64,000 nt of DNA, taken from Gammaproteobacteria bacterium (lineage in GTDB: Bacteria; Pseudomonadota; Gammaproteobacteria; Xanthomonadales; Wenzhouxiangellaceae). The notes beneath the pieces were generated by a model, which did not search any database, was not told the origin of the DNA, and was given only the letters and a program-made list of their open reading frames with translations. Below, in pieces: positions 1 through 64,000 of the stretch; position 1 is the stretch's first letter; the number at the start of each line of letters is the position of its first letter. Location: assembly GCA_018819105.1 (NCBI GenBank), contig JAHJQV010000005.1, positions 43,430-107,429 on the forward strand, read 5' to 3'. A program made the position numbers and the translations under genes.

Positions 1-35
1 GCCGTGACGCCGTGACGGAGTTGATCCGGCTTTGC

Positions 36-44
36 TGTTACTAT
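36..44 (+). promoter_or_regulatory. possible extended -10 promoter of the SDR gene
   Basis: TGTTACTAT fits an extended -10 (TG, one base, TACTAT). No good -35 hexamer is visible. Transcription would start near 51, about 45 bases before the chosen start codon. The same nine bases occur again at 32087-32095. Confidence 0.3.
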
Positions 45-97
45 CTACTTCTACCAGCCAATCAATGGTCTTCTCACTCAACATGGAATTCACAGGC

Positions 98-850
98 ATG
101 TCTACACAAAACAACGGCATCAAGGACAAGGTCATTGTCATCACCGGCGCCAGCAGCGGCATCGGCGAGGCGGCGGCCAGGCGACTCGCTGCGGGTGGCG
201 CGAAGCTGGTGCTGGCAGCGCGTCGCGAGGACCGCCTCAAGCAGTTGCGCGACGAACTCACCGGACAGGGCGCCACCGTGATTTATCACATCACCGACAT
301 CAGCGATCGCGATCAGGTCGAGGCGCTGGCGAAGGCTGCCCTGGATGCGTTCGGGCGCATTGATGTGCTGATCAACAATGCCGGTCTGATGCCCTTGTCA
401 CCGCTGCACGAGATCAAGGTCGACGAATGGGAGCGCATGATCGACGTCAACATCAAGGGCGTAATGTACGGGATCGCAGCGGTGCTGCCGGTGATGCGCA
501 AGCAACACAGCGGTCATGTCATCAACATTTCCTCGGTGGCCGGGCACAAGGTGTTTCCGGGGGGTGCGATTTACTGTGCCACCAAGTATGCCGTGCGTGC
601 GCTGTCGGAAGGGCTGCGCATGGAGGGCGGTGCCGAGATTCGCTGCAGCAACATTTCACCCGGTGCGATCGCCACGGAACTGGCCAGCACGATCAGCTCG
701 CCGGAAGTTGCCGAACGCATCAACGAGATGTATGACAAGGCCGCCATCGATGCCGACGCGGTGGCCAGGGCGATTGCGTACGTGATCGAGCAGCCTGACG
801 ATGTGGACATCAATGAGATCATTTTGCGACCGACCGCGCAGGAGCTGTGA
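98..850 (+). CDS. SDR family NAD(P)-dependent oxidoreductase
   Basis: Classical short-chain dehydrogenase/reductase of 250 residues, normal for the family, and cytosolic. It has the cofactor motif GASSGIG near residue 18, the structural NNAG motif (INNAGLMP), a catalytic serine in ISSVAG, and the Y-x3-K pair in YCATKYAV. An upstream in-frame codon at 32 would add residues with no family counterpart. The ATG at 98 ([11 protein letters not shown]) is preferred, with 83 as an alternative; neither has a strong ribosome binding site. SDRs of this subgroup (YdfG/serine dehydrogenase-like) reduce or oxidise small alcohols or ketones, but the substrate cannot be told from sequence. It stands alone. 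Confidence 0.92.
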
Positions 851-860
851 TGCGCACGGT

Positions 861-891
861 TTGTCCGTCAGATCGACATTGGTGCTATATT
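861..891 (+). promoter_or_regulatory. possible promoter before the small basic protein
   Basis: TGCTATATT is an extended -10, with TTGTCC 19 bases upstream of TATATT as a poor -35. The 228-base gap between the SDR gene and the small ORF otherwise holds only a short GC stem (GGGCC/GGCCC at 919-936). Confidence 0.3.
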
Positions 892-1078
892 GAAGCTGTC
901 TGATCGATCCGGTCAGCCGGGCCAGGTCCTCGGCCCTGCAATGATCCACTGCTTGTATCGCCCCTGAGTTTCCGACAGCAGCGGTCGCTGACTGAATCGA
1001 ACATATGACCGGCCTGGCAATGGCCATGTCGAAACTTGGTTTTTTTACCGTGATCTACCAGGATCAGGAGTGATTGTC

Positions 1079-1207
1079 ATGACCAAGGAACGCAAAAGCA
1101 ACAAGGAAAGCAAGAAAAAAGCATTGTTGACGCCCAAGGAAAAGAAAGCCGCCAAGCACGCGCGTCAAGAGGCCAAGGGCTTCATGGGCGATCTGAAAAA
1201 GCATTAA
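1079..1207 (+). CDS. small lysine-rich protein (42 aa), function unknown
   Basis: A 42-codon ORF with an ATG behind an AGGAG ribosome binding site seven bases upstream. The product is strongly basic: a Lys/Glu-rich first half (MTKERKSNKESKK), then TPKEKKAAKHARQEAKG and a short tail ending GDLKKH. There is no signal peptide or membrane segment. Similar small basic proteins of unknown role occur in gammaproteobacteria, but I do not recognise a named family. The good ribosome binding site, dense Lys/Ala helix-like composition and clean stop support a real gene. It could bind nucleic acid or ribosomes, which is inference from charge alone. Confidence 0.6.
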   Translation: MTKERKSNKESKKKALLTPKEKKAAKHARQEAKGFMGDLKKH

Positions 1208-1276
1208 CCAGCCCGGCCTGCGCAATCAATCGACGCGGGCAGTGAGGCTTCGCTGACAGCTTAACCCGGCACATCT

Positions 1277-1295
1277 CCAACAGCCATGCTGTTGG
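1277..1295. other. perfect inverted repeat
   Basis: CCAACAG, a five-base loop CCATG, then CTGTTGG. There is no T-tract, so it is a poor terminator. It lies 45 bases before the hydrolase start and could be an operator or mRNA stem. Confidence 0.3.
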
Positions 1296-1339
1296 TGGTG
1301 GAGTACAATGATGCCCTCATGATTTGATCGGGAACCACC

Positions 1340-2527
1340 ATGCGTACTGTCGTGTTCAAGCTGGCCTTGTCGAAGTTGTTGTGCTTGATGTTGTTGTGGC
1401 AGCCTTTGGCTGTGCTCGCCGATGCCGATGTGCACAGTGCAGTCGACGATGATTATTTTCCGTCACGACACGAATGGCAGTCCCGACCGCCGTCTCAGCT
1501 GGGTTTTGATGCTGCACGACTGCAGCAGGCTGTGAGTGCAGTGCAGGCGATGGCCGTCACCGAGCCAAAAGACATCGAGCAGATGCTCACCGATCGCTAC
1601 GTCGGGGTGGAGCCGGGCTATCAGATACTCGGTCCGACCACGCCGCGCGAGGCCAGCAGCGGCATGATCATCCGGCACGGTTACATCGCGGCACAATGGG
1701 GTGACATTGATCGTGTGGACATGACTTTCAGCGCGGTAAAAAGCTATCTGTCCACGCTGGCCGGGCTGGCCGTGCACGAGCGCCTGATCGCCTCGCTGCA
1801 GCAGCCGGTGGCGGAGCTGGTGCGCGATGGCAAATTCGACAGTAAACACAATGCGCCAATCACCTGGCAGCACCTGTTGCAGCAGACTTCGGACTGGCAG
1901 GGCACCTTGTGGGATACCCCGGACTGGGCCGATCGCCCGGTTGGCGAAACGCTGGAACAGCAGCGCAACCGCGAGTTGCATGCGCCGGGCAGTTTTTTCA
2001 AATACAACGATGTGCGTGTGAACCTGCTTGCTTATGCATTGTTGCAGGTTTGGCGTGAGCCCTTGCCGGTGGTGCTGCGTGAACGGGTGATGGATCCGAT
2101 TGGCGCCTCGCCGACCTGGCGCTGGCACGGCTACCGCAATTCCTGGGTCGAACTGGATGGGCAGAAAATGCAGTCGGTTTCCGGCGGCGGCCATTTTGGC
2201 GGCGGCCTGTTCATCAGCGCCCGCGATCATGCCCGCTATGGTCTGCTGTTTCTGCGTGATGGTGTCTGGGCCGGACAGCAGGTGCTGCCACCGGGCTGGA
2301 CCAAGGCCGTGCGCAGCGCCAGCGAGGCAAAACCCGACTACGGCTACATGTGGTGGCTGAACACCGGACAGCAGGCCGTTCCGGCGGCTCCGGCCTCGGC
2401 GTACTATGCCGCCGGAGCCGGTGGCAATTACATTTACGTGGACGAGACACATGATCTGGTGGTGGTGCTGCGCTGGATCCCGTCGTTTGCCGAGGCCATG
2501 GCCGAGATTCTCGCTGCACTGCCATGA
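1340..2527 (+). CDS. secreted serine hydrolase, beta-lactamase (class C/PBP4*) fold
   Basis: A 395-residue protein with an N-terminal signal peptide (hydrophobic core about residues 8-25, Ala-rich cleavage site LAVLADA), so probably periplasmic. The nucleophile motif S-x-x-K is SAVK near residue 130 and is followed by SYLSTLAGLAVHE, typical of this fold. A Y-N-D triad replaces the usual Y-x-N (KYNDVRVNLL). GGGHFGGGLF and the late AAGAGGNYIYVDE segment are other family landmarks. Members are esterases, D-amino-acid peptidases or carboxypeptidases; the substrate is unknown here. The stop overlaps the next start (ATGA), so it is coupled to the methyltransferase. Confidence 0.88.
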   Translation: MRTVVFKLALSKLLCLMLLWQPLAVLADADVHSAVDDDYFPSRHEWQSRPPSQLGFDAARLQQAVSAVQAMAVTEPKDIEQMLTDRYVGVEPGYQILGPTTPREASSGMIIRHGYIAAQWGDIDRVDMTFSAVKSYLSTLAGLAVHERLIASLQQPVAELVRDGKFDSKHNAPITWQHLLQQTSDWQGTLWDTPDWADRPVGETLEQQRNRELHAPGSFFKYNDVRVNLLAYALLQVWREPLPVVLRERVMDPIGASPTWRWHGYRNSWVELDGQKMQSVSGGGHFGGGLFISARDHARYGLLFLRDGVWAGQQVLPPGWTKAVRSASEAKPDYGYMWWLNTGQQAVPAAPASAYYAAGAGGNYIYVDETHDLVVVLRWIPSFAEAMAEILAALP

Positions 2528-3255
2528 GTGAATCTGGACAGCAGCCGGCGCCGACTGCTGAAGCCTGGGTTGGCTTGAGTCTGGACGATCAGCGACAGAT
2601 GCTGATCTCGCTGATCGGTTACGAATTCGGTGAGCAGCCGGAGCAGCATGTGGATGCCATTCGCGCCAGCCGCAGGCGCTACGCAGCGCGGTTTGTGCGC
2701 CAGGCTGGCATCAAAAAAAACCACCGGGTGCTGGAAATCGGCAGCGGCTGCGGGTTCGGCACCGGGCTGCTGGCAGAGCGCTCGGCTGCGGTCACTGCCT
2801 GTGACATCAGTCCGGCCTATCTCAGTTATGCCCGGCTGCAGTGCCAGCAGTATGACAACGTCCGCTTCTTGCAGATCGACAATCGCTCACTGCAGGCCAT
2901 CGACGCCAACAGCATCGATGTGGTGATCTCGATATCGGTATTCATCCATCTCAACCTTTACGACATCTACTGGTATCTGCAGGAATGCCAGCGTGTGCTC
3001 CGCAGCGGTGGTCGTGTGTGTTTTGATTTTTCCGATGAGCACATGCTGTTTCAGTTCAGACCATGGCGGCGGCGGCGTCAGATGCTGCATGACCAGGCGT
3101 TTCTGGATCACAGCAAGGACTATCGACGCGATCACCGGCAGCTGTTCGCGCTGTTACAGTGGAACAGCGAGCAGGGCATCTGTCAGGTGGCCAGACAGTG
3201 TGGTTTCCGGCGTGTCAATCGCTACAGCACACGGCTGTTGTTCAGCAGGCTTTGA
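2524..3255 (+). CDS. class I SAM-dependent methyltransferase
   Basis: A 243-residue cytosolic protein. The SAM-binding motif I is VLEIGSGCGFGTG near residue 72, followed by an acidic loop (ACDISPAYL) and a post-I segment ending in IDVVISISVFIHL. Its start overlaps the stop of the preceding hydrolase by four bases, so the two are probably translated together. The acceptor molecule is not evident. A strong bidirectional terminator follows at once. Confidence 0.85.
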   Translation: MSESGQQPAPTAEAWVGLSLDDQRQMLISLIGYEFGEQPEQHVDAIRASRRRYAARFVRQAGIKKNHRVLEIGSGCGFGTGLLAERSAAVTACDISPAYLSYARLQCQQYDNVRFLQIDNRSLQAIDANSIDVVISISVFIHLNLYDIYWYLQECQRVLRSGGRVCFDFSDEHMLFQFRPWRRRRQMLHDQAFLDHSKDYRRDHRQLFALLQWNSEQGICQVARQCGFRRVNRYSTRLLFSRL

Positions 3256-3281
3256 GCCTGCGTGTCGGCAATGCCACAGAC

Positions 3282-3313
3282 AAAAAAAACCGGAGCAGAG
3301 CTCCGGTTTTTTT
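3282..3313. terminator. bidirectional intrinsic terminator
   Basis: ACCGGAGC, loop AGA, GCTCCGGT, flanked by an A-run on the left and a T-run on the right. It ends the plus-strand hydrolase-methyltransferase unit and the minus-strand secreted protein. Confidence 0.93.
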
Positions 3314-3334
3314 GTCCACATTTGCGGCTGGCGC

Positions 3335-6292
3335 TCAGAGCTCCGGTGTCTCAAAGCCGTCGGTAAAGAACACCTCCGGCAGACTCAGGTCTGGGCAAAC
3401 GTTGTCGAAGAACGCCTGCAACAGCTCCTCACGCTCGGCGGCACTGCCGATGGCTGCCAGCGGAAAGCTGGTGAACAAGGTGTTGAAACCGGCATTGCCG
3501 GAGGCGGCATCGTTGCCGTTGTCGCCATCCAGCAGCAACTGACCGTCACCGGCAATGGTCAGGATATCGCTGAAGTCACTGAGCCCGGTGGCAGCATAGT
3601 TCAGTGTGTACGGGCCCAGTCCGGCTAGCGGGCCGGTACCGGTCACACTGGCATAATCGCCGCTGTCGCTGTCACCGTTGCTGAAGCCAAGATAGGTGGA
3701 CATGAACGCGGTCTGGCCACGGTCAAACAGGTAATCCTGGCTGCTCATCAGCAGGCATTTGTTACCGCCGTTGAGGAAACTCGCCAGCGTGGCTTCAGCG
3801 GCAGCGCCGGGCCCGGCGGCACCTCCGAATTCATCACCGGTGAACCAGATCACGGCATCGTAGGCCAGCATTTCCGCGCCGGGCTCGTTGTCGGAATTGC
3901 CGGTGTCGAACAGGTCGAACTGGATACCCAGGGCATTCAGGGCATCCACATAAATCTGCTGCACATCCGGAGCGTTGTCGTCGTCATCGACCAGCAGTAC
4001 CGGCGGCAGATCGGCGGTGGTGAAAGTAAATGCCGCCGAGGCGCTGCCGATGCCACACGGATTGTTTGTGCTGACGCGCCAGTAGTGCTCGGTGAGCAGG
4101 TCCAGCGCTGTCGCGACCTGATGCGAGGTGTTGGTTTCGGTGGCCTGATAGACGACGTTGGCAAAGGCCGGGTCGGTGGCGATTTCCACCAGATAATCGG
4201 CAGCCTGGGGTACCGGATTCCAGCCCAGCAGCGGTGCCGGTGCCACGCCCACCTCGCCATCTGCAGGCAAACTCAGGCCGGGGGCATCCGCGACCATGTT
4301 GAACACTTCGGCAACGACCACGGTGGTGCGATCATCCGCAGCGGCTGCGGTGCCGAGGATGGTGATCAGGTTGTCGCCCAGGGCGGCACTGTTGTCGATG
4401 CTGAGGCTGGCCACCGAACTGTTGCCGGGGATCACCGGATTGACGCTGAAGCTGCCGCTGACGCCGGTGGGCGGGGCCTGCAGGCTCAGTGTCACCGGGT
4501 TGATGAAATCATTGTTGCTGCCGACGTTGATGGTGACGTCCTGCAGATCATCGGGCGCACAGATCTGCTGTTGGGCATTGCCCGCGCTGAGAGTAAAGCC
4601 TGGTTCGCCGCAGGCATCAAAGCGGAACGAGCCAATCTGTGTGGACCACTGGCCACTCTGGTTGTGCTGGGCGGTGAACCAGAACCTGCAGCCGTCCACC
4701 GGGTCGACATTCAGTGAGGTGTAATCGCCGTAGCGGATGCTGCCGTTGGCAGCCGTGCCTTCGATGATGCTGACCTCACCCTGCGGCATGGTGCCGGGCG
4801 GATCGGCAATCGAGCGGCCGTTGTAGCGCATGCCCGGGAACACGTCGTCGGCCGTGCCGGCTCCACCGACGCCTACCACGTTGTAGCCAGCGGCAATGTT
4901 GCCGGTCTCATCCTGGGCCACGCTGGCCATCCAGCGGCTGATGCCGTCGTCTGCCGACACCGTGCCGTCCTGAGCCAGACTCCAGCCGCTGCCGGTGTTG
5001 TTCAGTTCGAACCAGCGCACGCCGCCGATGTCGGTGCCGGTGACATCGGTGACCATGTTGGCGACGATGGACTGGCGGTCACCGAAGTTGCGGTATTGTG
5101 CGCGCCACATGATGGGCTGCAGCAGCGCGAACAGCGTGGTCCCGGAATTGGGCTGGGTCAGGCAACCGGAAAACACCAGATTGCAGAATTCCGAATCGAA
5201 TTCGCTGACGCTGACATTGATCGGACCGGTAAAGCTGCTGTTACCGGGATTGTCAAAGTCGGTGACAAACTCGAACATCTCGATGATGTCGGAAGCCGGC
5301 AGATTGGCCGGGCCGTGAATTTCGGTATCGCGGTGGCGCATGAACAGTCCCGGGCTGCCCGCGGGCGGTGCGATGTCGCCGTCCCAGTCCACCGGCATGA
5401 TGTGCTGGAAGCCGAAACCGGGCAGGCCGGTGCCCTGAAACACCTGTGCGGCACGCGCGGTGTTGCCGGCCAGCATGTTGACGCGATCCAGTGCATACTG
5501 GCGTGGACCTTCGTTGGCACCGATGTAATAGGCGTCCGGCCAGACGCCGTATTTCGGATAATCCGGCAGGCCGCCTGTGGCGGTGCCGAATTCGTACAGA
5601 AACCACTGACCGGTGGTCGGATCTGAAGTCTGTGACACATAGACACACAGAGAGCTACCGGTCATTTCACTGAGCACCCAGCGCCCTGGCGGATTGCCTG
5701 GGCCGTTGTCGGCGGTTTCGTCGAAATTGGCGATCGGGTCACCAATGCCGGTGCCACAGCCGGTGCCGGCACCTGCGGCCAGATCGGCCAGATTGAACGG
5801 TGGAATGGCCTGGGTGCCGTCGGTCTTGTCCAGAATCAGCACTTCAATGGAACCGGCACCGCTGCCGGTGTTGATCATCTGGATGTAGTAGTCGTTGCCG
5901 ACGTCGCCAACGGTGTCAGATGGATTCACGCCGCTGAAGCCAAGCCCGGCCTGATTGATCAGCAGGTTGCCAAAGCCGGCATCACCACCTAGCAGATCAC
6001 CCTGGGCATTGCGGCTGGCTTCCAGCTGCCGGTCCAGCAGTGGATCCTGTCCGAAACCGCGCGGCTCACGCGGTGGAGGATTGAGGATTTTCTCCTGCTG
6101 CATCGGGATTTCCCTGATCGGGTCACCCGGCTGCCAGCGCTTGACCGGCGGCAATGAAGCCGGATCGATGTTGATGATGACCGGATCGACCGCACCGCCC
6201 AGGGTTTCGGCGCCGAAAATGGTGGTTTGGGCAAAGCACTGACCAGCGGTCAGCGCCAGCAGCAAGACGGTTGCTCGGGTGCATAGAGGCAT
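3335..6292 (-). CDS. large secreted protein with Fn3-like region and DGFE C-terminal tail
   Basis: 985 residues with a clear signal peptide (LLLALTAGQCFAQ). I do not recognise a named family. The first two thirds contain repeated calls typical of extracellular proteins (DTVGDVGNDYYIQMINTG, WMASVAQDETGNIAAGYN). About residues 670-760 look like a fibronectin type III domain (LLGWNPVPQAADYLVEIA, EHYWRVSTNN). The next stretch (PPVLLVDDDDNAPDV to YDAVIWFTGDEFGG) resembles the flavodoxin-like domain found beside Fn3 in large secreted hydrolases. The protein ends VFFTDGFETPEL, a short tail shared with the FG-GAP protein at 10125. No catalytic motif is evident. A GAGAGA-type ribosome binding site precedes the ATG. 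Confidence 0.8.
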   Translation of the reverse strand: MPLCTRATVLLLALTAGQCFAQTTIFGAETLGGAVDPVIINIDPASLPPVKRWQPGDPIREIPMQQEKILNPPPREPRGFGQDPLLDRQLEASRNAQGDLLGGDAGFGNLLINQAGLGFSGVNPSDTVGDVGNDYYIQMINTGSGAGSIEVLILDKTDGTQAIPPFNLADLAAGAGTGCGTGIGDPIANFDETADNGPGNPPGRWVLSEMTGSSLCVYVSQTSDPTTGQWFLYEFGTATGGLPDYPKYGVWPDAYYIGANEGPRQYALDRVNMLAGNTARAAQVFQGTGLPGFGFQHIMPVDWDGDIAPPAGSPGLFMRHRDTEIHGPANLPASDIIEMFEFVTDFDNPGNSSFTGPINVSVSEFDSEFCNLVFSGCLTQPNSGTTLFALLQPIMWRAQYRNFGDRQSIVANMVTDVTGTDIGGVRWFELNNTGSGWSLAQDGTVSADDGISRWMASVAQDETGNIAAGYNVVGVGGAGTADDVFPGMRYNGRSIADPPGTMPQGEVSIIEGTAANGSIRYGDYTSLNVDPVDGCRFWFTAQHNQSGQWSTQIGSFRFDACGEPGFTLSAGNAQQQICAPDDLQDVTINVGSNNDFINPVTLSLQAPPTGVSGSFSVNPVIPGNSSVASLSIDNSAALGDNLITILGTAAAADDRTTVVVAEVFNMVADAPGLSLPADGEVGVAPAPLLGWNPVPQAADYLVEIATDPAFANVVYQATETNTSHQVATALDLLTEHYWRVSTNNPCGIGSASAAFTFTTADLPPVLLVDDDDNAPDVQQIYVDALNALGIQFDLFDTGNSDNEPGAEMLAYDAVIWFTGDEFGGAAGPGAAAEATLASFLNGGNKCLLMSSQDYLFDRGQTAFMSTYLGFSNGDSDSGDYASVTGTGPLAGLGPYTLNYAATGLSDFSDILTIAGDGQLLLDGDNGNDAASGNAGFNTLFTSFPLAAIGSAAEREELLQAFFDNVCPDLSLPEVFFTDGFETPEL

Positions 6293-6382
6293 GATGATTC
6301 TCTCTGACTTGTTGTTGTTTTATGCTGGGTTGGTATGGTTTGCAGGTAGTATGGACTGAATACTAGCAGATTTTCTGCTCAC

Positions 6383-7252
6383 TTATTGCGGCTCGCCGAG
6401 GCGATCGCTGTTGTTGCTGATGACCATCTGGCCGGTGTCGCTTTGCAGCGCAAGCATGGGTGCAACATCGCTGGTGCGCATCAGCACATGACGCTGCCGG
6501 TACTGGCGGTTTTGCAGCAGGCGTGGGTCGTCGGTGGTCTTGCTGCTGCCGGAGACCATGTCAAAACCGATTTCCACGCTCGGATAGTAGCTGATCAGTA
6601 TGTCACCGGCGATGGTCTGGATACGGCCCCAGTCCGAGGCTGACTGTTTGCTGCGTGGCTTGAACTGGATCGCCACTTCGCCGTTGCGGGTCTGCACATC
6701 AATGCTGCCAGTACTGCTGAACCCGACCGGCTGATCCACTGCCTGCACCCGCAAGGGGTTGTCCAGCGTCTTGCCTGAGACTGCGCCGCGCTCGGCGACG
6801 ATGGTTACGGCAAGTCCGGCCGGGATCATCAGCGCCACATCCACGCGGCCCTGCTGCACGCTGTCCGGTTGTTGCCCGTCCGGATAAACGATGCGCAGGC
6901 TGATCTGATCGTCGCTTTCATCCACCTGCAGATCAGCCACTTTGGGTGCGCTGCCGATCTTCTGCATGACCGCATGCAGCAGCACGCCTTTGCCGCCACT
7001 CTGGCGCAGGTTGATGTTGCCCCAGCGATTCTCCAGCAGCAGCCTGGTGCCTGGTTTTGGTTCGCCTTCCCAGTCGAAGCGTTGCAGCTCATAGGGCGGC
7101 GCGGCGTCGGTCGCGGCCAGGTCATCGCCGGCGCACACCGCGCTGCTGCACAGCAGTGCCAGCAGCAGGCTGGTCAGCTGCAGGCGGGCAGAGCGGGTGT
7201 CTGTGCGGGAACAGTGGTCTGGCCGTGGATGCATGGTGCTGAATTGAGACAT
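6383..7252 (-). CDS. secreted DUF4097-like protein
   Basis: About 290 residues from the ATG at 7252 (an ATG at 7234 is equally possible; neither has a good ribosome binding site). The hydrophobic core LQLTSLLLALLCSSAVCAG is a signal peptide. The mature part alternates short beta-strands with G-x-I/V patterns (NRWGNINLRQSGGKG, GSIDVQTRNGEVAIQF, AGDILISYYPSVE), as in DUF4097/adhesin-like beta-solenoid proteins. The role is unknown. It lies 90 bases upstream of the large secreted protein on the same strand, so the two may share a transcript. Confidence 0.7.
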   Translation of the reverse strand: MSQFSTMHPRPDHCSRTDTRSARLQLTSLLLALLCSSAVCAGDDLAATDAAPPYELQRFDWEGEPKPGTRLLLENRWGNINLRQSGGKGVLLHAVMQKIGSAPKVADLQVDESDDQISLRIVYPDGQQPDSVQQGRVDVALMIPAGLAVTIVAERGAVSGKTLDNPLRVQAVDQPVGFSSTGSIDVQTRNGEVAIQFKPRSKQSASDWGRIQTIAGDILISYYPSVEIGFDMVSGSSKTTDDPRLLQNRQYRQRHVLMRTSDVAPMLALQSDTGQMVISNNSDRLGEPQ

Positions 7253-7438
7253 GTAGGTAAAGTCGGGCAATTGGACTGGCGCAAAGCTTAACATGTGCTG
7301 AGCAGGTCTTGCCCAGGCCATCGTGTCCTGCAGGGCAAACCCTGAATCTGTTTCGGGGCAGACGATATAATGACATGTTGAACACGGCCACCAAGAACTT
7401 GGTCGTGATGACACACCGCAAAAGCACAAGGTAGCAAC

Positions 7439-8561
7439 ATGGAAACCGCAGGCATCAAAAGCACCATCAACGATTTGCAGCAGCGCATCGACAAGCTACG
7501 GAGGTATCTTTGACTACGCTGGCAAATCCGAACAACTGGAAGAGATCAACCTGCAGCTGGAAAATCCGGATGTCTGGAACGATCCCGAGCGCGCGCAGAA
7601 ACTCAACAAGGATCGCGCAGCACTGGCCAGGGTGATCGAAACCATCGACCATACCAGTCAGCAGCTCGCTGATGCCGAAGGTCTGATTGAGCTGGCAGCA
7701 GAAGAAGACGACGCCGAAACCCTGGCTACGGTTGTCGACGATGTGGCTGTGGTTGGCCGTGCCATCGAGCAACTGGAGTTTCAGCGCATGTTTTCCGGCG
7801 AGGTGGATGCCAACCCCTGTTTTGTTGAAATCCAGGCCGGTTCCGGTGGCACCGAAGCGCAGGACTGGGCAGAAATGCTGTTGCGCATGTATCTGCGCTG
7901 GTTTGAGTCGCGCGGCTGGAAGCATGAGCTGATCGAAGCCTCGGCCGGCGACGTGGCCGGCATCAAGAGCGCCACCGTGCGTGTGGAAGGCGATTATGCC
8001 TATGGCTGGTGCCGCACCGAAAACGGCGTGCACCGGCTGGTGCGCAAGTCACCGTTTGATTCGGGCAACCGCCGCCACACCTCTTTTGCCGCCGTGTCGG
8101 TGTCACCGGAAATCGATGACGACATCGACATCGACATCAACCCGGCCGATCTGCGCATTGATGTTTATCGTGCCTCCGGCGCCGGTGGCCAGCACGTCAA
8201 CCGCACCGAATCGGCGGTGCGCATCACGCACAATCCCACCGGCATTGTGGTGCAGTGCCAGAACGATCGCTCACAGCACAAGAACAAGGATTTTGCCATG
8301 AAGCAGCTGCGTGCCAAACTGTACGAGCGCGAGCTGGAAATGCGCCGCGCCGATGCGCAACTGCTGGAGGACGCCAAGTCCGACATCGGCTGGGGCAGCC
8401 AGATTCGTTCCTATGTGCTGGATCAGTCTCGAATCAAGGATCTGCGCACCGGCGTGGAGACCGGCAACACTCAGGCCGTGCTGGATGGCGATCTGGATCC
8501 CTTTGTTACCGCCGCGCTGAAGCAGGGCGTGGAAGGCCCGGCCACAACGGCCGCCGGCTAA
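7439..8561 (+). CDS. prfB: peptide chain release factor 2 (programmed +1 frameshift)
   Basis: RF2 ends translation at UGA and UAA codons. Frame 0 runs from ATG 7439 for 24 codons and stops at TGA 7511-7513. Skipping T7511 joins it to the long frame from 7512, giving about 373 residues, close to the E. coli length. The C-terminal part has the catalytic GGQ loop ([15 protein letters not shown]), the mid-protein has [12 protein letters not shown], and the tail contains [16 protein letters not shown]. This is the normal autoregulated gene, not a pseudogene. lysS follows 18 bases later, the usual gammaproteobacterial pairing. Confidence 0.97.
7500..7514 (+). promoter_or_regulatory. prfB programmed frameshift site
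   Basis: Internal Shine-Dalgarno-like GGAGG at 7500-7504, three bases (TAT), slippery CTT at 7508-7510, in-frame stop TGA at 7511-7513, then C. This is the canonical +1 frameshift arrangement CTT-TGA-C. Low RF2 slows termination at its own UGA and favours the shift. Confidence 0.96.
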
Positions 8562-8579
8562 ACCGACACCGAGAAAGCC

Positions 8580-10115
8580 ATGAGCAAGCACGAGCAGAAC
8601 GAACGAGACGCTGGCGCAACATCCGCGCATGCCGATGACAACCACATCATCGCCGAGCGCCGTGCCAAGCTGCAGGCCCTGCGAGACCAGGGCGTGGCCT
8701 GGCCGAACGATTTTCGTCCCGATACCACGGCGCAGGCACTGCAGCAGCGCTTCGCCGAGCACGACAACGAGCAGTTGGAACAGCTCGGTGAGCGCTTCTC
8801 TGTGGCCGGACGCATGCTGGCCAAACGGGTCATGGGCAAGGCCTCGTTTGTGCAACTGCAGGATCGCAGTGGCCGCATCCAGCTGTTTCTGCAGCGTGAT
8901 GCGCTGGGTGAACAGCTGTACCAGGATTTCAAGCACTGGGATGTCGGTGACATCATCGGTGCCTCCGGCGAGGTATTCCGTACCCGCACCGGCGAGCTCT
9001 CGCTGCGCTGTGACCAGCTGCGCCTGCTGAGCAAGTCGCTGCGGCCGCTACCGGAAAAATTCCATGGTCTGACCGACACCGAAACCCGCTACCGTCAGCG
9101 CTATGTGGATCTGATCGTCAACAGTGAGGTGCGCGATACCTTCATCACCCGCGCCCGCGTGATCAGCTACATCCGCGATTTCATGGAAGCACCGGGACAC
9201 GATTTTCTGGAAGTGGAAACGCCGATGATGCACCCGATTCCCGGCGGTGCCGTGGCGCGTCCTTTCATCACCCATCACAATGCGCTGGACTGCGAGCTGT
9301 ACCTGCGCGTGGCCCCCGAGTTGTATCTGAAGCGGCTGGTGGTCGGCGGGCTGGAGCGGGTCTACGAGATCAACCGCAATTTCCGCAACGAGGGTGTGTC
9401 CACCCGGCACAATCCCGAGTTCACCATGCTGGAATTCTACTGGGCGTATGCCGATTTCCACGATCTGATGGATTTTACCGAGCAGATGCTGCGTGGTCTC
9501 AGCCAGCATGTGCTGGGCACCACCGCCATTGAGTATCAGGGCATGGCGATCGATTTCGCGCAGCCGTTCCAGCGCCTGGATCTGCTCGATGCGGTGCTGC
9601 AGGCGATCCCGCAGCTGACGCGAGAGCAGCATCGTGATCCGGCCCGGTTGCGGCAGATTGCCGATGAACTGGACATCAGGCACGCGCCGGAATGGGGCTG
9701 GGGCAAGCTGCTGCTTGAGCTGTTCGAGGCGAAAATCGAGCACACGCTGATCCAGCCTGCCTTCATCACCGGCTACCCGGCGGAAGTGTCGCCGCTGTCA
9801 CGTGCCAGCGATGCCGATGCCGGGATCACCGACCGCTTCGAGCTGTTTATTGGCGGTCGCGAAATCGCCAATGGCTTCTCCGAGCTGAACGACCCGGAAG
9901 ACCAGGAGCGCCGCTTCCGTGCCCAGGTCAGCGCCCGGGATGCCGGCGACAGCGAGGCCATGCACTTCGATGCCGACTACATTCGTGCACTGGAATACGG
10001 CATGCCGCCCACCGCCGGCGAGGGCATTGGCATTGACCGTCTGGTCATGCTGCTGACCAACAGTGCTTCAATCCGTGATGTGCTGCTGTTCCCCTATCTG
10101 CGGCAGGAGACCTGA
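8580..10115 (+). CDS. lysS: lysine--tRNA ligase (class II)
   Basis: Charges tRNA-Lys with lysine in the cytosol. 511 residues, the family length. An N-terminal OB fold (about 60-150; [19 protein letters not shown]) precedes the class II core: motif 1 around [18 protein letters not shown], motif 2 [20 protein letters not shown], and motif 3 [16 protein letters not shown] near the C-terminus. It lies 18 bases after prfB, probably in one operon. Confidence 0.97.
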
Positions 10116-10124
10116 GCAGCTTTC

Positions 10125-11717
10125 ATGCAGAGATACCGTGCCATGGCCGCCATGTTTGCAGGCATTGCCATCACAGGTGTTGCCATCACAGATATTGTGC
10201 GTGCCGGCAGTCTGGTGCAGACCGCAGCACTTGCCGCTGCTGCGCCGATACAGTTTGCCGATGTGACCGTCAGTGCCGGCATCGCGCAGCCGCACACCGG
10301 CACTTATTTTATTACCGGACAGGCCTGGGGCGATGTCGACAACGATGGCTGGATTGACCTGTATCTGACCACTGCTCAGGGTGCCAACACTTTGTATCGC
10401 AATCGTGGCGATGGCACTTTCGCTGTTTCTGCCTACGCAGACCAGGTTGCCCTGGCAGACCGCGACAGTGGTGGCGTCACCTTTGTTGATTTTGATAATG
10501 ATGGCTGGCTGGATTTGCTGGTGCTCAATGATGGGCATGATGTGCTGCTCCGCAACACCGGATCAGGTTTTATCGATGTCACTGCCAGCGTTGGGCTGGA
10601 TGCACACCAGGGGCGTGGGGAATCCGCAGCCTGGGCCGATTTCAATCGTGATGGCTATCTTGATCTGTACATCGTCAACTGGTTTGATGAAGATGAGAGC
10701 AATCCAAACCGCCAGGACAGACTGTATCTGAATCAGCAGGGTAAATCCTTTATTGACGTGTCCACTGTGCTGGACCCTGTCATCATGTCTCGGCCGGGGT
10801 TTGCCGCAGTGTTCGTGGACTTTGATCGTGACAGTGATCAGGATCTGTATGTGGTGAATGACAAGCTGTTCGGCAATGTACTCTGGCGCAATGATGGGCC
10901 CGGTTGCGGAGTCTGGTGCTTTACCGACGTATCTGCCATAACGGGAGCCCAGCGGCCCGCTTACGCCATGGGTGTCGCTGTCGCCGACTACGATCTCGAC
11001 AGCGATTATGATCTGTATTTCTCCAGCATCGGTGAATCGATTCTGCTGCAGAATCAGCTCGATCAGGGACAGCCAGCATTCATTGACGTGGCAGCCGATA
11101 CCGGTGTGTTCACCACCGCGGTGAGCTGGGGCACATTCTTTGCCGATTTTGACAACGACGGTCACGAAGATCTTTATCTCGCCACTGCAAATGCTGATCC
11201 GGCACAGTCGGACCGCCTCTATCACAATCTGGGTCAGGGACAGTTTGCGGATGTTTCGGTTGCATCGGGCGCTTCCAATCCGTCCACCACCATCGGCGCT
11301 GCCTATGCCGATTATGACGGCGATGGCAGAATGGATTTTGTGGCGGGCAACTTCAATCAGGGTTACCGTTTGTATCGCAACATCAGCGAGTCAGCAGACC
11401 AGCACTGGCTGAGTGTGGACGTGGAGGCAGCGGGACGGTTTGATGCCGCCGCAGTGGGCACTGAAGTCGTGCTGTACCTGGACGATGGCGCCAACATCAG
11501 GCGCCATCGTCATCTGGGCTCCAGCATTGGTGGCAACCATCAGCCAGCATTACATTTCGGCCTTGGGCAGCGGCTCGTGACGCAACTGGAAGTCATCTGG
11601 CCAGATGGCAGCAAACAAACCCATGAAGTGACCGCGAACAATACCAGTCTGACGTATCGCTACAGTCCGGAACAGGCCATTTTCAGTGATGGTTTTGAAG
11701 CGGCCACAATGCAGTGA
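10125..11717 (+). CDS. secreted FG-GAP/VCBS repeat protein with ASPIC/UnbV domain
   Basis: 530 residues with an N-terminal hydrophobic segment (signal peptide or anchor). About seven FG-GAP repeats follow, each with an acidic calcium-binding-type loop, for example DVDNDGWIDLYL, DFDNDGWLDLLV, DFNRDGYLDLYI, DYDGDGRMDFVAG; these probably fold as a beta-propeller. The C-terminal region (GTEVVLYLDDG, HLGSSIGGNHQPALHFGLG, VIWPDGSKQ) is the ASPIC/UnbV domain, also known from CRTAC1. The last residues AIFSDGFEAATMQ carry the DGFE tail shared with the protein at 3335. The start lies 9 bases after lysS; ATG 10143 is an alternative. Confidence 0.88.
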   Translation: MQRYRAMAAMFAGIAITGVAITDIVRAGSLVQTAALAAAAPIQFADVTVSAGIAQPHTGTYFITGQAWGDVDNDGWIDLYLTTAQGANTLYRNRGDGTFAVSAYADQVALADRDSGGVTFVDFDNDGWLDLLVLNDGHDVLLRNTGSGFIDVTASVGLDAHQGRGESAAWADFNRDGYLDLYIVNWFDEDESNPNRQDRLYLNQQGKSFIDVSTVLDPVIMSRPGFAAVFVDFDRDSDQDLYVVNDKLFGNVLWRNDGPGCGVWCFTDVSAITGAQRPAYAMGVAVADYDLDSDYDLYFSSIGESILLQNQLDQGQPAFIDVAADTGVFTTAVSWGTFFADFDNDGHEDLYLATANADPAQSDRLYHNLGQGQFADVSVASGASNPSTTIGAAYADYDGDGRMDFVAGNFNQGYRLYRNISESADQHWLSVDVEAAGRFDAAAVGTEVVLYLDDGANIRRHRHLGSSIGGNHQPALHFGLGQRLVTQLEVIWPDGSKQTHEVTANNTSLTYRYSPEQAIFSDGFEAATMQ

Positions 11718-11836
11718 TTGTCAACAGATCGTTAACTGTGCTAGTCTAATGATGGTTGCTGCAAGCAAATGGATTGCGCTGGCAACATTGGTTACAGTGT
11801 TTTTCAACGTATGCGCATATGCGACGGGGTAATCTC

Positions 11837-12709
11837 ATGAATGATCTGACAAAACTTCTGCTGGCGCTGGCCATGTTTGCCGGCGTTGTGCAGGCACAAG
11901 AGCCCAAGGACCCGGCATCGTCTGGCCAGTCTGTGGCACCTTTGTTTGGCGTTGGCGGTGGGCCTGACGCTTTCGGCTACACCTTTACCGACTCATCGGC
12001 TGGCAACTGCGCCTTCCAGTTTATCGACATCAGCGCCACCGGCACCCAGGTGGTCAGTGGCGATGACGCCGGATCGGCACCAATAGCGCTGCAGGGGCCG
12101 TTCAATTTCTATGGAGATGACCTGACCGACATCGTCATGACCTCCAACGGAGCTCTGTCGACCGATCTGACCGACACCGGCGGTGATCTGTCCAATGACT
12201 GTCCATTACCTGTTATACCTAGCACCAGCGGTGGTGCCAGAATCTATCCATTGCATGATGATCTGATTACCAACAATGGCCTGTTTGAATACTTTCCGGT
12301 ATGTCCGCGACCGTCGGATCAGTTCCCCGCTGCCGATCTGGGCTGCCATGTATTCCATTATGACGAATCCACACATTTTGGCGACACCGTGGCTTTTGAC
12401 ACACAGGTCATCCTGTATGACAACAGCTTTGAAATTGTCTTTCAGCATGATGACCGCAATCCGGAAGCGGGCAGTGGTTCCACCACCGGTATCCAGAACG
12501 CGGCCGCTGACATCGGCCTGACTTTTGCCTGTGATGCGGCTGCCAGCATTCCGGCAAACTCGGCCCAGTGTTTCAGGCACCCGACACCGGATGTTGCAGT
12601 GCTGCCACCACCACCGGCCGTGCCGACCATGACGACCTGGGGCATGATTGCCATGGCGCTGGCACTGATGGTGCTGGGCTCGCTGATCATGCGTCGCCGC
12701 GCCAACTGA
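11837..12709 (+). CDS. secreted protein with IPTL-CTERM-like sorting tail
   Basis: 290 residues. ATG 11837 is chosen because the signal peptide begins directly there (MNDLTKLLLALAMFAG, cleavage after VQAQ) with GGGGT upstream. The mature domain (GPFNFYGDDLTDIVMTSNG, YDNSFEIVFQHDDRNPEAG) is a Gly/Asp-rich beta-protein I cannot name. The C-terminus has a proline spacer (VLPPPPAVPT), the motif VPTMTTWG, a hydrophobic helix and the basic end MRRRAN. This matches IPTL-CTERM signals (IPTLSEWG, TM helix, RRR), which are predicted to direct processing at the cell envelope. Confidence 0.78.
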   Translation: MNDLTKLLLALAMFAGVVQAQEPKDPASSGQSVAPLFGVGGGPDAFGYTFTDSSAGNCAFQFIDISATGTQVVSGDDAGSAPIALQGPFNFYGDDLTDIVMTSNGALSTDLTDTGGDLSNDCPLPVIPSTSGGARIYPLHDDLITNNGLFEYFPVCPRPSDQFPAADLGCHVFHYDESTHFGDTVAFDTQVILYDNSFEIVFQHDDRNPEAGSGSTTGIQNAAADIGLTFACDAAASIPANSAQCFRHPTPDVAVLPPPPAVPTMTTWGMIAMALALMVLGSLIMRRRAN

Positions 12710-12734
12710 TTCCGAGTCATTCCGGTAACATCGA

Positions 12735-12760
12735 AGCCCCGCTGCTGGCGGGGCTTTTTT
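12735..12760 (+). terminator. intrinsic terminator
   Basis: AGCCCCGC, loop TGCTG, GCGGGGCT, then a T-run. It closes the transcript of the IPTL-CTERM-like gene. Confidence 0.93.
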
Positions 12761-12822
12761 GTTGGTGAACCATGCTGTCCACAGATGGTATGATGCCGGT
12801 TTTCTGCTGTGATGAATCTTTC

Positions 12823-13401
12823 ATGAGCTGGATCAAGTCCATTCAACCGGCGCAGGCCGATGCGGCACTGGGCAAAACCTATCAGCGCGTGGTTGGTTCG
12901 CGCCAGCAGGTGGACAACGTGCTCGCCGTGCACGCGCTGCGACCTCAGACCCTGCAGGCGCACATGGGCCTGTACCAGGCGGTCATGCACCATGCTGATC
13001 TGCAACTGCCGTTGTGGATGCGTGAGGCGATCGGGGTGCTGGTCAGCCGGCTGAACCGCTGTGACTACTGTGTCGCCCATCATCGTTGCGGATTGAGCGC
13101 CGCAGTGGCCGATGCGCAGCATTTTGCCGCGCTGGATCAGGCCCTGGCGACACCGCGTCCTGGATTGCCGTTTTCGCCACCGCAACAGCTGGCACTGGAG
13201 TACGCGCGCAAGCTCACTGTAACGCCATCTGATGTCAGCGCAAAGGATGTCCAGATGCTGCGCGAAGCCGGCTTCAGCGACGGCGAAATTCTTGAGGTCA
13301 ACCAGGTGGTGGCCTATTTCTGTTATGTCAATCGGGTGGTGCTGGGGCTTGGGGTTGAGCTGGAACCGCCAGCGGCAGCCACATCTCCGGCGCAAGCCTG
13401 A
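12823..13401 (+). CDS. peroxidase-related / AhpD-like (carboxymuconolactone decarboxylase fold) protein
   Basis: 192 residues from ATG 12823 (MSWIKSIQPAQA). A longer in-frame start at 12772 adds unconserved residues. The AhpD redox motif is present: a glutamate, then C-x2-C-x2-HH in NRCDYCVAHHRCGL, followed by the helical half typical of the family (VNQVVAYFCYVNRVVLG). Such proteins use the CxxC pair to reduce peroxides or serve in stress responses. tspO begins 12 bases later, suggesting a two-gene unit. Confidence 0.85.
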   Translation: MSWIKSIQPAQADAALGKTYQRVVGSRQQVDNVLAVHALRPQTLQAHMGLYQAVMHHADLQLPLWMREAIGVLVSRLNRCDYCVAHHRCGLSAAVADAQHFAALDQALATPRPGLPFSPPQQLALEYARKLTVTPSDVSAKDVQMLREAGFSDGEILEVNQVVAYFCYVNRVVLGLGVELEPPAAATSPAQA

Positions 13402-13412
13402 TCCCAGCGAGC

Positions 13413-13904
13413 ATGAACATGAGCAAATCCCTGCGTGACAAACTGATGTTGCTGTTCTTCGTCGTACTGGCGCTGGGGGTGGGCAGTGCTTCCGGTCGCT
13501 ACTTCAGCGCCGGCGACTGGTACGATCACATCAACAAACCTTTCTTCAATCCGCCGGACTGGATTTTTGCACCGGTCTGGACACTGCTGTTTCTGCTCAT
13601 GGGCATTGCCGCCTGGCTGGTCTGGCGCGGTGCGGTGAGCCTGTTCCGTGACCGTGCACTGCTCTGGTGGGGAATACAGCTGGCGCTGAACGTGACCTGG
13701 AGCGCACTGTTTTTCGGACTGCACCGCACCGGTTGGGCAATGGCCGAACTGGCGCTGCTGTGGCTGGCCATTCTGATGACGCTGTTGTACAGCTGGCGCG
13801 TCAACCGTGTGGCCGGCATGCTGTATGTGCCTTATCTGGCCTGGGTCAGCTTCGCCTGGGTTCTCAATGTGGCCATCTGGCGTCTCAATGGCGGCTGGTT
13901 TTGA
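13413..13904 (+). CDS. tspO: TspO/MBR family membrane protein
   Basis: 163 residues with five hydrophobic segments, the TspO layout. Family signatures are KPFFNPPDWIFAPVWTLLF (loop 1 and TM2), NVTWSALFFGLH (TM3-4) and PYLAWVSFAWVLN (TM5). TspO binds tetrapyrroles and affects porphyrin and redox stress responses. It is probably co-transcribed with the AhpD-like gene upstream and convergent with the toxin remnant 16 bases downstream. Confidence 0.93.
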   Translation: MNMSKSLRDKLMLLFFVVLALGVGSASGRYFSAGDWYDHINKPFFNPPDWIFAPVWTLLFLLMGIAAWLVWRGAVSLFRDRALLWWGIQLALNVTWSALFFGLHRTGWAMAELALLWLAILMTLLYSWRVNRVAGMLYVPYLAWVSFAWVLNVAIWRLNGGWF

Positions 13905-13920
13905 CTGTTGGCTTGCCCGC

Positions 13921-14253
13921 TTACTTGACTTTGACAAGACCGAGCTGGATTCTGAGCGCACGCTCTATCTCAGTCAGTTCATGACGGTCGATGCTTCCCA
14001 GGCGCGTGCCCAGACGCTGTTTGGAGACGGTTGCGATCTGATCAGCCATGGCCTTGGCCAGTTTGCCATGGATGTGAACATAGGCTTCGCATGGATACAG
14101 CCGATCAACATTGGAAGTCAACGGAACCATCTGAATGCGGTTCAGTGCTTTGTTCGCAGCGTTGTTGCTGGCGATGACAACAGGTCGGGTTTTTCTGATT
14201 TCCCCACCGATGGCTGGATCAAAACCAATACAGCACACTTCACCACAGCGCAT
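13921..14253 (-). CDS. MazF/PemK-type toxin of a decayed toxin-antitoxin pair
   Basis: 110 residues from ATG 14253. The PemK/MazF family is recognised by FDPAIGGEIRKTRPVVIASN, then QMVPLTSNVDRLYPCEAYV and KAMADQIATVSKQRL. Such toxins are usually mRNA endoribonucleases. Where relatives have G-E-I-W-W near the N-terminus this copy reads G-E-V-C-C, replacing both tryptophans. The start overlaps the end of the antitoxin reading frame by 14 bases and has no ribosome binding site of its own, so translation should depend on the antitoxin, which carries a nonsense codon. Toxin activity is therefore doubtful. Confidence 0.85.
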   Translation of the reverse strand: MRCGEVCCIGFDPAIGGEIRKTRPVVIASNNAANKALNRIQMVPLTSNVDRLYPCEAYVHIHGKLAKAMADQIATVSKQRLGTRLGSIDRHELTEIERALRIQLGLVKVK

Positions 14254-14470
14254 GGTCTGGGGCAGTGAGGGTTTGTTCTGACCAGGCCAATGCTGCAGAT
14301 TCTCGTTCGGAATCCTCGGCCATGGCTGTATAGGCGCTGAGCAATTCCTGCTCCAGCACATGCGGGCGAGCCAGATCTTCAAGAAATCTGCTTATGCGGC
14401 GTGGCCCTACATATTGTTAGAGACCAGCGTAGACTTTTTCAGAAATGGAAATGGTGAGCTTTTTCTGCAT
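14240..14470 (-). pseudogene. antitoxin partner, interrupted by an in-frame stop
   Basis: From ATG 14470 the frame encodes MQKKLTISISEKVYAGL, then TAA at 14417-14419, and continues in the same frame with QYVGPRRISRFLEDLARPHV and on to a TGA at 14240-14242 (76 codons). The halves together match the short antitoxin family paired with this MazF type, in which the interrupted position is usually His or Tyr. One base change from TAC or TAT would create the TAA. No frameshift is involved. Re-initiation downstream or read-through cannot be excluded. Confidence 0.75.
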
Positions 14471-14485
14471 TATACGTACAATGCA
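14466..14485. promoter_or_regulatory. palindromic operator at the antitoxin start
   Basis: TGCATTATACGTACAATGCA pairs with its own reverse complement at 18 of 20 positions and covers the antitoxin start codon. Antitoxins of this kind usually repress their own promoter by binding such palindromes. Confidence 0.5.
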
Positions 14486-14506
14486 CGTGAAACAATTGCC
14501 TGTCAA
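14478..14506 (-). promoter_or_regulatory. possible promoter of the toxin-antitoxin pair
   Basis: On the minus strand TTGACA (14501-14506), a 17-base spacer, then CATTGT. The -10 is weak, and the start site would fall almost on the ATG, implying a very short leader. It overlaps the palindrome. Confidence 0.4.
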
Positions 14507-14521
14507 ATTTGGCAGTGAAGA

Positions 14522-15181
14522 TCAGCGTCCCAGTATGCTTTTCGCCGCCTTGATGGCGCTGGCATCGTCCGGCCGCTCGGGCACTGCCACACCACGCTGC
14601 ACGGCTGGTCGCTGACCGACCCGCTGCAGCCAGCTGGACAGATACTGCAGCCCGTCCAGGCTCACGCCGCTCCAGTTGTGAATGCGTACCCAGGGCCAGG
14701 TGGCGATGTCGGCAATGCTGTAATCTCCGGCCAGGTAGTCGTGCTGGCGCAGATGTGAGTCCATCACTTCGTACAGACGGCGGGTCTCACGCTGATAGCG
14801 CTGAATCGCTGCCGGAATGTGTTGGGGAAAATAACGCGTAAACACATTGGCCTGGCCCTGCATGGGCCCGACGCCACCCATCTGGAACATCAGCCACTGC
14901 ATGACACGCGAACGCGCCTTGCGCTCGCCGGGCAGCAGGCGGCCGGTTTTTTCGGCCAGATAGATGAGGATCGCCCCGGACTCGAACACGGCGAAATCGT
15001 CCGCATCGCGATCAACGATGGCGGGGATGCGGCCGTTCGGGTTGATCGCCAGAAAGGCTGCCGACTTCTGTTCCAGAGTGCCCAGATTGAGCGCATGCAC
15101 ACGGTAATCCAGCCCCAGTTCCTCCAGCATGATGGAGACTTTGTGACCATTGGGTGTGGCGGCGGTAAATAAATCAATCAT
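14522..15181 (-). CDS. glutathione S-transferase family protein (YfcG/YghU-like)
   Basis: 219 residues. ATG 15181 gives [16 protein letters not shown], matching the start of the YfcG group. The thioredoxin-like N-domain has [29 protein letters not shown] and the glutathione-contact motif [15 protein letters not shown]. The helical C-domain has [11 protein letters not shown] and [13 protein letters not shown]. The family acts as disulfide-bond oxidoreductases or transferases using glutathione. It is the last gene of a minus-strand run beginning at erpA. Confidence 0.9.
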
Positions 15182-15232
15182 GTCGATCAATCATGTTGGC
15201 GTTGTTCCTGGCTGAATACTGTGGGGCAAAGC

Positions 15233-16525
15233 TCAGTCGAGCATCTTGCCACCGACCATGACAAATTCTGGCTGTTGCAGCAGGCTCACATCCAGCAGCG
15301 GGTTGCCGTTGACGGCGATGATGTCGGCGGCAAAACCGGGCGCGATCTGACCCAGCGTTTCGCTTTGACTCAGCACGCTGGCGGCATGGACGGTGGCGGT
15401 CTGCAGTGCCTCGGCGGCGGGCATGCCGGCCTCGACCATGTACACGAACTCCTGCGCATTGTTGCCGTGGGCGGACACACCGGTGTCGGTGCCAAAGGCG
15501 ATTTTGACACCGCTGCGGTAGGCCTTGGCAAAGGTCTCGGCAATCACCGGGCCAATGCGTGCTGCCTTGTCGCGCACCACTGGTGGAAAATAGCCTTCCT
15601 CCTTTGCCTTGGCGCCGACAAACATGCCGGCACTGATGGTGGGGACATACCAGGTGCCGCGCTGCTTCATCTCGGCGATGATCTCATCGGTCATGAAGGT
15701 GCCGTGCTCGACCGTGGTGATGCCGGCGCGTACCGCGCGCAGCATGCCGTCGGCACCATGCGCATGCGCGGCCACGTGCATGCCATAGTCATTGGCGGTG
15801 GCGACGATGGCGGCCAGTTCCTCGTCGGTGAACTGAGCGTTCTGGCCACTGCTGGCCAGGCTCAGCACGCCGCCGGTGGCGGTGATCTTGATCAGGTCCG
15901 AGCCATCCTTGTAGCGCTGGCGCACGGCTTCACGGGCATCGGCTGCGCTGTTGACCACGCCGTCGCGCGGCCCGGGGGTCTTGTAGTCATTCCATGGCAT
16001 GCCATTGCTGTCGTCACCATGACCACCAGTGCTGGCGATGGTGTTGCCAGCGGCAAAGATTCGCGGCCCGGTGAGTTTGCCGCTGCGGATGGCATTGCGC
16101 AGGGCGATGGTGACGCGGCGGTTGTCGCCCAGGTCACGTACTGTGGTGAAGCCGGCAGCCAGGGTTTTGCGCGCGTTGCTGGCGGCATTGTAGGCGTAGT
16201 CGGCTTCGCTCCAGGTGAAGCGGTGAATGTAGGAACTGGGGCTGAGTTCATCGGACAGATGCACATGCAGATCGATCAGTCCGGGCAGGCAGGTTTGTGC
16301 GCTCAGGTCGATGAGCTCGGTACCATCCGGGCGCTGTCTGGAGACGCTGCCGATGCGACCGTCCTCGATGTGCACAAAGCGTTCGCCCAGCAGTTTGCCG
16401 CTGGCGGCATCGAACAACTGGCCGCAATGCAACACGCTGGCATGCTGCTCGGCGTGTGTGGTCAGCGACAGCAGCAGGCAGAAGGCACCGCTGACGGTGG
16501 ACAGCAATGATGGGGATGTGTGCAT
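15233..16525 (-). CDS. secreted amidohydrolase (imidazolonepropionase/prolidase-like)
   Basis: 430 residues from ATG 16525, preceded by GGAG nine bases upstream. An extension to 16582 is unlikely because the signal peptide (SLLSTVSGAFCLLLSLTTHA) starts at 16525. Metal ligands are visible: HVH in PGLIDLHVHLSD, histidines in HAHGADG and TTVEHGTFM, and an Asp in FGTDTGVSAHG. This subgroup includes Xaa-Pro dipeptidases and amide hydrolases using one or two metal ions; the substrate is not known. It lies 46 bases downstream of the DUF819 gene, which may import or export a related compound (inference). Confidence 0.9.
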   Translation of the reverse strand: MHTSPSLLSTVSGAFCLLLSLTTHAEQHASVLHCGQLFDAASGKLLGERFVHIEDGRIGSVSRQRPDGTELIDLSAQTCLPGLIDLHVHLSDELSPSSYIHRFTWSEADYAYNAASNARKTLAAGFTTVRDLGDNRRVTIALRNAIRSGKLTGPRIFAAGNTIASTGGHGDDSNGMPWNDYKTPGPRDGVVNSAADAREAVRQRYKDGSDLIKITATGGVLSLASSGQNAQFTDEELAAIVATANDYGMHVAAHAHGADGMLRAVRAGITTVEHGTFMTDEIIAEMKQRGTWYVPTISAGMFVGAKAKEEGYFPPVVRDKAARIGPVIAETFAKAYRSGVKIAFGTDTGVSAHGNNAQEFVYMVEAGMPAAEALQTATVHAASVLSQSETLGQIAPGFAADIIAVNGNPLLDVSLLQQPEFVMVGGKMLD

Positions 16526-16571
16526 GTTTGATCGCTCCATGTAAGGCCTGCAGTGTGACCAGCAACGTTGT

Positions 16572-17864
16572 CTATCCGGCACCGATCAGTTGACACAGGC
16601 GACCGGTGAGTATGGCCAGATAGTTGCCCACAGCATAACCGATCAGTGCCATCAGAATCGAGGCCGGCACCAGTGACTGGCGATGATGTGCCGCGACCAC
16701 CGGTGCCGAGGCCGCGCCACCGATGTTGGCGGCCGAGGCGATGGCCAGCGTATGCACATCGACCCGGAACAGTTTCGCTCCAGCCAGAATGAATGCGCCA
16801 TGGATGAAAATCCAGACGTAGGCCGCAGCCACGAACCAGCCGATTGCCCCGAGGTCGCTGTCGGCCAGGTTGGCATGCGCGCCAACGCTGGCAACAAACA
16901 CGTAGATGATGGCCATGGCAATCGGTTGTGCGCCTGGCAGTCTGCTGGCGCGCGTGGTGGACAGCAGCAGGGTGATGCTGGTCACCAGCAGGATGACCCA
17001 GGTGCTTTCAGTGATCACGCGCTGGCCACCGAGACTGATTTCCGGCAATGCTGCGGCCAGCAATACACTGACCCAGGTGGTGCTCAGCGCAATCACCGCC
17101 AGGTACAAAAGCTGCTGCATGCTGGGCGCATGATCGGTTTCGGCCACGGCCAGAGCGGCCTGCTCCATCTGTTCGACCCGACCTGCCGGCACCCTGGCCC
17201 AGCGGTTGAAGCGATCGGCAAAGGCGCGCGACCCCAGCAGCAGCGGCAGCCAGATGATGTACACCATGTTGTCGGCAATTGCTGCCATGGTCATGTGTTC
17301 GGGCTGACCTTCCAGAGCTGCCCAGGCGGCATTCATGTTGCCGGTGCCGCCGATCCAGCTGCCGCTGAGGGTGCCGAAGGCCGGCCACACCGAGGGATCC
17401 AGCACACCGATGCTGATGCCCAGGCTGTAAGCCGCCACGGCACCGACCATGACACCGACGCTGCCGATGAGCATGACGAACACACCTTTGCCCATGATGC
17501 GCACGGCACCGGCCACATCGACCTTGAGCAGCATCAGCGCAATGAACAAAGGCAGGCCGTAGGCGCGCAGGCCATCATAGGCCGGGCTGCTGAACGGGAT
17601 CACGCCGGTATTGCTGAGGATGATCGGTGTGGCATAGATCCACAACAACGGCGGCAAATAGGCGAAGATGCGCCAGCCGCTGGCCTGTTCCAGCCAGAAA
17701 TAAAACGCCGCGATCATCACCAGCGCGGTCATCACGCCCAGCGGGCTGACAATCTGCAGCGGTTGGCTGCCCTGACTGATGCGCATGACTATGACGCCGA
17801 GCAGAAACACGGCCAGGGCAATGGCAGCGGTGCTGCTGATCAGTGTTTGTTTGGACTTGGGCAT
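16572..17864 (-). CDS. DUF819 family integral membrane protein (YjcL-like)
   Basis: 430 residues with about a dozen hydrophobic helices and short loops. Landmarks are SGSWIGGTGNMNAAWAAL (mid-protein, discontinuous-helix-like), AIADNMVYIIWLPLLL, and a near-duplicate late motif SAANIGGAASAPVVAAHH. The repeated GGT/GGA motifs fit an inverted-repeat carrier fold. Function in the family is unproven, with transport suspected. It lies between nudC and the secreted amidohydrolase on the same strand. Confidence 0.88.
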   Translation of the reverse strand: MPKSKQTLISSTAAIALAVFLLGVIVMRISQGSQPLQIVSPLGVMTALVMIAAFYFWLEQASGWRIFAYLPPLLWIYATPIILSNTGVIPFSSPAYDGLRAYGLPLFIALMLLKVDVAGAVRIMGKGVFVMLIGSVGVMVGAVAAYSLGISIGVLDPSVWPAFGTLSGSWIGGTGNMNAAWAALEGQPEHMTMAAIADNMVYIIWLPLLLGSRAFADRFNRWARVPAGRVEQMEQAALAVAETDHAPSMQQLLYLAVIALSTTWVSVLLAAALPEISLGGQRVITESTWVILLVTSITLLLSTTRASRLPGAQPIAMAIIYVFVASVGAHANLADSDLGAIGWFVAAAYVWIFIHGAFILAGAKLFRVDVHTLAIASAANIGGAASAPVVAAHHRQSLVPASILMALIGYAVGNYLAILTGRLCQLIGAG

Positions 17865-17933
17865 GGCTTGGCTATTTCCAGTGGGGCGATCAGACTCTAC
17901 CTGATCCGAACCGGCAATGCCAGCGCCGGACGG

Positions 17934-18872
17934 TCAGATCTCGGCCACAATATCGCCCAGATTTCTACCGGTGTGTTCGTGATACCAGTCACTGATCAGG
18001 GCAAAGGCGATGGACTGCGGTATCGACAATAGCAATTGTCCCGATTGCAGCGACTGCTCAAACTCGTGCAGGTGCCACCAGCGTGCATCCGCCAGTTCTG
18101 CGCCCAGCCGAATCTGAGTGCTGCTGGCGGTGGTGCGAAAGCCGAGCATCAGCGAACCAGGAAACGGCCACGGCTGGGAAGAGTGGTAATGAATCGTGTC
18201 CAGCACCACGCCGGCTTCTTCCATCACCTCACGACGCACGGCATCCTCGATGCTTTCTCCGGGTTCGACAAACCCTGCCAGCGTCGAGTAACGCCGCTGC
18301 GGCCAATTTTCCTGGCGTCCAAGCAGGATGGCGTCGTCATGCTCGATCAGCGTGATCATGGCCGGATCAATGCGCGGAAAGGTGATTTGCGCACAGGCGG
18401 GATTGCTGCAGTGCATGCGATGACCGCCATCCAGCTGTGTGTTGGGGCTGCCGCAGCTGCCGCAGAAACGGTGCCGCTGCTGCCAGTTGAACACGGCGAT
18501 GGCATAGGCGATGATGCCGGCCTCATCGGCGCTGACGGTGCCTGCTGCGGTGCGCAGATCGACCCATTGGCCAGCCATGGCTGCCGCCAATCGTGCAGCC
18601 TCGCTGGCCTGTTGCAGCTGCACGGCAAACAGTGGCTGTTGCTGGCGCAGTCCCAGATAGCATGTGGTGCTGTCGGCGGGGGGCTGAGGCAGCAGCAGCA
18701 TGGCGTGATCGGTTTTGCGCAACAGACAGCAGCGCTCGTGGATGAGCAGGAATCTGGCGTCGGCAGCCGCTGCCAGTGCGCTGATGCTGCCGGCGTCAGC
18801 ACGCATCTCGGTCTGGCGGTCGATGATACAGGCGCTAAAGGCATTGCGCGCGGAGCGCTGGTAGTGATCCAT
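17934..18872 (-). CDS. nudC: NAD(+)/NADH diphosphatase, Nudix family
   Basis: 312 residues from ATG 18872; the longer frame would run into erpA. NudC hydrolyses NADH and can remove NAD caps from RNA. A zinc ribbon (FCGSCGSPNT ... HCSNPACAQ) precedes the Nudix box GFVEPGESIEDAVRREVMEE, with all catalytic Glu/Arg residues present. The family-specific SQPWPFPGSLMLGF follows. It lies 43 bases downstream of erpA on the same strand. Confidence 0.94.
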   Translation of the reverse strand: MDHYQRSARNAFSACIIDRQTEMRADAGSISALAAAADARFLLIHERCCLLRKTDHAMLLLPQPPADSTTCYLGLRQQQPLFAVQLQQASEAARLAAAMAGQWVDLRTAAGTVSADEAGIIAYAIAVFNWQQRHRFCGSCGSPNTQLDGGHRMHCSNPACAQITFPRIDPAMITLIEHDDAILLGRQENWPQRRYSTLAGFVEPGESIEDAVRREVMEEAGVVLDTIHYHSSQPWPFPGSLMLGFRTTASSTQIRLGAELADARWWHLHEFEQSLQSGQLLLSIPQSIAFALISDWYHEHTGRNLGDIVAEI

Positions 18873-18915
18873 GCGCAAGATCAGCTGGCGGTTGGCAATG
18901 CTGCTTGCTGGCGGA

Positions 18916-19260
18916 TCAGATCGAGAATGACGAGCCGCAACCGCAGGTGGTGGTGGCGTTGGGGTTGTTGATGACAAACTGGGCACCCTGCAGGCTTTCG
19001 CTGTAATCGACCACCGCGCCTTCCAGATAATGAATGCTCAGCGGATCGACCAGCAGGGTCACCCCATCGCGCTGGATGCGGATGTCGTCGTCGCTGACCT
19101 GATCGTCGAAGCTGAAGCCGTACTGGAACCCCGAGCAGCCACCGCCACTGATGTAGACGCGCAGTTTGAGGTCCGGGTTGCCTTCACCCAGCACCAGTTC
19201 CTGCACCTTGCGGGCAGCTGCTGAAGTCAATTCCATCGGTGGTGTGATCTCGGTTTGCAT
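18916..19260 (-). CDS. erpA: iron-sulfur cluster insertion protein ErpA
   Basis: 114 residues, the exact length of E. coli ErpA. A-type carrier that delivers Fe-S clusters to enzymes of isoprenoid synthesis and respiration. The three cluster cysteines are in [11 protein letters not shown] and the C-terminal [16 protein letters not shown], which is diagnostic of ErpA over IscA. The ribosome binding site is GCAGGAA. A consensus -10 lies 30 bases upstream. Confidence 0.96.
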
Positions 19261-19289
19261 GCGGATTCCTGCTGGATGACTGCATTCAG

Positions 19290-19318
19290 ATTATAACGCC
19301 TGCTGGCGCAGCATGAGA
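19290..19318 (-). promoter_or_regulatory. probable erpA promoter
   Basis: Minus strand: perfect TATAAT at 19290-19295 with a weak -35 (TCTCAT) 17 bases away. It lies directly downstream of the terminator at 19321-19344, so erpA would need its own promoter. Confidence 0.5.
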
Positions 19319-19319
19319 C

Positions 19320-19406
19320 AAAAAAAAGCGGCACAAGTGCCGCTAAGTAATGCTGATCCCGAAATGTTGTGGTTATAGGCCAATCCCCAGTGATGTGAAA
19401 CGAATT
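19320..19406 (-). ncRNA. candidate small RNA (about 85 nt)
   Basis: A minus-strand segment bounded by a good promoter (19413-19441) and a strong intrinsic terminator (19321-19344), with no ORF of convincing length. A transcript starting near 19406 would end in the T-run near 19320. It could be a free-standing small RNA or an attenuated leader of erpA. I do not recognise its sequence. Confidence 0.4.
19321..19344 (-). terminator. intrinsic terminator upstream of erpA
   Basis: Minus strand: AGCGGCAC, loop TT, GTGCCGCT, then seven or eight T. It separates the candidate small RNA from erpA. Confidence 0.88.
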
Positions 19407-19411
19407 TCACA
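19394..19411. promoter_or_regulatory. operator-like inverted repeat
   Basis: TGTGAAA, CGAA, TTTCACA: a perfect 7-base palindrome over the predicted start site of the candidate small RNA. The spacing (N8 between TGTGA and TCACA) is two bases longer than a CRP site. Confidence 0.4.
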
Positions 19412-19412
19412 C

Positions 19413-19441
19413 ATGTTATGACGCTATCACGTCGGTGTCAA
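19413..19441 (-). promoter_or_regulatory. sigma-70 promoter of the candidate small RNA
   Basis: Minus strand: consensus TTGACA (19436-19441), 17-base spacer, TAACAT (19413-19418). No gene starts within the next 85 bases except across a terminator. Confidence 0.55.
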
Positions 19442-19451
19442 TACTTCGCGC

Positions 19452-19478
19452 AAAAAAAACCCGATGCAAGGCATCGGG
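19452..19478 (-). terminator. intrinsic terminator of the RRM gene
   Basis: Minus strand: CCCGATGC, loop CTT, GCATCGGG, then eight T, 30 bases after the stop of the RNA-binding protein gene. Confidence 0.92.
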
Positions 19479-19507
19479 TCCGGATGTTCATCGGTGACGA
19501 TGAGCAA

Positions 19508-19768
19508 TCAGCGACGCGGGCGGTCCTCACGCGGCCTGGCTTCGTTGACGGTCAATGGGCGACCATCCATGTCCTTGCCGTTGAGATCAGCGATGGCCGA
19601 CTGGGCTTCACCGTTGTCACTCATTTCGACAAATCCGAAGCCTTTGCTGCGGCCGGTGAACTTGTCCTGGATGACATTGGCAGAAGTGACGTTGCCGAAC
19701 GGGGCAAACATTGCCTGCAAATCATCGTTGGTGGTACTGTATGGCAGATTGCCAACATAAATATTCAT
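19508..19768 (-). CDS. RRM-domain RNA-binding protein
   Basis: 86 residues, essentially one RNA recognition motif. RNP2 is IYVGNLPY at residue 3 and RNP1 is SKGFGFVEM near residue 41, with the aromatic residues that stack on RNA. A short Arg/Asp tail (RPREDRPRR) follows. Bacterial stand-alone RRM proteins are often cold- or stress-induced RNA binders. It is a single-gene unit with its own terminator and probably a long leader, since the nearest promoter-like sequence lies more than 100 bases upstream. Confidence 0.93.
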   Translation of the reverse strand: MNIYVGNLPYSTTNDDLQAMFAPFGNVTSANVIQDKFTGRSKGFGFVEMSDNGEAQSAIADLNGKDMDGRPLTVNEARPREDRPRR

Positions 19769-20001
19769 AGTCTAAAGTCTCTATTAAAGGTCGGGTTGGG
19801 TGGAAAGCACCGAGGCAGGCCTTGGACTGTACGCCGGAATGAGGCTTGGAAGCCATAAAGACAGGGGACAGACTGTGAAGCATATAGCATGCTCAAGCAC
19901 AACAGCACAACATGTGTGCTCTACACCAGAGCACATTATAATCCAAACAGGCGCAAAACGCATTCACCCGCGAGACGGGTGATCACTGGAGCTGCAACAA
20001 G
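19769..20001. other. divergent intergenic region between the RRM gene and lgt
   Basis: 233 bases without a gene. TATAAT occurs on the plus strand at 19937-19942 (possible lgt -10) and on the minus strand at 19935-19940. Around 19904-19920 there is a stem AGCACA/TGTGCT, next to two direct copies of AGCACAAC (overlapping 19896-19911). These may be regulatory sites for the RRM gene. Confidence 0.35.
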
Positions 20002-20901
20002 ATGGAAAATGCCTACCCGCTGCTGATCAATTTCAATCCGGTGGCGCTGGAACTCGGTCCGCTCAGGATTCACTGGTATGGCCTGATGTACCTGGCTGCG
20101 TTTGCCTCATTCTGGGTGCTGGCCAGCCTGCGTGCCGATCGCCGTGACACGCCGGTGCGGCGTGAACAACTCAGCGATCTGCTGTTTTACGGCATGCTTG
20201 GTGTCATCATCGGTGGCCGGGTGGGTTACATGCTGGTCTACGGCACCCAGCAGTTGCTGGCCAACCCGCTCAGTCTGTTCAGGATCTGGGAAGGCGGCAT
20301 GTCTTTTCATGGCGGCCTGATCGGGGTGATGATTGCCATCGCCTGGTACGCCAGCCGCCAGCGCCGTGGCTTTTTCGAGATCACCGATTTTGTCGTCCCG
20401 ATGATCCCGCTGGGACTGATGTTCGGGCGCATCGGCAATTTTATCGGCGGGGAACTGTGGGGGCGATTCACCGATGTCAGCTGGGGCATGCTGTTTCCCA
20501 AATCCATACCCGGGGTGGATGCATCCAGCCAGGCCTTCATGCAGGCTTACCTGGCCGGCGATTACAATGGGCTCGCGCGGCACCCATCGCAGTTGTACCA
20601 GGCGCTGCTGGAGGGGCTGCTGTTGTTTCTGCTGCTGTGGTTTTATTCCCGCAAGCCCAGGCCACGCATGGCGGTTTCAGGCTGGTTCCTGATCGGCTAC
20701 GGTGTGTTCCGCATTATCGCCGAGTTCTTCCGTGAGCCGGACGCGCACCTTGGCTTTGTCGGCGGCAACTGGTTGACCATGGGCATGCTGCTGAGCCTGC
20801 CGATGATTGTGATCGGTGTCGTGCTGGTGGTGCTGGCGTATGTGCGTCATCGCGATGTGGAAAAAATATCTGCCGCCGCGCGCCAGGGTCTGAACCGCTG
20901 A
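20002..20901 (+). CDS. lgt: phosphatidylglycerol--prolipoprotein diacylglyceryl transferase
   Basis: 299 residues, seven membrane helices, inner membrane. Transfers diacylglycerol to the lipobox cysteine of prolipoproteins, the first lipoprotein maturation step. Landmarks: [25 protein letters not shown], the Lgt signature [18 protein letters not shown] (with Gly where Asn is usual in FINGE), and [12 protein letters not shown]. The start follows a GGAG ribosome binding site. The M13 peptidase in this window is a likely substrate. thyA and folA follow, the common gammaproteobacterial order. Confidence 0.96.
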
Positions 20902-20978
20902 ACCACCTGTGTTTGCGGTGCCGGGCTGCGCTTGCCGATGGCATGGCTCATGAGCTGAAACAGGACACAAATGCTGAA

Positions 20979-21812
20979 ATGAATAACTATCTGCACATGC
21001 TGCGCGACATCCGCGAGCGCGGAACGTGCAAGTCAGATCGCACCGGCGTGGGCACGCAAAGTCTGTTCGGTCATCAGCTGCGCTTTCCACTCGATGCCGG
21101 CTTCCCGCTGGTCACGACCAAGCGGCTGCACTGGAAATCCATTGTCATGGAGCTGCTGTGGTTTCTGCGTGGCGACACCAATGTGCGCTGGCTCAACGAG
21201 CAGGGCGTGAGCATCTGGGATGAATGGGCCGACGAGCAGGGTGATCTCGGACCCATGTATGGTCAGCAGTGGCGCAGCTGGCCAACGCGCGATGGCGGCA
21301 GTCTGGATCAGCTGCAACGCTGTCTGCAGGGTCTGCGCGAGCGCCCCGACTCCCGCCGCCACATCGTCACAGCCTGGAATCCCGAACTGCTGCCGGATGA
21401 GTCGATATCACCGCAGGCCAACGTCGCTGCCGGTCGCATGGCGCTGGCACCCTGCCATGCCATGTTCCAGTTCTATGTGGCCGACGGCCGGCTCAGCTGC
21501 CAGTTGTATCAGCGCAGCGCCGATGCCTTTCTCGGCGTGCCCTTCAACATTGCCTCGTATGCACTGCTCACCCACATGGTGGCGCAGCATCTGGGCTTGC
21601 AGCCGGGTGACTACATTCACACTTTCGGTGATGTTCACATCTACCGCAACCACCTTGAACAGGTGGATACGCAATTGCAGCGGCAGCCCTATCCTCTGCC
21701 CACCCTGCAGCTGAACCCGCAGGTTAATTCGCTGTTTGCATTTACCGCTGCTGACATCGGCATACACAATTACCAGTGTCATCCTCCGCTGCGCGGCAAG
21801 GTAGCTGTGTGA
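20979..21812 (+). CDS. thyA: thymidylate synthase
   Basis: 277 residues from ATG 20979 ([11 protein letters not shown]); an upstream in-frame GTG/ATG would add unconserved residues. Methylates dUMP to dTMP using methylene-tetrahydrofolate. The catalytic cysteine is in [12 protein letters not shown] near residue 158, dUMP-phosphate arginines are in [12 protein letters not shown], and [20 protein letters not shown] is present. A loop of about 15 residues ([13 protein letters not shown]) before the active site is longer than in E. coli but known in other proteobacteria. The stop overlaps the GTG start of folA. Confidence 0.97.
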
Positions 21813-22345
21813 CACCGCCGCAGTTGGATTTTGCGCTGTTGCCCGGGCAGACGTTGTGTCTGGTGGCGGCCATGGACCGGCAGCGGGCGATCGGCTGGCG
21901 TGGCGGCATGCCCTGGCACCTGCCGGCCGATCTGCAGCACTTCAAATCGGTCACCCATGGCCATGCTGTGCTGATGGGGCGACGCACCTGGGAATCGCTG
22001 CCGGGTGCCTTGCCCGGACGACACAACATTGTGCTGAGCAGCAGACTGGATTATGCTGCGCCCGGCGCCGATGTGTGCGCCTCGCTGGGGTCAGCGCTGG
22101 CGCTGGCCGGTGCCGGCACCATCATGATCATTGGCGGGGCACAGTTGTACCGTCGCTGCCTGCCGCAGGCACAGCGGATGGAGCTGACCCTGCTGGATAC
22201 CACGCTGGAGCGGGCCGATACCTGGTTTCCGGCCTGGACCGAGTCGAATTGGGATATTCTGAGTCAGCAGCAGCGGCCGGCCGATGCGGGCAATGCTTAT
22301 GCGATGACCTTTGTCAGCCTGCAGCGTCAAAACGCTCGGGCGTAA
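21809..22345 (+). CDS. folA: dihydrofolate reductase
   Basis: 178 residues if translation begins at GTG 21809, which overlaps the thyA stop (GTGTGA). This adds about 20 residues before the usual start of the fold ([15 protein letters not shown]); a TTG further in would be shorter. Core motifs: [17 protein letters not shown] with the catalytic acidic residue, [24 protein letters not shown] and [15 protein letters not shown]. It regenerates tetrahydrofolate for the thymidylate synthase encoded just upstream. Confidence 0.94.
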
Positions 22346-22367
22346 CGCCAACACGGCGCAAGCAGCT

Positions 22368-23855
22368 ATGGATCTGAAACAGTTTAGACAATTTGCCGAG
22401 CAGGGCTATAACCGCATTCCGGTGTGGCGCTCGGTGCTGGCGGATCTGGACACGCCACTGAGCGTGTACCTGAAGCTGGCCGATGGCAAGAACAATTTTC
22501 TGCTGGAGTCGGTGGAAGGTGGCGAAATGTGGGGGCGCTATTCCATCATCGGACTGCCCTGCAGCCGCCGTTTCGAATACAAGCATGGCCGCTGGCGCGT
22601 GTTCGAGCTGGACGAACTGATCTGTGATGACGAGACCGACGACCCGTTGACCATGATCGAGATGGTCATGCATCAGATCAACGCCGCGCCGGTGCCGGAG
22701 CTGCCGCGCCTGCATGGTGGATTGGTCGGCTATTTCGGTTATGAAACCATGGCCACCATTGAACCCTGTCTGCAACACATGCTGCAGTTGCCCGACACCC
22801 TCGGTGTGCCGGACATCTGTCTGCTGTGTGCCGATGAGCTGGCGGTGTTCGACAATCTGCAGGGGCGGCTGTATCTGATCGTCAACGTCGAGCCGCGCGC
22901 CGCTGACCCGGTCACCACCAGCGAGGATTACCGGCAGGCGCAGCGCCGTCTGGATCAGCTGCAGCATCGTCTGCGCTGCGGCTCACCCGGCTATGCACAC
23001 AATGCCCGCAGTTATCATCTGGGCGATGTCAGCTACGGTTTTGCTGAGGCCGATTTCAAGCAGGCGGTGTCTTGTTGTCAGGACTACATCGCCGCCGGTG
23101 ACTGCATGCAGGTGGTGCTGTCACAACGCATGTCCATGCCGGTTGGGATGCCGGCGCTGGACATCTACCGTGCGCTGCGGGCGTTGAATCCGTCGCCTTA
23201 CATGTACCACATGGATTTCGGTGATTTTCAGGTCATTGGCTCATCCCCGGAAGTGCTGGTGCGGGTGCACGACGGGCAGGCCATGGTGCGGCCGTTGGCC
23301 GGTACCCGGCAGCGCGGTCGCGATCAGGCCGAGGACCAGCGTCTGGCGGATGAGTTGCTGGCAGACGAGAAAGAGCGTGCGGAACACCTGATGCTGATTG
23401 ATCTTGGCCGCAATGATCTGGGGCGGGTGGCCACCACCGGCAGCGTGCGCGTTACCGAGCAGATGTCCATCGAGCGCTATTCCCATGTCATGCACATTGT
23501 CTCGGCGGTCGAGTGCGACGTGGATGAAGAACACAGCACGCTGGATGTGCTGCGCGCCTGTTTTCCGGCCGGTACCCTGTCCGGTGCGCCCAAGCTGCGG
23601 GCCATGGAAATCATTGCCGAGCTGGAACCGGTGCAGCGCAACATCTATGCCGGTACGGTGGGTTGGCTGAACTGGCATGGCGATTGCGATCTGGCCATTG
23701 CCATACGCACCGGTGTGCTGCAGGATCACACCCTGCATCTGCAGGCCGGGGCCGGCATTGTGGCCGATTCCGATGCTGAACTGGAATGGCAGGAAACCAT
23801 GAACAAGGGGCGCGCCATGATCAGCGCCATCCGCCAGGCAGCGAAGGGCTTGTAA
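22368..23855 (+). CDS. trpE: anthranilate synthase component I
   Basis: 495 residues from ATG 22368 ([11 protein letters not shown]). Converts chorismate to anthranilate with TrpG. The tryptophan feedback site includes the early [19 protein letters not shown]. The chorismate-binding domain carries [57 protein letters not shown] and the C-terminal [16 protein letters not shown]. No leader peptide or attenuator is visible, because folA ends only 22 bases upstream. It heads trpEGDC with overlapping starts. Confidence 0.97.
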
Positions 23856-24439
23856 TGATTTTGATGATCGACAACTACGACTCCTTCACCTACAACCTGG
23901 TGCAGTATCTGGGCGAGCTGGGCGCGGAGGTGAAAACCGTGCGCAATGATGCGCTGGATGTGGCCGCCATTGAGGCCCTGCAGCCGAATGCCATCGTTTT
24001 GTCACCGGGGCCATGCACACCCAACGAAGCCGGCATCAGCATGGCGGTGATCCGTCACTTTGCCGGGCAGCTGCCGATCCTGGGGGTGTGTCTGGGGCAT
24101 CAGGCGATAGGTCAGGTGTTCGGTGGCGACGTGGTGCGTGCCGGTCAACTCATGCACGGCAAGACCTCGGCCATCCACCACGATGGTCAGGGTGTGTTCA
24201 GCGGTTTGCCCAGCCCCTACACCGCCACCCGTTACCATTCCCTGGTGGTGGCCAGAGACACACTGCCGGACTGTCTGCAGATCAGCGCCTGGACGCAAAC
24301 GGCAGATGGCGAGATGGAGGAGATCATGGGTTTCCGCCATCGCCAGCTGGATGTGGAAGGGGTGCAGTTTCATCCGGAGTCGATCCTCACCGAACACGGC
24401 CATAAGTTGTTGCAGAACTTTCTGGAGCGCAGCCGATGA
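23855..24439 (+). CDS. trpG: anthranilate synthase component II (glutamine amidotransferase)
   Basis: 194 residues. The ATG shares its A with the last base of the trpE stop (TAATG), so the subunits are coupled. Supplies ammonia from glutamine to TrpE. Class I amidotransferase triad: Cys in [13 protein letters not shown], His and Glu in [13 protein letters not shown]. It starts [15 protein letters not shown]. Confidence 0.97.
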
Positions 24440-25515
24440 GCGTGCAGACTGCGCTGGGGCATCTGGCGCGACGTGAAGACATCCCGGCTGCATGCATGCG
24501 CGCGGCAATGCAGCAGATCATGAACGCTGAAGTCAGGCCAGAACAGGCAGCGGCCATGCTGATGGGGCTGGTGGTCAAGGGCGAAACCAGTGCTGAACTG
24601 ACCGCCGCCGCAGAAGTCATGCGCGAGCATGCCGTACCGGTAAGTATTCCACTGACCGGCGATGCCGATTTTGTGCTTGATACCTGTGGCACCGGCGGCG
24701 ATGGCAGCCGCATTTTCAATGTCTCCACCGCTGCCGCATTCGTTTGTGCCGAAGCCGGCATCAAGGTGGCCAAGCACGGTAATCGCTCGGTCTCCAGCAC
24801 CTCCGGCAGCGCCGATGTGCTGGAGGCGGCCGGCCTGCGGCTGGATCTGCAGCCGCAGCAGGTCGCCAGTTGTGTGCAGCAGCTCAACATCGGATTTCTC
24901 TATGCCCGCGCGCACCATCCGGCGGTGGCGCGCGTGGCCGAGGTGCGCCAGGCGCTGGGCCTGCGTACCATGTTCAACCTGCTGGGGCCGCTGACCAATC
25001 CGGCCGCAGCACCGTGTCAGCTGCTGGGCGTCTACGCGGCGCGCTGGCTGCAGCCGGTGGCGCAGACACTGCAGCGGCTGGGCAGTCGGCATGTCATGGT
25101 GGTGCACGCCGAGGATGGCCTGGACGAAATCAGTTGCGCCAGCAACACGCTGGTCACGGAATTGCGCGACGGCAGTCTGCACAATCTGGTCATCGAACCG
25201 GAACAGTATCTCGGCCAGCGCCGCAGCCTGGATGCACTGCAGGTCGCCGATGCCCACCAGAGTCTGGCGCTGATCGAGCAGGCGCTGCGCGGCAGCGAGG
25301 GTGCCGCCGCCGACATCGTGGCGCTGAACGCCGGGGCCGGCATTTATGTCGCCGATCGGGCCGATTCGCTGCAATCAGGCTATCGACTGGCGCGAGAAAT
25401 ACTGGCCAGTGGCAAAGCCTGGCAGCGTCTGCAGCAATTGGTGGAACTGAGCCAGGCGCTGGCCGCGACGGCGGCAGACGGCCCGCATCACGCAGAGGCA
25501 GGGAGTGATTCATGA
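24436..25515 (+). CDS. trpD: anthranilate phosphoribosyltransferase
   Basis: 359 residues; the start overlaps the trpG stop by four bases (ATGA). Joins anthranilate to PRPP. Motifs: [20 protein letters not shown] (PRPP loop), [19 protein letters not shown] and [13 protein letters not shown]-terminal extension ([16 protein letters not shown]) goes slightly beyond the usual end. Confidence 0.97.
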
Positions 25516-26324
25516 GCAGCATGCCGACCATTCTGGAAACCATTCTCCAGCGCAAGCGGGAAGAGCTGGAGGCGCGTCGCAGCCGCCGCAGCGTGGCTGC
25601 ACTGCAGGAAGTCGCCGATGTGCAGCCGGCCGTGCGCGGCTTCATGGCGGCACTGCAACAGCGCCAGGCTGACGACGGGCTGGCAGTGATCGCTGAAATC
25701 AAGAAGGCCTCACCCAGTGCCGGCGTCATCCGTGCCGAGTTTCATCCGGCCAGAATCGCCGCGCAATATCAGCGCGGTGGCGCCACCTGTCTGTCGGTGC
25801 TGACCGACGAGCACTTTTTTCATGGCCACGACCGTTATCTTGGTCTGGCCCGGGAAGCCTGCGATCTGCCGGTGTTGCGCAAGGATTTCATCATCGATCA
25901 TTACCAGATCGTCGAGGCGCGTGCCATCGGTGCCGATGCCGTGCTGCTGATTGCTGCGGCGCTCAGTGCGCAACAGCTGCAGGCGCTGTACATGCATGCC
26001 CGGGAGCTGGAAATGGATGTGCTGCTGGAAGTGCACAACGAAGCCGAACTGGAGCAGGTGCTTGCATTACAGCAATCTGCCAACACTTTGCTGATTGGTA
26101 TCAACAACCGCGACCTGCATCGTTTTGTCACCGATCTGGACACCAGCCGCCGGCTGGCGGCCATGGTTCCCGATCACCATGTGCTGGTCAGCGAAAGTGG
26201 TATTCATGCACAGGCGGATATTGCTACACTGCACAGTTACGGCATCCGCTCTTTTTTGATCGGCGAGGCCTTTATGCGTGCCGAAAACCCCGGGCTGGCG
26301 TTGCAACAGCTGCTCGGACACTGA
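25512..26324 (+). CDS. trpC: indole-3-glycerol phosphate synthase
   Basis: 270 residues, overlapping trpD by ATGA. Closes the indole ring of the tryptophan precursor. TIM-barrel motifs: VIAEIKKASPSAGVIR, LSVLTDEHFFHG, VLRKDFIIDHYQI, LIGINNRDLHRF and SESGIHAQADI. It is monofunctional, with no TrpF domain. trpF, trpB and trpA are not in this window. Confidence 0.97.
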   Translation: MSSMPTILETILQRKREELEARRSRRSVAALQEVADVQPAVRGFMAALQQRQADDGLAVIAEIKKASPSAGVIRAEFHPARIAAQYQRGGATCLSVLTDEHFFHGHDRYLGLAREACDLPVLRKDFIIDHYQIVEARAIGADAVLLIAAALSAQQLQALYMHARELEMDVLLEVHNEAELEQVLALQQSANTLLIGINNRDLHRFVTDLDTSRRLAAMVPDHHVLVSESGIHAQADIATLHSYGIRSFLIGEAFMRAENPGLALQQLLGH

Positions 26325-26358
26325 TTGATTGAACGGGTTGCACCCACAGGAAAACACA

Positions 26359-27174
26359 TTGTCACCATCGCGCATCAAACTGCACGGCTTCAACAACCTG
26401 ACCAAGTCGTTGAGCTTCAACATCTATGACATCTGCTACACCGCCAGTGAAGACAAGCGGCATGAGTATCTGGAATACATCGACGAAAGCTACAATGCCG
26501 AGCGTCTGACCCAGATCCTGGAAAACGTTGCCGAAATCATTGGTGCCAACGTGCTCAACATTGCGCGCCAGGATTACGACCCGCAAGGTGCCAGCGTGAC
26601 CATGCTGATCGCCGAGGGCCCGGTGGACGAACGCTTTGAGGACAGCGACCAGGCCAGCCCCGGTCCACTGCCGGAAACCGTGCTCGGCCATCTGGACAAG
26701 AGCCACATTACCGTGCACACTTATCCGGAAAGCCACCCGCAGGGCGGCATTTCCACCTTTCGCGCCGACATTGATGTATCCACCTGCGGCATCATCTCGC
26801 CATTGAAGGTGCTCAATTATCTGATTCATAGTTTCGAGTCAGACATCGTCACCGTGGATTACCGCGTGCGCGGTTTCACCCGCGATGTCAACGGGCGCAA
26901 GCATTTCATTGACCACAAGATCCGCTCGATTCAGGATTTCTTCGAACCGGCCACGCTGGAACGCTACCAGATGATCGACGTCAACGTGTATCAGGAAAAC
27001 ATGTTCCACACCAAGATGCTGTTGCGCGAATTCAAGCTCAACGATTATCTGTTCGGGGTGGAGGAAAAGGACCTGCGGCCGCGCCAGCGCCAGCGCATCA
27101 TTCGGCGCCTGAAAAAAGAGATGCAGGAACTGTTTTATGGCCGCAATCTGGGCCAGCCGGGCAGCCCTGCCTGA
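26359..27174 (+). CDS. speD: S-adenosylmethionine decarboxylase proenzyme
   Basis: Makes decarboxylated SAM for spermidine synthesis. About 271 residues, the E. coli-type class. The frame has no ATG near the conserved N-terminus ([13 protein letters not shown]). TTG 26359 is the best start, eight bases after AGGA; TTG 26329 and 26338 are alternatives. The proenzyme cleavage site that generates the pyruvoyl group is the Ser in [17 protein letters not shown]. Other landmarks are [14 protein letters not shown] and [17 protein letters not shown] sequence. It begins 34 bases after trpC. Confidence 0.96.
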
Positions 27175-27240
27175 CGCCCGCCATTATGCCGCCGGCGGTG
27201 GCAGCATCGGGTGCTGATCGACAACACTGGAGGTGATGAG

Positions 27241-27441
27241 ATGGACAAACAGGCTTTGCAGCAAAAACGCGATGAATTGACTCAGCGCTTGCAGGCGATC
27301 CGCCGCGATCTGCAGGGGGGGCTGGACCGTGACATGTCGGATCAGGCGATCCAGCTGGAAAACCGCGATACCCTGCTGGAAATTGCGCGTGTTACCGAGC
27401 AGGAGCTGGCTGAAATTGAGCGACAGCTGGCGGCACACTGA
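27241..27441 (+). CDS. small DksA/TraR-like coiled-coil protein without zinc finger
   Basis: 66 residues from ATG 27241 with an excellent ribosome binding site (GGAGGTGAG). The sequence is one long helix pair: QQKRDELTQRLQAIRRDLQ, a short polar turn around GGLDRDMSDQ, then AIQLENRDTLLEIARVTEQE and ELAEIERQLAAH. This matches the coiled-coil half of TraR/DksA proteins, which normally continue into a C4 zinc finger. Here the frame stops directly after the second helix, and no finger is found in the other frames downstream. It precedes the TM-STING-like gene by 48 bases. An RNA polymerase secondary-channel role is conceivable but unproven. Confidence 0.75.
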   Translation: MDKQALQQKRDELTQRLQAIRRDLQGGLDRDMSDQAIQLENRDTLLEIARVTEQELAEIERQLAAH

Positions 27442-27489
27442 GCCCTGCAGCAATGACCTGCGCATGTCGGCACACGCCTGGTTAGCGCA

Positions 27490-28344
27490 TTGCCGCTGGT
27501 AAAGCACAAGCAGCTTGATCGGACCGCCGTGCGGGAAGCGCTGGCGGATCTGTGGCGGGACTACCACTGGCCGGTCAAGCTGGTGTTCAGTCTGATCATT
27601 CTGTCCAGTCTATGGGCCACTGCACTGGTAGGCTGGCCGGAACTGGATGCCGGCACACCGCGCTGGCTGAGAATGCTGGCCAGTGATCCGCTGCGCTATC
27701 TGTTGAGTGTACTGATTGCGTTTCTCATCGCCATCAATTTCTACATGCGCGCACGCCGCGGTATTCTTGATGGCGATGAACACTACAACGTGGCGCGGGC
27801 ACTGGCCTTTGGTTATTTCAAGAATTTTCTTGTGCCTGCCCTGCAACTGGCCCGGCGTGATGGGTGCAAGCTGCAGATTTTCAGACCGTCGAGCATGAAT
27901 GACATGCGGCATTACATCCGCCAGTTGCAGCCGCGGATTCTGGCCGCTTTGCGACCTTCATGGTTGCCGCTGGTGGAACAGCCCGCTCCGGACGGCCCAC
28001 CGCGACGCACCGTGCTTGCTCTGCAGGAACCTTCCGCCAAGGCGAATACCGCCCAATTTTTCTTTGATGCGCCCACCGCACTGTTCACCATTGTGGATTT
28101 CTATGCCGCACTCAACCGACGTCGCTGTGAGAGTGAGAAAGCGCCGCTGGACGAGGCCACCATACAGCGGTATCAGAACGGTCAGATTGACTCCTTTTTC
28201 AACCACCTGGATTATCTGTTCAATCACAGCGCAGGATTTCATGCGGTGGCGGACATCGTCACCGATGCTGGCGAGTTGAGCGAGCTGCGCGCCCATCTGG
28301 AAACCATCGATAGCGCGGCACTGGAACAGCGCTACCCTGCCTGA
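27490..28344 (+). CDS. two-TM protein resembling bacterial TM-STING
   Basis: 284 residues from TTG 27490 (no in-frame ATG upstream; GTG about 12 codons later is an alternative). A short cytosolic start is followed by TM1 (about 29-49, LVFSLIILSSLWATALVG) and TM2 (about 68-86, YLLSVLIAFLIAINFYM). The soluble part begins YNVARALAFGYFKNFLVP (99-116), resembling the first STING helix, including the G-Y-x2-N-F pattern of prokaryotic STING. FFDAPTALFTIVDFY (191-205) resembles the c-di-GMP-contact segment with an acidic residue and Thr after it. Bacterial STINGs are CBASS effectors, and TM-linked forms are known. No CD-NTase gene is nearby, so this would be an orphan. Assignment is by eye; another unknown membrane-anchored domain is possible. 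Confidence 0.55.
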   Translation: MPLVKHKQLDRTAVREALADLWRDYHWPVKLVFSLIILSSLWATALVGWPELDAGTPRWLRMLASDPLRYLLSVLIAFLIAINFYMRARRGILDGDEHYNVARALAFGYFKNFLVPALQLARRDGCKLQIFRPSSMNDMRHYIRQLQPRILAALRPSWLPLVEQPAPDGPPRRTVLALQEPSAKANTAQFFFDAPTALFTIVDFYAALNRRRCESEKAPLDEATIQRYQNGQIDSFFNHLDYLFNHSAGFHAVADIVTDAGELSELRAHLETIDSAALEQRYPA

Positions 28345-28431
28345 ACCGGTCTGAGTCAGATTGCCCTGGTTTGGCGCGAAATGTTCTGCGTTGCCGTTTA
28401 AGCATGCAGTTCAGTCAAACGGAGCACCGCC

Positions 28432-29451
28432 ATGAAAATCTTGTCCTGTCTGTTTCTTACCGCCGTGTTTTTTTCCGCAGCCGCGTCCGCGCAGGTGAGT
28501 TGCGGCAGTGTGTTGAGTAGCAATGCTGCACTCACCGCTGACCTCAATTGCAGCAGTGGTTTTACTGCGCTGGAAATCACTGCCGACGATGTCACCCTGG
28601 ATCTCAACGGATTTACGCTGTCCGGCAGCATCCTGCAGGGCATCAGCGTGTCCGGCAACCGCGTCACCATCCAGGGTCCGGGCAGCATCAGTGGCTTTGA
28701 TCTTGGTATACAGTCGCTGGGCACCACTCGCCTGCAGGTCAATGATGTCGACTTTGTGGCGGTTGCACAACCGCTCATCCTGACCGGTACCCGCAATGCG
28801 CTGATCCGCAGAAACCGCTTTGTTGATGCCATCATCGGGGTCGAGATAAGGGCTTTTCCTGATCCAGCCGGCAGCCTTGCTGCCAGCGGCAATCGGGTGC
28901 TTGGCAACCGTTTCAATCGCGTCGATGTGGGCGTCAATGTCTGTGGCTACACGGCAACAGATCAACGCATCGAGCGCAACCGGTTTCGGAATGTGAGCGG
29001 TTTCGCTGTACAACTGGAAACGGGTGCCCGTGATAACAGTGTGATCAGCAACCGGTTTTTCAGCATCACCGGTACCGGTGTGCGCCTGTCCAATGCCAGC
29101 AACAATCTGGTGCAGGACAACGATTTTGACAGCGGCAGGCTGGCGCTGACACTGCTGGACAACAATGGCAACGTCAGTCCGCTGTGTGTGCCGCCACCCG
29201 TGATCGGCGTGGTCACCGGAAATCGTATTGAAAACAACAATATCAACGGCTTTGATGGTGGTGTCACGGCAGGCCTCGGTGTGCTTGCGGATCCGCGTGT
29301 GATCGCCAACCGCATCGGTGGCAATGTCATCAGCAATACGGCCACCGGCCTGTTCCTGCAGACCGATGCCTGGGTCAATGATGCTACCGGCAACACCTTT
29401 TCCGGGGTGGCCGATCCGGTGATCGATCAAGGCAACGGCAACAGCTTCTGA
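28432..29451 (+). CDS. secreted right-handed parallel beta-helix protein
   Basis: 339 residues with a clear signal peptide (LFLTAVFFSAAASAQ) and GGAG ribosome binding site. The mature chain has regular short repeats of the pectate-lyase/NosD type, with Asn ladders and G-N-x-I/V turns: DVTLDLNGFTLSGS, NRVTIQGPGSISGF, NRFRNVSGFAVQL, SNRFFSITGTGVRL, NLVQDNDFDSG and NRIGGNVISNTATGL. This predicts a beta-solenoid. No catalytic Asp/Arg set is evident, so it may bind carbohydrate or be structural. It lies 87 bases after the STING-like gene. Confidence 0.82.
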   Translation: MKILSCLFLTAVFFSAAASAQVSCGSVLSSNAALTADLNCSSGFTALEITADDVTLDLNGFTLSGSILQGISVSGNRVTIQGPGSISGFDLGIQSLGTTRLQVNDVDFVAVAQPLILTGTRNALIRRNRFVDAIIGVEIRAFPDPAGSLAASGNRVLGNRFNRVDVGVNVCGYTATDQRIERNRFRNVSGFAVQLETGARDNSVISNRFFSITGTGVRLSNASNNLVQDNDFDSGRLALTLLDNNGNVSPLCVPPPVIGVVTGNRIENNNINGFDGGVTAGLGVLADPRVIANRIGGNVISNTATGLFLQTDAWVNDATGNTFSGVADPVIDQGNGNSF

Positions 29452-29478
29452 AGCTGCTGAGCAGCATCGTCCTTGCCG

Positions 29479-31374
29479 TCAGTCGTCCGTGGTCAGGCGC
29501 TGCACGCTCAGCGCCTGCATCAGTTCGGTGTCTGCCGCTGGCAACAGGCCACTAAGCTGATCTGCCAGCAGTTCGGCACAAAGCGGGGTGCTGCTGATGC
29601 CGCGACTGCCGTGCGCGGTGTTGAGCCAGATGCCTGGCTGCTGCGGCAGTGGGCCGAGCACGGGCAGGTAATCGGCGGCACGGCAGCGCAGGCCGCTGCG
29701 CGACGGCAGCAGGCGGATCCGGTCGCCACCCAGCGCCTGCCATTGGCTGGGCAGATGCTGTCGCAGGGTGTCCAGATTGTACTGGTCGTCGGCGTGGTTG
29801 CTGGTCAGTGAGGCAGAGCTGCCCGGTGCCGCCGATGTCAGCAGAGCGACCAGTTCATCGGCATCGGCGACGGGCTGGTAGCTGGCACCGACGCTGTGCA
29901 CACCGTCAATCGCTGGGGTCAGATAACCGGCCTGGCACTGCACCTGCTGCCATTGGCAGCTGGCCTCGGTGGCCGCCACCTCGCTGACCTGCCCGCGTAC
30001 CACCTGTAATGGCAGTTGCTGCAGGCCCGGTAGCGCCAGCGTGCTGGCACCGGTGCAAAAAACCACCGCATCGGCAGCGCAAACTTTGCCATCGGCCAGT
30101 TGCAGTTGCGGACGCTTGCCGCTCAGCTGCCACCCGGTCACTGCCTGTCGCTGCAGTGTGATCGCCGGGTGATCCAGCAGCAGTCGGCACCAGGCCTGAG
30201 GTTTCACCCAGCCGGCATGCGGCAGCAGAAACGATTGCTCATCCAGCCGCTGCAACAGCTGCGGTGGCCAGACGCCGGACTTCAGCGCTCCGCTCAGTTT
30301 GTGTTGCTGGCGCTCGTGCGCGACATGCTGCACCACGCCATCAAGTGCGGCGATGCCCAGCGCCTCGGCGCGATATTGCCGCAGCCAGCGCAGTGCGACC
30401 AGATAGCTGTGCAGGTAAAACCGGCTTTGTGGAGACCAGGTCGATGCCGGTGTGGCGTGCACGACACCGACGCGATTGCCGGAAGCGGCACTGGCTATGC
30501 CGGTGGGGTCCAGCACGGTCACCTGCCAGCCACGCTCGGCCAGTGCACGCGCCGTGCTGGCACCGGCCAGTCCGGCACCGATGACCGCAGCCAGTCCGCA
30601 TTGCCGCAGCCGCTGTTGAGGCACTGCTGCAGCTGCAGCATCCCGATAGCCACGCAGGCATTCGCGTTTGCGACCGAATCCAGCTGCCTTGTCGATGACA
30701 AAGCCGGCCTGCTGCAGGGACCGTCGTACTGATCCGGCCACCGTGTAGCTGGCCAGTGTGGTGCTGCTGCCGGAAAGGCTGACCAGCTGCTGGCACAAAC
30801 GTGCTGACCACATGGCCGGGTTGCGATCCGGGGCAAAGCCGTCCAGAAACCAGGCGTCGACCCGGCAGCGCGCATCGACCCCTTCCAGCATGTCTGCGGC
30901 ATCGCCCAGAGCAAGCGTCAGCTGGACATTTTCGGCCAGTTGCAGGCGGTGCAAGCCGGCTGCGGGTGGCGGATACTGCTGCAGCAATGCGCTGCTCAGA
31001 TCAGGGTCCAGTGCCGCCTGCCAGTGATGCAGCGCACGCTGCAGATCGGCGGGGCTGAGCGGGTGCAGTTCGGTGGAAAGCAGCTGCAGCCAGGCAGATG
31101 CCGGTGCCAGTGCGCGGAACAGGGCTGCGGCCAGCAACAGGTTCAGGCCAGTGCCAAAGCCGGTTTCGCCGATGCAGAACGCCTGACCGGGCTGCATTGC
31201 GGCAAACCGCTGTGCCAGCCGGTTGCCGTCGATGAAGACGTGGCGGCTTTCGTCCGCGCCCTGCTGCAGTGAACAGTAGTGGTCGGCAAATGTCGGTGCA
31301 TAAGGAGTGTCGTCATGCCACTCGATGCGGGCAGGCGTGATGGCTTGCCAGTGGTCGGCCAGCGCGCCGCTCAT
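29479..31374 (-). CDS. mnmC: bifunctional tRNA U34 enzyme MnmC (methyltransferase plus FAD oxidoreductase)
   Basis: 631 residues. Completes the mnm5s2U modification at the wobble base of tRNAs. The N-terminal MnmD-type methyltransferase has FCIGETGFGTGLNLLLAA (SAM site) and DAWFLDGFAPDRNPAMW. From about residue 260 the FAD-dependent oxidoreductase begins with AAVIGAGLAGASTARAL and ends with WLNTAHGSRGISSTPLCAE. Its partner mnmG, which acts upstream in the same pathway, begins at 63877. coq7 lies 25 bases upstream on the same strand. Confidence 0.95.
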   Translation of the reverse strand: MSGALADHWQAITPARIEWHDDTPYAPTFADHYCSLQQGADESRHVFIDGNRLAQRFAAMQPGQAFCIGETGFGTGLNLLLAAALFRALAPASAWLQLLSTELHPLSPADLQRALHHWQAALDPDLSSALLQQYPPPAAGLHRLQLAENVQLTLALGDAADMLEGVDARCRVDAWFLDGFAPDRNPAMWSARLCQQLVSLSGSSTTLASYTVAGSVRRSLQQAGFVIDKAAGFGRKRECLRGYRDAAAAAVPQQRLRQCGLAAVIGAGLAGASTARALAERGWQVTVLDPTGIASAASGNRVGVVHATPASTWSPQSRFYLHSYLVALRWLRQYRAEALGIAALDGVVQHVAHERQQHKLSGALKSGVWPPQLLQRLDEQSFLLPHAGWVKPQAWCRLLLDHPAITLQRQAVTGWQLSGKRPQLQLADGKVCAADAVVFCTGASTLALPGLQQLPLQVVRGQVSEVAATEASCQWQQVQCQAGYLTPAIDGVHSVGASYQPVADADELVALLTSAAPGSSASLTSNHADDQYNLDTLRQHLPSQWQALGGDRIRLLPSRSGLRCRAADYLPVLGPLPQQPGIWLNTAHGSRGISSTPLCAELLADQLSGLLPAADTELMQALSVQRLTTDD

Positions 31375-31399
31375 CGCTGCGACACTATGGCAAAGTTGT

Positions 31400-32026
31400 T
31401 CACAGTCTATAGGCCAGCCACTTCATCACCCCGGCTGAGGCCGACATCATGCTGCGCACCGGTTCGGGCAGGCTGGCCGCGCCCGCTTCGCGCGCCATGT
31501 CGGCATGTTCGGCCTCATCGATTTTCATCTGCGCAACGATTTCCCGACTGCGCTGGTCGCCTTCCGGGAGGCGCTCCAGATGCCCCTGCAGATGGGCCTC
31601 TACCTGGCGCTCGGTTTCTTCCAGAAAACCCAGATTCCAGCGCTCACCAGCCAGTGATGCGACGGCGCCCAGCAGCCAGGAACCGCCATACCAGAGCACG
31701 TTAAGCCGGGAAGGCTGGCTGCCCAGTTCCTGCAGTCGCTCGGCGCACCAGGCCAGGTGATCCAGCTCCTCTTCGGCCGCATGCGCCAGTTTCTGCTGCA
31801 GCTCGGGATTCCTGCTGGCGAATGCCTGCCCGGAATACAGCGCCTGCGCGCAGACCTCGCCGCTGTGGTTGACGCGCATCAGCCCGGCGGCGTGGCGTCG
31901 ATCCGGTTGCCCATGCACATTCTCTTCACTGTGCGCAGGGTTCTGTCGCGCATGCGCTGGCGCTGGCCCCAGCGTGATGTGCAGGGTGGTGTTGAGACGG
32001 CTAAGGAGCTGATCCAGTCTGTTCAT
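31400..32026 (-). CDS. coq7: demethoxyubiquinone hydroxylase (Coq7)
   Basis: 208 residues. Di-iron monooxygenase of ubiquinone synthesis, membrane-associated. The carboxylate-bridged iron ligands are visible: Glu in NHSGEVCAQALYSGQ, E-x2-H in AAEEELDHLAWC, and the second E-x2-H in KIDEAEHADMA, with the intermediate Glu in QVEAHLQGHLERLP. The start codon is ATG 32026. It is transcribed away from the BCCT gene across a 270-base gap. Confidence 0.95.
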   Translation of the reverse strand: MNRLDQLLSRLNTTLHITLGPAPAHARQNPAHSEENVHGQPDRRHAAGLMRVNHSGEVCAQALYSGQAFASRNPELQQKLAHAAEEELDHLAWCAERLQELGSQPSRLNVLWYGGSWLLGAVASLAGERWNLGFLEETERQVEAHLQGHLERLPEGDQRSREIVAQMKIDEAEHADMAREAGAASLPEPVRSMMSASAGVMKWLAYRL

Positions 32027-32086
32027 GGCGATGTGTCTGCAAAATATGGCAACGGGCAGTTGATTTTAGCGAATGACGGTGCTGTC

Positions 32087-32095
32087 TGTTACTAT
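32087..32095 (+). promoter_or_regulatory. possible extended -10 promoter of the BCCT gene
   Basis: TGTTACTAT, identical to the element at 36-44, in the 270-base gap between coq7 and the transporter. There is no clear -35. Nothing else stands out in this gap. Confidence 0.3.
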
Positions 32096-32296
32096 CGTTG
32101 CAGATCAGGTCGTGGTTGCAACACTGTCAGGCCGGATCGTTCCTTTGGTATTTCGATACCTGTCAATCCTCGTCACCCATTGCATGCAGTGATGTTGACG
32201 AAGGGCTGGGTTGCAGCCGCCGCAGTGTGCATGCGGCTGTCACCGCATCAATACACCGTCGCTGACGGTGGTCAGCCACATCCGGGAGTGCGCAAA

Positions 32297-33979
32297 TTGA
32301 GCGAAGACAATCTGATTGAAACGCTGGAACAGGTGTATGACACCGACTATGAGGTCGGTCAGGACAATGTCGAGGCGCTGGGGCTGGAGATGCACAACCC
32401 GGTGTTCTTCGCCAGCGCGGCACTGATTGTGCTGTTCGTCAGCCTGACCCTGCTGTTTCCGGAATCATCCCGGGCCATGCTGGAAGCCACCCGCGGCTGG
32501 ATTATCAACACCTTCGATTGGCTGTTTCTGTCGGCCGGCAATCTGATTGTGCTGTTTTGTCTGGCGCTGATCGTGCTGCCCTATGGCAGCATCCGCATCG
32601 GTGGCGATGCGGCCACCCCCGATTACAGCCGCGCCTCGTGGTTTGCCATGCTGTTTGCGGCTGGCATGGGCATCGGGCTGGTGTTCTGGTCGGTGGCAGA
32701 GCCAGTCGGCTATTTTACCGAATGGGCCGGCAGTCCATTGAACATCGCCGGGCACACTGCGCAGGCGCGCAGCGCAGCGCTGGGCGCGACCATGTATCAC
32801 TGGGGCCTGCATCCCTGGGCCATCTATGCGCTGGTGGCTCTGTCGCTGGCGTTTTTTGCCTACAACAAGGGCTTGCCGCTGACCCTGCGCTCGACCTTTT
32901 ATTCCCTGCTCGGGGATCGGGTATGGGGGCGCAGTGGTGATGTCATCGACATCGTCGCGGTGTTGGCGACGGTGTTCGGGCTGGCCACCTCGCTGGGCTT
33001 TGGTGCCATGCAGGCAGCCAGTGGCATGCATTTTCTGTTTGCTGCTCCGGCTGGACTGCAGACCCAGGTCGCGATCATCGTCGCGGTCACCGCTGTGGCG
33101 CTGATTTCGGTGGTGCGCGGCATTGATGGCGGCGTCAAGCTGCTCAGCAACATCAACATGCTGCTGGCTCTGCTGTTGCTGCTGTTTGTCATACTGGTTG
33201 GGTCGGGTGGCAACTTCCTGGCCAACCTGGGCACCACGTTCAGCGCTTATCTGAGCTACATTCTGCCGTTAAGCAATCCGCTGGGCCGTGCCGACTCCGC
33301 GTTCTATCACAACTGGACGATCTTTTTCTGGGCCTGGTGGATTTCCTGGTCGCCGTTTGTCGGCATGTTCATCGCCAGGGTTTCGCGTGGTCGCACCGTG
33401 CGCGAATTTCTCATCGCCGTGCTGCTGGTGCCAACGCTGGTCACCGGTGTCTGGATGAGCACCTTCGGCGGCAACGGCATCGAGCAGGTGCAGGCTGGTG
33501 TGGGGCAGCTCAGTGCCGGCATCAGCGATTCCTCGCTGGCGATGTTCCAGATGCTGCAGAACCTGCCGCTGGCCGGCATCACCTCGCTGCTGGCGATCGT
33601 GCTGGTGCTGGTGTTCTTCATCACCTCATCGGATTCCGGCTCGCTGGTGATTGACACCATCACCGCTGGCGGCAGCACATCGGCACCGGTGACCCAGCGC
33701 GTGTTCTGGGCCATTACCCAGGGCGTGATCGCCGCCGTGCTGTTGTCGCTGGGCGGCAGTGCGGCTCTGGGTGGGCTGCAGGCCGGCGCGGTGAGCACCG
33801 GATTGCCGTTCACGCTGGTACTGCTGGCGATGGCGGTGAGTCTGCTGATGGGCTTGCGGCATGAACGCACATTGCTCGCTGCCATCGAACTGGAGCCAGG
33901 TGCGCCGGTCCCAGGTGACAATCCTCTGCACCCGTCCGGTCAAACTGCGGTCAGCGGCAAGCAAATTCCGAGAGGATGA
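32297..33979 (+). CDS. BCCT family (betaine/carnitine/choline) transporter
   Basis: 560 residues with twelve membrane helices, inner membrane, sodium- or proton-coupled uptake of quaternary amines. The start is set at TTG 32297 because GGGAG lies eight bases upstream. Longer in-frame starts (GTG 32288, ATG 32191, or further) give unconserved N-termini. Family signatures: FAAGMGIGLVFWSVAEP, the aromatic helix MYHWGLHPWAIYAL, and FFWAWWISWSPFVGMFIARV. A universal stress protein follows 28 bases later, pointing to an osmotic-stress unit. Confidence 0.92.
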   Translation: MSEDNLIETLEQVYDTDYEVGQDNVEALGLEMHNPVFFASAALIVLFVSLTLLFPESSRAMLEATRGWIINTFDWLFLSAGNLIVLFCLALIVLPYGSIRIGGDAATPDYSRASWFAMLFAAGMGIGLVFWSVAEPVGYFTEWAGSPLNIAGHTAQARSAALGATMYHWGLHPWAIYALVALSLAFFAYNKGLPLTLRSTFYSLLGDRVWGRSGDVIDIVAVLATVFGLATSLGFGAMQAASGMHFLFAAPAGLQTQVAIIVAVTAVALISVVRGIDGGVKLLSNINMLLALLLLLFVILVGSGGNFLANLGTTFSAYLSYILPLSNPLGRADSAFYHNWTIFFWAWWISWSPFVGMFIARVSRGRTVREFLIAVLLVPTLVTGVWMSTFGGNGIEQVQAGVGQLSAGISDSSLAMFQMLQNLPLAGITSLLAIVLVLVFFITSSDSGSLVIDTITAGGSTSAPVTQRVFWAITQGVIAAVLLSLGGSAALGGLQAGAVSTGLPFTLVLLAMAVSLLMGLRHERTLLAAIELEPGAPVPGDNPLHPSGQTAVSGKQIPRG

Positions 33980-34007
33980 TGATACCAATGCGTGGGCAGG
34001 AATGAGT

Positions 34008-34427
34008 ATGTTCAGCAAGATGATGGTGCCGGTGGATATGGAACACCTTGAGGCACAGCACAAGGCACTGCAGGTGGCGGCGGATCTGGCCCGTCGCCAC
34101 AACATCGAGGTGGTGTATGTCGGCATCACCGGCATCGCCGCCAGCAGTGCAGCGAAAACACCGGAAGAGTACGCCAAGGACCTGGCGCTGTTTGCCCGCC
34201 AGCAGGCCGAACAGCATGACATTGCCACCAGTTCCGAGGCGCTGGCCTGTGTTGACGTTGCCGCCGACAAGGATGCCCGCCTGCTGCAGGCAGCGCTGGA
34301 CTGTGCAGCGGATCTGATTGTCATGGCCTCGCATGTGCCGGACGTTGCCGATCGCCTGCACCTGATCGGCTCCAACGCAGCCTGGCTGGTACGCCACAGC
34401 GAGGTGTCGGTGTTTGTGGTGCGATGA
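34008..34427 (+). CDS. universal stress protein (UspA family)
   Basis: 139 residues. ATG 34008 is chosen over 34002 because AGGA is six bases upstream of it. Family features: MMVPVDMEH at the start and the late nucleotide-loop segment DLIVMASHVPDVADRLHLIGSNAAWLV, with the SNAAWLVRHSEVSVFVVR ending. The G-x2-G-x9-G loop is incomplete (H-V-P-D replaces part of it), so ATP binding is uncertain. It follows the BCCT transporter. Confidence 0.87.
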   Translation: MFSKMMVPVDMEHLEAQHKALQVAADLARRHNIEVVYVGITGIAASSAAKTPEEYAKDLALFARQQAEQHDIATSSEALACVDVAADKDARLLQAALDCAADLIVMASHVPDVADRLHLIGSNAAWLVRHSEVSVFVVR

Positions 34428-34499
34428 TGCCGGCAAAACCGGTCAGCCATCGCGGTTTCTGCGATAATGCCGCACTGGTCTGAGCACGAACACGCAGCA

Positions 34500-34814
34500 A
34501 TGAGTTACTACCAGCGTCACCTGTTTTTCTGCTGTAACCAGCGCGCAGCCGATGCCGAGCGGCCATGCTGCGCGGCGGTCGGCGCGCAGACTGCGCGTGA
34601 TTACGCCAAGCAGCGCATCAAGCAGCTGGATCTGGCCGGGGCCGGCAAGGTGCGCATCAACCAGGCTGGCTGTCTGGATCGTTGTGAACAGGGGCCGGTG
34701 CTGGTGGTGTATCCGGACGCGGTCTGGTACACCTATGTGGACAGCGAAGACATCGACGAGATCATCGACGAGCATGTTCTGCATGGTCGCCCGGTTGAGC
34801 GATTAATGATCTAA
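34500..34814 (+). CDS. thioredoxin-like 2Fe-2S ferredoxin
   Basis: 104 residues from ATG 34500. Similar proteins begin with an H-x-F-x-C segment and carry a four-cysteine 2Fe-2S site. Here HLFFCCNQRA and ERPCCAAVG supply the first two ligands, and QAGCLDRCEQGPVLVVYP supplies C-x3-C, followed by the conserved VWYTYVD. Soluble electron carrier; partners are unknown. It starts 73 bases after the stress protein gene. Confidence 0.9.
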   Translation: MSYYQRHLFFCCNQRAADAERPCCAAVGAQTARDYAKQRIKQLDLAGAGKVRINQAGCLDRCEQGPVLVVYPDAVWYTYVDSEDIDEIIDEHVLHGRPVERLMI

Positions 34815-34924
34815 ATCCAACACAGTCTGTCGGCAGTCACTGAACTGCAAACAAAGCGTCATCGCAGTGTCAAGCTGCGGCGCTAACCTCTGGCCCCTGA
34901 TCCATCAGCCAGAGGACCACCACT

Positions 34925-37405
34925 GTGACCCATGCCCATCGATTGAGCGCGTATATCTGCCGGTGGCTGCCCACGCTGCTGTTCACATGTCTGTTGCTTT
35001 GCGGGCAGTCAGTGAGCGCGCAGCAAGCGGAGGCTGATGCAGCACGACTGACCGACAGCGATCCCGAAGACAATACCCAGCTGGAATCGATGACGGTCAC
35101 GGCACAGTTTCGCGAACAGACTTCGGTGGAGGTGCCGATTGCGGTCACCGCATATGACCAGCAGTTTCTGGATGACATCGGCGTCAATCAGCTGGACACG
35201 CTGTCCAGTTTTGTTCCCGGGCTGCTGGTGCAGGAACAAAGTGTCAACAATCCTGGCTTCGTCATTCGCGGCATCACCTCCGACAATGGTGCTGCCAACA
35301 TCGAGCCACGCGTCTCGGTATACCAGAATGGCGTCTCCATCGCCCGCTCGCGGGGCTCGTTTGTGGAGCTGTACGACCTGGAACGGGTGGAAATACTCAA
35401 AGGCCCGCAAGGCACCTTGTTTGGTCGCAGCGCCCAGATCGGTGCGGTGCACATCATCAGCGCCCGGCCGGAATACCTGTTGGATAGCCGTGCCAGTGCC
35501 AGCGTGGGCAATTTCAGCCAGCGTCAGGCCGATGCCATGGTCAATGTTCCGCTGGTGCAGGATCAACTCGCTGTGCGGGTGGCGGCAACTTATCGCGAAC
35601 GCGACGGATTCATCGACAATCTGCTGGGCGGTGATCTGAATGGTGTAGACACGATCGCCGTGCGCGGCAGTCTGCGGGCAGATTTCAGTGATACCGCAAG
35701 ACTCGATCTGATCGCCAATTATTCCGATGACTCACCGCCGGGTACCTCGTTCAAGTCCGGTGTGCTGCCAGCCCTGGGCGGTGACACCGATCCGTTCTCG
35801 GCAGCGGCGCTGAACACATTCGGCGGCTTGATCGATGGCCGGCCGCTGGGCGTGGACAGGGAGATTTTCGATATCACGGCGATCCTCAATCTTGAGCTGA
35901 ATCCGCAATGGAGTCTGGTCAGCACCAGCGCCTACCGTGAGTTTGATTCGCTGGAAGTGTTTGATGCCGACGGTTCCGCATTTGACTTGTTCCTCTTTGC
36001 CGAAGATGCCGAATCCGAGCAGTTCAGCTCCGATCTGCGGCTGACTTTCGATGACGGTGATCGCCTGACCGCTTTTGTCGGTGGTGGCGTGTTTGTCGAA
36101 GAAGGCAGTCAGCGAGTACCGCTGGGACTGGATGCCAGCCTGGTGGGTGGCCTGTTCAACTCGCTGGCAGCGCAGGGGCCGGTGGTCAATGGCGAGGCTT
36201 CGCTGTTGGGCAGTGTGCCATTGACACAGGCCTTTTTGACCGGTGATCCTGCCATTGTCAATCAGGCGCTGGCGGCAGCACAAACGCCAGTTGGACTGTT
36301 TCAGCAGGAGCAGTTCACCAACTTCTCCGACAATTTCTCCTGGGACGTGTTTGCCGACATCAGTTATCGCCTGACCGATCGCTGGACGGTATCCGCGGGC
36401 GGACGGTTTACCCGCGATGACAAGGAAACGCTGTTTTCCTCCGGTGTTGAGGTCGACAACCCGTTCGTGCCGGCCTTGCTGGTGCCAGAGATCGATGGCA
36501 TTGTGTCATCGGACGATGATCCGGACATCGGTGACAGTTTTGACGGGTTTTCCTGGCGTTTTGTCAATCAGTTCGCGCTCACCGATCAGCACAACCTTTA
36601 TGCCAGCTATGCCCGTGGCCGCCGCCCGGAGGTGATTCAGGATGTCGCCGGTGAAGTGGATCCGACCCTGGGCGTGCCGGTGAATTTTGTCGTCGTGCCG
36701 GAAGAGACGGTGGACAGCTTCGAGTTGGGCTTCAAAGGTCTGTTTATGGATCAGCGGCTGCAGTTCGATATCGCCGCGTTCTACTATGACTACGAAAATT
36801 TCCAGACCAACATCAACGTGGATGCCGGACCCGGTCAGCCGCCGCTGTTCCAGCTGGTCAATGCCGGTTCGGCCGACACCACTGGCATCGAGACGCAGCT
36901 GATGCTGCAGCTGGGCGGAGGCCTCAGTGCATTTGCCAACTATGCCTACAATCGCAGTCGTTTTGATCAGACCGATGGCGACGGCAATGCCCAGGTGTTC
37001 GCCGGTAACCGCTTCCGGCTGTCACCCGACCACACCGCATCTGCTGGCCTGCGTCTGGAGCGATCCTTTGCCGGCGGCACCTGGTTTATCGCTCCCAACA
37101 TCACCTACCAGTCCAAGGTGTTTTTTGAAGATGAGAATCAGGGCGCATTCCGTGTGTTTGACCCGGCCACCGGCGCCACCGTGTTCAGCGTGCCTGAGAT
37201 CAGTGAAAACGACTATGCGCTGGTCAACATCCGTGGTGGTGTGAGCCTGTGGCGTGGCCGTTTGCTGATCGAGGGTTTTGCCAGCAACCTGTTTGACAAG
37301 GATTATTTGATCGACGCCGGCAACACCGGTGGCAGTTTCGGGATTCCCACTTTCATCGCTGGTGCGCCTCGATTTTATGGTGCAGGCGTCACCTTCGTTT
37401 ATTGA
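34925..37405 (+). CDS. TonB-dependent outer-membrane receptor
   Basis: 826 residues. It starts at GTG 34925, with AGAGGA nine bases upstream and a signal peptide immediately after (LLFTCLLLCGQSVSAQQ). The plug domain has a TonB-box-like ESMTVTA, then FVPGLLVQEQSVNNPGFVIRG, VYQNGVSIARSRG and RVEILKGPQGTLFGRSAQIG. The remaining two thirds form a 22-strand barrel ending in an aromatic residue (GAGVTFVY). It imports a substrate too large for porins. The adjacent phosphatase suggests a phosphorylated compound (inference). The 110 bases upstream contain no clear promoter. Confidence 0.94.
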   Translation: MTHAHRLSAYICRWLPTLLFTCLLLCGQSVSAQQAEADAARLTDSDPEDNTQLESMTVTAQFREQTSVEVPIAVTAYDQQFLDDIGVNQLDTLSSFVPGLLVQEQSVNNPGFVIRGITSDNGAANIEPRVSVYQNGVSIARSRGSFVELYDLERVEILKGPQGTLFGRSAQIGAVHIISARPEYLLDSRASASVGNFSQRQADAMVNVPLVQDQLAVRVAATYRERDGFIDNLLGGDLNGVDTIAVRGSLRADFSDTARLDLIANYSDDSPPGTSFKSGVLPALGGDTDPFSAAALNTFGGLIDGRPLGVDREIFDITAILNLELNPQWSLVSTSAYREFDSLEVFDADGSAFDLFLFAEDAESEQFSSDLRLTFDDGDRLTAFVGGGVFVEEGSQRVPLGLDASLVGGLFNSLAAQGPVVNGEASLLGSVPLTQAFLTGDPAIVNQALAAAQTPVGLFQQEQFTNFSDNFSWDVFADISYRLTDRWTVSAGGRFTRDDKETLFSSGVEVDNPFVPALLVPEIDGIVSSDDDPDIGDSFDGFSWRFVNQFALTDQHNLYASYARGRRPEVIQDVAGEVDPTLGVPVNFVVVPEETVDSFELGFKGLFMDQRLQFDIAAFYYDYENFQTNINVDAGPGQPPLFQLVNAGSADTTGIETQLMLQLGGGLSAFANYAYNRSRFDQTDGDGNAQVFAGNRFRLSPDHTASAGLRLERSFAGGTWFIAPNITYQSKVFFEDENQGAFRVFDPATGATVFSVPEISENDYALVNIRGGVSLWRGRLLIEGFASNLFDKDYLIDAGNTGGSFGIPTFIAGAPRFYGAGVTFVY

Positions 37406-37416
37406 GGACTCAGCGT

Positions 37417-39066
37417 ATGGATCGTCGCGAATTCATCCAGGGTGCCGGCAGCCTGCCGCTGCTGGCAGCAGGTGGAGTCCGTACCGCCAATGCGGACGAT
37501 ATGATTGTCGTTGATGAGGCCGGACAATTGTTCGCCCATGGTGTGGCCAGTGGCGACCCACTGGCGGATGCGGTGATTTTGTGGACGCGCATCAACGTTG
37601 CGCGCGGACATGATGATGTGCCGGTACGCTGGCTGGTGGCCAGCGACGAAGGCCTGCAGCAGGTGGTCGCCAGTGGTGAGACGCGTGCGCTGCACAGCAA
37701 CGATTTTTGTGTCAAGGTTGACGCCACTGGCCTGCAGCCTGGGCACCAGTACCATTATGCCTTTGAAGCCATGGGGCTGCGCTCGCCGGTGGGGCGCACT
37801 CGCACGCTGCCGGTGGGCAAAGTCGAGCATCTGGCCTTTGCTGTGGCATCGTGTTCGAATTTCCCGGCCGGTTACTTCAACGCCTATCGAGACATCGCCC
37901 TTTGCGATGACCTGCAGGCGGTGATACATCTCGGCGATTACATTTATGAACAGGCCCGTGATGGCTATGCCACTGCAGGGTCTGCCGAACTGGGTCGCCA
38001 GTTGCTGCCGACCACGGAGCTGCTGACGCTGGATGATTACCGCCTGCGTCATGCCCAGTACAAGACCGATGCCGATCTGCAGATGCTGCATGCCAGCCAT
38101 GCAATGATCGCCGTGTGGGACGATCATGAAGTGGCCAATGACGCCTGGAAGGATGGCGCGCAGAATCATCAGGACGACGAGGGCGACTGGCGACAGCGCC
38201 GCCGTGCCGCCTGGCGTGCCTATCTGGAGTGGATGCCGGTGCGCAACCATGACCATCCTGACAAGGTGCGCCTGTACCGTCAGTTCCGTTTTGGCGACCT
38301 GGCCACACTGATCATGCTGGACACGCGCTATATCGGTCGTGACCGGCAGATCGACGCCATGGCGCTGGCCGATCAGCCGGAGGCCTTGCAGGCCGCGCTG
38401 ACCGACCCAGCGCGCAGCCTGCTCGGTGCCGAGCAGGAGGAATGGTTTGTTCGCACCCTGCAACAGGCCAGCCAGACACGCTGGCAACTGATCGGCCAGC
38501 AGGTGATGCTGGCACCACTGTTGATTCCGGACCTGTCCGGCGTGCTGGATCAGCAGCGCGCGCGACAGGCGCTGGGTGATGGTGTGGTTGATGCCCTGCT
38601 CAGCAGCGGCGGCGGCAGCATGCCGTTGCTGCTGGATACCTGGGATGGCTATCCGGCAGCACGTCGCAGGTTCCTGCAGGCGCTGCAGCAGCATGCGGTC
38701 AGTCCGGTGGTCCTGACCGGTGACATCCACACCGCCATCGCCGCCGATGTGCAGGCGCAGCCTGATGCCGCGCCAGTGGCGGTGGAGCTGATCACCACCT
38801 CAATCAGCTCACCGGGTTTCGACAATTACCTGCCCACCCAACAGCCGGGACAGCTGGCCGAGCAGTTTCTGGCCCACAACCCTCATCTCAAGCTGTTCGA
38901 GACCAGCCAGCGCGGCTGGCTGCGAATCGATCTGGAAGCCGATGCCTGTGATGCCCAATGGCGCATTGTTGATCGCATCGACCAGCGCGATTATGCAGCC
39001 GGCGTCGTGCAGTCGCTGCGCACCGTGCACAAATCCATCCCCGGTTTCGGTTTGCAGCAAGCCTGA
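37417..39066 (+). CDS. PhoD-type alkaline phosphatase/phosphodiesterase, Tat-exported
   Basis: 549 residues from ATG 37417 with GAGGA nine bases upstream. The N-terminus [20 protein letters not shown] is a twin-arginine signal. The Fn3-like N-domain ([18 protein letters not shown]) is followed by metal-site motifs typical of Pho[32 protein letters not shown] and [10 protein letters not shown]. PhoD enzymes use Fe/Ca to cleave phosphomono- or diesters in the periplasm. It starts 11 bases after the TonB receptor, so the pair is probably one operon. Confidence 0.93.
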
Positions 39067-39142
39067 GCAATCTGAGCACGTCTGTTCAGCTCGGGCAGGC
39101 GGGTCAGGATTGTCAGCTTGACCAGTGGTTCATGTTTGAGGC

Positions 39143-39171
39143 TTGCTCTCGCTGTCGAAGTCCTGTAAAAT
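39143..39171 (+). promoter_or_regulatory. promoter of rplM-rpsI
   Basis: TTGCTC, 17-base spacer, TAAAAT. Transcription would start near 39178, about 35 bases before rplM. Confidence 0.55.
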
Positions 39172-39212
39172 TCTCGCTCTTTAGTCGAGCAATCGTAAAC
39201 CGGATTATCAAC

Positions 39213-39659
39213 ATGAAGACTTTCACTGCCAGCACGCCCAGTACGCGGCCGCAGGATGTCCAGCACGACTGGTACGTCATCGATGCAGAAAACAAGACCC
39301 TGGGTCGTCTGGCCACGGAAGTTGCGCGTCGGCTGCGCGGCAAGCACAAGCCGGAATACACACCGCATGTGGACACCGGTGATTACATCGTCATCGTCAA
39401 TGCCGAGAAAGTGGCGGTCACCGGCAACAAGCTTGCCGACAAGATGTATTACCGCCACACCGGTTACATCGGCAACCTGAAATCGACCAATCTGGCGGAT
39501 CTGCTGGCCAAACATCCCGAGCGCGTGATCGAAATCGCGGTCAAGGGCATGCTGCCAAAAAATCCGCTGGGACGTGCCATGTACCGCAAGCTCAAGGTTT
39601 ATGCCGGTGCCGAGCACCCGCACACCGCGCAGCAGCCGGTGGCACTGGAACTGAACTAA
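39213..39659 (+). CDS. rplM: 50S ribosomal protein L13
   Basis: 148 residues from ATG 39213; a longer frame adds unconserved residues. Large-subunit protein, early assembly. Family landmarks: [37 protein letters not shown] and [18 protein letters not shown]. It precedes rpsI by 21 bases, the universal bacterial pair. Confidence 0.97.
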
Positions 39660-39680
39660 TCGACGGACAAGACAAAACTT

Positions 39681-40073
39681 ATGGCAACTGAACAATATTA
39701 CGGCACCGGTCGACGCAAAAGCTCCAGCGCACGGGTTTATCTGCGCCCAGGTAAAGGCGACATCACCGTCAACAAGCGCACTCTGGATGAGTTTTTTGGT
39801 CGCGACACCGCGCGCATGATTGTGCGCCAGCCGCTGGAATCCACGGAACTGACCGATCGCTTCGACATCACAGTCACTGTGGAAGGCGGCGGTATTTCCG
39901 GTCAGGCCGGCGCCATCCGTCTGGGCATCAGCCGGGCGCTGCTGGAATATGACGAGAACCTGCGCAAGGATCTGCGTCAGCATGGCTATCTGACCCGCGA
40001 TGCGCGTGAAGTCGAGCGCAAGAAGGTTGGCCTGCACAAAGCCCGCCGCGCCACCCAGTACTCGAAGCGCTGA
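39681..40073 (+). CDS. rpsI: 30S ribosomal protein S9
   Basis: 130 residues. [18 protein letters not shown] at the N-terminus and the basic tail [17 protein letters not shown], which reaches the decoding centre. The second gene of rplM-rpsI; tRNA-Gln follows 25 bases after the stop and is probably cut from the same transcript. Confidence 0.98.
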
Positions 40074-40098
40074 GCAAACTTCAGCGGCGACGATCAAC

Positions 40099-40172
40099 TG
40101 GGGGATCGTCTAGTGGTAGGACTACGGACTCTGACTCCGTCAGCGGGGGTTCGAATCCCTCTCCCCCAGCCA
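40099..40172 (+). tRNA. tRNA-Gln (CTG)
   Basis: Cloverleaf with acceptor TGGGGGA/TCCCCCA, anticodon loop with CTG in GGACT-CTG-ACTCC, T-loop GTTCGAATC, and encoded CCA. 74 bases. Confidence 0.96.
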
Positions 40173-40179
40173 ATAAAAC

Positions 40180-40205
40180 AGGCCCGCAAATGCGGGCCTT
40201 TTTTT
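40180..40205 (+). terminator. intrinsic terminator after tRNA-Gln
   Basis: AGGCCCGC, loop AAAT, GCGGGCCT, then seven T. Confidence 0.94.
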
Positions 40206-40457
40206 ATGTCACAACATAGCGATCAGATCTGCTGTCACTGCTCTGATGATGCACGCTATGCGGCGGGGTATGGTAGCCGGCAATGCTTTTGCGCTGCCAG
40301 GTCACGATCAGGCCAGCACCGTCACGCTGCTGCCCGCAAAAAGGCGCATGACTTCTCCCGCCGGGTGATTGCTGCGGACAGGTCATGTGCGTGCTGGCCT
40401 GAGTTCGTTGTTGGGCCAGGCATGATGTGTGAGCCGGTGCAGCTTTTCATGGGCAAC
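40206..40457. other. intergenic region, nothing recognised
   Basis: About 250 bases between the tRNA-Gln terminator and the peptidase terminator. Only short ORFs without ribosome binding sites; no repeat or RNA structure that I can support. Confidence 0.4.
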
Positions 40458-40484
40458 AAAAAAGGCGCCTAGAGAGCGCCTTTT
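40458..40484 (-). terminator. intrinsic terminator of the M13 peptidase gene
   Basis: Minus strand: AAAAGGCGC, seven-base loop, GCGCCTTTT, with a further T-run, 25 bases after the stop. Confidence 0.85.
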
Positions 40485-40508
40485 CTGTCTTGCCGGACGG
40501 CATCTGTG

Positions 40509-42617
40509 TTACCAGATGTTGACCCGCTCATCCGGAGCCAGGTACAGCGCCTGCTCGGGCTGTACGTTGAACGCCTCATACCAGGCATCGACGTTGCGCA
40601 CGATGCCGTTGATGCGGTATTTGGCCGGGCTGTGCGGATCGGTCAGCAACTGCTGGCGCAGGGCATCTTCGCGTGCCTTGGCGCGCCAGACCTGGGCCCA
40701 GGCCATGAAAAAGCGCTGCGCACCGGTGTAACCGTCCAGCACCGGTGGCTCTCCGTTGTCAGCGACAAACTTCTGGTATGCCGACCAGGCCATTTCCACG
40801 CCGCCCAGATCGCCGATGTTTTCGCCCATGGTGAGTTGGCCGTTGATGTGCATGCCCGGCAGTGGTTCATAGCTGTCATATTGGGCACCAAGACGCTCGG
40901 CACGCTCGGCGAAGGCGGCATCGGCGGCCTCGGTCCACCAGTCACGAATCTTGCCGGATTCGTCAAAGCGGCGGCCTTGATCATCGAATCCATGCCCCAT
41001 CTCATGACCGATCACGGCACCGATGGCACCATAATTGACGGCCGGATCGGCCAGCGGATCAAAAAATGGTGGCTGCAGGATGCCGGCCGGGAAAGTCAGC
41101 TGGTTCAGCAGCGGGTTGTAGGAGGCGTTGACGGTCTGCGGCGGATAGCCCCATTCGTCGCGTTCCACCGGCCCATCCAGGCGCTCGACATCCCGCTGCC
41201 ACTGGAATTCGGTGATGGCCTGGTTGTTGCCGACCATGTCGCCGGCCTTGATCTGCAGCTTGCTGTAATCGATCCACTTGCTGGGATAGCCAATGCGTGG
41301 CTCAAACGTGGCCAGTTTTGCCAGCGCGGCTTCGCGGGTGGCGTCGTCCATCCAGTCGTTGGCCATGATGCGCTGTTGCAGCGCCGCGCGCAGATTGACC
41401 ACCAGCGCGTCCATCTGCTGCTTGGCCGCAGGCGGGAAATGCCGCTCGACGTAAATCTGACCAACCGCCTCGCCAAGGTTGCGGTTGACCAGATCGGAGC
41501 CGCGCTTCCAGCGCTCGCGCTGTTCCTCGATGCCGTTCAGGGTTTTGCTGAAGAACACGAAGTGGGCCTGGTCGAAGTCTTCGGAAAGCTGGGTGGCGTG
41601 GTCGCTGATGTAGTGGAATGCGAGGTAGTCTTTCCAGGTATCCAGTCCGGTCGCGGCGATGATGTCACCGCTTGCGGTCATCACATCGGGTTGTGCCACC
41701 ATGATGCTTTTTGCACTGCTCAGGCCCAACTCGGAGAGAATCAGCGACCAGTCAATTTTCGGGGCCAGTTCGGCCAGCTGCGCGGGTGGCATTGGGTTAT
41801 AGATTTTCTGGATGTCGCGGGTCATCTCGCGTGGCCAGTGGGCCTGTGCCAGCTCGGTTTCCAATGCCATGATGGCATCGGCGCGGGTCTCGGCATCGGC
41901 AATGCCGGCCAGCTGCTGCACGCGGATGATGTAGTCGCGGTAGGCGGCGCGGAATTCTACAAAGCGAGGCTCTTCGCTGAGGTAATACTCGCGATCCGGC
42001 ATGCCCAATCCGGCCTGACCTGCATACAAGGTATAGCGTGTGGTGTCGGCCGGATCCGGCAGGATGCCAATGCCGAATGGCGCGCTCAGATGCAGGCTGG
42101 AGAAGGCCTGCATCAATGCCTGCATGCTGTCGATGGCGGCGATGCTCTGCAGGGTATCCTGCAGCGGTTGCGCGCCCTGTCGGTTGAGTTTTTCGACATC
42201 CATCCAGGTGCGGTAATAATCGGCCACTTTCTGTTCGATGCTGCCAGCGGCAGGAGCGCTGCTGCTGAGGTCGTCGATGATGTCGCGCACCTGCTCGGTG
42301 GAGCGTTCGCGCAGACTGGTGAAGATGCCATAACTGGCGCGGTCGGCGGGTATTTCGAACTGCTCATACCAGTTGCCGTTGACATATTCGGCAAAATCAT
42401 CGCCAGCGGCGACGCTGGCATTCATCTGTGCCAGATCAATGCCCCAGTCGCCGAGTTCGGCCGCCGCCGCGCTGGCACTGGTGTCGTCCATGCTGGCGGT
42501 TTCACTGGCGGTGTCTGCAGCAGTGGTTGGCTGCGAGCTTTCGCTGTCGGGTGACTGGGGTTGGCAGGCGCTAAGCGCCAGCAGCAGGGCGGTGGTCAGT
42601 GGTATTAGTGCTTTCAT
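40509..42617 (-). CDS. M13 family zinc metallopeptidase, lipoprotein
   Basis: 702 residues from ATG 42617. Signal peptide with lipobox LSAC (LTTALLLALSACQPQ), so a lipid-anchored envelope protein, processed by the Lgt of this window. After an acidic Ser/Thr/Ala linker comes the neprilysin-like fold: VNASYNPLLNQLTFPAGIL (substrate-binding N-A-x-Y), the zinc site GAVIGHEMGHGFDDQGRRFD near residue 540, the third ligand in MGENIGDLGGVEMAW, and the C-terminal DERVNIW. M13 peptidases (PepO, neprilysin) cut peptides below about 40 residues. Confidence 0.95.
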   Translation of the reverse strand: MKALIPLTTALLLALSACQPQSPDSESSQPTTAADTASETASMDDTSASAAAAELGDWGIDLAQMNASVAAGDDFAEYVNGNWYEQFEIPADRASYGIFTSLRERSTEQVRDIIDDLSSSAPAAGSIEQKVADYYRTWMDVEKLNRQGAQPLQDTLQSIAAIDSMQALMQAFSSLHLSAPFGIGILPDPADTTRYTLYAGQAGLGMPDREYYLSEEPRFVEFRAAYRDYIIRVQQLAGIADAETRADAIMALETELAQAHWPREMTRDIQKIYNPMPPAQLAELAPKIDWSLILSELGLSSAKSIMVAQPDVMTASGDIIAATGLDTWKDYLAFHYISDHATQLSEDFDQAHFVFFSKTLNGIEEQRERWKRGSDLVNRNLGEAVGQIYVERHFPPAAKQQMDALVVNLRAALQQRIMANDWMDDATREAALAKLATFEPRIGYPSKWIDYSKLQIKAGDMVGNNQAITEFQWQRDVERLDGPVERDEWGYPPQTVNASYNPLLNQLTFPAGILQPPFFDPLADPAVNYGAIGAVIGHEMGHGFDDQGRRFDESGKIRDWWTEAADAAFAERAERLGAQYDSYEPLPGMHINGQLTMGENIGDLGGVEMAWSAYQKFVADNGEPPVLDGYTGAQRFFMAWAQVWRAKAREDALRQQLLTDPHSPAKYRINGIVRNVDAWYEAFNVQPEQALYLAPDERVNIW

Positions 42618-42791
42618 GATGGGGTCTCGCAGGATGGTCAATGGGTAGTCGTTACGCAATCCTTCCATGTTAGCGCATCAGCAGGGCCAGCGAATAGGCT
42701 GAAAGGCATATAGAGCGGATACACTGGAAGCACTGCGCCGCAGCAGCGGTGATTCCCGGCATTGAGCAGGATTATGTGGACATGGCCGCAT

Positions 42792-42975
42792 TAGCCCGCA
42801 TTATTCATGAATCTGACTACTACGATGCCTCCAGCCCGCGCATCTGCGGCGTTTTGCTCGGTCACGAATCCTCAACGTACTGTCAAGTACGCCTGCGGCT
42901 CGTTCGGTCGCGAAACACCACAGCTACACGTTCTGGCAGCATCTCGCTACGTCAATTCATGAATAATGCGGGCTA
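42792..42975. mobile_element. 184-bp palindromic repeat element (MITE-like)
   Basis: Perfect 21-base terminal inverted repeats, TAGCCCGC...CATGAAT at 42792-42812 and ATTCATG...GCGGGCTA at 42955-42975. The interior is also imperfectly self-complementary, centred on CGTACT-GTCA-AGTACG at 42876-42891. There is no transposase; an ORF crosses it but is not gene-like. This is the structure of a non-autonomous element or a large palindromic repeat family. I could not establish a target-site duplication, although TA lies at both ends. Confidence 0.72.
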
Positions 42976-42991
42976 GAGGTATGAGAGGTAC

Positions 42992-43019
42992 AAAAAAGCC
43001 ACCTGTTGAAGGTGGCTTT
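42992..43019 (-). terminator. intrinsic terminator of tRNA-Arg
   Basis: Minus strand: AAAGCCACC, seven-base loop, GGTGGCTTT, then T-run. It lies between tRNA-Arg and the palindromic element. Confidence 0.9.
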
Positions 43020-43050
43020 GATGCTTGGACTTGATGCTTGAATCAAAGAA

Positions 43051-43127
43051 TGGCGCGCCCGGAGAGATTCGAACTCCCGACCGCCTGGTTCGTAGCCAGG
43101 TACTCTATCCAGCTGAGCTACGGGCGC
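43051..43127 (-). tRNA. tRNA-Arg (ACG)
   Basis: Minus-strand cloverleaf: acceptor GCGCCCG/CGGGCGC, anticodon loop CTACGAA (ACG, probably edited to ICG), T-loop GTTCGAATC, encoded CCA. 77 bases. Confidence 0.96.
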
Positions 43128-43137
43128 GTAGCCGGAT

Positions 43138-43166
43138 ATTATGGTCGGCTTGCCGGGTGCTGTCAA
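43138..43166 (-). promoter_or_regulatory. tRNA-Arg promoter
   Basis: Minus strand: TTGACA (43161-43166), 17-base spacer, CATAAT (43138-43143), ending 10 bases before the tRNA. Confidence 0.8.
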
Positions 43167-43297
43167 CTGCAATCATTGCGGCGATCGAAGTGGCCGCAGC
43201 ATCTCAATATTCCTGTGCGCGCCAGGCTTGACAGGACAAGCAAGCACGGGCAGGGGCTGGCAAAGCATGGCTGTTGCCGCTGCACTGGAAATACTCA

Positions 43298-43326
43298 TTG
43301 ACCTGAAATGGGGCAAAGGTTAATAT
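43298..43326 (+). promoter_or_regulatory. tRNA-Pro promoter
   Basis: TTGACC (43298-43303), 17-base spacer, TAATAT (43321-43326), 12 bases before the tRNA. Confidence 0.8.
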
Positions 43327-43338
43327 GGTCGGCTACGT

Positions 43339-43415
43339 CGGGGTGTAGCGCAGCCTGGTAGCGCAACTGCTTTGGGAGCAGTGGGTCGGGGGTTCAAATC
43401 CCTCCACCCCGACCA
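43339..43415 (+). tRNA. tRNA-Pro (TGG)
   Basis: Acceptor CGGGGTG/CACCCCG, anticodon TGG in the loop TTTGGGA, T-loop GTTCAAATC, encoded CCA. 77 bases. Confidence 0.96.
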
Positions 43416-43541
43416 TATTTTTTCGACGCTTCTGCACAGTGAGCTGCAGCGGCGTCAATGCAGTAAGCGGCCGGACGCAGACCACGCCGGACGATCTGGT
43501 CATCGGCTGACAGCTTTGCTGATGATTCGCGTGCTGATGCA

Positions 43542-43550
43542 TGGCATACT
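43542..43550 (+). promoter_or_regulatory. weak extended -10 before tRNA-His
   Basis: TGGCATACT lies 14 bases upstream of the tRNA, without a good -35. tRNA-His may instead be read from the tRNA-Pro promoter. Confidence 0.3.
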
Positions 43551-43563
43551 GCAGCGAGACAAT

Positions 43564-43639
43564 GGTGGGCGTAGCTCAGTGGTAGAGCACCGCGTTGTGG
43601 CCGCGGCGGTCGTGGGTTCAATCCCCATCGTCCACCCCA
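43564..43639 (+). tRNA. tRNA-His (GTG)
   Basis: Acceptor GTGGGCG/CGTCCAC with the extra G at position -1 opposite discriminator C, the His identity mark. Anticodon GTG in TTGTGGC. T-loop GTTCAATCC, encoded CCA. 76 bases including G-1. Confidence 0.96.
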
Positions 43640-43868
43640 TTTACATCATCAGGCCTGGGCTTTTAGCCATGCCTGGATTGCCGGTGGCGGATCTGTTGCC
43701 AGTGTTTTGACACTCACGTCAGTCGACAGGCAGCGGTTGGTCATTGACACCACCGCACCCGGGTGTGCACTGGCAAGTGGCATGATCCAGGTCTGGCTAA
43801 CTGGCCTGTCCACCTGATTTGGCGAACGGGCAACCTGAATCATTGATGACAGACTAACCATCGACTAT

Positions 43869-43944
<76 letters not shown>

Positions 43945-44024
43945 TTACCGCAACCCATTGGATACAGCTAACAGATTCGTGGTTCGCCTCGCAACCGGCT
44001 CGCCACATCAGGATTTTCAATCTC

Positions 44025-45344
44025 ATGCAAGTCAACATTGAACAACTTGAAGGTCTCAAGCGGCGTCTGGAAATTACCGTGCCTGCCGCCGACATCGACA
44101 GCAAGATGCAGAGTCGCCTGCAGGAACTGGGCAAAACCATTCGCCTGAAGGGTTTTCGTCCGGGCAAGGTACCGGCGCAGGTGGTCAAACAGCGCTACGG
44201 CAAGCAGGTGCGCGAGGAAATCCTGCAGGACGTCATGCGCGATGGCCTGAACAGCGCCATTTCGGAACATGAGCTGCGGGTTGCCGCGCTGCGCCAGATC
44301 ACCCCGGCCGCCGCCGGCGATGTGCAATCGGATCTGTCGTTCACTGCCGAACTGGAACTGTATCCGGAACTGCAGGCGCTGGATTTTGCCGAGCTGAACC
44401 TGCGTAAGCCGGAGGTGGCGATCGCCGACAGCGATGTCGACGACATGCTGGTCACGCTGCAGGAACAGCGTCGCGAATGGCTGCCTGTGGATGAGCCGGC
44501 CGAAGCCGGCAATCGGGTTGCCATAGCCTTTGTCGCTCACATCGGCGAACAGCGCATCCCCGAACACGGCCACGAGCGCATGACCGTGCTGCTGGGCAGC
44601 GGTATGCTGTTCGAAGCCTTCGATCAGGCCATTGCGGGCATGACCAAGGGGGAAAAGAAAACCCTGTCGCTGAACTTTCCCGAGTCTTTCCGCCACCAGC
44701 AACTGGCAGGCAAAACCGCCGAGGTGGCGTTCACCGTCGATCAGGTGGATGTTGGCCAGCTGCCACAGGTCGACGATGAATTTGCCCGCGCCTTTGGCAT
44801 CACCGACGGTGTCGCACAGTTGCGCGAGGAGGTTCGTGCCAACCTGGATCGTGAGCGTCGCGGCGCCATCAATCGTCTTGAGCGCATGCGTCTGAGTGAT
44901 GAGCTGGCGCGCATTTATGCCGACATTGCATTGCCGGAAAGCCTGATCGAACAGGAAATTGCGCAACTGCAGCAACGCATGCGTCAGGAAATCAAACAGG
45001 CCGGCGGCGATGAATCCATGCTTCCGCCGCGCGAGCAGATGCAGCAGGCGGCTGAGCGCCGGGTGCGCGACAGCGTGATTCTGGCGGAACTGGCGGCACA
45101 GAACAGCATCCAGCTTGATCCGCAGCGGGTGCAGGCGGCCATCATGGACATTGCCTCCACCTATGAGCAGCCGGAACAGGTGGTGGAGTTGTACACATCC
45201 AATCAGCAGTTGATGGAGAACCTCTCCCGCAGTGTGCTGGAGGATCAGGTGATTGACTGGATCATCGAACAGGCCGACAGCGAGACCGAGTCCATGACAC
45301 TGAAGCAACTGATGGAACGCGCCAATCAACAGGCTGGACAATAG
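44025..45344 (+). CDS. tig: trigger factor (ribosome-associated chaperone, PPIase)
   Basis: 439 residues. Binds L23 at the ribosome exit and shields nascent chains. The ribosome-binding motif is [17 protein letters not shown] (residues about 44-60). The FKBP-like PPIase domain (about 150-240) has [12 protein letters not shown] and [18 protein letters not shown], and the helical C-domain follows. It begins 80 bases after tRNA-Lys and leads the conserved tig-clpP-clpX-lon block. Confidence 0.97.
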
Positions 45345-45345
45345 T

Positions 45346-45978
<633 letters not shown>

Positions 45979-46012
45979 TGCGCATCAGGCAGCAGTCCTG
46001 CCGGCTGCAGGG

Positions 46013-46040
46013 CTTGAATGCTATACTGGTTCCGCCTATA
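46013..46040 (+). promoter_or_regulatory. possible clpX promoter
   Basis: CTTGAA at 46013-46018 with CCGCCTATA 13 bases later is a partial sigma-32 match. TGCTATACT at 46019-46027 is a good extended -10 for sigma-70. Either would give clpX a promoter separate from clpP. Confidence 0.4.
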
Positions 46041-46082
46041 TTGACCTGAGATGCCCGATCCGCAGCGTTGTGACCCAAACCG

Positions 46083-47360
46083 ATGACCGATAAGACCTCC
46101 ACCAAATCATCAGCCGGCAAGATTCTGTATTGCTCCTTCTGTGGCAAAAGCCAGTCAGAAGTGCGCAAGCTGATCGCCGGTCCCAGCGTCTACATCTGCG
46201 ATGAATGTGTCGAGCTGTGCAACGACATCATCCGCGAAGAACTGGAAGAAAAACATCAGGAGCACAGTGAAACGCTGCCCTCCCCGCACAAGATCCACGC
46301 CTTTCTGGATGAATATGTCATCGGCCAGGAGCGCGCCAAGAAAGTGCTGTCGGTGGCGGTCTACAACCACTACAAGCGCATGCGTGCGGCGGGCAACAAG
46401 GACGATGTCGAATTGTCCAAATCGAACATTCTGCTGATCGGCCCGACCGGTTCCGGCAAGACGCTGCTGGCGGAAACGCTGGCGCGCATGCTCAATGTGC
46501 CTTTCACCATCGCCGATGCCACCACGCTGACGGAAGCCGGTTATGTCGGCGAAGACGTCGAGAACATCATCCAGAAGCTGCTGCAAAAATGCGATTACGA
46601 CGTCGACAAGGCGCAGACCGGCATTGTCTACATCGATGAGATCGACAAGGTCTCGCGCAAGGCGGAAAACCCCTCCATCACCCGTGATGTGTCAGGTGAG
46701 GGCGTGCAGCAGGCATTGCTGAAGCTGATCGAGGGCACCATTGCCTCGGTACCGCCGCAGGGTGGTCGCAAGCATCCGCAGCAGGAGTTTCTGCAGGTCG
46801 ATACCAGCAACATGCTGTTCATCTGCGGCGGAGCCTTCAATGGCCTGGAAAAGGTCGTACAACACCGTTCTGCCGCCACCGGCATCGGCTTCAAGGCCGA
46901 GGTGCGCGGCAAGCAACAGGCGGGTGAGGAAATCAGCCGTCTGCTGGCCCAGGTGGAGCCCGAAGACCTGATCAAATATGGTCTGATCCCCGAATTCATC
47001 GGCCGTTTGCCGGTGGTGGCCTCGCTGGAGGAACTGGACGAGCAGGCGCTGGTACAAATCCTCACCGAGCCGAAAAACGCGCTGATCAAGCAGTTCCGAC
47101 GCTTGTTCGAAATGGAAGACTGCGAACTGGACATTCGTGAAGACGCCCTGCACGCCATTGCCAAGCTGGCCATGGAGCGCAAAACCGGTGCCCGGGGCCT
47201 GCGCACGATTCTGGAAAATGTCATGCTGGATTCGATGTACGAATTGCCCAGCATGTCGGACGTGGCCAAGATCGTGGTGGATGAGGCCGTGGTCAAAGGC
47301 GAAGCGCAGCCATACATCATTTACTCCGGCAAGGAGCAGCAGGCCGCAGAGAGCGCCTGA
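46083..47360 (+). CDS. clpX: Clp protease ATP-binding unfoldase ClpX
   Basis: 425 residues. Hexameric AAA+ unfoldase feeding ClpP. The N-terminal zinc-binding domain is [15 protein letters not shown] with CDECVELC. Walker A is [15 protein letters not shown] near residue 119, Walker B is [10 protein letters not shown], and the ClpP-binding loop IGF is in [12 protein letters not shown]. The sensor-2 arginine is in [12 protein letters not shown]. It lies 104 bases after clpP. Confidence 0.98.
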
Positions 47361-47626
47361 TCGCTCAACGCCAGCCGAGTCAGGTCTCGCCACTGCAGCC
47401 GCTGCAGCTGAATCAATCGCCCTCAACAAGTGCCCGACACCGGGCTGACATGTCATCGCATTCCTGCCGCCATGTAGCCTCACACAGTGCCTGGCCTTCC
47501 GGCGCTGCAAGCTGCATTGCCACCTGGCGCTGATGTGAATGTTAATGCGAGGCTTAGGGTTTACACTGACAGTGCATAGTCAGCATGCCGAAGACCAGCG
47601 ATTGGCGTTGCTTTCAGGCCCATCCG

Positions 47627-47655
47627 CTTGAATGCCCTGATGCTGCCTCCATCTT
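47627..47655 (+). promoter_or_regulatory. sigma-32-type heat-shock promoter of lon
   Basis: CTTGAA at 47627-47632, 14-base spacer, CTCCATCTT at 47647-47655 (consensus CCCCATNTA). The start would fall near 47662, about 25 bases before the lon ATG. The rest of the 326-base clpX-lon gap shows nothing I recognise. Confidence 0.7.
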
Positions 47656-47686
47656 AACCGCACTTGTAACCAGACGATCCATTGCC

Positions 47687-50122
47687 ATGACCGAACAATC
47701 CAGTAAGCAGACCACAACGCGCGACCACGATCCACACAAGACCACACCGGTATTGTCCCTTCGTGATGTGGTGGTGTATCCGCACATGGTCATTCCGCTG
47801 TTCATCGGCAGGGAACGTTCCATGGCCGCTTTGCAGCAGGCGATGGATGTGGACAAGAAGATTCTGCTTATCACCCAGCGCAGTCCCGATGTTGACGACC
47901 CCGAGGAAAAAGACCTGTATGAGGTCGGCACTCTAGCCAACATTCTGCAGTTGCTGCGGCTTCCGGACGGCACCACCAAGGTGCTGGTGGAAGGTACCGA
48001 CCGGGTCGCCATCGATCACTTTCTGGATACCGGCGAGTACCTCACGGCGGGCTGGCACCAGCTGCCGGAGGACGCCACCGACGACGAACTGACGGTGGAG
48101 GTCACCGCACGTTCGCTGGTGACCCTGTTTGAGCGCTACATCAAGCTGAACCGCAAGATTCCGGCCGAGCTGCTGACCACGCTGGTGGGCATTGAGGACA
48201 ATTCCAGGCTGGCAGACACCATTGCTGCGCATCTTGGCGTGCGCCTGGAAGAGAAACAGAAAATCCTGGAAACCGCAGACATTCAGAAGCGCATGGAGAA
48301 GCTGCTGGCGCTGATTGAAGAAGAGCTGGACATGCTGCAGCTGGAAAAGCGTATTCGCGGCCGGGTCAAGGGGCAGATGGAGAAAAGTCAGCGCGAATAC
48401 TATCTCAACGAGCAGATGAAGGCGATCCAGAAAGAGCTCAACGAGATCGAAGACACGCCGGATGATCTGGATGAGCTGGAACAGAAGATCGAGAAGGCCG
48501 GCCTGCCCAAGCAGGCGCTGGAAAAAGTCCAGAATGAACTGCGCAAGCTGCGCATGATGTCGCCGATGTCAGCCGAAGCGACCGTGGTACGCAACTATCT
48601 CGACATGGTGCTGGGGCTGCCGTGGAAAAAGCGCAGCAAGGTAAACAAGGACATCCAGAGTGCGGAAACGGTGCTGGATGAGGATCACTACGCGCTGGAG
48701 AAGGTGAAGGAGCGCATCGTCGAATACCTGGCCGTGCAGCAGCGGGTGAAAAGCATGAAGGGGCCGATTCTCTGTCTGGTCGGTCCGCCTGGTGTGGGCA
48801 AGACATCGCTGGGCAAATCCATCGCCAAGGCCACCGGACGCGAGTTTGTGCGCATGTCTCTGGGTGGCGTGCGCGACGAAGCCGAAATCCGTGGTCATCG
48901 CCGCACCTACATCGGCTCCATGCCTGGTCGCATCCTGCAGTCCATGGCCAAGGCCGGTAAAAAGAATCCTCTGTTCATGCTCGATGAACTGGACAAGATG
49001 TCGATGGATTTTCGCGGTGATCCATCCTCGGCCTTGCTGGAGGTGCTGGATCCGGAACAGAACGACAAGTTCAGCGACCATTATCTTGAGGTCGACTACG
49101 ACCTGTCTGAGGTCATGTTCATCGCCACCGCCAACTCGCTGAACATTCCGGCACCGCTGCTGGATCGCATGGAAGTGATTCGCATCCCCGGCTACACCGA
49201 GGATGAGAAAGAGCACATCGCCCGCGATCACCTGCTGCCCAAGCAGATGCGTCAGCATGGTCTCAATGATGATGAGATGAAAGTCAGTGATGGCGTTATC
49301 CGCAACATCATCCGCTACTACACCCAGGAAGCCGGTGTGCGCAATCTTGAGCGGCAGCTGGCCAAGCTGTGCCGCAAGGTGGTGAAGGAGTTGAGTACCG
49401 ACAAGCAGCGCAATCACCGGCAGATCACGGTGCGCAACCTGGACAATTATCTGGGCGTGCAGCAGTACCGTTACGACAATGCCGATCAGGATCCCGAGAT
49501 CGGGCAGGTCAACGGTCTGGCGTGGACATCGGTGGGCGGGGTATTGCTGAAAATCGAGGCGACCCTGGTGCCGGGCAAAGGCAAGCTGACCCAGACCGGG
49601 CAACTCGGTGAGGTGATGCAGGAATCGGTGCAGGCCGCGCTCACCGTGGTCAGATCACGCTCGGAGATACTCGGGCTGCCCAAGGATTTTCATCAGAACA
49701 ACGATTTCCACATCCATGTTCCGGAAGGCGCCACGCCCAAGGATGGCCCCAGCGCGGGCATCGCCATGTGCACCGCTCTGGTGTCGGCGGTGGCCAGGAT
49801 ACCGGTGCGTGCAGATGTGGCCATGACCGGTGAGATCACACTGCGCGGTAAAGTGCTGCCGATCGGCGGTCTCAAGGAAAAGCTGCTGGCTGCCCATCGC
49901 AGTGGCATCAAGACCGTGCTGATCCCGGATGAAAATGCCAAGGATCTGGTCGAGATCCCGCAGAACATCCTCTCCGGGCTGCGCATCCACCCGGTCAAAT
50001 GGATCGATGAAGTGCTGGAAAAGGCGCTGGTTCGCATGCCGCGACCAGCCGATGCTGCCGCTGAGAAAGCGCCAATCCGGCCGGATGTTGATGAAAAGTG
50101 TGACAGAATTGTTTCGCATTGA
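47687..50122 (+). CDS. lon: ATP-dependent protease Lon
   Basis: 811 residues from ATG 47687; a longer in-frame start at 47585 would lie upstream of the heat-shock promoter. Hexameric AAA+ serine protease for misfolded and regulatory proteins. N-domain [20 protein letters not shown], Walker [16 protein letters not shown] near residue 365, Walker [10 protein letters not shown]. Protease domain: catalytic Ser in [18 protein letters not shown] near 685 and Lys in [15 protein letters not shown]. Bacterial LonA type. It is followed by hupB. Confidence 0.98.
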
Positions 50123-50276
50123 ATCATTTCATGTCCGCCACTGTTGCTGGCAGCAAACTTAACTAATCAGGCTAAGCCCATGATTTGGTTTGGCTTGCTG
50201 CTGTGAAAATTCATTGACAGATCAAGTGTATAGCGCCTGCAATGGTGCTCGCGTTAAAAAATCATTGGCGATCATG

Positions 50277-50305
50277 TTGATGCCCATGACGTGCTGGGAT
50301 AAGAT
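50277..50305 (+). promoter_or_regulatory. probable hupB promoter
   Basis: TTGATG, 17-base spacer, TAAGAT in the 329-base lon-hupB gap. A second possible -35 (TTGACA at 50214) has a poor -10. The leader would be about 140 bases. Nothing else in the gap is recognised. Confidence 0.5.
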
Positions 50306-50451
50306 CGTCCCTCTGCACAATACGGTTATGGATTTGTGCTTAAGCCTTGCACGTGTGCTGGTTTTTCCCAGGAAGGGGCTTCGTCACAGCAACGATTGTG
50401 ACCCGTTACGATAACCCGAAATCTGAAAACATCCAAAAGGAGTCGAAAACT

Positions 50452-50724
50452 ATGAACAAAGGTGACCTCATTAGCAAAATTGCTGAAGACACCGGTATGT
50501 CCAAGGCGGACTCAGGTCGCGCTCTGGAAGCCGTCATTGACGCTGTGACCAAGTGCCTGAAGAAAGGCGAGCCGGTACAGATCGTCGGCTTCGGGACCTT
50601 CGATGTGCGCAAGCGCGGTGCCCGCACCGGCCGCAACCCGCAGACCGGCGAAACCATCAAGATCAAGGCATCCAAAAACGTTGGCTTCAAGGCTGGTAAA
50701 GCGCTCAAGGATGCATTAAACTAA
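50452..50724 (+). CDS. hupB: DNA-binding protein HU (beta-type)
   Basis: 90 residues. Nucleoid protein that bends [43 protein letters not shown] (the DNA-gripping arm with the proline) and [16 protein letters not shown]. Strong ribosome binding site AAAGGAG. The longer in-frame start at 50347 is rejected on length and ribosome binding site. Confidence 0.98.
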
Positions 50725-50734
50725 TCTGCTTTCC

Positions 50735-50810
50735 GGGTGCTTAGCTCAGCTGGTAGAGCATCGCCCTTACAAGGCGAGGGTCGGCGGTTCGATCCCGTCA
50801 GCACCCACCA
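50735..50810 (+). tRNA. tRNA-Val (TAC)
   Basis: Acceptor GGGTGCT/AGCACCC, anticodon TAC in CTTACAA, T-loop GTTCGATCC, encoded CCA. It lies 10 bases after hupB and is probably co-transcribed. Confidence 0.97.
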
Positions 50811-50816
50811 AGTTCA

Positions 50817-50893
50817 GGAGTGGTAGTTCAGTTGGTTAGAATACCGGCCTGTCACGCCGGGGGTCGCGGGTTCGAGTCCCGTCCACTCCGCCA
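50817..50893 (+). tRNA. tRNA-Asp (GTC)
   Basis: Acceptor GGAGTGG/CCACTCC, anticodon GTC in CTGTCAC, discriminator G, encoded CCA. It lies 6 bases after tRNA-Val. Confidence 0.97.
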
Positions 50894-50900
50894 TTATTCG

Positions 50901-50926
50901 GGCGTCCTTGCGGACGCCTTTGTTTT
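50901..50926 (+). terminator. intrinsic terminator after the tRNA pair
   Basis: GGCGTCC, loop TTGC, GGACGCC, then TTTGTTTT. It ends the hupB-tRNA-Val-tRNA-Asp unit. Confidence 0.85.
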
Positions 50927-51165
50927 CTGGAGATCCTGAACCAGGCCCATGTGAAGGCACAGGCGCGGGGCATGTCACAGCGACCGCCACGGCTGGAAAC
51001 GTCGGTGGCAGTGCTGTGTTCCGGGGCATGGTGGCTGCAAGCTGCCGCACATGTCATCGGGCATGCGGTCTGGCCAGCATTGTCGTCAGGGGCTGCAGAA
51101 AACAGTAATCCAGAACTCAAGCAACAAGACGAAACCTAAACAAGAATTCCCCAGAGAGATTTGCA

Positions 51166-53178
51166 ATGCTGCAGGCAATTCGTGATCGCATCAGTGGTGT
51201 CATGGCCATCATCGTCCTGGGCCTGCTGGCCATTCCCTTTGCCTTTTTCGGCGTCGGGAATTACTTTCAGCCCGACCTCAACAACAACGTGGCCATGGTG
51301 GGTGACCTCGAGATCAGCCAGCGTGAGTTCCAGAACAGCTTCAACAGCTATCGAAGTCAGATGCGCCGGATGCTGGGGGACAGCTTCGATGAGATGCAAT
51401 ATGCCACGCCGCTGGCTCGACGCGAGCATCTGGAAGACCTGATCGATCAGCGTCTGCTGCAGCAGTTTGCCGTGGCCGGCGGCATGGACATTCCCCAGCG
51501 TCAGCTTGCCGAGCGCATCCAGGCCATTGAGGCCTTTCAGGTCGCCGGCACGTTCAACAACGAGATTTATACCCAGGCATTGGCTTTTCAGGGCCTGAGC
51601 CCGGCCGAGTTTGAAGCCGGTCTGCGCGAAGACCTGGTGACACAGAACCTGATCAGCGCACTGTCTGCAACCGGACAGCCGCCACCGGCCGAGATCAACG
51701 CCGTGCTGGCGTTGGAGAACCAGACCCGCAATGTCGATTACGTGTTTGTCGCCGCTGCACCGTATCGTGACAGCATTGCCATCAGCGATGAGCAGATCGA
51801 GGCTTACTACAACGACAACCAGCAGCAGTTCATGCAGCCGGAGCAGCTCAGCGTCGACTATCTGGACCTGAATCCACAGCAGAACGCGGCCGACATTGAG
51901 GTCGATGAAACGGAACTGAGAGACCTCTACGAAAGCCAGAAGCAGCGCTTCATGACCGAGGAGCGGCGACGTGCACAACACATTCTGCTGACCACCAGCG
52001 ACGATGCCGGAACCGATGACGCCGAGGCCCGCATCAGGGCATTGCGCGAGCGCATCGAGGCGGGTGAGGATTTTGCCGAACTGGCACGCGAACATTCGCA
52101 GGATCCCGGTTCGGCAGAGCAGGGCGGAGACCTTGGCTGGGTGGAGTCCGGCGTGATGCCTGATGCCTTTGAAGACGCCCTCTATGCGCTTGCGCCAGGT
52201 AGCGTATCTGAGCCGGTCAAAACAGGTTTCGGCTGGCATCTGATCAAGCTCAACGAAATCGATCCATCGGTGGGCAAGACCTTTGAACAGGCGCGCGACG
52301 AGTTGGCAGAAGAATGGACTGCCGACCGCATCGACCGGCAGTATCGGGATCTTGCCGACGAGATGGTCAATCTCAGCTTCGAGCATCCTGATGCACTGCA
52401 GCCGATTGCCGATCAGTTGGGACTGGAAATTCAGCACTCGGAGCTGTTTACCCGTGAATCGGGAACCGGCATTGCCGGCAATGCCGAAGTCCGAGAGGCA
52501 GCGTTTTCAGATCTGGTGCTGGTTGAGCAGAACAACAGTGACCCGATCGAACTGGGTGATCAGCGCATGCTGATCGTGCGGCTCAACGAGCACATTCCCG
52601 CCAGCCCCAGGCCGCTGGCGGAAGTGCGCGATCAGATCACCCTGCTGCTGCAGCGCGAACTGGCAAGCAGTCGTGCGCGCGAAGTGGCGGAACAGATTGC
52701 CACCGCTGCACGTGAGGCAGACACTGCCGAGGGTCAGACCCGTCTGGCTGCGTCGTTGCGTGAACTGGCTGGCTTGACTGCGTCGCCAGCTGCCGCTGCA
52801 GCCGATGCGCAAGAAAGCAGTGACGCAGACGAGCTTGCCGCTGCCACCACCGAGGCATTCCAGCAGCCTTTGCAGGTGGTCAGCAAAACCGACCTGAGCC
52901 GCACCGATTATCAGTTGGGGCAGGTGTTCCTGCAGGGTGTTTTCAGCATGAACACCTCAGCTGAAGAGAGCGTGATCATGGCGCTGCCGCGCAACGGTCA
53001 GGACTGGGCAGTGGTCGAACTGCTTGGTGTCAACGAGGCGGCTGAGACCGGCTCGGAACAGATGCAGAACCGCTTCAAAACCCAGCTGCAACGACAGATT
53101 GCCAATCAGGAGCTGGAGGCGCTGCTGGCACAGTTGCGTGCCAACACTGAAATACAGGTGTTTGAAGACCGCCTGTGA
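51166..53178 (+). CDS. ppiD: periplasmic chaperone/peptidyl-prolyl isomerase PpiD
   Basis: 670 residues. A single N-terminal membrane helix (VMAIIVLGLLAIPFAFFGVG, residues about 13-32) anchors a large periplasmic part. SurA_N-like helices follow, then one parvulin domain at about 265-365 (RRRAQHILLTT, AREHSQDPGSAEQGGDLGW, GFGWHLIKL), and a second, degenerate domain. It helps newly exported outer-membrane proteins leave the translocon. Position after lon-hupB is conserved in gammaproteobacteria. Confidence 0.95.
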   Translation: MLQAIRDRISGVMAIIVLGLLAIPFAFFGVGNYFQPDLNNNVAMVGDLEISQREFQNSFNSYRSQMRRMLGDSFDEMQYATPLARREHLEDLIDQRLLQQFAVAGGMDIPQRQLAERIQAIEAFQVAGTFNNEIYTQALAFQGLSPAEFEAGLREDLVTQNLISALSATGQPPPAEINAVLALENQTRNVDYVFVAAAPYRDSIAISDEQIEAYYNDNQQQFMQPEQLSVDYLDLNPQQNAADIEVDETELRDLYESQKQRFMTEERRRAQHILLTTSDDAGTDDAEARIRALRERIEAGEDFAELAREHSQDPGSAEQGGDLGWVESGVMPDAFEDALYALAPGSVSEPVKTGFGWHLIKLNEIDPSVGKTFEQARDELAEEWTADRIDRQYRDLADEMVNLSFEHPDALQPIADQLGLEIQHSELFTRESGTGIAGNAEVREAAFSDLVLVEQNNSDPIELGDQRMLIVRLNEHIPASPRPLAEVRDQITLLLQRELASSRAREVAEQIATAAREADTAEGQTRLAASLRELAGLTASPAAAAADAQESSDADELAAATTEAFQQPLQVVSKTDLSRTDYQLGQVFLQGVFSMNTSAEESVIMALPRNGQDWAVVELLGVNEAAETGSEQMQNRFKTQLQRQIANQELEALLAQLRANTEIQVFEDRL

Positions 53179-53209
53179 TGTGGTCACGCCGAGCGCGGCG
53201 CGCAGAGCC

Positions 53210-54001
53210 CTACTGTTCCAGTTCAGGCATGCCGAGAATGTTGTAACCGGCATCGACATTGACGACTTCGCCGGTGATGGCCGAGGCATAATCCGAACAC
53301 AGAAAGCAGGCCACATTGCCGACTTCGTCGGCGGTGATGGTGCGGCGTAGTGGTGCCACCCGGCTGACATTTTCCAACATGCTGCGAAAGCGCGCGATGC
53401 CGGATGCTGCCAGGGTTTTGATCGGGCCGGCGGAGATGGCATTGGCGCGGATGTTTTCCGGTCCCAGTGACTGCGCCAGATAGCGCGTGCAGGCTTCCAG
53501 ACTGGCCTTTGCCAGACCCATCACATTGTAACTGGGCATGGCCCGTACCGAACCCAGATAGGACAGTGTCAACAGCGCGCCATTGCGCCCCTGCATCAGC
53601 GGTCTGGCAGCCTTGGCCAGAGCGGCAAAACTGTACGCGCTGATGTCGTGGGCGATGGCGAAACCTTCGCGCGTCACGGCATCGGCAAAGTTGCCTTCCA
53701 GCTGCTCACGCGGGGCGAAGCCAACCGCATGCACAACCACGTCCAGTGCGCCCCAGTGATCCCTGATGGCGGCAAACACATCGTCGATCTGCGTATCCGA
53801 GGCCACATCACAGGGCAGCACGAGTTCCGAGCCGCACTCTTCGGCTATTTTCTCCACCCGACTGCGCAGCTTTTCATTCTGATAGGTGAATGCCAGTTCG
53901 GCACCCTCCCTATGCATGGCCTTGGCAATGCCCCAGGCAATGGAGCGTGGGCTGGCCACGCCTACAATCAAAACCTTTTTGCCATGCATCATTCCAGACA
54001 T
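53210..54001 (-). CDS. fabI: enoyl-[acyl-carrier-protein] reductase FabI
   Basis: 263 residues. NADH-dependent last step of each fatty-acid elongation cycle. N-terminal [20 protein letters not shown] cofactor loop with the SIAWGIA signature, [14 protein letters not shown], and the FabI catalytic Tyr-x6-Lys in [13 protein letters not shown]. The target of triclosan-type inhibitors in other species. Convergent with ppiD (32 bases apart). Confidence 0.96.
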
Positions 54002-54071
54002 GTCTCACCATTGTGTAGTAGTTCGGTTGCTGGCTGTGATTATAGCAAGTTGTGCCAGAAAACCATGCGGA

Positions 54072-54317
54072 CTAGTCCGGCTGCTGGCTGGGCTGGCGCT
54101 TCGGCTCGGGCACCGGGTCATGACCACCGGCGCACAAGGGCTGGCAACGCAGCAGTCGCCGCAGCGTCAGCCAGCTGCCACGCCAGGGGCCATGCAGGGT
54201 AATCGCCTGCATGGCATAGTCGGAACAGCGTGGGGTAAACCGGCACTGATTGCCCAGCAGCGGGCGCAGCAGATACTGGTATGCGCGAATCAGTCGCAGC
54301 AGCATATTGGAGAGCAT
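54072..54317 (-). CDS. yidD: membrane protein insertion efficiency factor YidD
   Basis: 81 residues from ATG 54317 (TTG 54329 or ATG 54305 are alternatives). YidD signature RAYQYLLRPLLGNQCRFTPR then CSDYAMQAITLHGPWRG, with a polar tail. It aids YidC-dependent membrane protein insertion. In most genomes it lies between rnpA and yidC; here it stands alone, 70 bases upstream of fabI on the same strand. Confidence 0.93.
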   Translation of the reverse strand: MLSNMLLRLIRAYQYLLRPLLGNQCRFTPRCSDYAMQAITLHGPWRGSWLTLRRLLRCQPLCAGGHDPVPEPKRQPSQQPD

Positions 54318-54454
54318 GATGACGGTCAAATCTGTACAGAGTCCACAGCATAGCCCAATTTTGATTTATTGCATTGCCCGATGACTGATTTGCCGGGTTG
54401 CAACTTCATTTGCCGTGGTAGTGCTGGATTTCGCACAAACCGCCTCCATATCAT

Positions 54455-54475
54455 GCCAGCCATTGATTGGCTGGC
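54455..54475. other. perfect inverted repeat upstream of dksA
   Basis: GCCAGCCA, loop TTGAT, TGGCTGGC. No T-tract follows, so not a terminator. It lies 20 bases upstream of the predicted dksA -35 and may be an operator. Confidence 0.4.
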
Positions 54476-54494
54476 CCGGGGAAGTCATTGACAC

Positions 54495-54523
54495 TTGCCC
54501 GTGACCGGACTTCGGGTTATAAA
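54495..54523 (+). promoter_or_regulatory. probable dksA promoter
   Basis: TTGCCC, 17-base spacer, TATAAA. The start would fall near 54530, about 34 bases before the gene. Confidence 0.5.
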
Positions 54524-54563
54524 GCTCTGTTAACGATCGATTTTGCGCTTAAGGAGACACAGC

Positions 54564-54995
54564 ATGACTGAGCAAATCAAGTTGCCAGCAGGTTACACAC
54601 CTTCGGAGAAGGAGGAATACATGTGCCCCATGCACCTTGAATATTTCCGGCAACAACTGCTTAACTGGCGTCAGGAGTTGATCGAGGAGTCGCAGGAAAC
54701 GATCAGCAACCTGCGGGAAGAGGTGCGTGATGTTGGTGATGAAGCCGAGCGCGCCACGCGGGAGACGGACAACTCACTGGAGTTGCGAACCCGTGACCGC
54801 TATCGCAAGCTGCTGGCCAAAATCGACCAGGCCCTGCGCCGTGTTGATGATGGCAGCTATGGTTACTGCGAAGAAACCGGTGAGGAAATCGGTCTGGCCA
54901 GATTGCAGGCGCGCCCAATAGCCACCTTGTGTCTGGATGCGCAGGAACGCTGGGAGCTGAAGCGCAAGCAGTTGGGCGAATTTCGCAATCGATGA
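54564..54995 (+). CDS. dksA: RNA polymerase-binding transcription factor DksA, two-cysteine form
   Basis: 143 residues from ATG 54564 with AAGGAG upstream. Binds the RNA polymerase secondary channel and works with ppGpp. The N-terminal EEYMCPMHLEYFRQQLLNW and the coiled coil through RTRDRYRKLLAKIDQALRRV are typical. By eye the tip keeps one acidic residue as Asp and has Glu for the other. The zinc finger is altered: GYCEETGEEIG has Cys-x2-Thr and TLCLDAQ has Cys-x2-Ala, leaving two of four cysteines, so zinc binding is unlikely. Such forms are known in other bacteria and tend to be less dependent on zinc. Confidence 0.94.
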   Translation: MTEQIKLPAGYTPSEKEEYMCPMHLEYFRQQLLNWRQELIEESQETISNLREEVRDVGDEAERATRETDNSLELRTRDRYRKLLAKIDQALRRVDDGSYGYCEETGEEIGLARLQARPIATLCLDAQERWELKRKQLGEFRNR

Positions 54996-55055
54996 ATGCA
55001 GCCGGCCGGATCACACAGTGACATTGTCAACTCTCTGTCACATTTTGATGCGATG

Positions 55056-55084
55056 CTGACGCGGTGCTCTTGTTAAGATATAAT
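55056..55084 (+). promoter_or_regulatory. ompA-family gene promoter
   Basis: CTGACG, 17-base spacer, perfect TATAAT. The leader would be about 30 bases, with AGGAGGAAGC directly before the ATG. Confidence 0.7.
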
Positions 55085-55119
55085 TATCCTGTTTCATTGC
55101 TCACAAATCAGGAGGAAGC

Positions 55120-56217
55120 ATGAAAACCTTTAGAGTCAGAATGTTGGCAGCGGTTACCGCCGCAGCACTTGCCGGTTCTTTCAGCATGTCGGCTGCAGCG
55201 CAGTATGATTACGATGACCGCTGGTATGTCAGCGCCTTCGGTGGTTTGGCTGCAATGGACAGCGACCGCTTTGATGTAGACGACGCCGGCATTTTCGGTG
55301 TCGGCATCGGTAAGTTCCTGAGCGATGATTTTTCGCTGGAACTGGAATTCGATCGCATTGATTCCGACCTGACCCCGCCAGCCGGCTTTGGCAGTGGCTT
55401 CAATGCCAAGTCGTTTGGCCTGTTCGGGCGCTACCACCTGATGTCGCCGGACGACCAGGTGCGTCCATACTTCGGCTTTGGCATCGGCGGCAGTTACCGC
55501 CAGAGTTTCGATACCGACAGCATTGCGTTTGACAAGGACACCAACATCTACATCTCTCCGGTGGTGGGCCTGGCCATGGAGCTGACCGACAATTTCGGTG
55601 CCCGCATCCAGGCTGCAATGCGTCGTGATGTTGGTGGCGACTCATCCAACCCGATCGGTGGCAGTTATACCGATTACCTGTTCACCGCAGGCATCACCTA
55701 CAAATTCGGTGATCCACCGGCACCGCCGCCACCGCCAGCGCAGCCGGCACCGCCACCACCACCACCAGAGCCGGTCGATGGCGACGATGATCGCGATGGC
55801 GTGAAGAACTCACGCGACAAATGCCCGAACACGCGCGCAGGCGCCGTGGTCGATGCTGACGGCTGCGAAGTTCAGGTGATCATAGATCTGCCGAATGTCA
55901 ACTTTGCCTTTGACAAGGCCGAGCTGACACCGGAATCCTTCCGCATCCTTGACGGTGCTGTGGCCACGCTCAATCGCCACAAGAACGTCAACATCGAAGT
56001 GGCAGGGCACACTGACAGCGTCGGCACCGAGAAGTACAATCTCGATCTGTCCGACCGTCGTGCCGCCGTGGTGCGCGATTATCTGATCAGCAAGGGCATC
56101 GATGCCGATCGCATGACATCTGCCGGTTACGGTGAATCTCGTCCGATCGCCAGCAACGATACCGATGCCGGTCGTGCGCAGAACCGTCGTACCGAACTGG
56201 TGATCACCAGCAAGTAG
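55120..56217 (+). CDS. OmpA family outer-membrane protein
   Basis: 365 residues. Signal peptide ends ASAAA-like (SFSMSAAAQ). An eight-strand beta-barrel (about 26-195, WYVSAFGGLAAMDS to FTAGITYKFG), then a Pro-rich linker (APPPPPPAQPAPPPPPPEP). A thrombospondin type-3-like calcium segment (DDDRDGVKNSRDKCPNT) follows, then the OmpA C-domain with NFAFDKAELTPES and the peptidoglycan-binding VAGHTDSVGTEKYNLDLS and GRAQNRRTELVI. It links the outer membrane to the cell wall. Confidence 0.95.
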   Translation: MKTFRVRMLAAVTAAALAGSFSMSAAAQYDYDDRWYVSAFGGLAAMDSDRFDVDDAGIFGVGIGKFLSDDFSLELEFDRIDSDLTPPAGFGSGFNAKSFGLFGRYHLMSPDDQVRPYFGFGIGGSYRQSFDTDSIAFDKDTNIYISPVVGLAMELTDNFGARIQAAMRRDVGGDSSNPIGGSYTDYLFTAGITYKFGDPPAPPPPPAQPAPPPPPPEPVDGDDDRDGVKNSRDKCPNTRAGAVVDADGCEVQVIIDLPNVNFAFDKAELTPESFRILDGAVATLNRHKNVNIEVAGHTDSVGTEKYNLDLSDRRAAVVRDYLISKGIDADRMTSAGYGESRPIASNDTDAGRAQNRRTELVITSK

Positions 56218-56297
56218 GCAAGCCGGCAGCATGCCGGCCAGCCATGGGCATGAACATGTCCTTGGTCACGGCCAGGCAGCAGCCAACCTGAGAGCAA

Positions 56298-56329
56298 AAA
56301 GCCGCAGTCACTGACTGCGGCTTTTTTTT
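56298..56329 (+). terminator. intrinsic terminator of the OmpA gene
   Basis: GCCGCAG stem with CTGCGGC and a short loop, then eight T. The following heat-shock -35 begins in its last base. Confidence 0.94.
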
Positions 56330-56359
56330 CTTGAAATCGCATGCAGTGATTCCCATCTT
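56330..56359 (+). promoter_or_regulatory. sigma-32-type heat-shock promoter of hsp20
   Basis: CTTGAA at 56330-56335, 15-base spacer, TCCCATCTT at 56351-56359. It is close to the lon promoter in sequence and spacing. The start near 56366 gives an 83-base leader. Confidence 0.7.
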
Positions 56360-56366
56360 ATGCAAT

Positions 56367-56445
56367 GCAGTCGCCAGACGGGGCTGCGCAGTGTGTCCAT
56401 ATGGAGCACTGCTTAACTTTCCACTTATTGCTTGATGAGGATAAG
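56367..56445 (+). promoter_or_regulatory. ROSE-like RNA thermometer in the hsp20 leader
   Basis: Three consecutive stems: GCAG/CTGC (56367-56387), GCAGTG/CACTGC with an inner TCC/GGA (56388-56412), and a hairpin over the ribosome binding site (56424-56445). In the last one CTTAT pairs with ATAAG, T429 with G440, G430 is bulged, and CTT pairs with GAG around a GAT loop, burying the GAGGA. The TTGCTT arm with its bulged G is the ROSE family hallmark. Confidence 0.65.
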
Positions 56446-56448
56446 ACC

Positions 56449-56955
56449 ATGACGACATTTGATTTTACCCCTTTGTATCGTACCGCCATCGGTTTTGACC
56501 GGCTTGCCAATGCGCTCAGCAACAGCGCACGCATTGAAAGCGGTGGCTACCCCCCTTACAACATTCTGTCTGTGGACGAAAACCAGTACCGCATTACCAT
56601 GGCCGTGGCCGGGTTCTCGGAACAGGATCTGTCCATTGTCAGTGAACAGAACACCCTGGTGGTGTCTGGCCGTCTGGCTGACAGCGATCAGAACAGCGAC
56701 CATGAATACCTTTACCAGGGCATTGCCAACCGGGCCTTTGAGCGGCGCTTCCAGCTCGCTGACCATGTCAAGGTGACCAAGGCCAGGCTGGAAAATGGAC
56801 TGCTGCACATTGATCTGGCCAGAGAATTGCCGGAAGCCATGAAGCCAAGGCAGATTCAGATCAACAGTTCCACAGGTTCGCGTCTGATCGACAACGAGAA
56901 CGCGGCGGCATCCGCCACCGACAGCGACAGCAGCACGCAGAGCAAAGCTGCCTGA
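56449..56955 (+). CDS. small heat-shock protein, Hsp20/IbpA type
   Basis: 168 residues from ATG 56449, four bases after the end of the thermometer hairpin. ATP-independent holdase that binds unfolding proteins. N-terminus FDFTPLYRTAIGFDRL is the IbpA-type start. The alpha-crystallin domain includes YPPYNILSVDENQYRITMAV and AGFSEQDLSIV, ending in ENGLLHIDLARELPEAMKPR; the I-x-I tail motif is IQI. The Ser/Asp-rich end is longer than in E. coli. Confidence 0.95.
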   Translation: MTTFDFTPLYRTAIGFDRLANALSNSARIESGGYPPYNILSVDENQYRITMAVAGFSEQDLSIVSEQNTLVVSGRLADSDQNSDHEYLYQGIANRAFERRFQLADHVKVTKARLENGLLHIDLARELPEAMKPRQIQINSSTGSRLIDNENAAASATDSDSSTQSKAA

Positions 56956-56983
56956 TCGGCTGGCTGTTGCAACACCCATCAAG

Positions 56984-57011
56984 CAGGGCACCACGGGTGC
57001 CCTGTTTTTTT
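56984..57011 (+). terminator. intrinsic terminator of hsp20
   Basis: CAGGGCACC, loop ACG, GGTGCCCTG, then seven T. Confidence 0.94.
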
Positions 57012-57125
57012 ATAAACCCGGCAATAAAATGCCCACGCAATTCGTTGCATGGCATTTGCAGTGGTCAGCCCATGTCGCTTGCCGCATAATGGTGGCATGC
57101 TGTTAGTTCGTCGCCCCGCGTTTTT

Positions 57126-57908
57126 ATGAGCCTGCTGCTGTCTGTGCTGCACAAGCTGTGGCTGTTGCTGGTGTTTGCGCCGTTGCTGCTGTTGTGGACG
57201 CTGCTGGCGCTGGTGGCTGCCTTCCTGCTGCGAGTACTGCTCGGTGAGCGGCGTGCCGGGGCCTGGGTGGCACCGGTCTGGACGCGGGTGCTGACCACCA
57301 TGCTGCCGCTGCGGGTGCGCATTCGCGGCCGTGAGCACATCGATCGGGATCGCGCCTACGTGGTGGTCTGCAATCACGAGTCGCAACTGGACATTCTTGC
57401 GCTGTATGGCAGACTGGGACTTGATCTGCGCTGGATCGTGAAACAGGAGATCCGCAGCATGCCGCTGATCGGCTGGGGTTGTCGCCTCGTTGGTCATGTT
57501 TTCGTTGATCGCCAGGATCGCGATGCCGCCATCGCCAGCATCAATCAGGCGGTGCTGCGGCTGGAGCCCGGTGAAGGCATGCTGTTCTTCCCGGAAGGCA
57601 CGCGCAGCAAGAGCGGCGAGTTGATGCCGTTCAAGAGCGGAGCATTTCGCACTGCACTGATGCTGAACATGCCGATTCTGCCAGTGTCCATTGAAGGTGC
57701 CTGGGAGCTGATGCGACCGGGGCAGTTGCTGCCCGCCTACGGCAGCGTGCGGCTGCAGATTCATCCTGCCATCGAAACAGCCGGCCTGCAAGACAGCGCC
57801 GAACAGGTGCGCGAACTGATGCAGCTGGCACGCTCGCGCATTGCCAATGGCATCCAACAGCTGCAGCGCAAAAGCCTGCAGCAGCGAAGTGGCTTGCATG
57901 AAAATTGA
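57126..57908 (+). CDS. plsC: 1-acyl-sn-glycerol-3-phosphate acyltransferase
   Basis: 260 residues, N-terminal membrane helix (about 10-37). Adds the second acyl chain in phosphatidic acid synthesis. Acyltransferase block I is CNHESQLDIL (H-x4-D) near residue 83, block II is around VKQEIRSMPLIGWG, block III is FFPEGTRSKSGEL near 154, block IV is ILPVSIEGAWELM. The last 11 bases overlap the start of the rhomboid gene. Confidence 0.92.
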   Translation: MSLLLSVLHKLWLLLVFAPLLLLWTLLALVAAFLLRVLLGERRAGAWVAPVWTRVLTTMLPLRVRIRGREHIDRDRAYVVVCNHESQLDILALYGRLGLDLRWIVKQEIRSMPLIGWGCRLVGHVFVDRQDRDAAIASINQAVLRLEPGEGMLFFPEGTRSKSGELMPFKSGAFRTALMLNMPILPVSIEGAWELMRPGQLLPAYGSVRLQIHPAIETAGLQDSAEQVRELMQLARSRIANGIQQLQRKSLQQRSGLHEN

Positions 57909-58590
57909 CCAACCTGATCCGGGTTACACCACATCACTGCGCAGCCGACGCAATTTCGTCACCGCGCTGCGTTTCAGCGTGCTGTTCACCACGCTGATCT
58001 GGCTGGTGTTCATCAGCAACTGGCTGCTCGGACTGAACATGCAGCAGTATGGATTGCTGCCGCAGCAGCAGTCCGGTCTGTGGGGGATTCTTTATACGCC
58101 CCTGCTGCACGGCAGCTGGCAGCATCTGATTGCCAATACCATGCCCTTGCTGGTGGTGCTTACGACCATGCTGTTCATCTACCCGAATGCCAGCCTGCGG
58201 GTGGCACCGGTGATCTATTTCGGTACCTCGGTGGTGGTGTGGGTGTTCGGTCGTCCTGACATCCACATCGGCATCAGCGGCGTGGTGTACGGTCTGTTGT
58301 CGTTCATCTTTGTCTCTGGCCTGCTGCGCCGGGACATCCGCTCCATTTCGGTGTCCCTGCTGATCTGGTTCATGTTCAGTCCATTGCTGGCCGGCCTGGT
58401 GCCGACCGCAGGGCCTGTGTCCTGGGAGATGCATCTGGCCGGCTTTGTGCTTGGCATTGTGCTGGCAGTGATCTACCGGGACTGGGATCGTCCACCGGTA
58501 AAACGCTATGCCTGGGAGGATGAAGCGGATGCTGCAGCGGAAGATCTGCTGCCACAGCGTGAGGCTGAGCAGCGTGATCCGCTGCACTGA
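57898..58590 (+). CDS. rhomboid family intramembrane serine protease
   Basis: 230 residues from ATG 57898, overlapping plsC. Six hydrophobic helices. Rhomboid marks: HGSWQHLIANTMPLLV (helix 2), the catalytic serine in IGISGVVYGLL (G-x-S-G, about residue 126), and the catalytic His in WEMHLAGFVLGI (about 177). The L1-loop W-R motif of classical rhomboids is not evident. Cuts membrane segments; substrates are unknown. Confidence 0.88.
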   Translation: MKIDQPDPGYTTSLRSRRNFVTALRFSVLFTTLIWLVFISNWLLGLNMQQYGLLPQQQSGLWGILYTPLLHGSWQHLIANTMPLLVVLTTMLFIYPNASLRVAPVIYFGTSVVVWVFGRPDIHIGISGVVYGLLSFIFVSGLLRRDIRSISVSLLIWFMFSPLLAGLVPTAGPVSWEMHLAGFVLGIVLAVIYRDWDRPPVKRYAWEDEADAAAEDLLPQREAEQRDPLH

Positions 58591-58629
58591 GTACAACAGC
58601 ACGCCTGGAGCGATGCGAGCGCAGGGGCG

Positions 58630-59577
58630 ATGACTGACATCTGCCTGCACATCATTGGTGCCGGGCGCGCGGCGGGCACATTGGCTGCGGCCTGGCGCAG
58701 TGCCGGTGTCATGTCTGTGGGCATGCTGCTGAACCGTTCACGCCAGAGCGCCAGGGCTGCGGCCGAACTGATTGGCGGCGGCCAACCCTGTGCGGATCTG
58801 CAGCAGTTCTGTCAGGGGTTGCAGCAGCAGCGAGGATCGGCCGCACAGCACTGGCTGCTGCTGGGTCCCCCGGATTCGGCGGTGGCGGACACGGCACAGG
58901 CGCTGCAGCAGAGCTGGCGTGGCTTGACGCAAGCTGATCTGCCGTTGCAGCTGGCCTTTCACCTCAGTGGCCAGCTTGATGCAGCGGCGCTGGGCAGGGC
59001 TGATGCGTGGCCGGGGGCGGTGGCGGTCGCTGCCGCCCATCCGGTGCTTTCGTTTGCCGAGCCGCAACGCGCACTGCAGCAACTCAGCGGCAGTTACTGT
59101 GTGCTGGAAGCCGCACCCGAATCCATCACTGCGCTTGCGGCTGCGTTTGACCGTCTCGGCATGCATACTCTGCAGGCTGCCCGGGACATGGATCGAGCCA
59201 GCTACCATGCCGCACTGGTCATGGTCAGCAATTATCAGTGCGCGCTGCATCACATGGCCGAGCGCTTGCTGCAGCGGGCCGGTTTCGATGAGCAGCAAAG
59301 CCGCTTGCTGCTGGCCAGCCTGAGCAGCACAGTGGCGTCGAATCTGGCCGCCAGCGGTGGCCTGGCGGCGCTCACCGGGCCGCTGGAGCGAGGTGACGCA
59401 GCAGCCAGCGCCAGACTGCTGCAGGCCGGCGCTGGCCTGCGCGACAGTCAGCAACTGGCGATCCGGGCCCTGGCCGGCGTGGTGCTGGACATGGCCGCAG
59501 ACAAGGGCAGCCTCAACACGCAGCAACTGCAGCAGATGCGCGCGCTGTTGAATAATGCCAGCGCCGAACCAAGTTGA
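58630..59577 (+). CDS. Rossmann-fold / DUF2520 domain protein
   Basis: 315 residues. Begins with a dinucleotide-binding site (IIGAGRAAGTLAAAW) and has a helical C-terminal domain of the F420-dependent oxidoreductase/DUF2520 type, recognised by YHAALVMVSNY and the late GGLAALTGPLERGD. It resembles ketopantoate/6-phosphogluconate reductase relatives; the substrate is unknown. It starts 39 bases after the rhomboid gene. Confidence 0.88.
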   Translation: MTDICLHIIGAGRAAGTLAAAWRSAGVMSVGMLLNRSRQSARAAAELIGGGQPCADLQQFCQGLQQQRGSAAQHWLLLGPPDSAVADTAQALQQSWRGLTQADLPLQLAFHLSGQLDAAALGRADAWPGAVAVAAAHPVLSFAEPQRALQQLSGSYCVLEAAPESITALAAAFDRLGMHTLQAARDMDRASYHAALVMVSNYQCALHHMAERLLQRAGFDEQQSRLLLASLSSTVASNLAASGGLAALTGPLERGDAAASARLLQAGAGLRDSQQLAIRALAGVVLDMAADKGSLNTQQLQQMRALLNNASAEPS

Positions 59578-59635
59578 TGAGAGTCATGGCATAAATCAGC
59601 AATCCCGTATCTGTCAAACGACAGCCAATCAGTAT

Positions 59636-59665
59636 CAGTCAATCAAAGTCAATCAAAGTCAATCA
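59636..59665 (+). repeat. three tandem 10-bp repeats upstream of pepN
   Basis: CAGTCAATCA, AAGTCAATCA, AAGTCAATCA in direct succession, 15 bases before the pepN ATG. The period of one helical turn suggests a stacked protein-binding site or repeat slippage. Confidence 0.8.
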
Positions 59666-59680
59666 GGACACCCTCACATC

Positions 59681-62383
59681 ATGCAGCACGATCACACCCA
59701 CAGCTCAGCCACAGCGCAGATCACCCGGCGCGGAGATTATCGACCTTCTGCCTATCTGGTGGATGCACTGGAGCTTGAGTTTGCTCTCGACCAGGCGCAG
59801 ACGCTGGTGCGCAGTGAGTTTGTCGTCTACCCGAATCCGCAGCACTCAGGCGAGCTGCCGCCACTGCAGCTCGATGGCGAGCAGCTCACGCTGCGCAGCG
59901 TGCGGGTCAACGGCGAACTGCTGCAGCCGGCGCAATATGAGCAGACAGATCGGGTGCTGCGGCTGGGCGTGTTGCCTGAATCTGCGCGGATTCAGATCGA
60001 AGTGGCGATCCAGCCGGAGACCAACACCGCGCTGGAGGGTCTGTATGTGTCCGGTGACTTTCTGCTCACCCAGTGCGAGGCGGAGGGGTTTCGCCGCATC
60101 ACCTACTTTCTTGACCGCCCCGACGTCATGTGTCGTTACCGGGTGGTCATGCTGGCCGATGGCAAGCGCTTCCCGGTGCTGCTGAGCAATGGCAATCAGG
60201 TCGCTGCAGAACAGCTGGCCGACGGTCGTCTGCGGGTGGTGTGGGACGACCCGTTTCCCAAGCCCAGTTATCTGTTCGCCCTGGTGGCTGGTGATCTGGC
60301 CTGCGTGGAGCGCGTCTATAGCATTGCCGAAGGCAGCGGCGATGAGCGCCGGGTGGCATTGAAGTTTTATGTCGAGCACGGCAGCGAGGATCAGTGCGAG
60401 CACGCCATGGCCTCCCTGCAACGGGCAATGCGCTGGGATGAACAGCGCTTTGGCCTGCACTACGATCTCGACGTTTATCACGTTGTGGTCACGCACGATT
60501 TCAACATGGGGGCGATGGAAAACAAGTCACTGAACATCTTCAATTCGCGCTATGTGCTGGCCGATCGGGAAACTGCCACCGATGCCGACTTCAGCGCTGT
60601 TGAGGCCGTGATCGGACATGAATATTTCCATAACTGGACCGGCAACCGGGTCACCTGCCGGGACTGGTTCCAGCTCACACTGAAGGAGGGGCTGACAGTA
60701 TTCCGAGATCAGGAGTTCTCTGCCGACATGCAGTCGCGCGCTGTCAAGCGCATCCAGGATGTGCGCGCGCTGCGCGAATACCAGTTTGCCGAGGACGCCG
60801 GGCCTATGGCGCATCCGATCCGGCCGGATGCCTATCAGGAGATCAACAATTTTTACACCGCCACGGTCTATCAGAAAGGGGCCGAGGTCATTCGCATGCT
60901 GCACAGCATGCTGGGCGAGCAGGGCTTTCAGCAGGGCATGCGGCTGTACTTTCAGCGCCACGACGGTCAGGCGGTCACCTGCGATGATTTTGTCGCTGCC
61001 ATGGCCGATGCCAACGACGTTGATCTGCAGAGCTTCTTCCGCTGGTACAGCACCGCAGGCACGCCGCAGCTGCAGGTGACCCTGAGCCATGACCGGCAGC
61101 AGCGCAGCTGCCGGCTGCAGCTGCGTCAGCAACTGCCGCAGGTGGCCGGCCAGCAGGCGGCACCGCTGCCGATTCCAATCAGATTGGCGCTGTTTGACCG
61201 TGCCGGAGCAAAAATCCCGGCACAGGTGCCTGCGGCGGACAACGTGTCCCGGGATGACCAGGGCGATCTGCTTATCATGTTCGACCGTGCGCAGCAGGAG
61301 CTCGTGCTGGAACAGGTCGACAGCCCTCCGGTGCCGTCCATCCTGCGCGGACTGTCGGCACCGGTACGCCTGCAGTACGACTATGCGCGCGAAGATCTGG
61401 CCTGTCTCATGCAGCACGACGATGATGCGGTGAATCGCTATGACGCCGCCGAGCGACTGCAGCTGACCGTGCTCGATGATCTCTACCAGGCACTGGCCGA
61501 CAGGCCGGATGACGGGGTGGTCGACACCGCACAGCCACAGCTTGATCCGCAGTATCTGCAGGCGATGGCGGCGGTGATCAATGACCGTGACAGCGACCCG
61601 GCGCTGCTGGCGCAACTGCTCAGCCTGGTCAGTGAGGATTACTTCAGTCGTCGCTACGAGCAGGTGGACATTGATCGCATCCATCAGGCGCGCAGCCTGC
61701 TCGGTCAACAGGTGGCCCATGCCCTGGGCGGCCAGATGCTGGCACGCATGCAGCAGTTGCAGACCCCGGCAGCATGGTCGCTCAGCGCCACAGCCATGGC
61801 CACGCGCAGCCTGCGCAACACGCTGCAATCGTGGTTGATGTTCAGCCAGGACGAGGCCATGGCCGAGCGGGTTTACGCCAGCTACAACGATGCCGACAAC
61901 ATGACTGATCGCATGGCAGCGCTGGCCCAACTGGTGTGGCACCGCAGTGTGCATGCGCATGCGGCGCTGCAGGATTTTGCCACACGCTACCAGAACTACC
62001 CGCTGGTCATGGACAAGTGGTTTGCGGTACAGGCGATGAGCACAGGGCTCAGCATTGCCGAGCTGGAGCAATTGCTGCAGCACCCGGCCTACAACGAGCG
62101 CAACCCGAACAAGGTAAGGGCTGTACTGGGCAGCTTCAGCGCGGCCAATCTGACCTCATTCCATGCTGCCGATGGCAGTGGCTACGCTTTCGTGGCCGAT
62201 CAGCTGGCGGCACAGGACCGGCTCAACCCGCAGCTGGCAGCACGGCTGGCCAACTGCTTCAGTCGCTGGCGTGCGTTTGATCCGCAGCGGCGTGAGTTGA
62301 TGCAGGCGCAGCTGGAAAAGCTGCAGCAGCGGCCGGATGGTTCCACCGCGCTGGGCGAAATGCTGGAACGACTGTTGGCTTGA
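59681..62383 (+). CDS. pepN: aminopeptidase N (M1 family)
   Basis: 900 residues from ATG 59681; upstream in-frame codons overlap the DUF2520 gene and the tandem repeats. Main cytosolic aminopeptidase finishing peptide degradation after Lon and Clp. Exopeptidase motif GAMENKSLNIFN, zinc site AVIGHEYFHNWTGNRVT near residue 311 with the third ligand in LKEGLTVFRDQEF, and the E. coli PepN-like C-terminal helical domain (NPNKVRAVLGSF). Confidence 0.96.
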   Translation: MQHDHTHSSATAQITRRGDYRPSAYLVDALELEFALDQAQTLVRSEFVVYPNPQHSGELPPLQLDGEQLTLRSVRVNGELLQPAQYEQTDRVLRLGVLPESARIQIEVAIQPETNTALEGLYVSGDFLLTQCEAEGFRRITYFLDRPDVMCRYRVVMLADGKRFPVLLSNGNQVAAEQLADGRLRVVWDDPFPKPSYLFALVAGDLACVERVYSIAEGSGDERRVALKFYVEHGSEDQCEHAMASLQRAMRWDEQRFGLHYDLDVYHVVVTHDFNMGAMENKSLNIFNSRYVLADRETATDADFSAVEAVIGHEYFHNWTGNRVTCRDWFQLTLKEGLTVFRDQEFSADMQSRAVKRIQDVRALREYQFAEDAGPMAHPIRPDAYQEINNFYTATVYQKGAEVIRMLHSMLGEQGFQQGMRLYFQRHDGQAVTCDDFVAAMADANDVDLQSFFRWYSTAGTPQLQVTLSHDRQQRSCRLQLRQQLPQVAGQQAAPLPIPIRLALFDRAGAKIPAQVPAADNVSRDDQGDLLIMFDRAQQELVLEQVDSPPVPSILRGLSAPVRLQYDYAREDLACLMQHDDDAVNRYDAAERLQLTVLDDLYQALADRPDDGVVDTAQPQLDPQYLQAMAAVINDRDSDPALLAQLLSLVSEDYFSRRYEQVDIDRIHQARSLLGQQVAHALGGQMLARMQQLQTPAAWSLSATAMATRSLRNTLQSWLMFSQDEAMAERVYASYNDADNMTDRMAALAQLVWHRSVHAHAALQDFATRYQNYPLVMDKWFAVQAMSTGLSIAELEQLLQHPAYNERNPNKVRAVLGSFSAANLTSFHAADGSGYAFVADQLAAQDRLNPQLAARLANCFSRWRAFDPQRRELMQAQLEKLQQRPDGSTALGEMLERLLA

Positions 62384-62398
62384 TCAAGCCCCGACGAC

Positions 62399-62614
62399 TC
62401 AGCCTGCCTGGGCCTCATTGATTGCCTTGACCAGCAGCTCGCGCTGCATGGTGGCATCCTGCCGGGTGGGAAACTTGAACGACAGTTTCAGATCCAGCAG
62501 GCGCACATTGAACTGAAAGCCCTCATCGTCCTTGGCAGTAAATATTGGGGTCAGCATCAGCACATGATGCAGATTGATGGTGTAGCCCTGCAGGTCATAA
62601 GTGGTTTTTGGCAT
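62399..62614 (-). CDS. hypothetical protein (71 aa)
   Basis: I do not recognise it. MPKTTYDLQGYTINLHHVLM, then FTAKDDEGFQFNVRLLDLKL and a basic-aromatic SFKFPTRQD, ending QRELLVKAINEAQAG. The strand-turn-strand plus C-terminal helix pattern looks like a small folded domain. No signal peptide or membrane segment. Convergent with pepN (15 bases); 66 bases downstream of the EamA permease on the same strand. Confidence 0.65.
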   Translation of the reverse strand: MPKTTYDLQGYTINLHHVLMLTPIFTAKDDEGFQFNVRLLDLKLSFKFPTRQDATMQRELLVKAINEAQAG

Positions 62615-62680
62615 GCTGGTTATCCGCTTGGTTAAAAGGTTGCTGATGGCATTGCTGATGGGTTCATGATGGCAGTGTCA

Positions 62681-63745
62681 TCAGTGATGATCGTCTGCGC
62701 GGTCCGCTTCGTCGCCGTCGTGCAGCGGGCTCTCGATGGCTGCCGGCTGGCCGATGGCTGCGCGCCGACGTTTGCCCGCCAGGCTGGTCAGCATGGAGCC
62801 GCAGACGACGATGGCTGCAGCACCCAGGCTCAGCCAGCTCAGGCTTTCCGCCTCGACCAGGCCTGGCTTGAACATCGCGGTCAGCGTTAAGACCGCGATG
62901 GTGCCCAATGGTGTCACAGAAATGATGGCCGACACCCGGGACGCTTCCCAGTGGTGCATGGCTTCGCCAAACGAGCCGTAAGCCACCAGCGTGTTCAGTC
63001 CACAGAACACCAGCCACATCCAGGCCGTCAGCGACAGCCCGCGGAAGCTGGAAAAGTCCACCGCCGGCAACAGCAACAGGCTGCTGCAGATATAAATGAA
63101 CAGCATGATCTGCATGGCTTTCAGCCCGCGCATCAGCCGTTTTTGCAGCAATGCGTAACTGGCCCAGGAAATGGCTGCGATCAGCATGAAGCCAATGCCG
63201 CGCACATAGTTCGATGTGGTGCCCAGACTGAGCAGCTGATCACGAAAAAACAGTCCCAGTCCGCCCAGCAGAATGACAAACCCCAGCCACTGCCAGCGGT
63301 TATAGCGTTCGCGAAAGAACAGCATGCCGCCAATGGCCATCAGCACCGGTGCCATTTGAATCAATACCTGGGCATTGGCCGGGGTGGTGTCGCGCAGACC
63401 GAGCAGAAAGAACACGTAATTGCCGGTTAGCAGGGCGGCTGCCAGCGTCAACAGTACGAAGTTACCCACCGACTGCTGTCGCAGCGGCTGTGGCGCAGGC
63501 CGGCCCACGCTGCTGCGCCAGATGCCCAGCAGCAGCGCAGCCAGTAGCATGCGAAACCAGGTCAGCGACCAGGCGTCGGTGTACTTCAGCGACACTTCCA
63601 GCGCCAGTGGCAGCGATGCCCAGCTGAACATGGTGATCAGCGAGAACATCAGGCCGAGTTGCCAGTTGTGGGAAACCTCGTCTGGATGCTTGCTCAATGT
63701 TGACCTGGCCTGCTGGGGTTGATGGCAGCATGCATTATCTGCCAT
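62681..63745 (-). CDS. DMT superfamily permease (EamA domains)
   Basis: 354 residues with ten hydrophobic helices in two EamA repeats. Landmarks: FSWASLPLALEVSLKY and WFRMLLAALLLG in the first half; ISWASYALLQKRLMRG and EASRVSAIISVTPLGTIAVL in the second. A charged tail (His/Asp-rich, DGDEADRADDHH) follows the last helix. Metabolite exporter of unknown substrate. Start ATG 63745. Confidence 0.9.
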   Translation of the reverse strand: MADNACCHQPQQARSTLSKHPDEVSHNWQLGLMFSLITMFSWASLPLALEVSLKYTDAWSLTWFRMLLAALLLGIWRSSVGRPAPQPLRQQSVGNFVLLTLAAALLTGNYVFFLLGLRDTTPANAQVLIQMAPVLMAIGGMLFFRERYNRWQWLGFVILLGGLGLFFRDQLLSLGTTSNYVRGIGFMLIAAISWASYALLQKRLMRGLKAMQIMLFIYICSSLLLLPAVDFSSFRGLSLTAWMWLVFCGLNTLVAYGSFGEAMHHWEASRVSAIISVTPLGTIAVLTLTAMFKPGLVEAESLSWLSLGAAAIVVCGSMLTSLAGKRRRAAIGQPAAIESPLHDGDEADRADDHH

Positions 63746-63832
63746 GCCACCGGCAGATGAAAGTAGCGTGCGCGTGAGCGCTTGCGCCAGCTGCTGCTGC
63801 TGGCAGGATAAAGCAATGTTTTTGCTACAATA

Positions 63833-63841
63833 GATGCCTGC
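63833..63841 (+). promoter_or_regulatory. extended -10 promoter of mnmG
   Basis: TGCTACAAT: extended -10 with TG one base before TACAAT. No -35. The start would fall near 63848, 29 bases before the gene. Confidence 0.4.
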
Positions 63842-63876
63842 TTAAGAGAACCAACGCGGTACAAGGTATTGCTGTC

Positions 63877-64000
63877 ATGACGGATTATCCAAAAACATTC
63901 GATGTGATCGTCATTGGCGGTGGCCATGCCGGCACCGAAGCGGCGCTGGCGTCGGCACGCACCGGTGCCAGCACCTTGTTGCTGACGCACAACATCGAGA
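63877..64000 (+). CDS. mnmG: tRNA uridine-5-carboxymethylaminomethyl modification enzyme MnmG (partial)
   Basis: The first 41 codons; the gene runs off the window. [20 protein letters not shown] is the FAD-binding start of MnmG (GidA), which with MnmE installs cmnm5 at tRNA U34, the substrate of the MnmC encoded at 29479. [19 protein letters not shown] follows as expected. Confidence 0.93.

Follow-up and report, generated by a model that had tools for sequence, protein, structure and literature searches.

A putative orphan branch of transmembrane STING with a changed lid in a gammaproteobacterial genome

The 64,000-nucleotide stretch of DNA analysed here (the window, from contig JAHJQV010000005.1 of a gammaproteobacterium of the Wenzhouxiangellaceae) encodes a protein with a STING fold, two hydrophobic helices and conserved pocket residues, and no PADLOC cyclase lies near its gene. 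Its sequence points to a new orphan branch of transmembrane (TM) STING proteins in which the lid over the ligand has changed. Bacterial STINGs are described, in the portion of PMC12424679 consulted, as effectors encoded beside their own cyclase, and a literature search returned no description of orphan bacterial STINGs of Proteobacteria in the partial texts that it covered. The protein likely responds to a cyclic dinucleotide supplied neither by a neighbouring gene nor by the housekeeping c-di-GMP system, since its gene is in no recognisable antiphage operon and the search of the window's genome turned up no c-di-GMP-making domain whose active-site motif is intact.

Table 1. Positions in the window of the STING gene, its predicted parts and its neighbours
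Feature	Position	Strand	Basis or context
STING gene	27490..28344	+	orphan two-TM STING protein, 284 aa
Predicted TM helix 1, residues 27-48	27568..27633	+	helix in the model, hydropathy peak
Predicted TM helix 2, residues 66-89	27685..27756	+	helix in the model, hydropathy peak
Conserved linker RARRGILDGDEH, residues 87-98, from helix 2 to the STING domain	27748..27783	+	alignments of 33 and 71 sequences
STING cyclic-dinucleotide-binding domain, residues 99-281	27784..28332	+	family profile, predicted structure
F113, equivalent of the base-stacking F92 of FsSTING	27826..27828	+	sequence profiles
Lid P171-R172-R173; R173 = FsSTING R153, P171 in place of R151	28000..28008	+	sequence profiles
D193-x-P-T196; D193 = FsSTING D169	28066..28077	+	sequence profiles
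speD, S-adenosylmethionine decarboxylase	26329..27174	+	neighbour of the STING gene
76-aa protein, DksA-like N-terminal coiled coil only	27211..27441	+	separates speD from STING in the two genomes of this genus
Beta-helix protein	28432..29451	+	neighbour of the STING gene

The PF20300 profile recognises residues 102-240 of the protein at 30.9 bits, above its cut-off of 27.1, and in the predicted structure, a single-chain model like all those made here, the soluble domain adopts the STING fold. Two N-terminal TM helices ahead of a STING domain had been claimed in an earlier note from the letters of the DNA; the profile, the model and hydropathy all bear this out, as the structure analysis does for the fold, with membrane insertion being predicted. 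A profile-profile alignment with the Cap13 TM-STING family spans both the TM part and the STING domain (prob 97.7, E 1.5e-12). Basic residues follow the second helix, which suggests that the STING domain would lie on the cytosolic side. The gene shows signs of constraint: dN/dS is about 0.12 (0.26/2.22) when it is compared with the copy of the same genus and 0.19 (0.31/1.58) when it is compared with that of genome G126, dS being near saturation. No PADLOC model matches the protein, NCBIfam offers no name for it, and a promoter and terminator scan gave signals at or below the level of shuffled sequence. A chance reading frame or artefact is ruled out by the family match, the fold and the conservation.

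According to the excerpts of PMC8748872, FsSTING contacts its ligand through F92, R151, R153 and D169, and the lids of bacterial STINGs fall into class I, R-x-(Y/F), and class II, R-x-R. These four residues occur at the same numbers in P0066, which carries the UniRef name CD-NTase-associated protein 13, and do not vary among 29 aligned Cap13-like proteins out of the 95 that the search yielded; among all 95, the lid reads R-A-R-D in 88 and R-S-R-D in one, with six outside the searched pattern. Profile alignment carries F92, R153 and D169 onto F113, R173 and D193 of the window protein and sets R151 on or beside P171; by these sequence profiles F113 and D193 supply the stacking aromatic and the guanine-contacting Asp expected of a PF20300 pocket. 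In a set of 71 family members (the window protein, P0001-P0065 and five genome copies, some of them near-copies of one another), R173 is present in 71/71, F113 and D193 each in 69/71, and the T196 position holds Thr in 66 and Ser in four. Two positions ahead of R173, 43 sequences have Pro, 24 Leu, three Val and one Ile, and none has Arg. The second lid Arg is thus kept throughout and the first replaced, in a register taken from profiles rather than from a solved structure, since the lid region of the model has a block pLDDT of only 56-67. With the other ligand residues conserved and the first lid Arg replaced, the pocket appears to be kept, yet the lid probably fits neither described class of bacterial STING. 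The departure from both classes was missed in the earlier note. Excerpts of PMC10739871 indicate that bacterial STINGs without both lid motifs are already known, their ligand not being known, and that some STING genes are linked to DisA.

Six carrier genomes were compared: that of the window (G000), G007 (locus L005) of the same genus, G126 (L006), Hydrogenophaga NFH-34 (G764, L007), G928 and G1119. In G007 the order speD, DksA-like gene, STING and the counterpart of window ORF 29479-31374, presumably mnmC, is the same as in the window; the beta-helix protein has no match in L005, where that counterpart adjoins the STING gene, and the 76-aa DksA-like protein has none in L006 or L007. As read from translations, the STING gene of G126 sits between an apparent ABC-F type ATPase gene and a sigma-factor-like gene. 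The remaining three carry it near dcd, among neighbours common to all three. In two of these, the Burkholderiales genomes G764 and G928, STING comes immediately after dcd (dCTP deaminase) and is read from the same strand (L035:9101-10715, L037:9047-10736), as if both belonged to one transcript. In G1119 a gap of about 1.4 kb separates dcd from the STING match, which is split over two frames (L036:9095-10222, on a 3.6-Mb contig), either through a broken gene or through a sequencing error.

No PADLOC cyclase was found near the six STING copies (window, L005, L006, L035, L036 and L037) among ORFs of at least 200 aa, with shorter ORFs and those running off the locus ends scanned in part only. The scans took in 50 window ORFs, 58 ORFs of L006, L035, L036 and L037 (70 picked minus 12 with strand errors) and then 128 further ORFs of at least 200 aa (32 in the window, 82 in those four loci and 14 in L005). 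No cyclase appears among the 11 PADLOC families matching window ORFs at E <= 1e-5, among the 14 families matching the four loci at E <= 1e-16, or among the best 25 of the 61 that match there at E <= 1e-5, and the 128 further ORFs match no PADLOC family at E <= 1e-10. The matches near the STING copies are generic by name (helicase-like, AAA, MotB, PolA and others). By these scans, none of the six copies lies in an operon with a CD-NTase, as a CBASS effector of the Cap13 type would, and the claim that the window gene is an orphan with no neighbouring cyclase is upheld.

The family is scattered in its occurrence and deeply divided. A tree of 59 proteins (the window protein, 34 of its family and 24 Cap13-like), chosen from the window protein and 160 fetched sequences, splits the two families by a single branch with 100/100 support; inside the window family, the window's branch stands apart from one with Ottowia (P0047) and Hydrogenophaga (P0059). 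P0032, labelled as a Propionibacteriaceae MAG, groups with the window's branch, so that its bin label may be wrong. Another relative, P0056 (448 aa), joins a Cupin_3 domain (PF05899) to its STING domain, and its sequence suggests that the fusion may add a further sensor or regulatory part. STING was found in 2/43 genomes of the window's family, a single genus accounting for both, in 3/398 of the order and in 3/399 of the family of Hydrogenophaga NFH-34. Across the class, PF20300 matched 2/369 genomes at E <= 1e-3 and only the window's genome above the cut-off, the other match (G648) being partial, below the cut-off and interrupted by an internal stop; the G126 copy did not reach E 1e-5 against this profile. 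The window family had no match in plasmid records, phage records or viral contigs, and an FsSTING fragment had none in plasmids or viral contigs. As the speD, DksA-like and STING genes are also kept together in the same-genus genome, the STING gene is chromosomal. Cargo of a mobile element was rejected on the zero matches in plasmids, phages and viral contigs.

Most of the carriers appear poor in c-di-GMP synthesis genes. In the window's genome, which is 98.68% complete, a single GGDEF match turned up at E <= 1e-3, a REC-PAS-GGDEF-EAL protein that we take to be of the FimX type and that has no GGDEF motif in its active-site stretch. Its EAL domain match is kept, so c-di-GMP might still matter in this genome. 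The motif is likewise missing from the one match in G126, from the one protoglobin-DosC-type protein of G764 and from both matches in G928, and G1119 has no GGDEF match. Only G007 bears an intact motif (GGEEF, in a PAS-GGDEF protein), beside a FimX-like protein; no intact motif was found in the other five of the six carriers. Judged from these genes, the window's genome and the four other carriers without an intact motif likely make little or no c-di-GMP of their own.

The GGDEF background was counted for the window's family, the family of G126 and the genus of G764. In the first, GGDEF matches number 12 to 51 (median 32) in 34 of the 43 genomes, all of them without STING, whereas STING occurs in 2 of the 9 genomes with 0 to 2 matches (Fisher p 0.04, uncorrected for kinship and with both carriers in one genus). 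In the family of G126, 38/39 genomes have at most one match, mostly a protein some 680-740 aa long, as though the family as a whole had lost c-di-GMP synthesis, and STING was found in G126 only (its 39 genomes presumably fall among the order's 398). In the genus of G764 a strong match occurs in 47/60 genomes and none in 13/60. The link between STING and GGDEF poverty is thus weak; the counts agree with, but do not prove, a mutual exclusion of STING and a housekeeping c-di-GMP pool. Such an incompatibility is plausible from the available parts of the literature, in which bacterial STINGs carried c-di-GMP that had most likely come from the expression host (PMC8748872) and a TIR-STING toxicity assay is described.

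On this background a housekeeping role as a membrane regulator that senses the c-di-GMP pool of its own cell, in line with the earlier note, becomes doubtful. This proposal draws on the core-gene surroundings with genus-level synteny, on the conserved F113, R173 and D193, on the intact motif in G007 and on the FimX-like, EAL-bearing protein of the window's genome, but it is very improbable given five of six carriers without a motif-bearing GGDEF match and a scattered presence in family and order, and it was rejected as the main explanation. The same note had offered an unlinked cyclase as the other possible source, and the window's genome does hold one SMODS CD-NTase with an AGS_C domain, on contig 45. 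This gene lies directly before its own SLATT_4/2TM effector gene in a two-gene CBASS (L024:7080-18792); a Schlafen AlbA_2 gene follows, and the whole lies between apparent hsdM/hsdS and hsdR genes, so that the region, judged from translations, looks like a type I restriction-modification island. That STING would be a trans effector of this CD-NTase is rather unlikely, even with two further SMODS matches in G764, as the enzyme already has an adjoining effector, and as the SMODS model, whose sensitivity to STING-linked CD-NTases is without a reference case, found no match in the carriers G007 (88% complete) and G126 (98% complete) among the four genomes searched (G000, G007, G126 and G764). Of the earlier reading, the two-helix STING and its orphan state have held, while the cell's own c-di-GMP as its signal has not fared well.

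Two further readings were weighed. A non-immune membrane protein that kept the STING fold for another ligand or signal, the loss of the first lid Arg marking the change, is unlikely, though several points speak for it: the residue invariant as R151 in 29 Cap13 proteins is here Pro, Leu, Val or Ile, neither a PADLOC cyclase nor a clear defence operon lies near STING, and dcd immediately precedes the gene in two Burkholderiales genomes. This reading sits poorly with the retention of F113, R173, D193 and T196 across two deeply split branches, as would be expected if cyclic dinucleotides were still bound. That the gene is a decaying remnant of a lost CBASS operon could account for the missing cyclase, the scattered distribution and the split frame in G1119; the low dN/dS, the lack of internal stops in the matches of the other five carriers and an R173 invariant in 71 sequences make decay extremely improbable.

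The preferred reading, to which we give about an even chance, is that of a free-standing TM-STING working like the TM-STING effectors of CBASS and triggered in trans by a cyclic dinucleotide that no neighbour supplies. F113, R173 and D193 would hold a cyclic dinucleotide that contains guanine, with the cytosolic STING domain dimerising around it, ligand-bound dimers would oligomerise, and the clustered helix pairs would permeabilise or de-energise the inner membrane so that growth stops. The ligand would come from outside the neighbouring genes, and in most carriers no canonical diguanylate cyclase was found to make it. We infer the ligand, its source, the oligomerisation, the membrane damage and any defence role from these comparisons; as the role of the TM part is called unclear in excerpts on Cap13 (PMC12421889) and on bacterial TM-STINGs (PMC10732462), harm to the membrane is inferred even for the known Cap13 family. 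It is conceivable, though quite unlikely, that a proteobacterial lineage which gave up c-di-GMP carries a free-standing membrane STING that raises the alarm when cyclic dinucleotides of foreign origin arrive with phages, mobile elements or neighbours; if true, bacteria would use STING as animals do, with bacterial c-di-GMP sensed as non-self. A stand-alone chromosomal branch with an altered lid would free bacterial STING from its tie to CBASS, as happened in animals, and makes two questions testable, namely whether housekeeping use of c-di-GMP excludes STING, and what feeds a STING that has no partner.

Among known systems, the closest likeness is to Cap13, the TM-STING of Flavobacteriaceae (FsSTING, 6wt4), which also has two N-terminal hydrophobic helices before a STING domain; the equivalents of F92, R153 and D169 are kept and the profiles align over both parts. 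The two families nevertheless form separate clades (100/100), the window protein has a longer N-terminus and linker, its gene adjoins no CD-NTase, and where the Cap13 lid is mostly R-A-R the window family keeps the second Arg with Pro, Leu, Val or Ile as the first residue. The TIR-STINGs (Cap12) of CBASS, such as SfSTING, differ in that the window protein has no TIR domain, its lid is not R-x-(Y/F) and its gene is not in a CD-NTase operon. Compared with animal STING, the window protein has two helices instead of four and is without a tail like that of vertebrate STING, and the bacterial and eukaryotic TM architectures of STING arose independently, according to the excerpt of PMC10732462.
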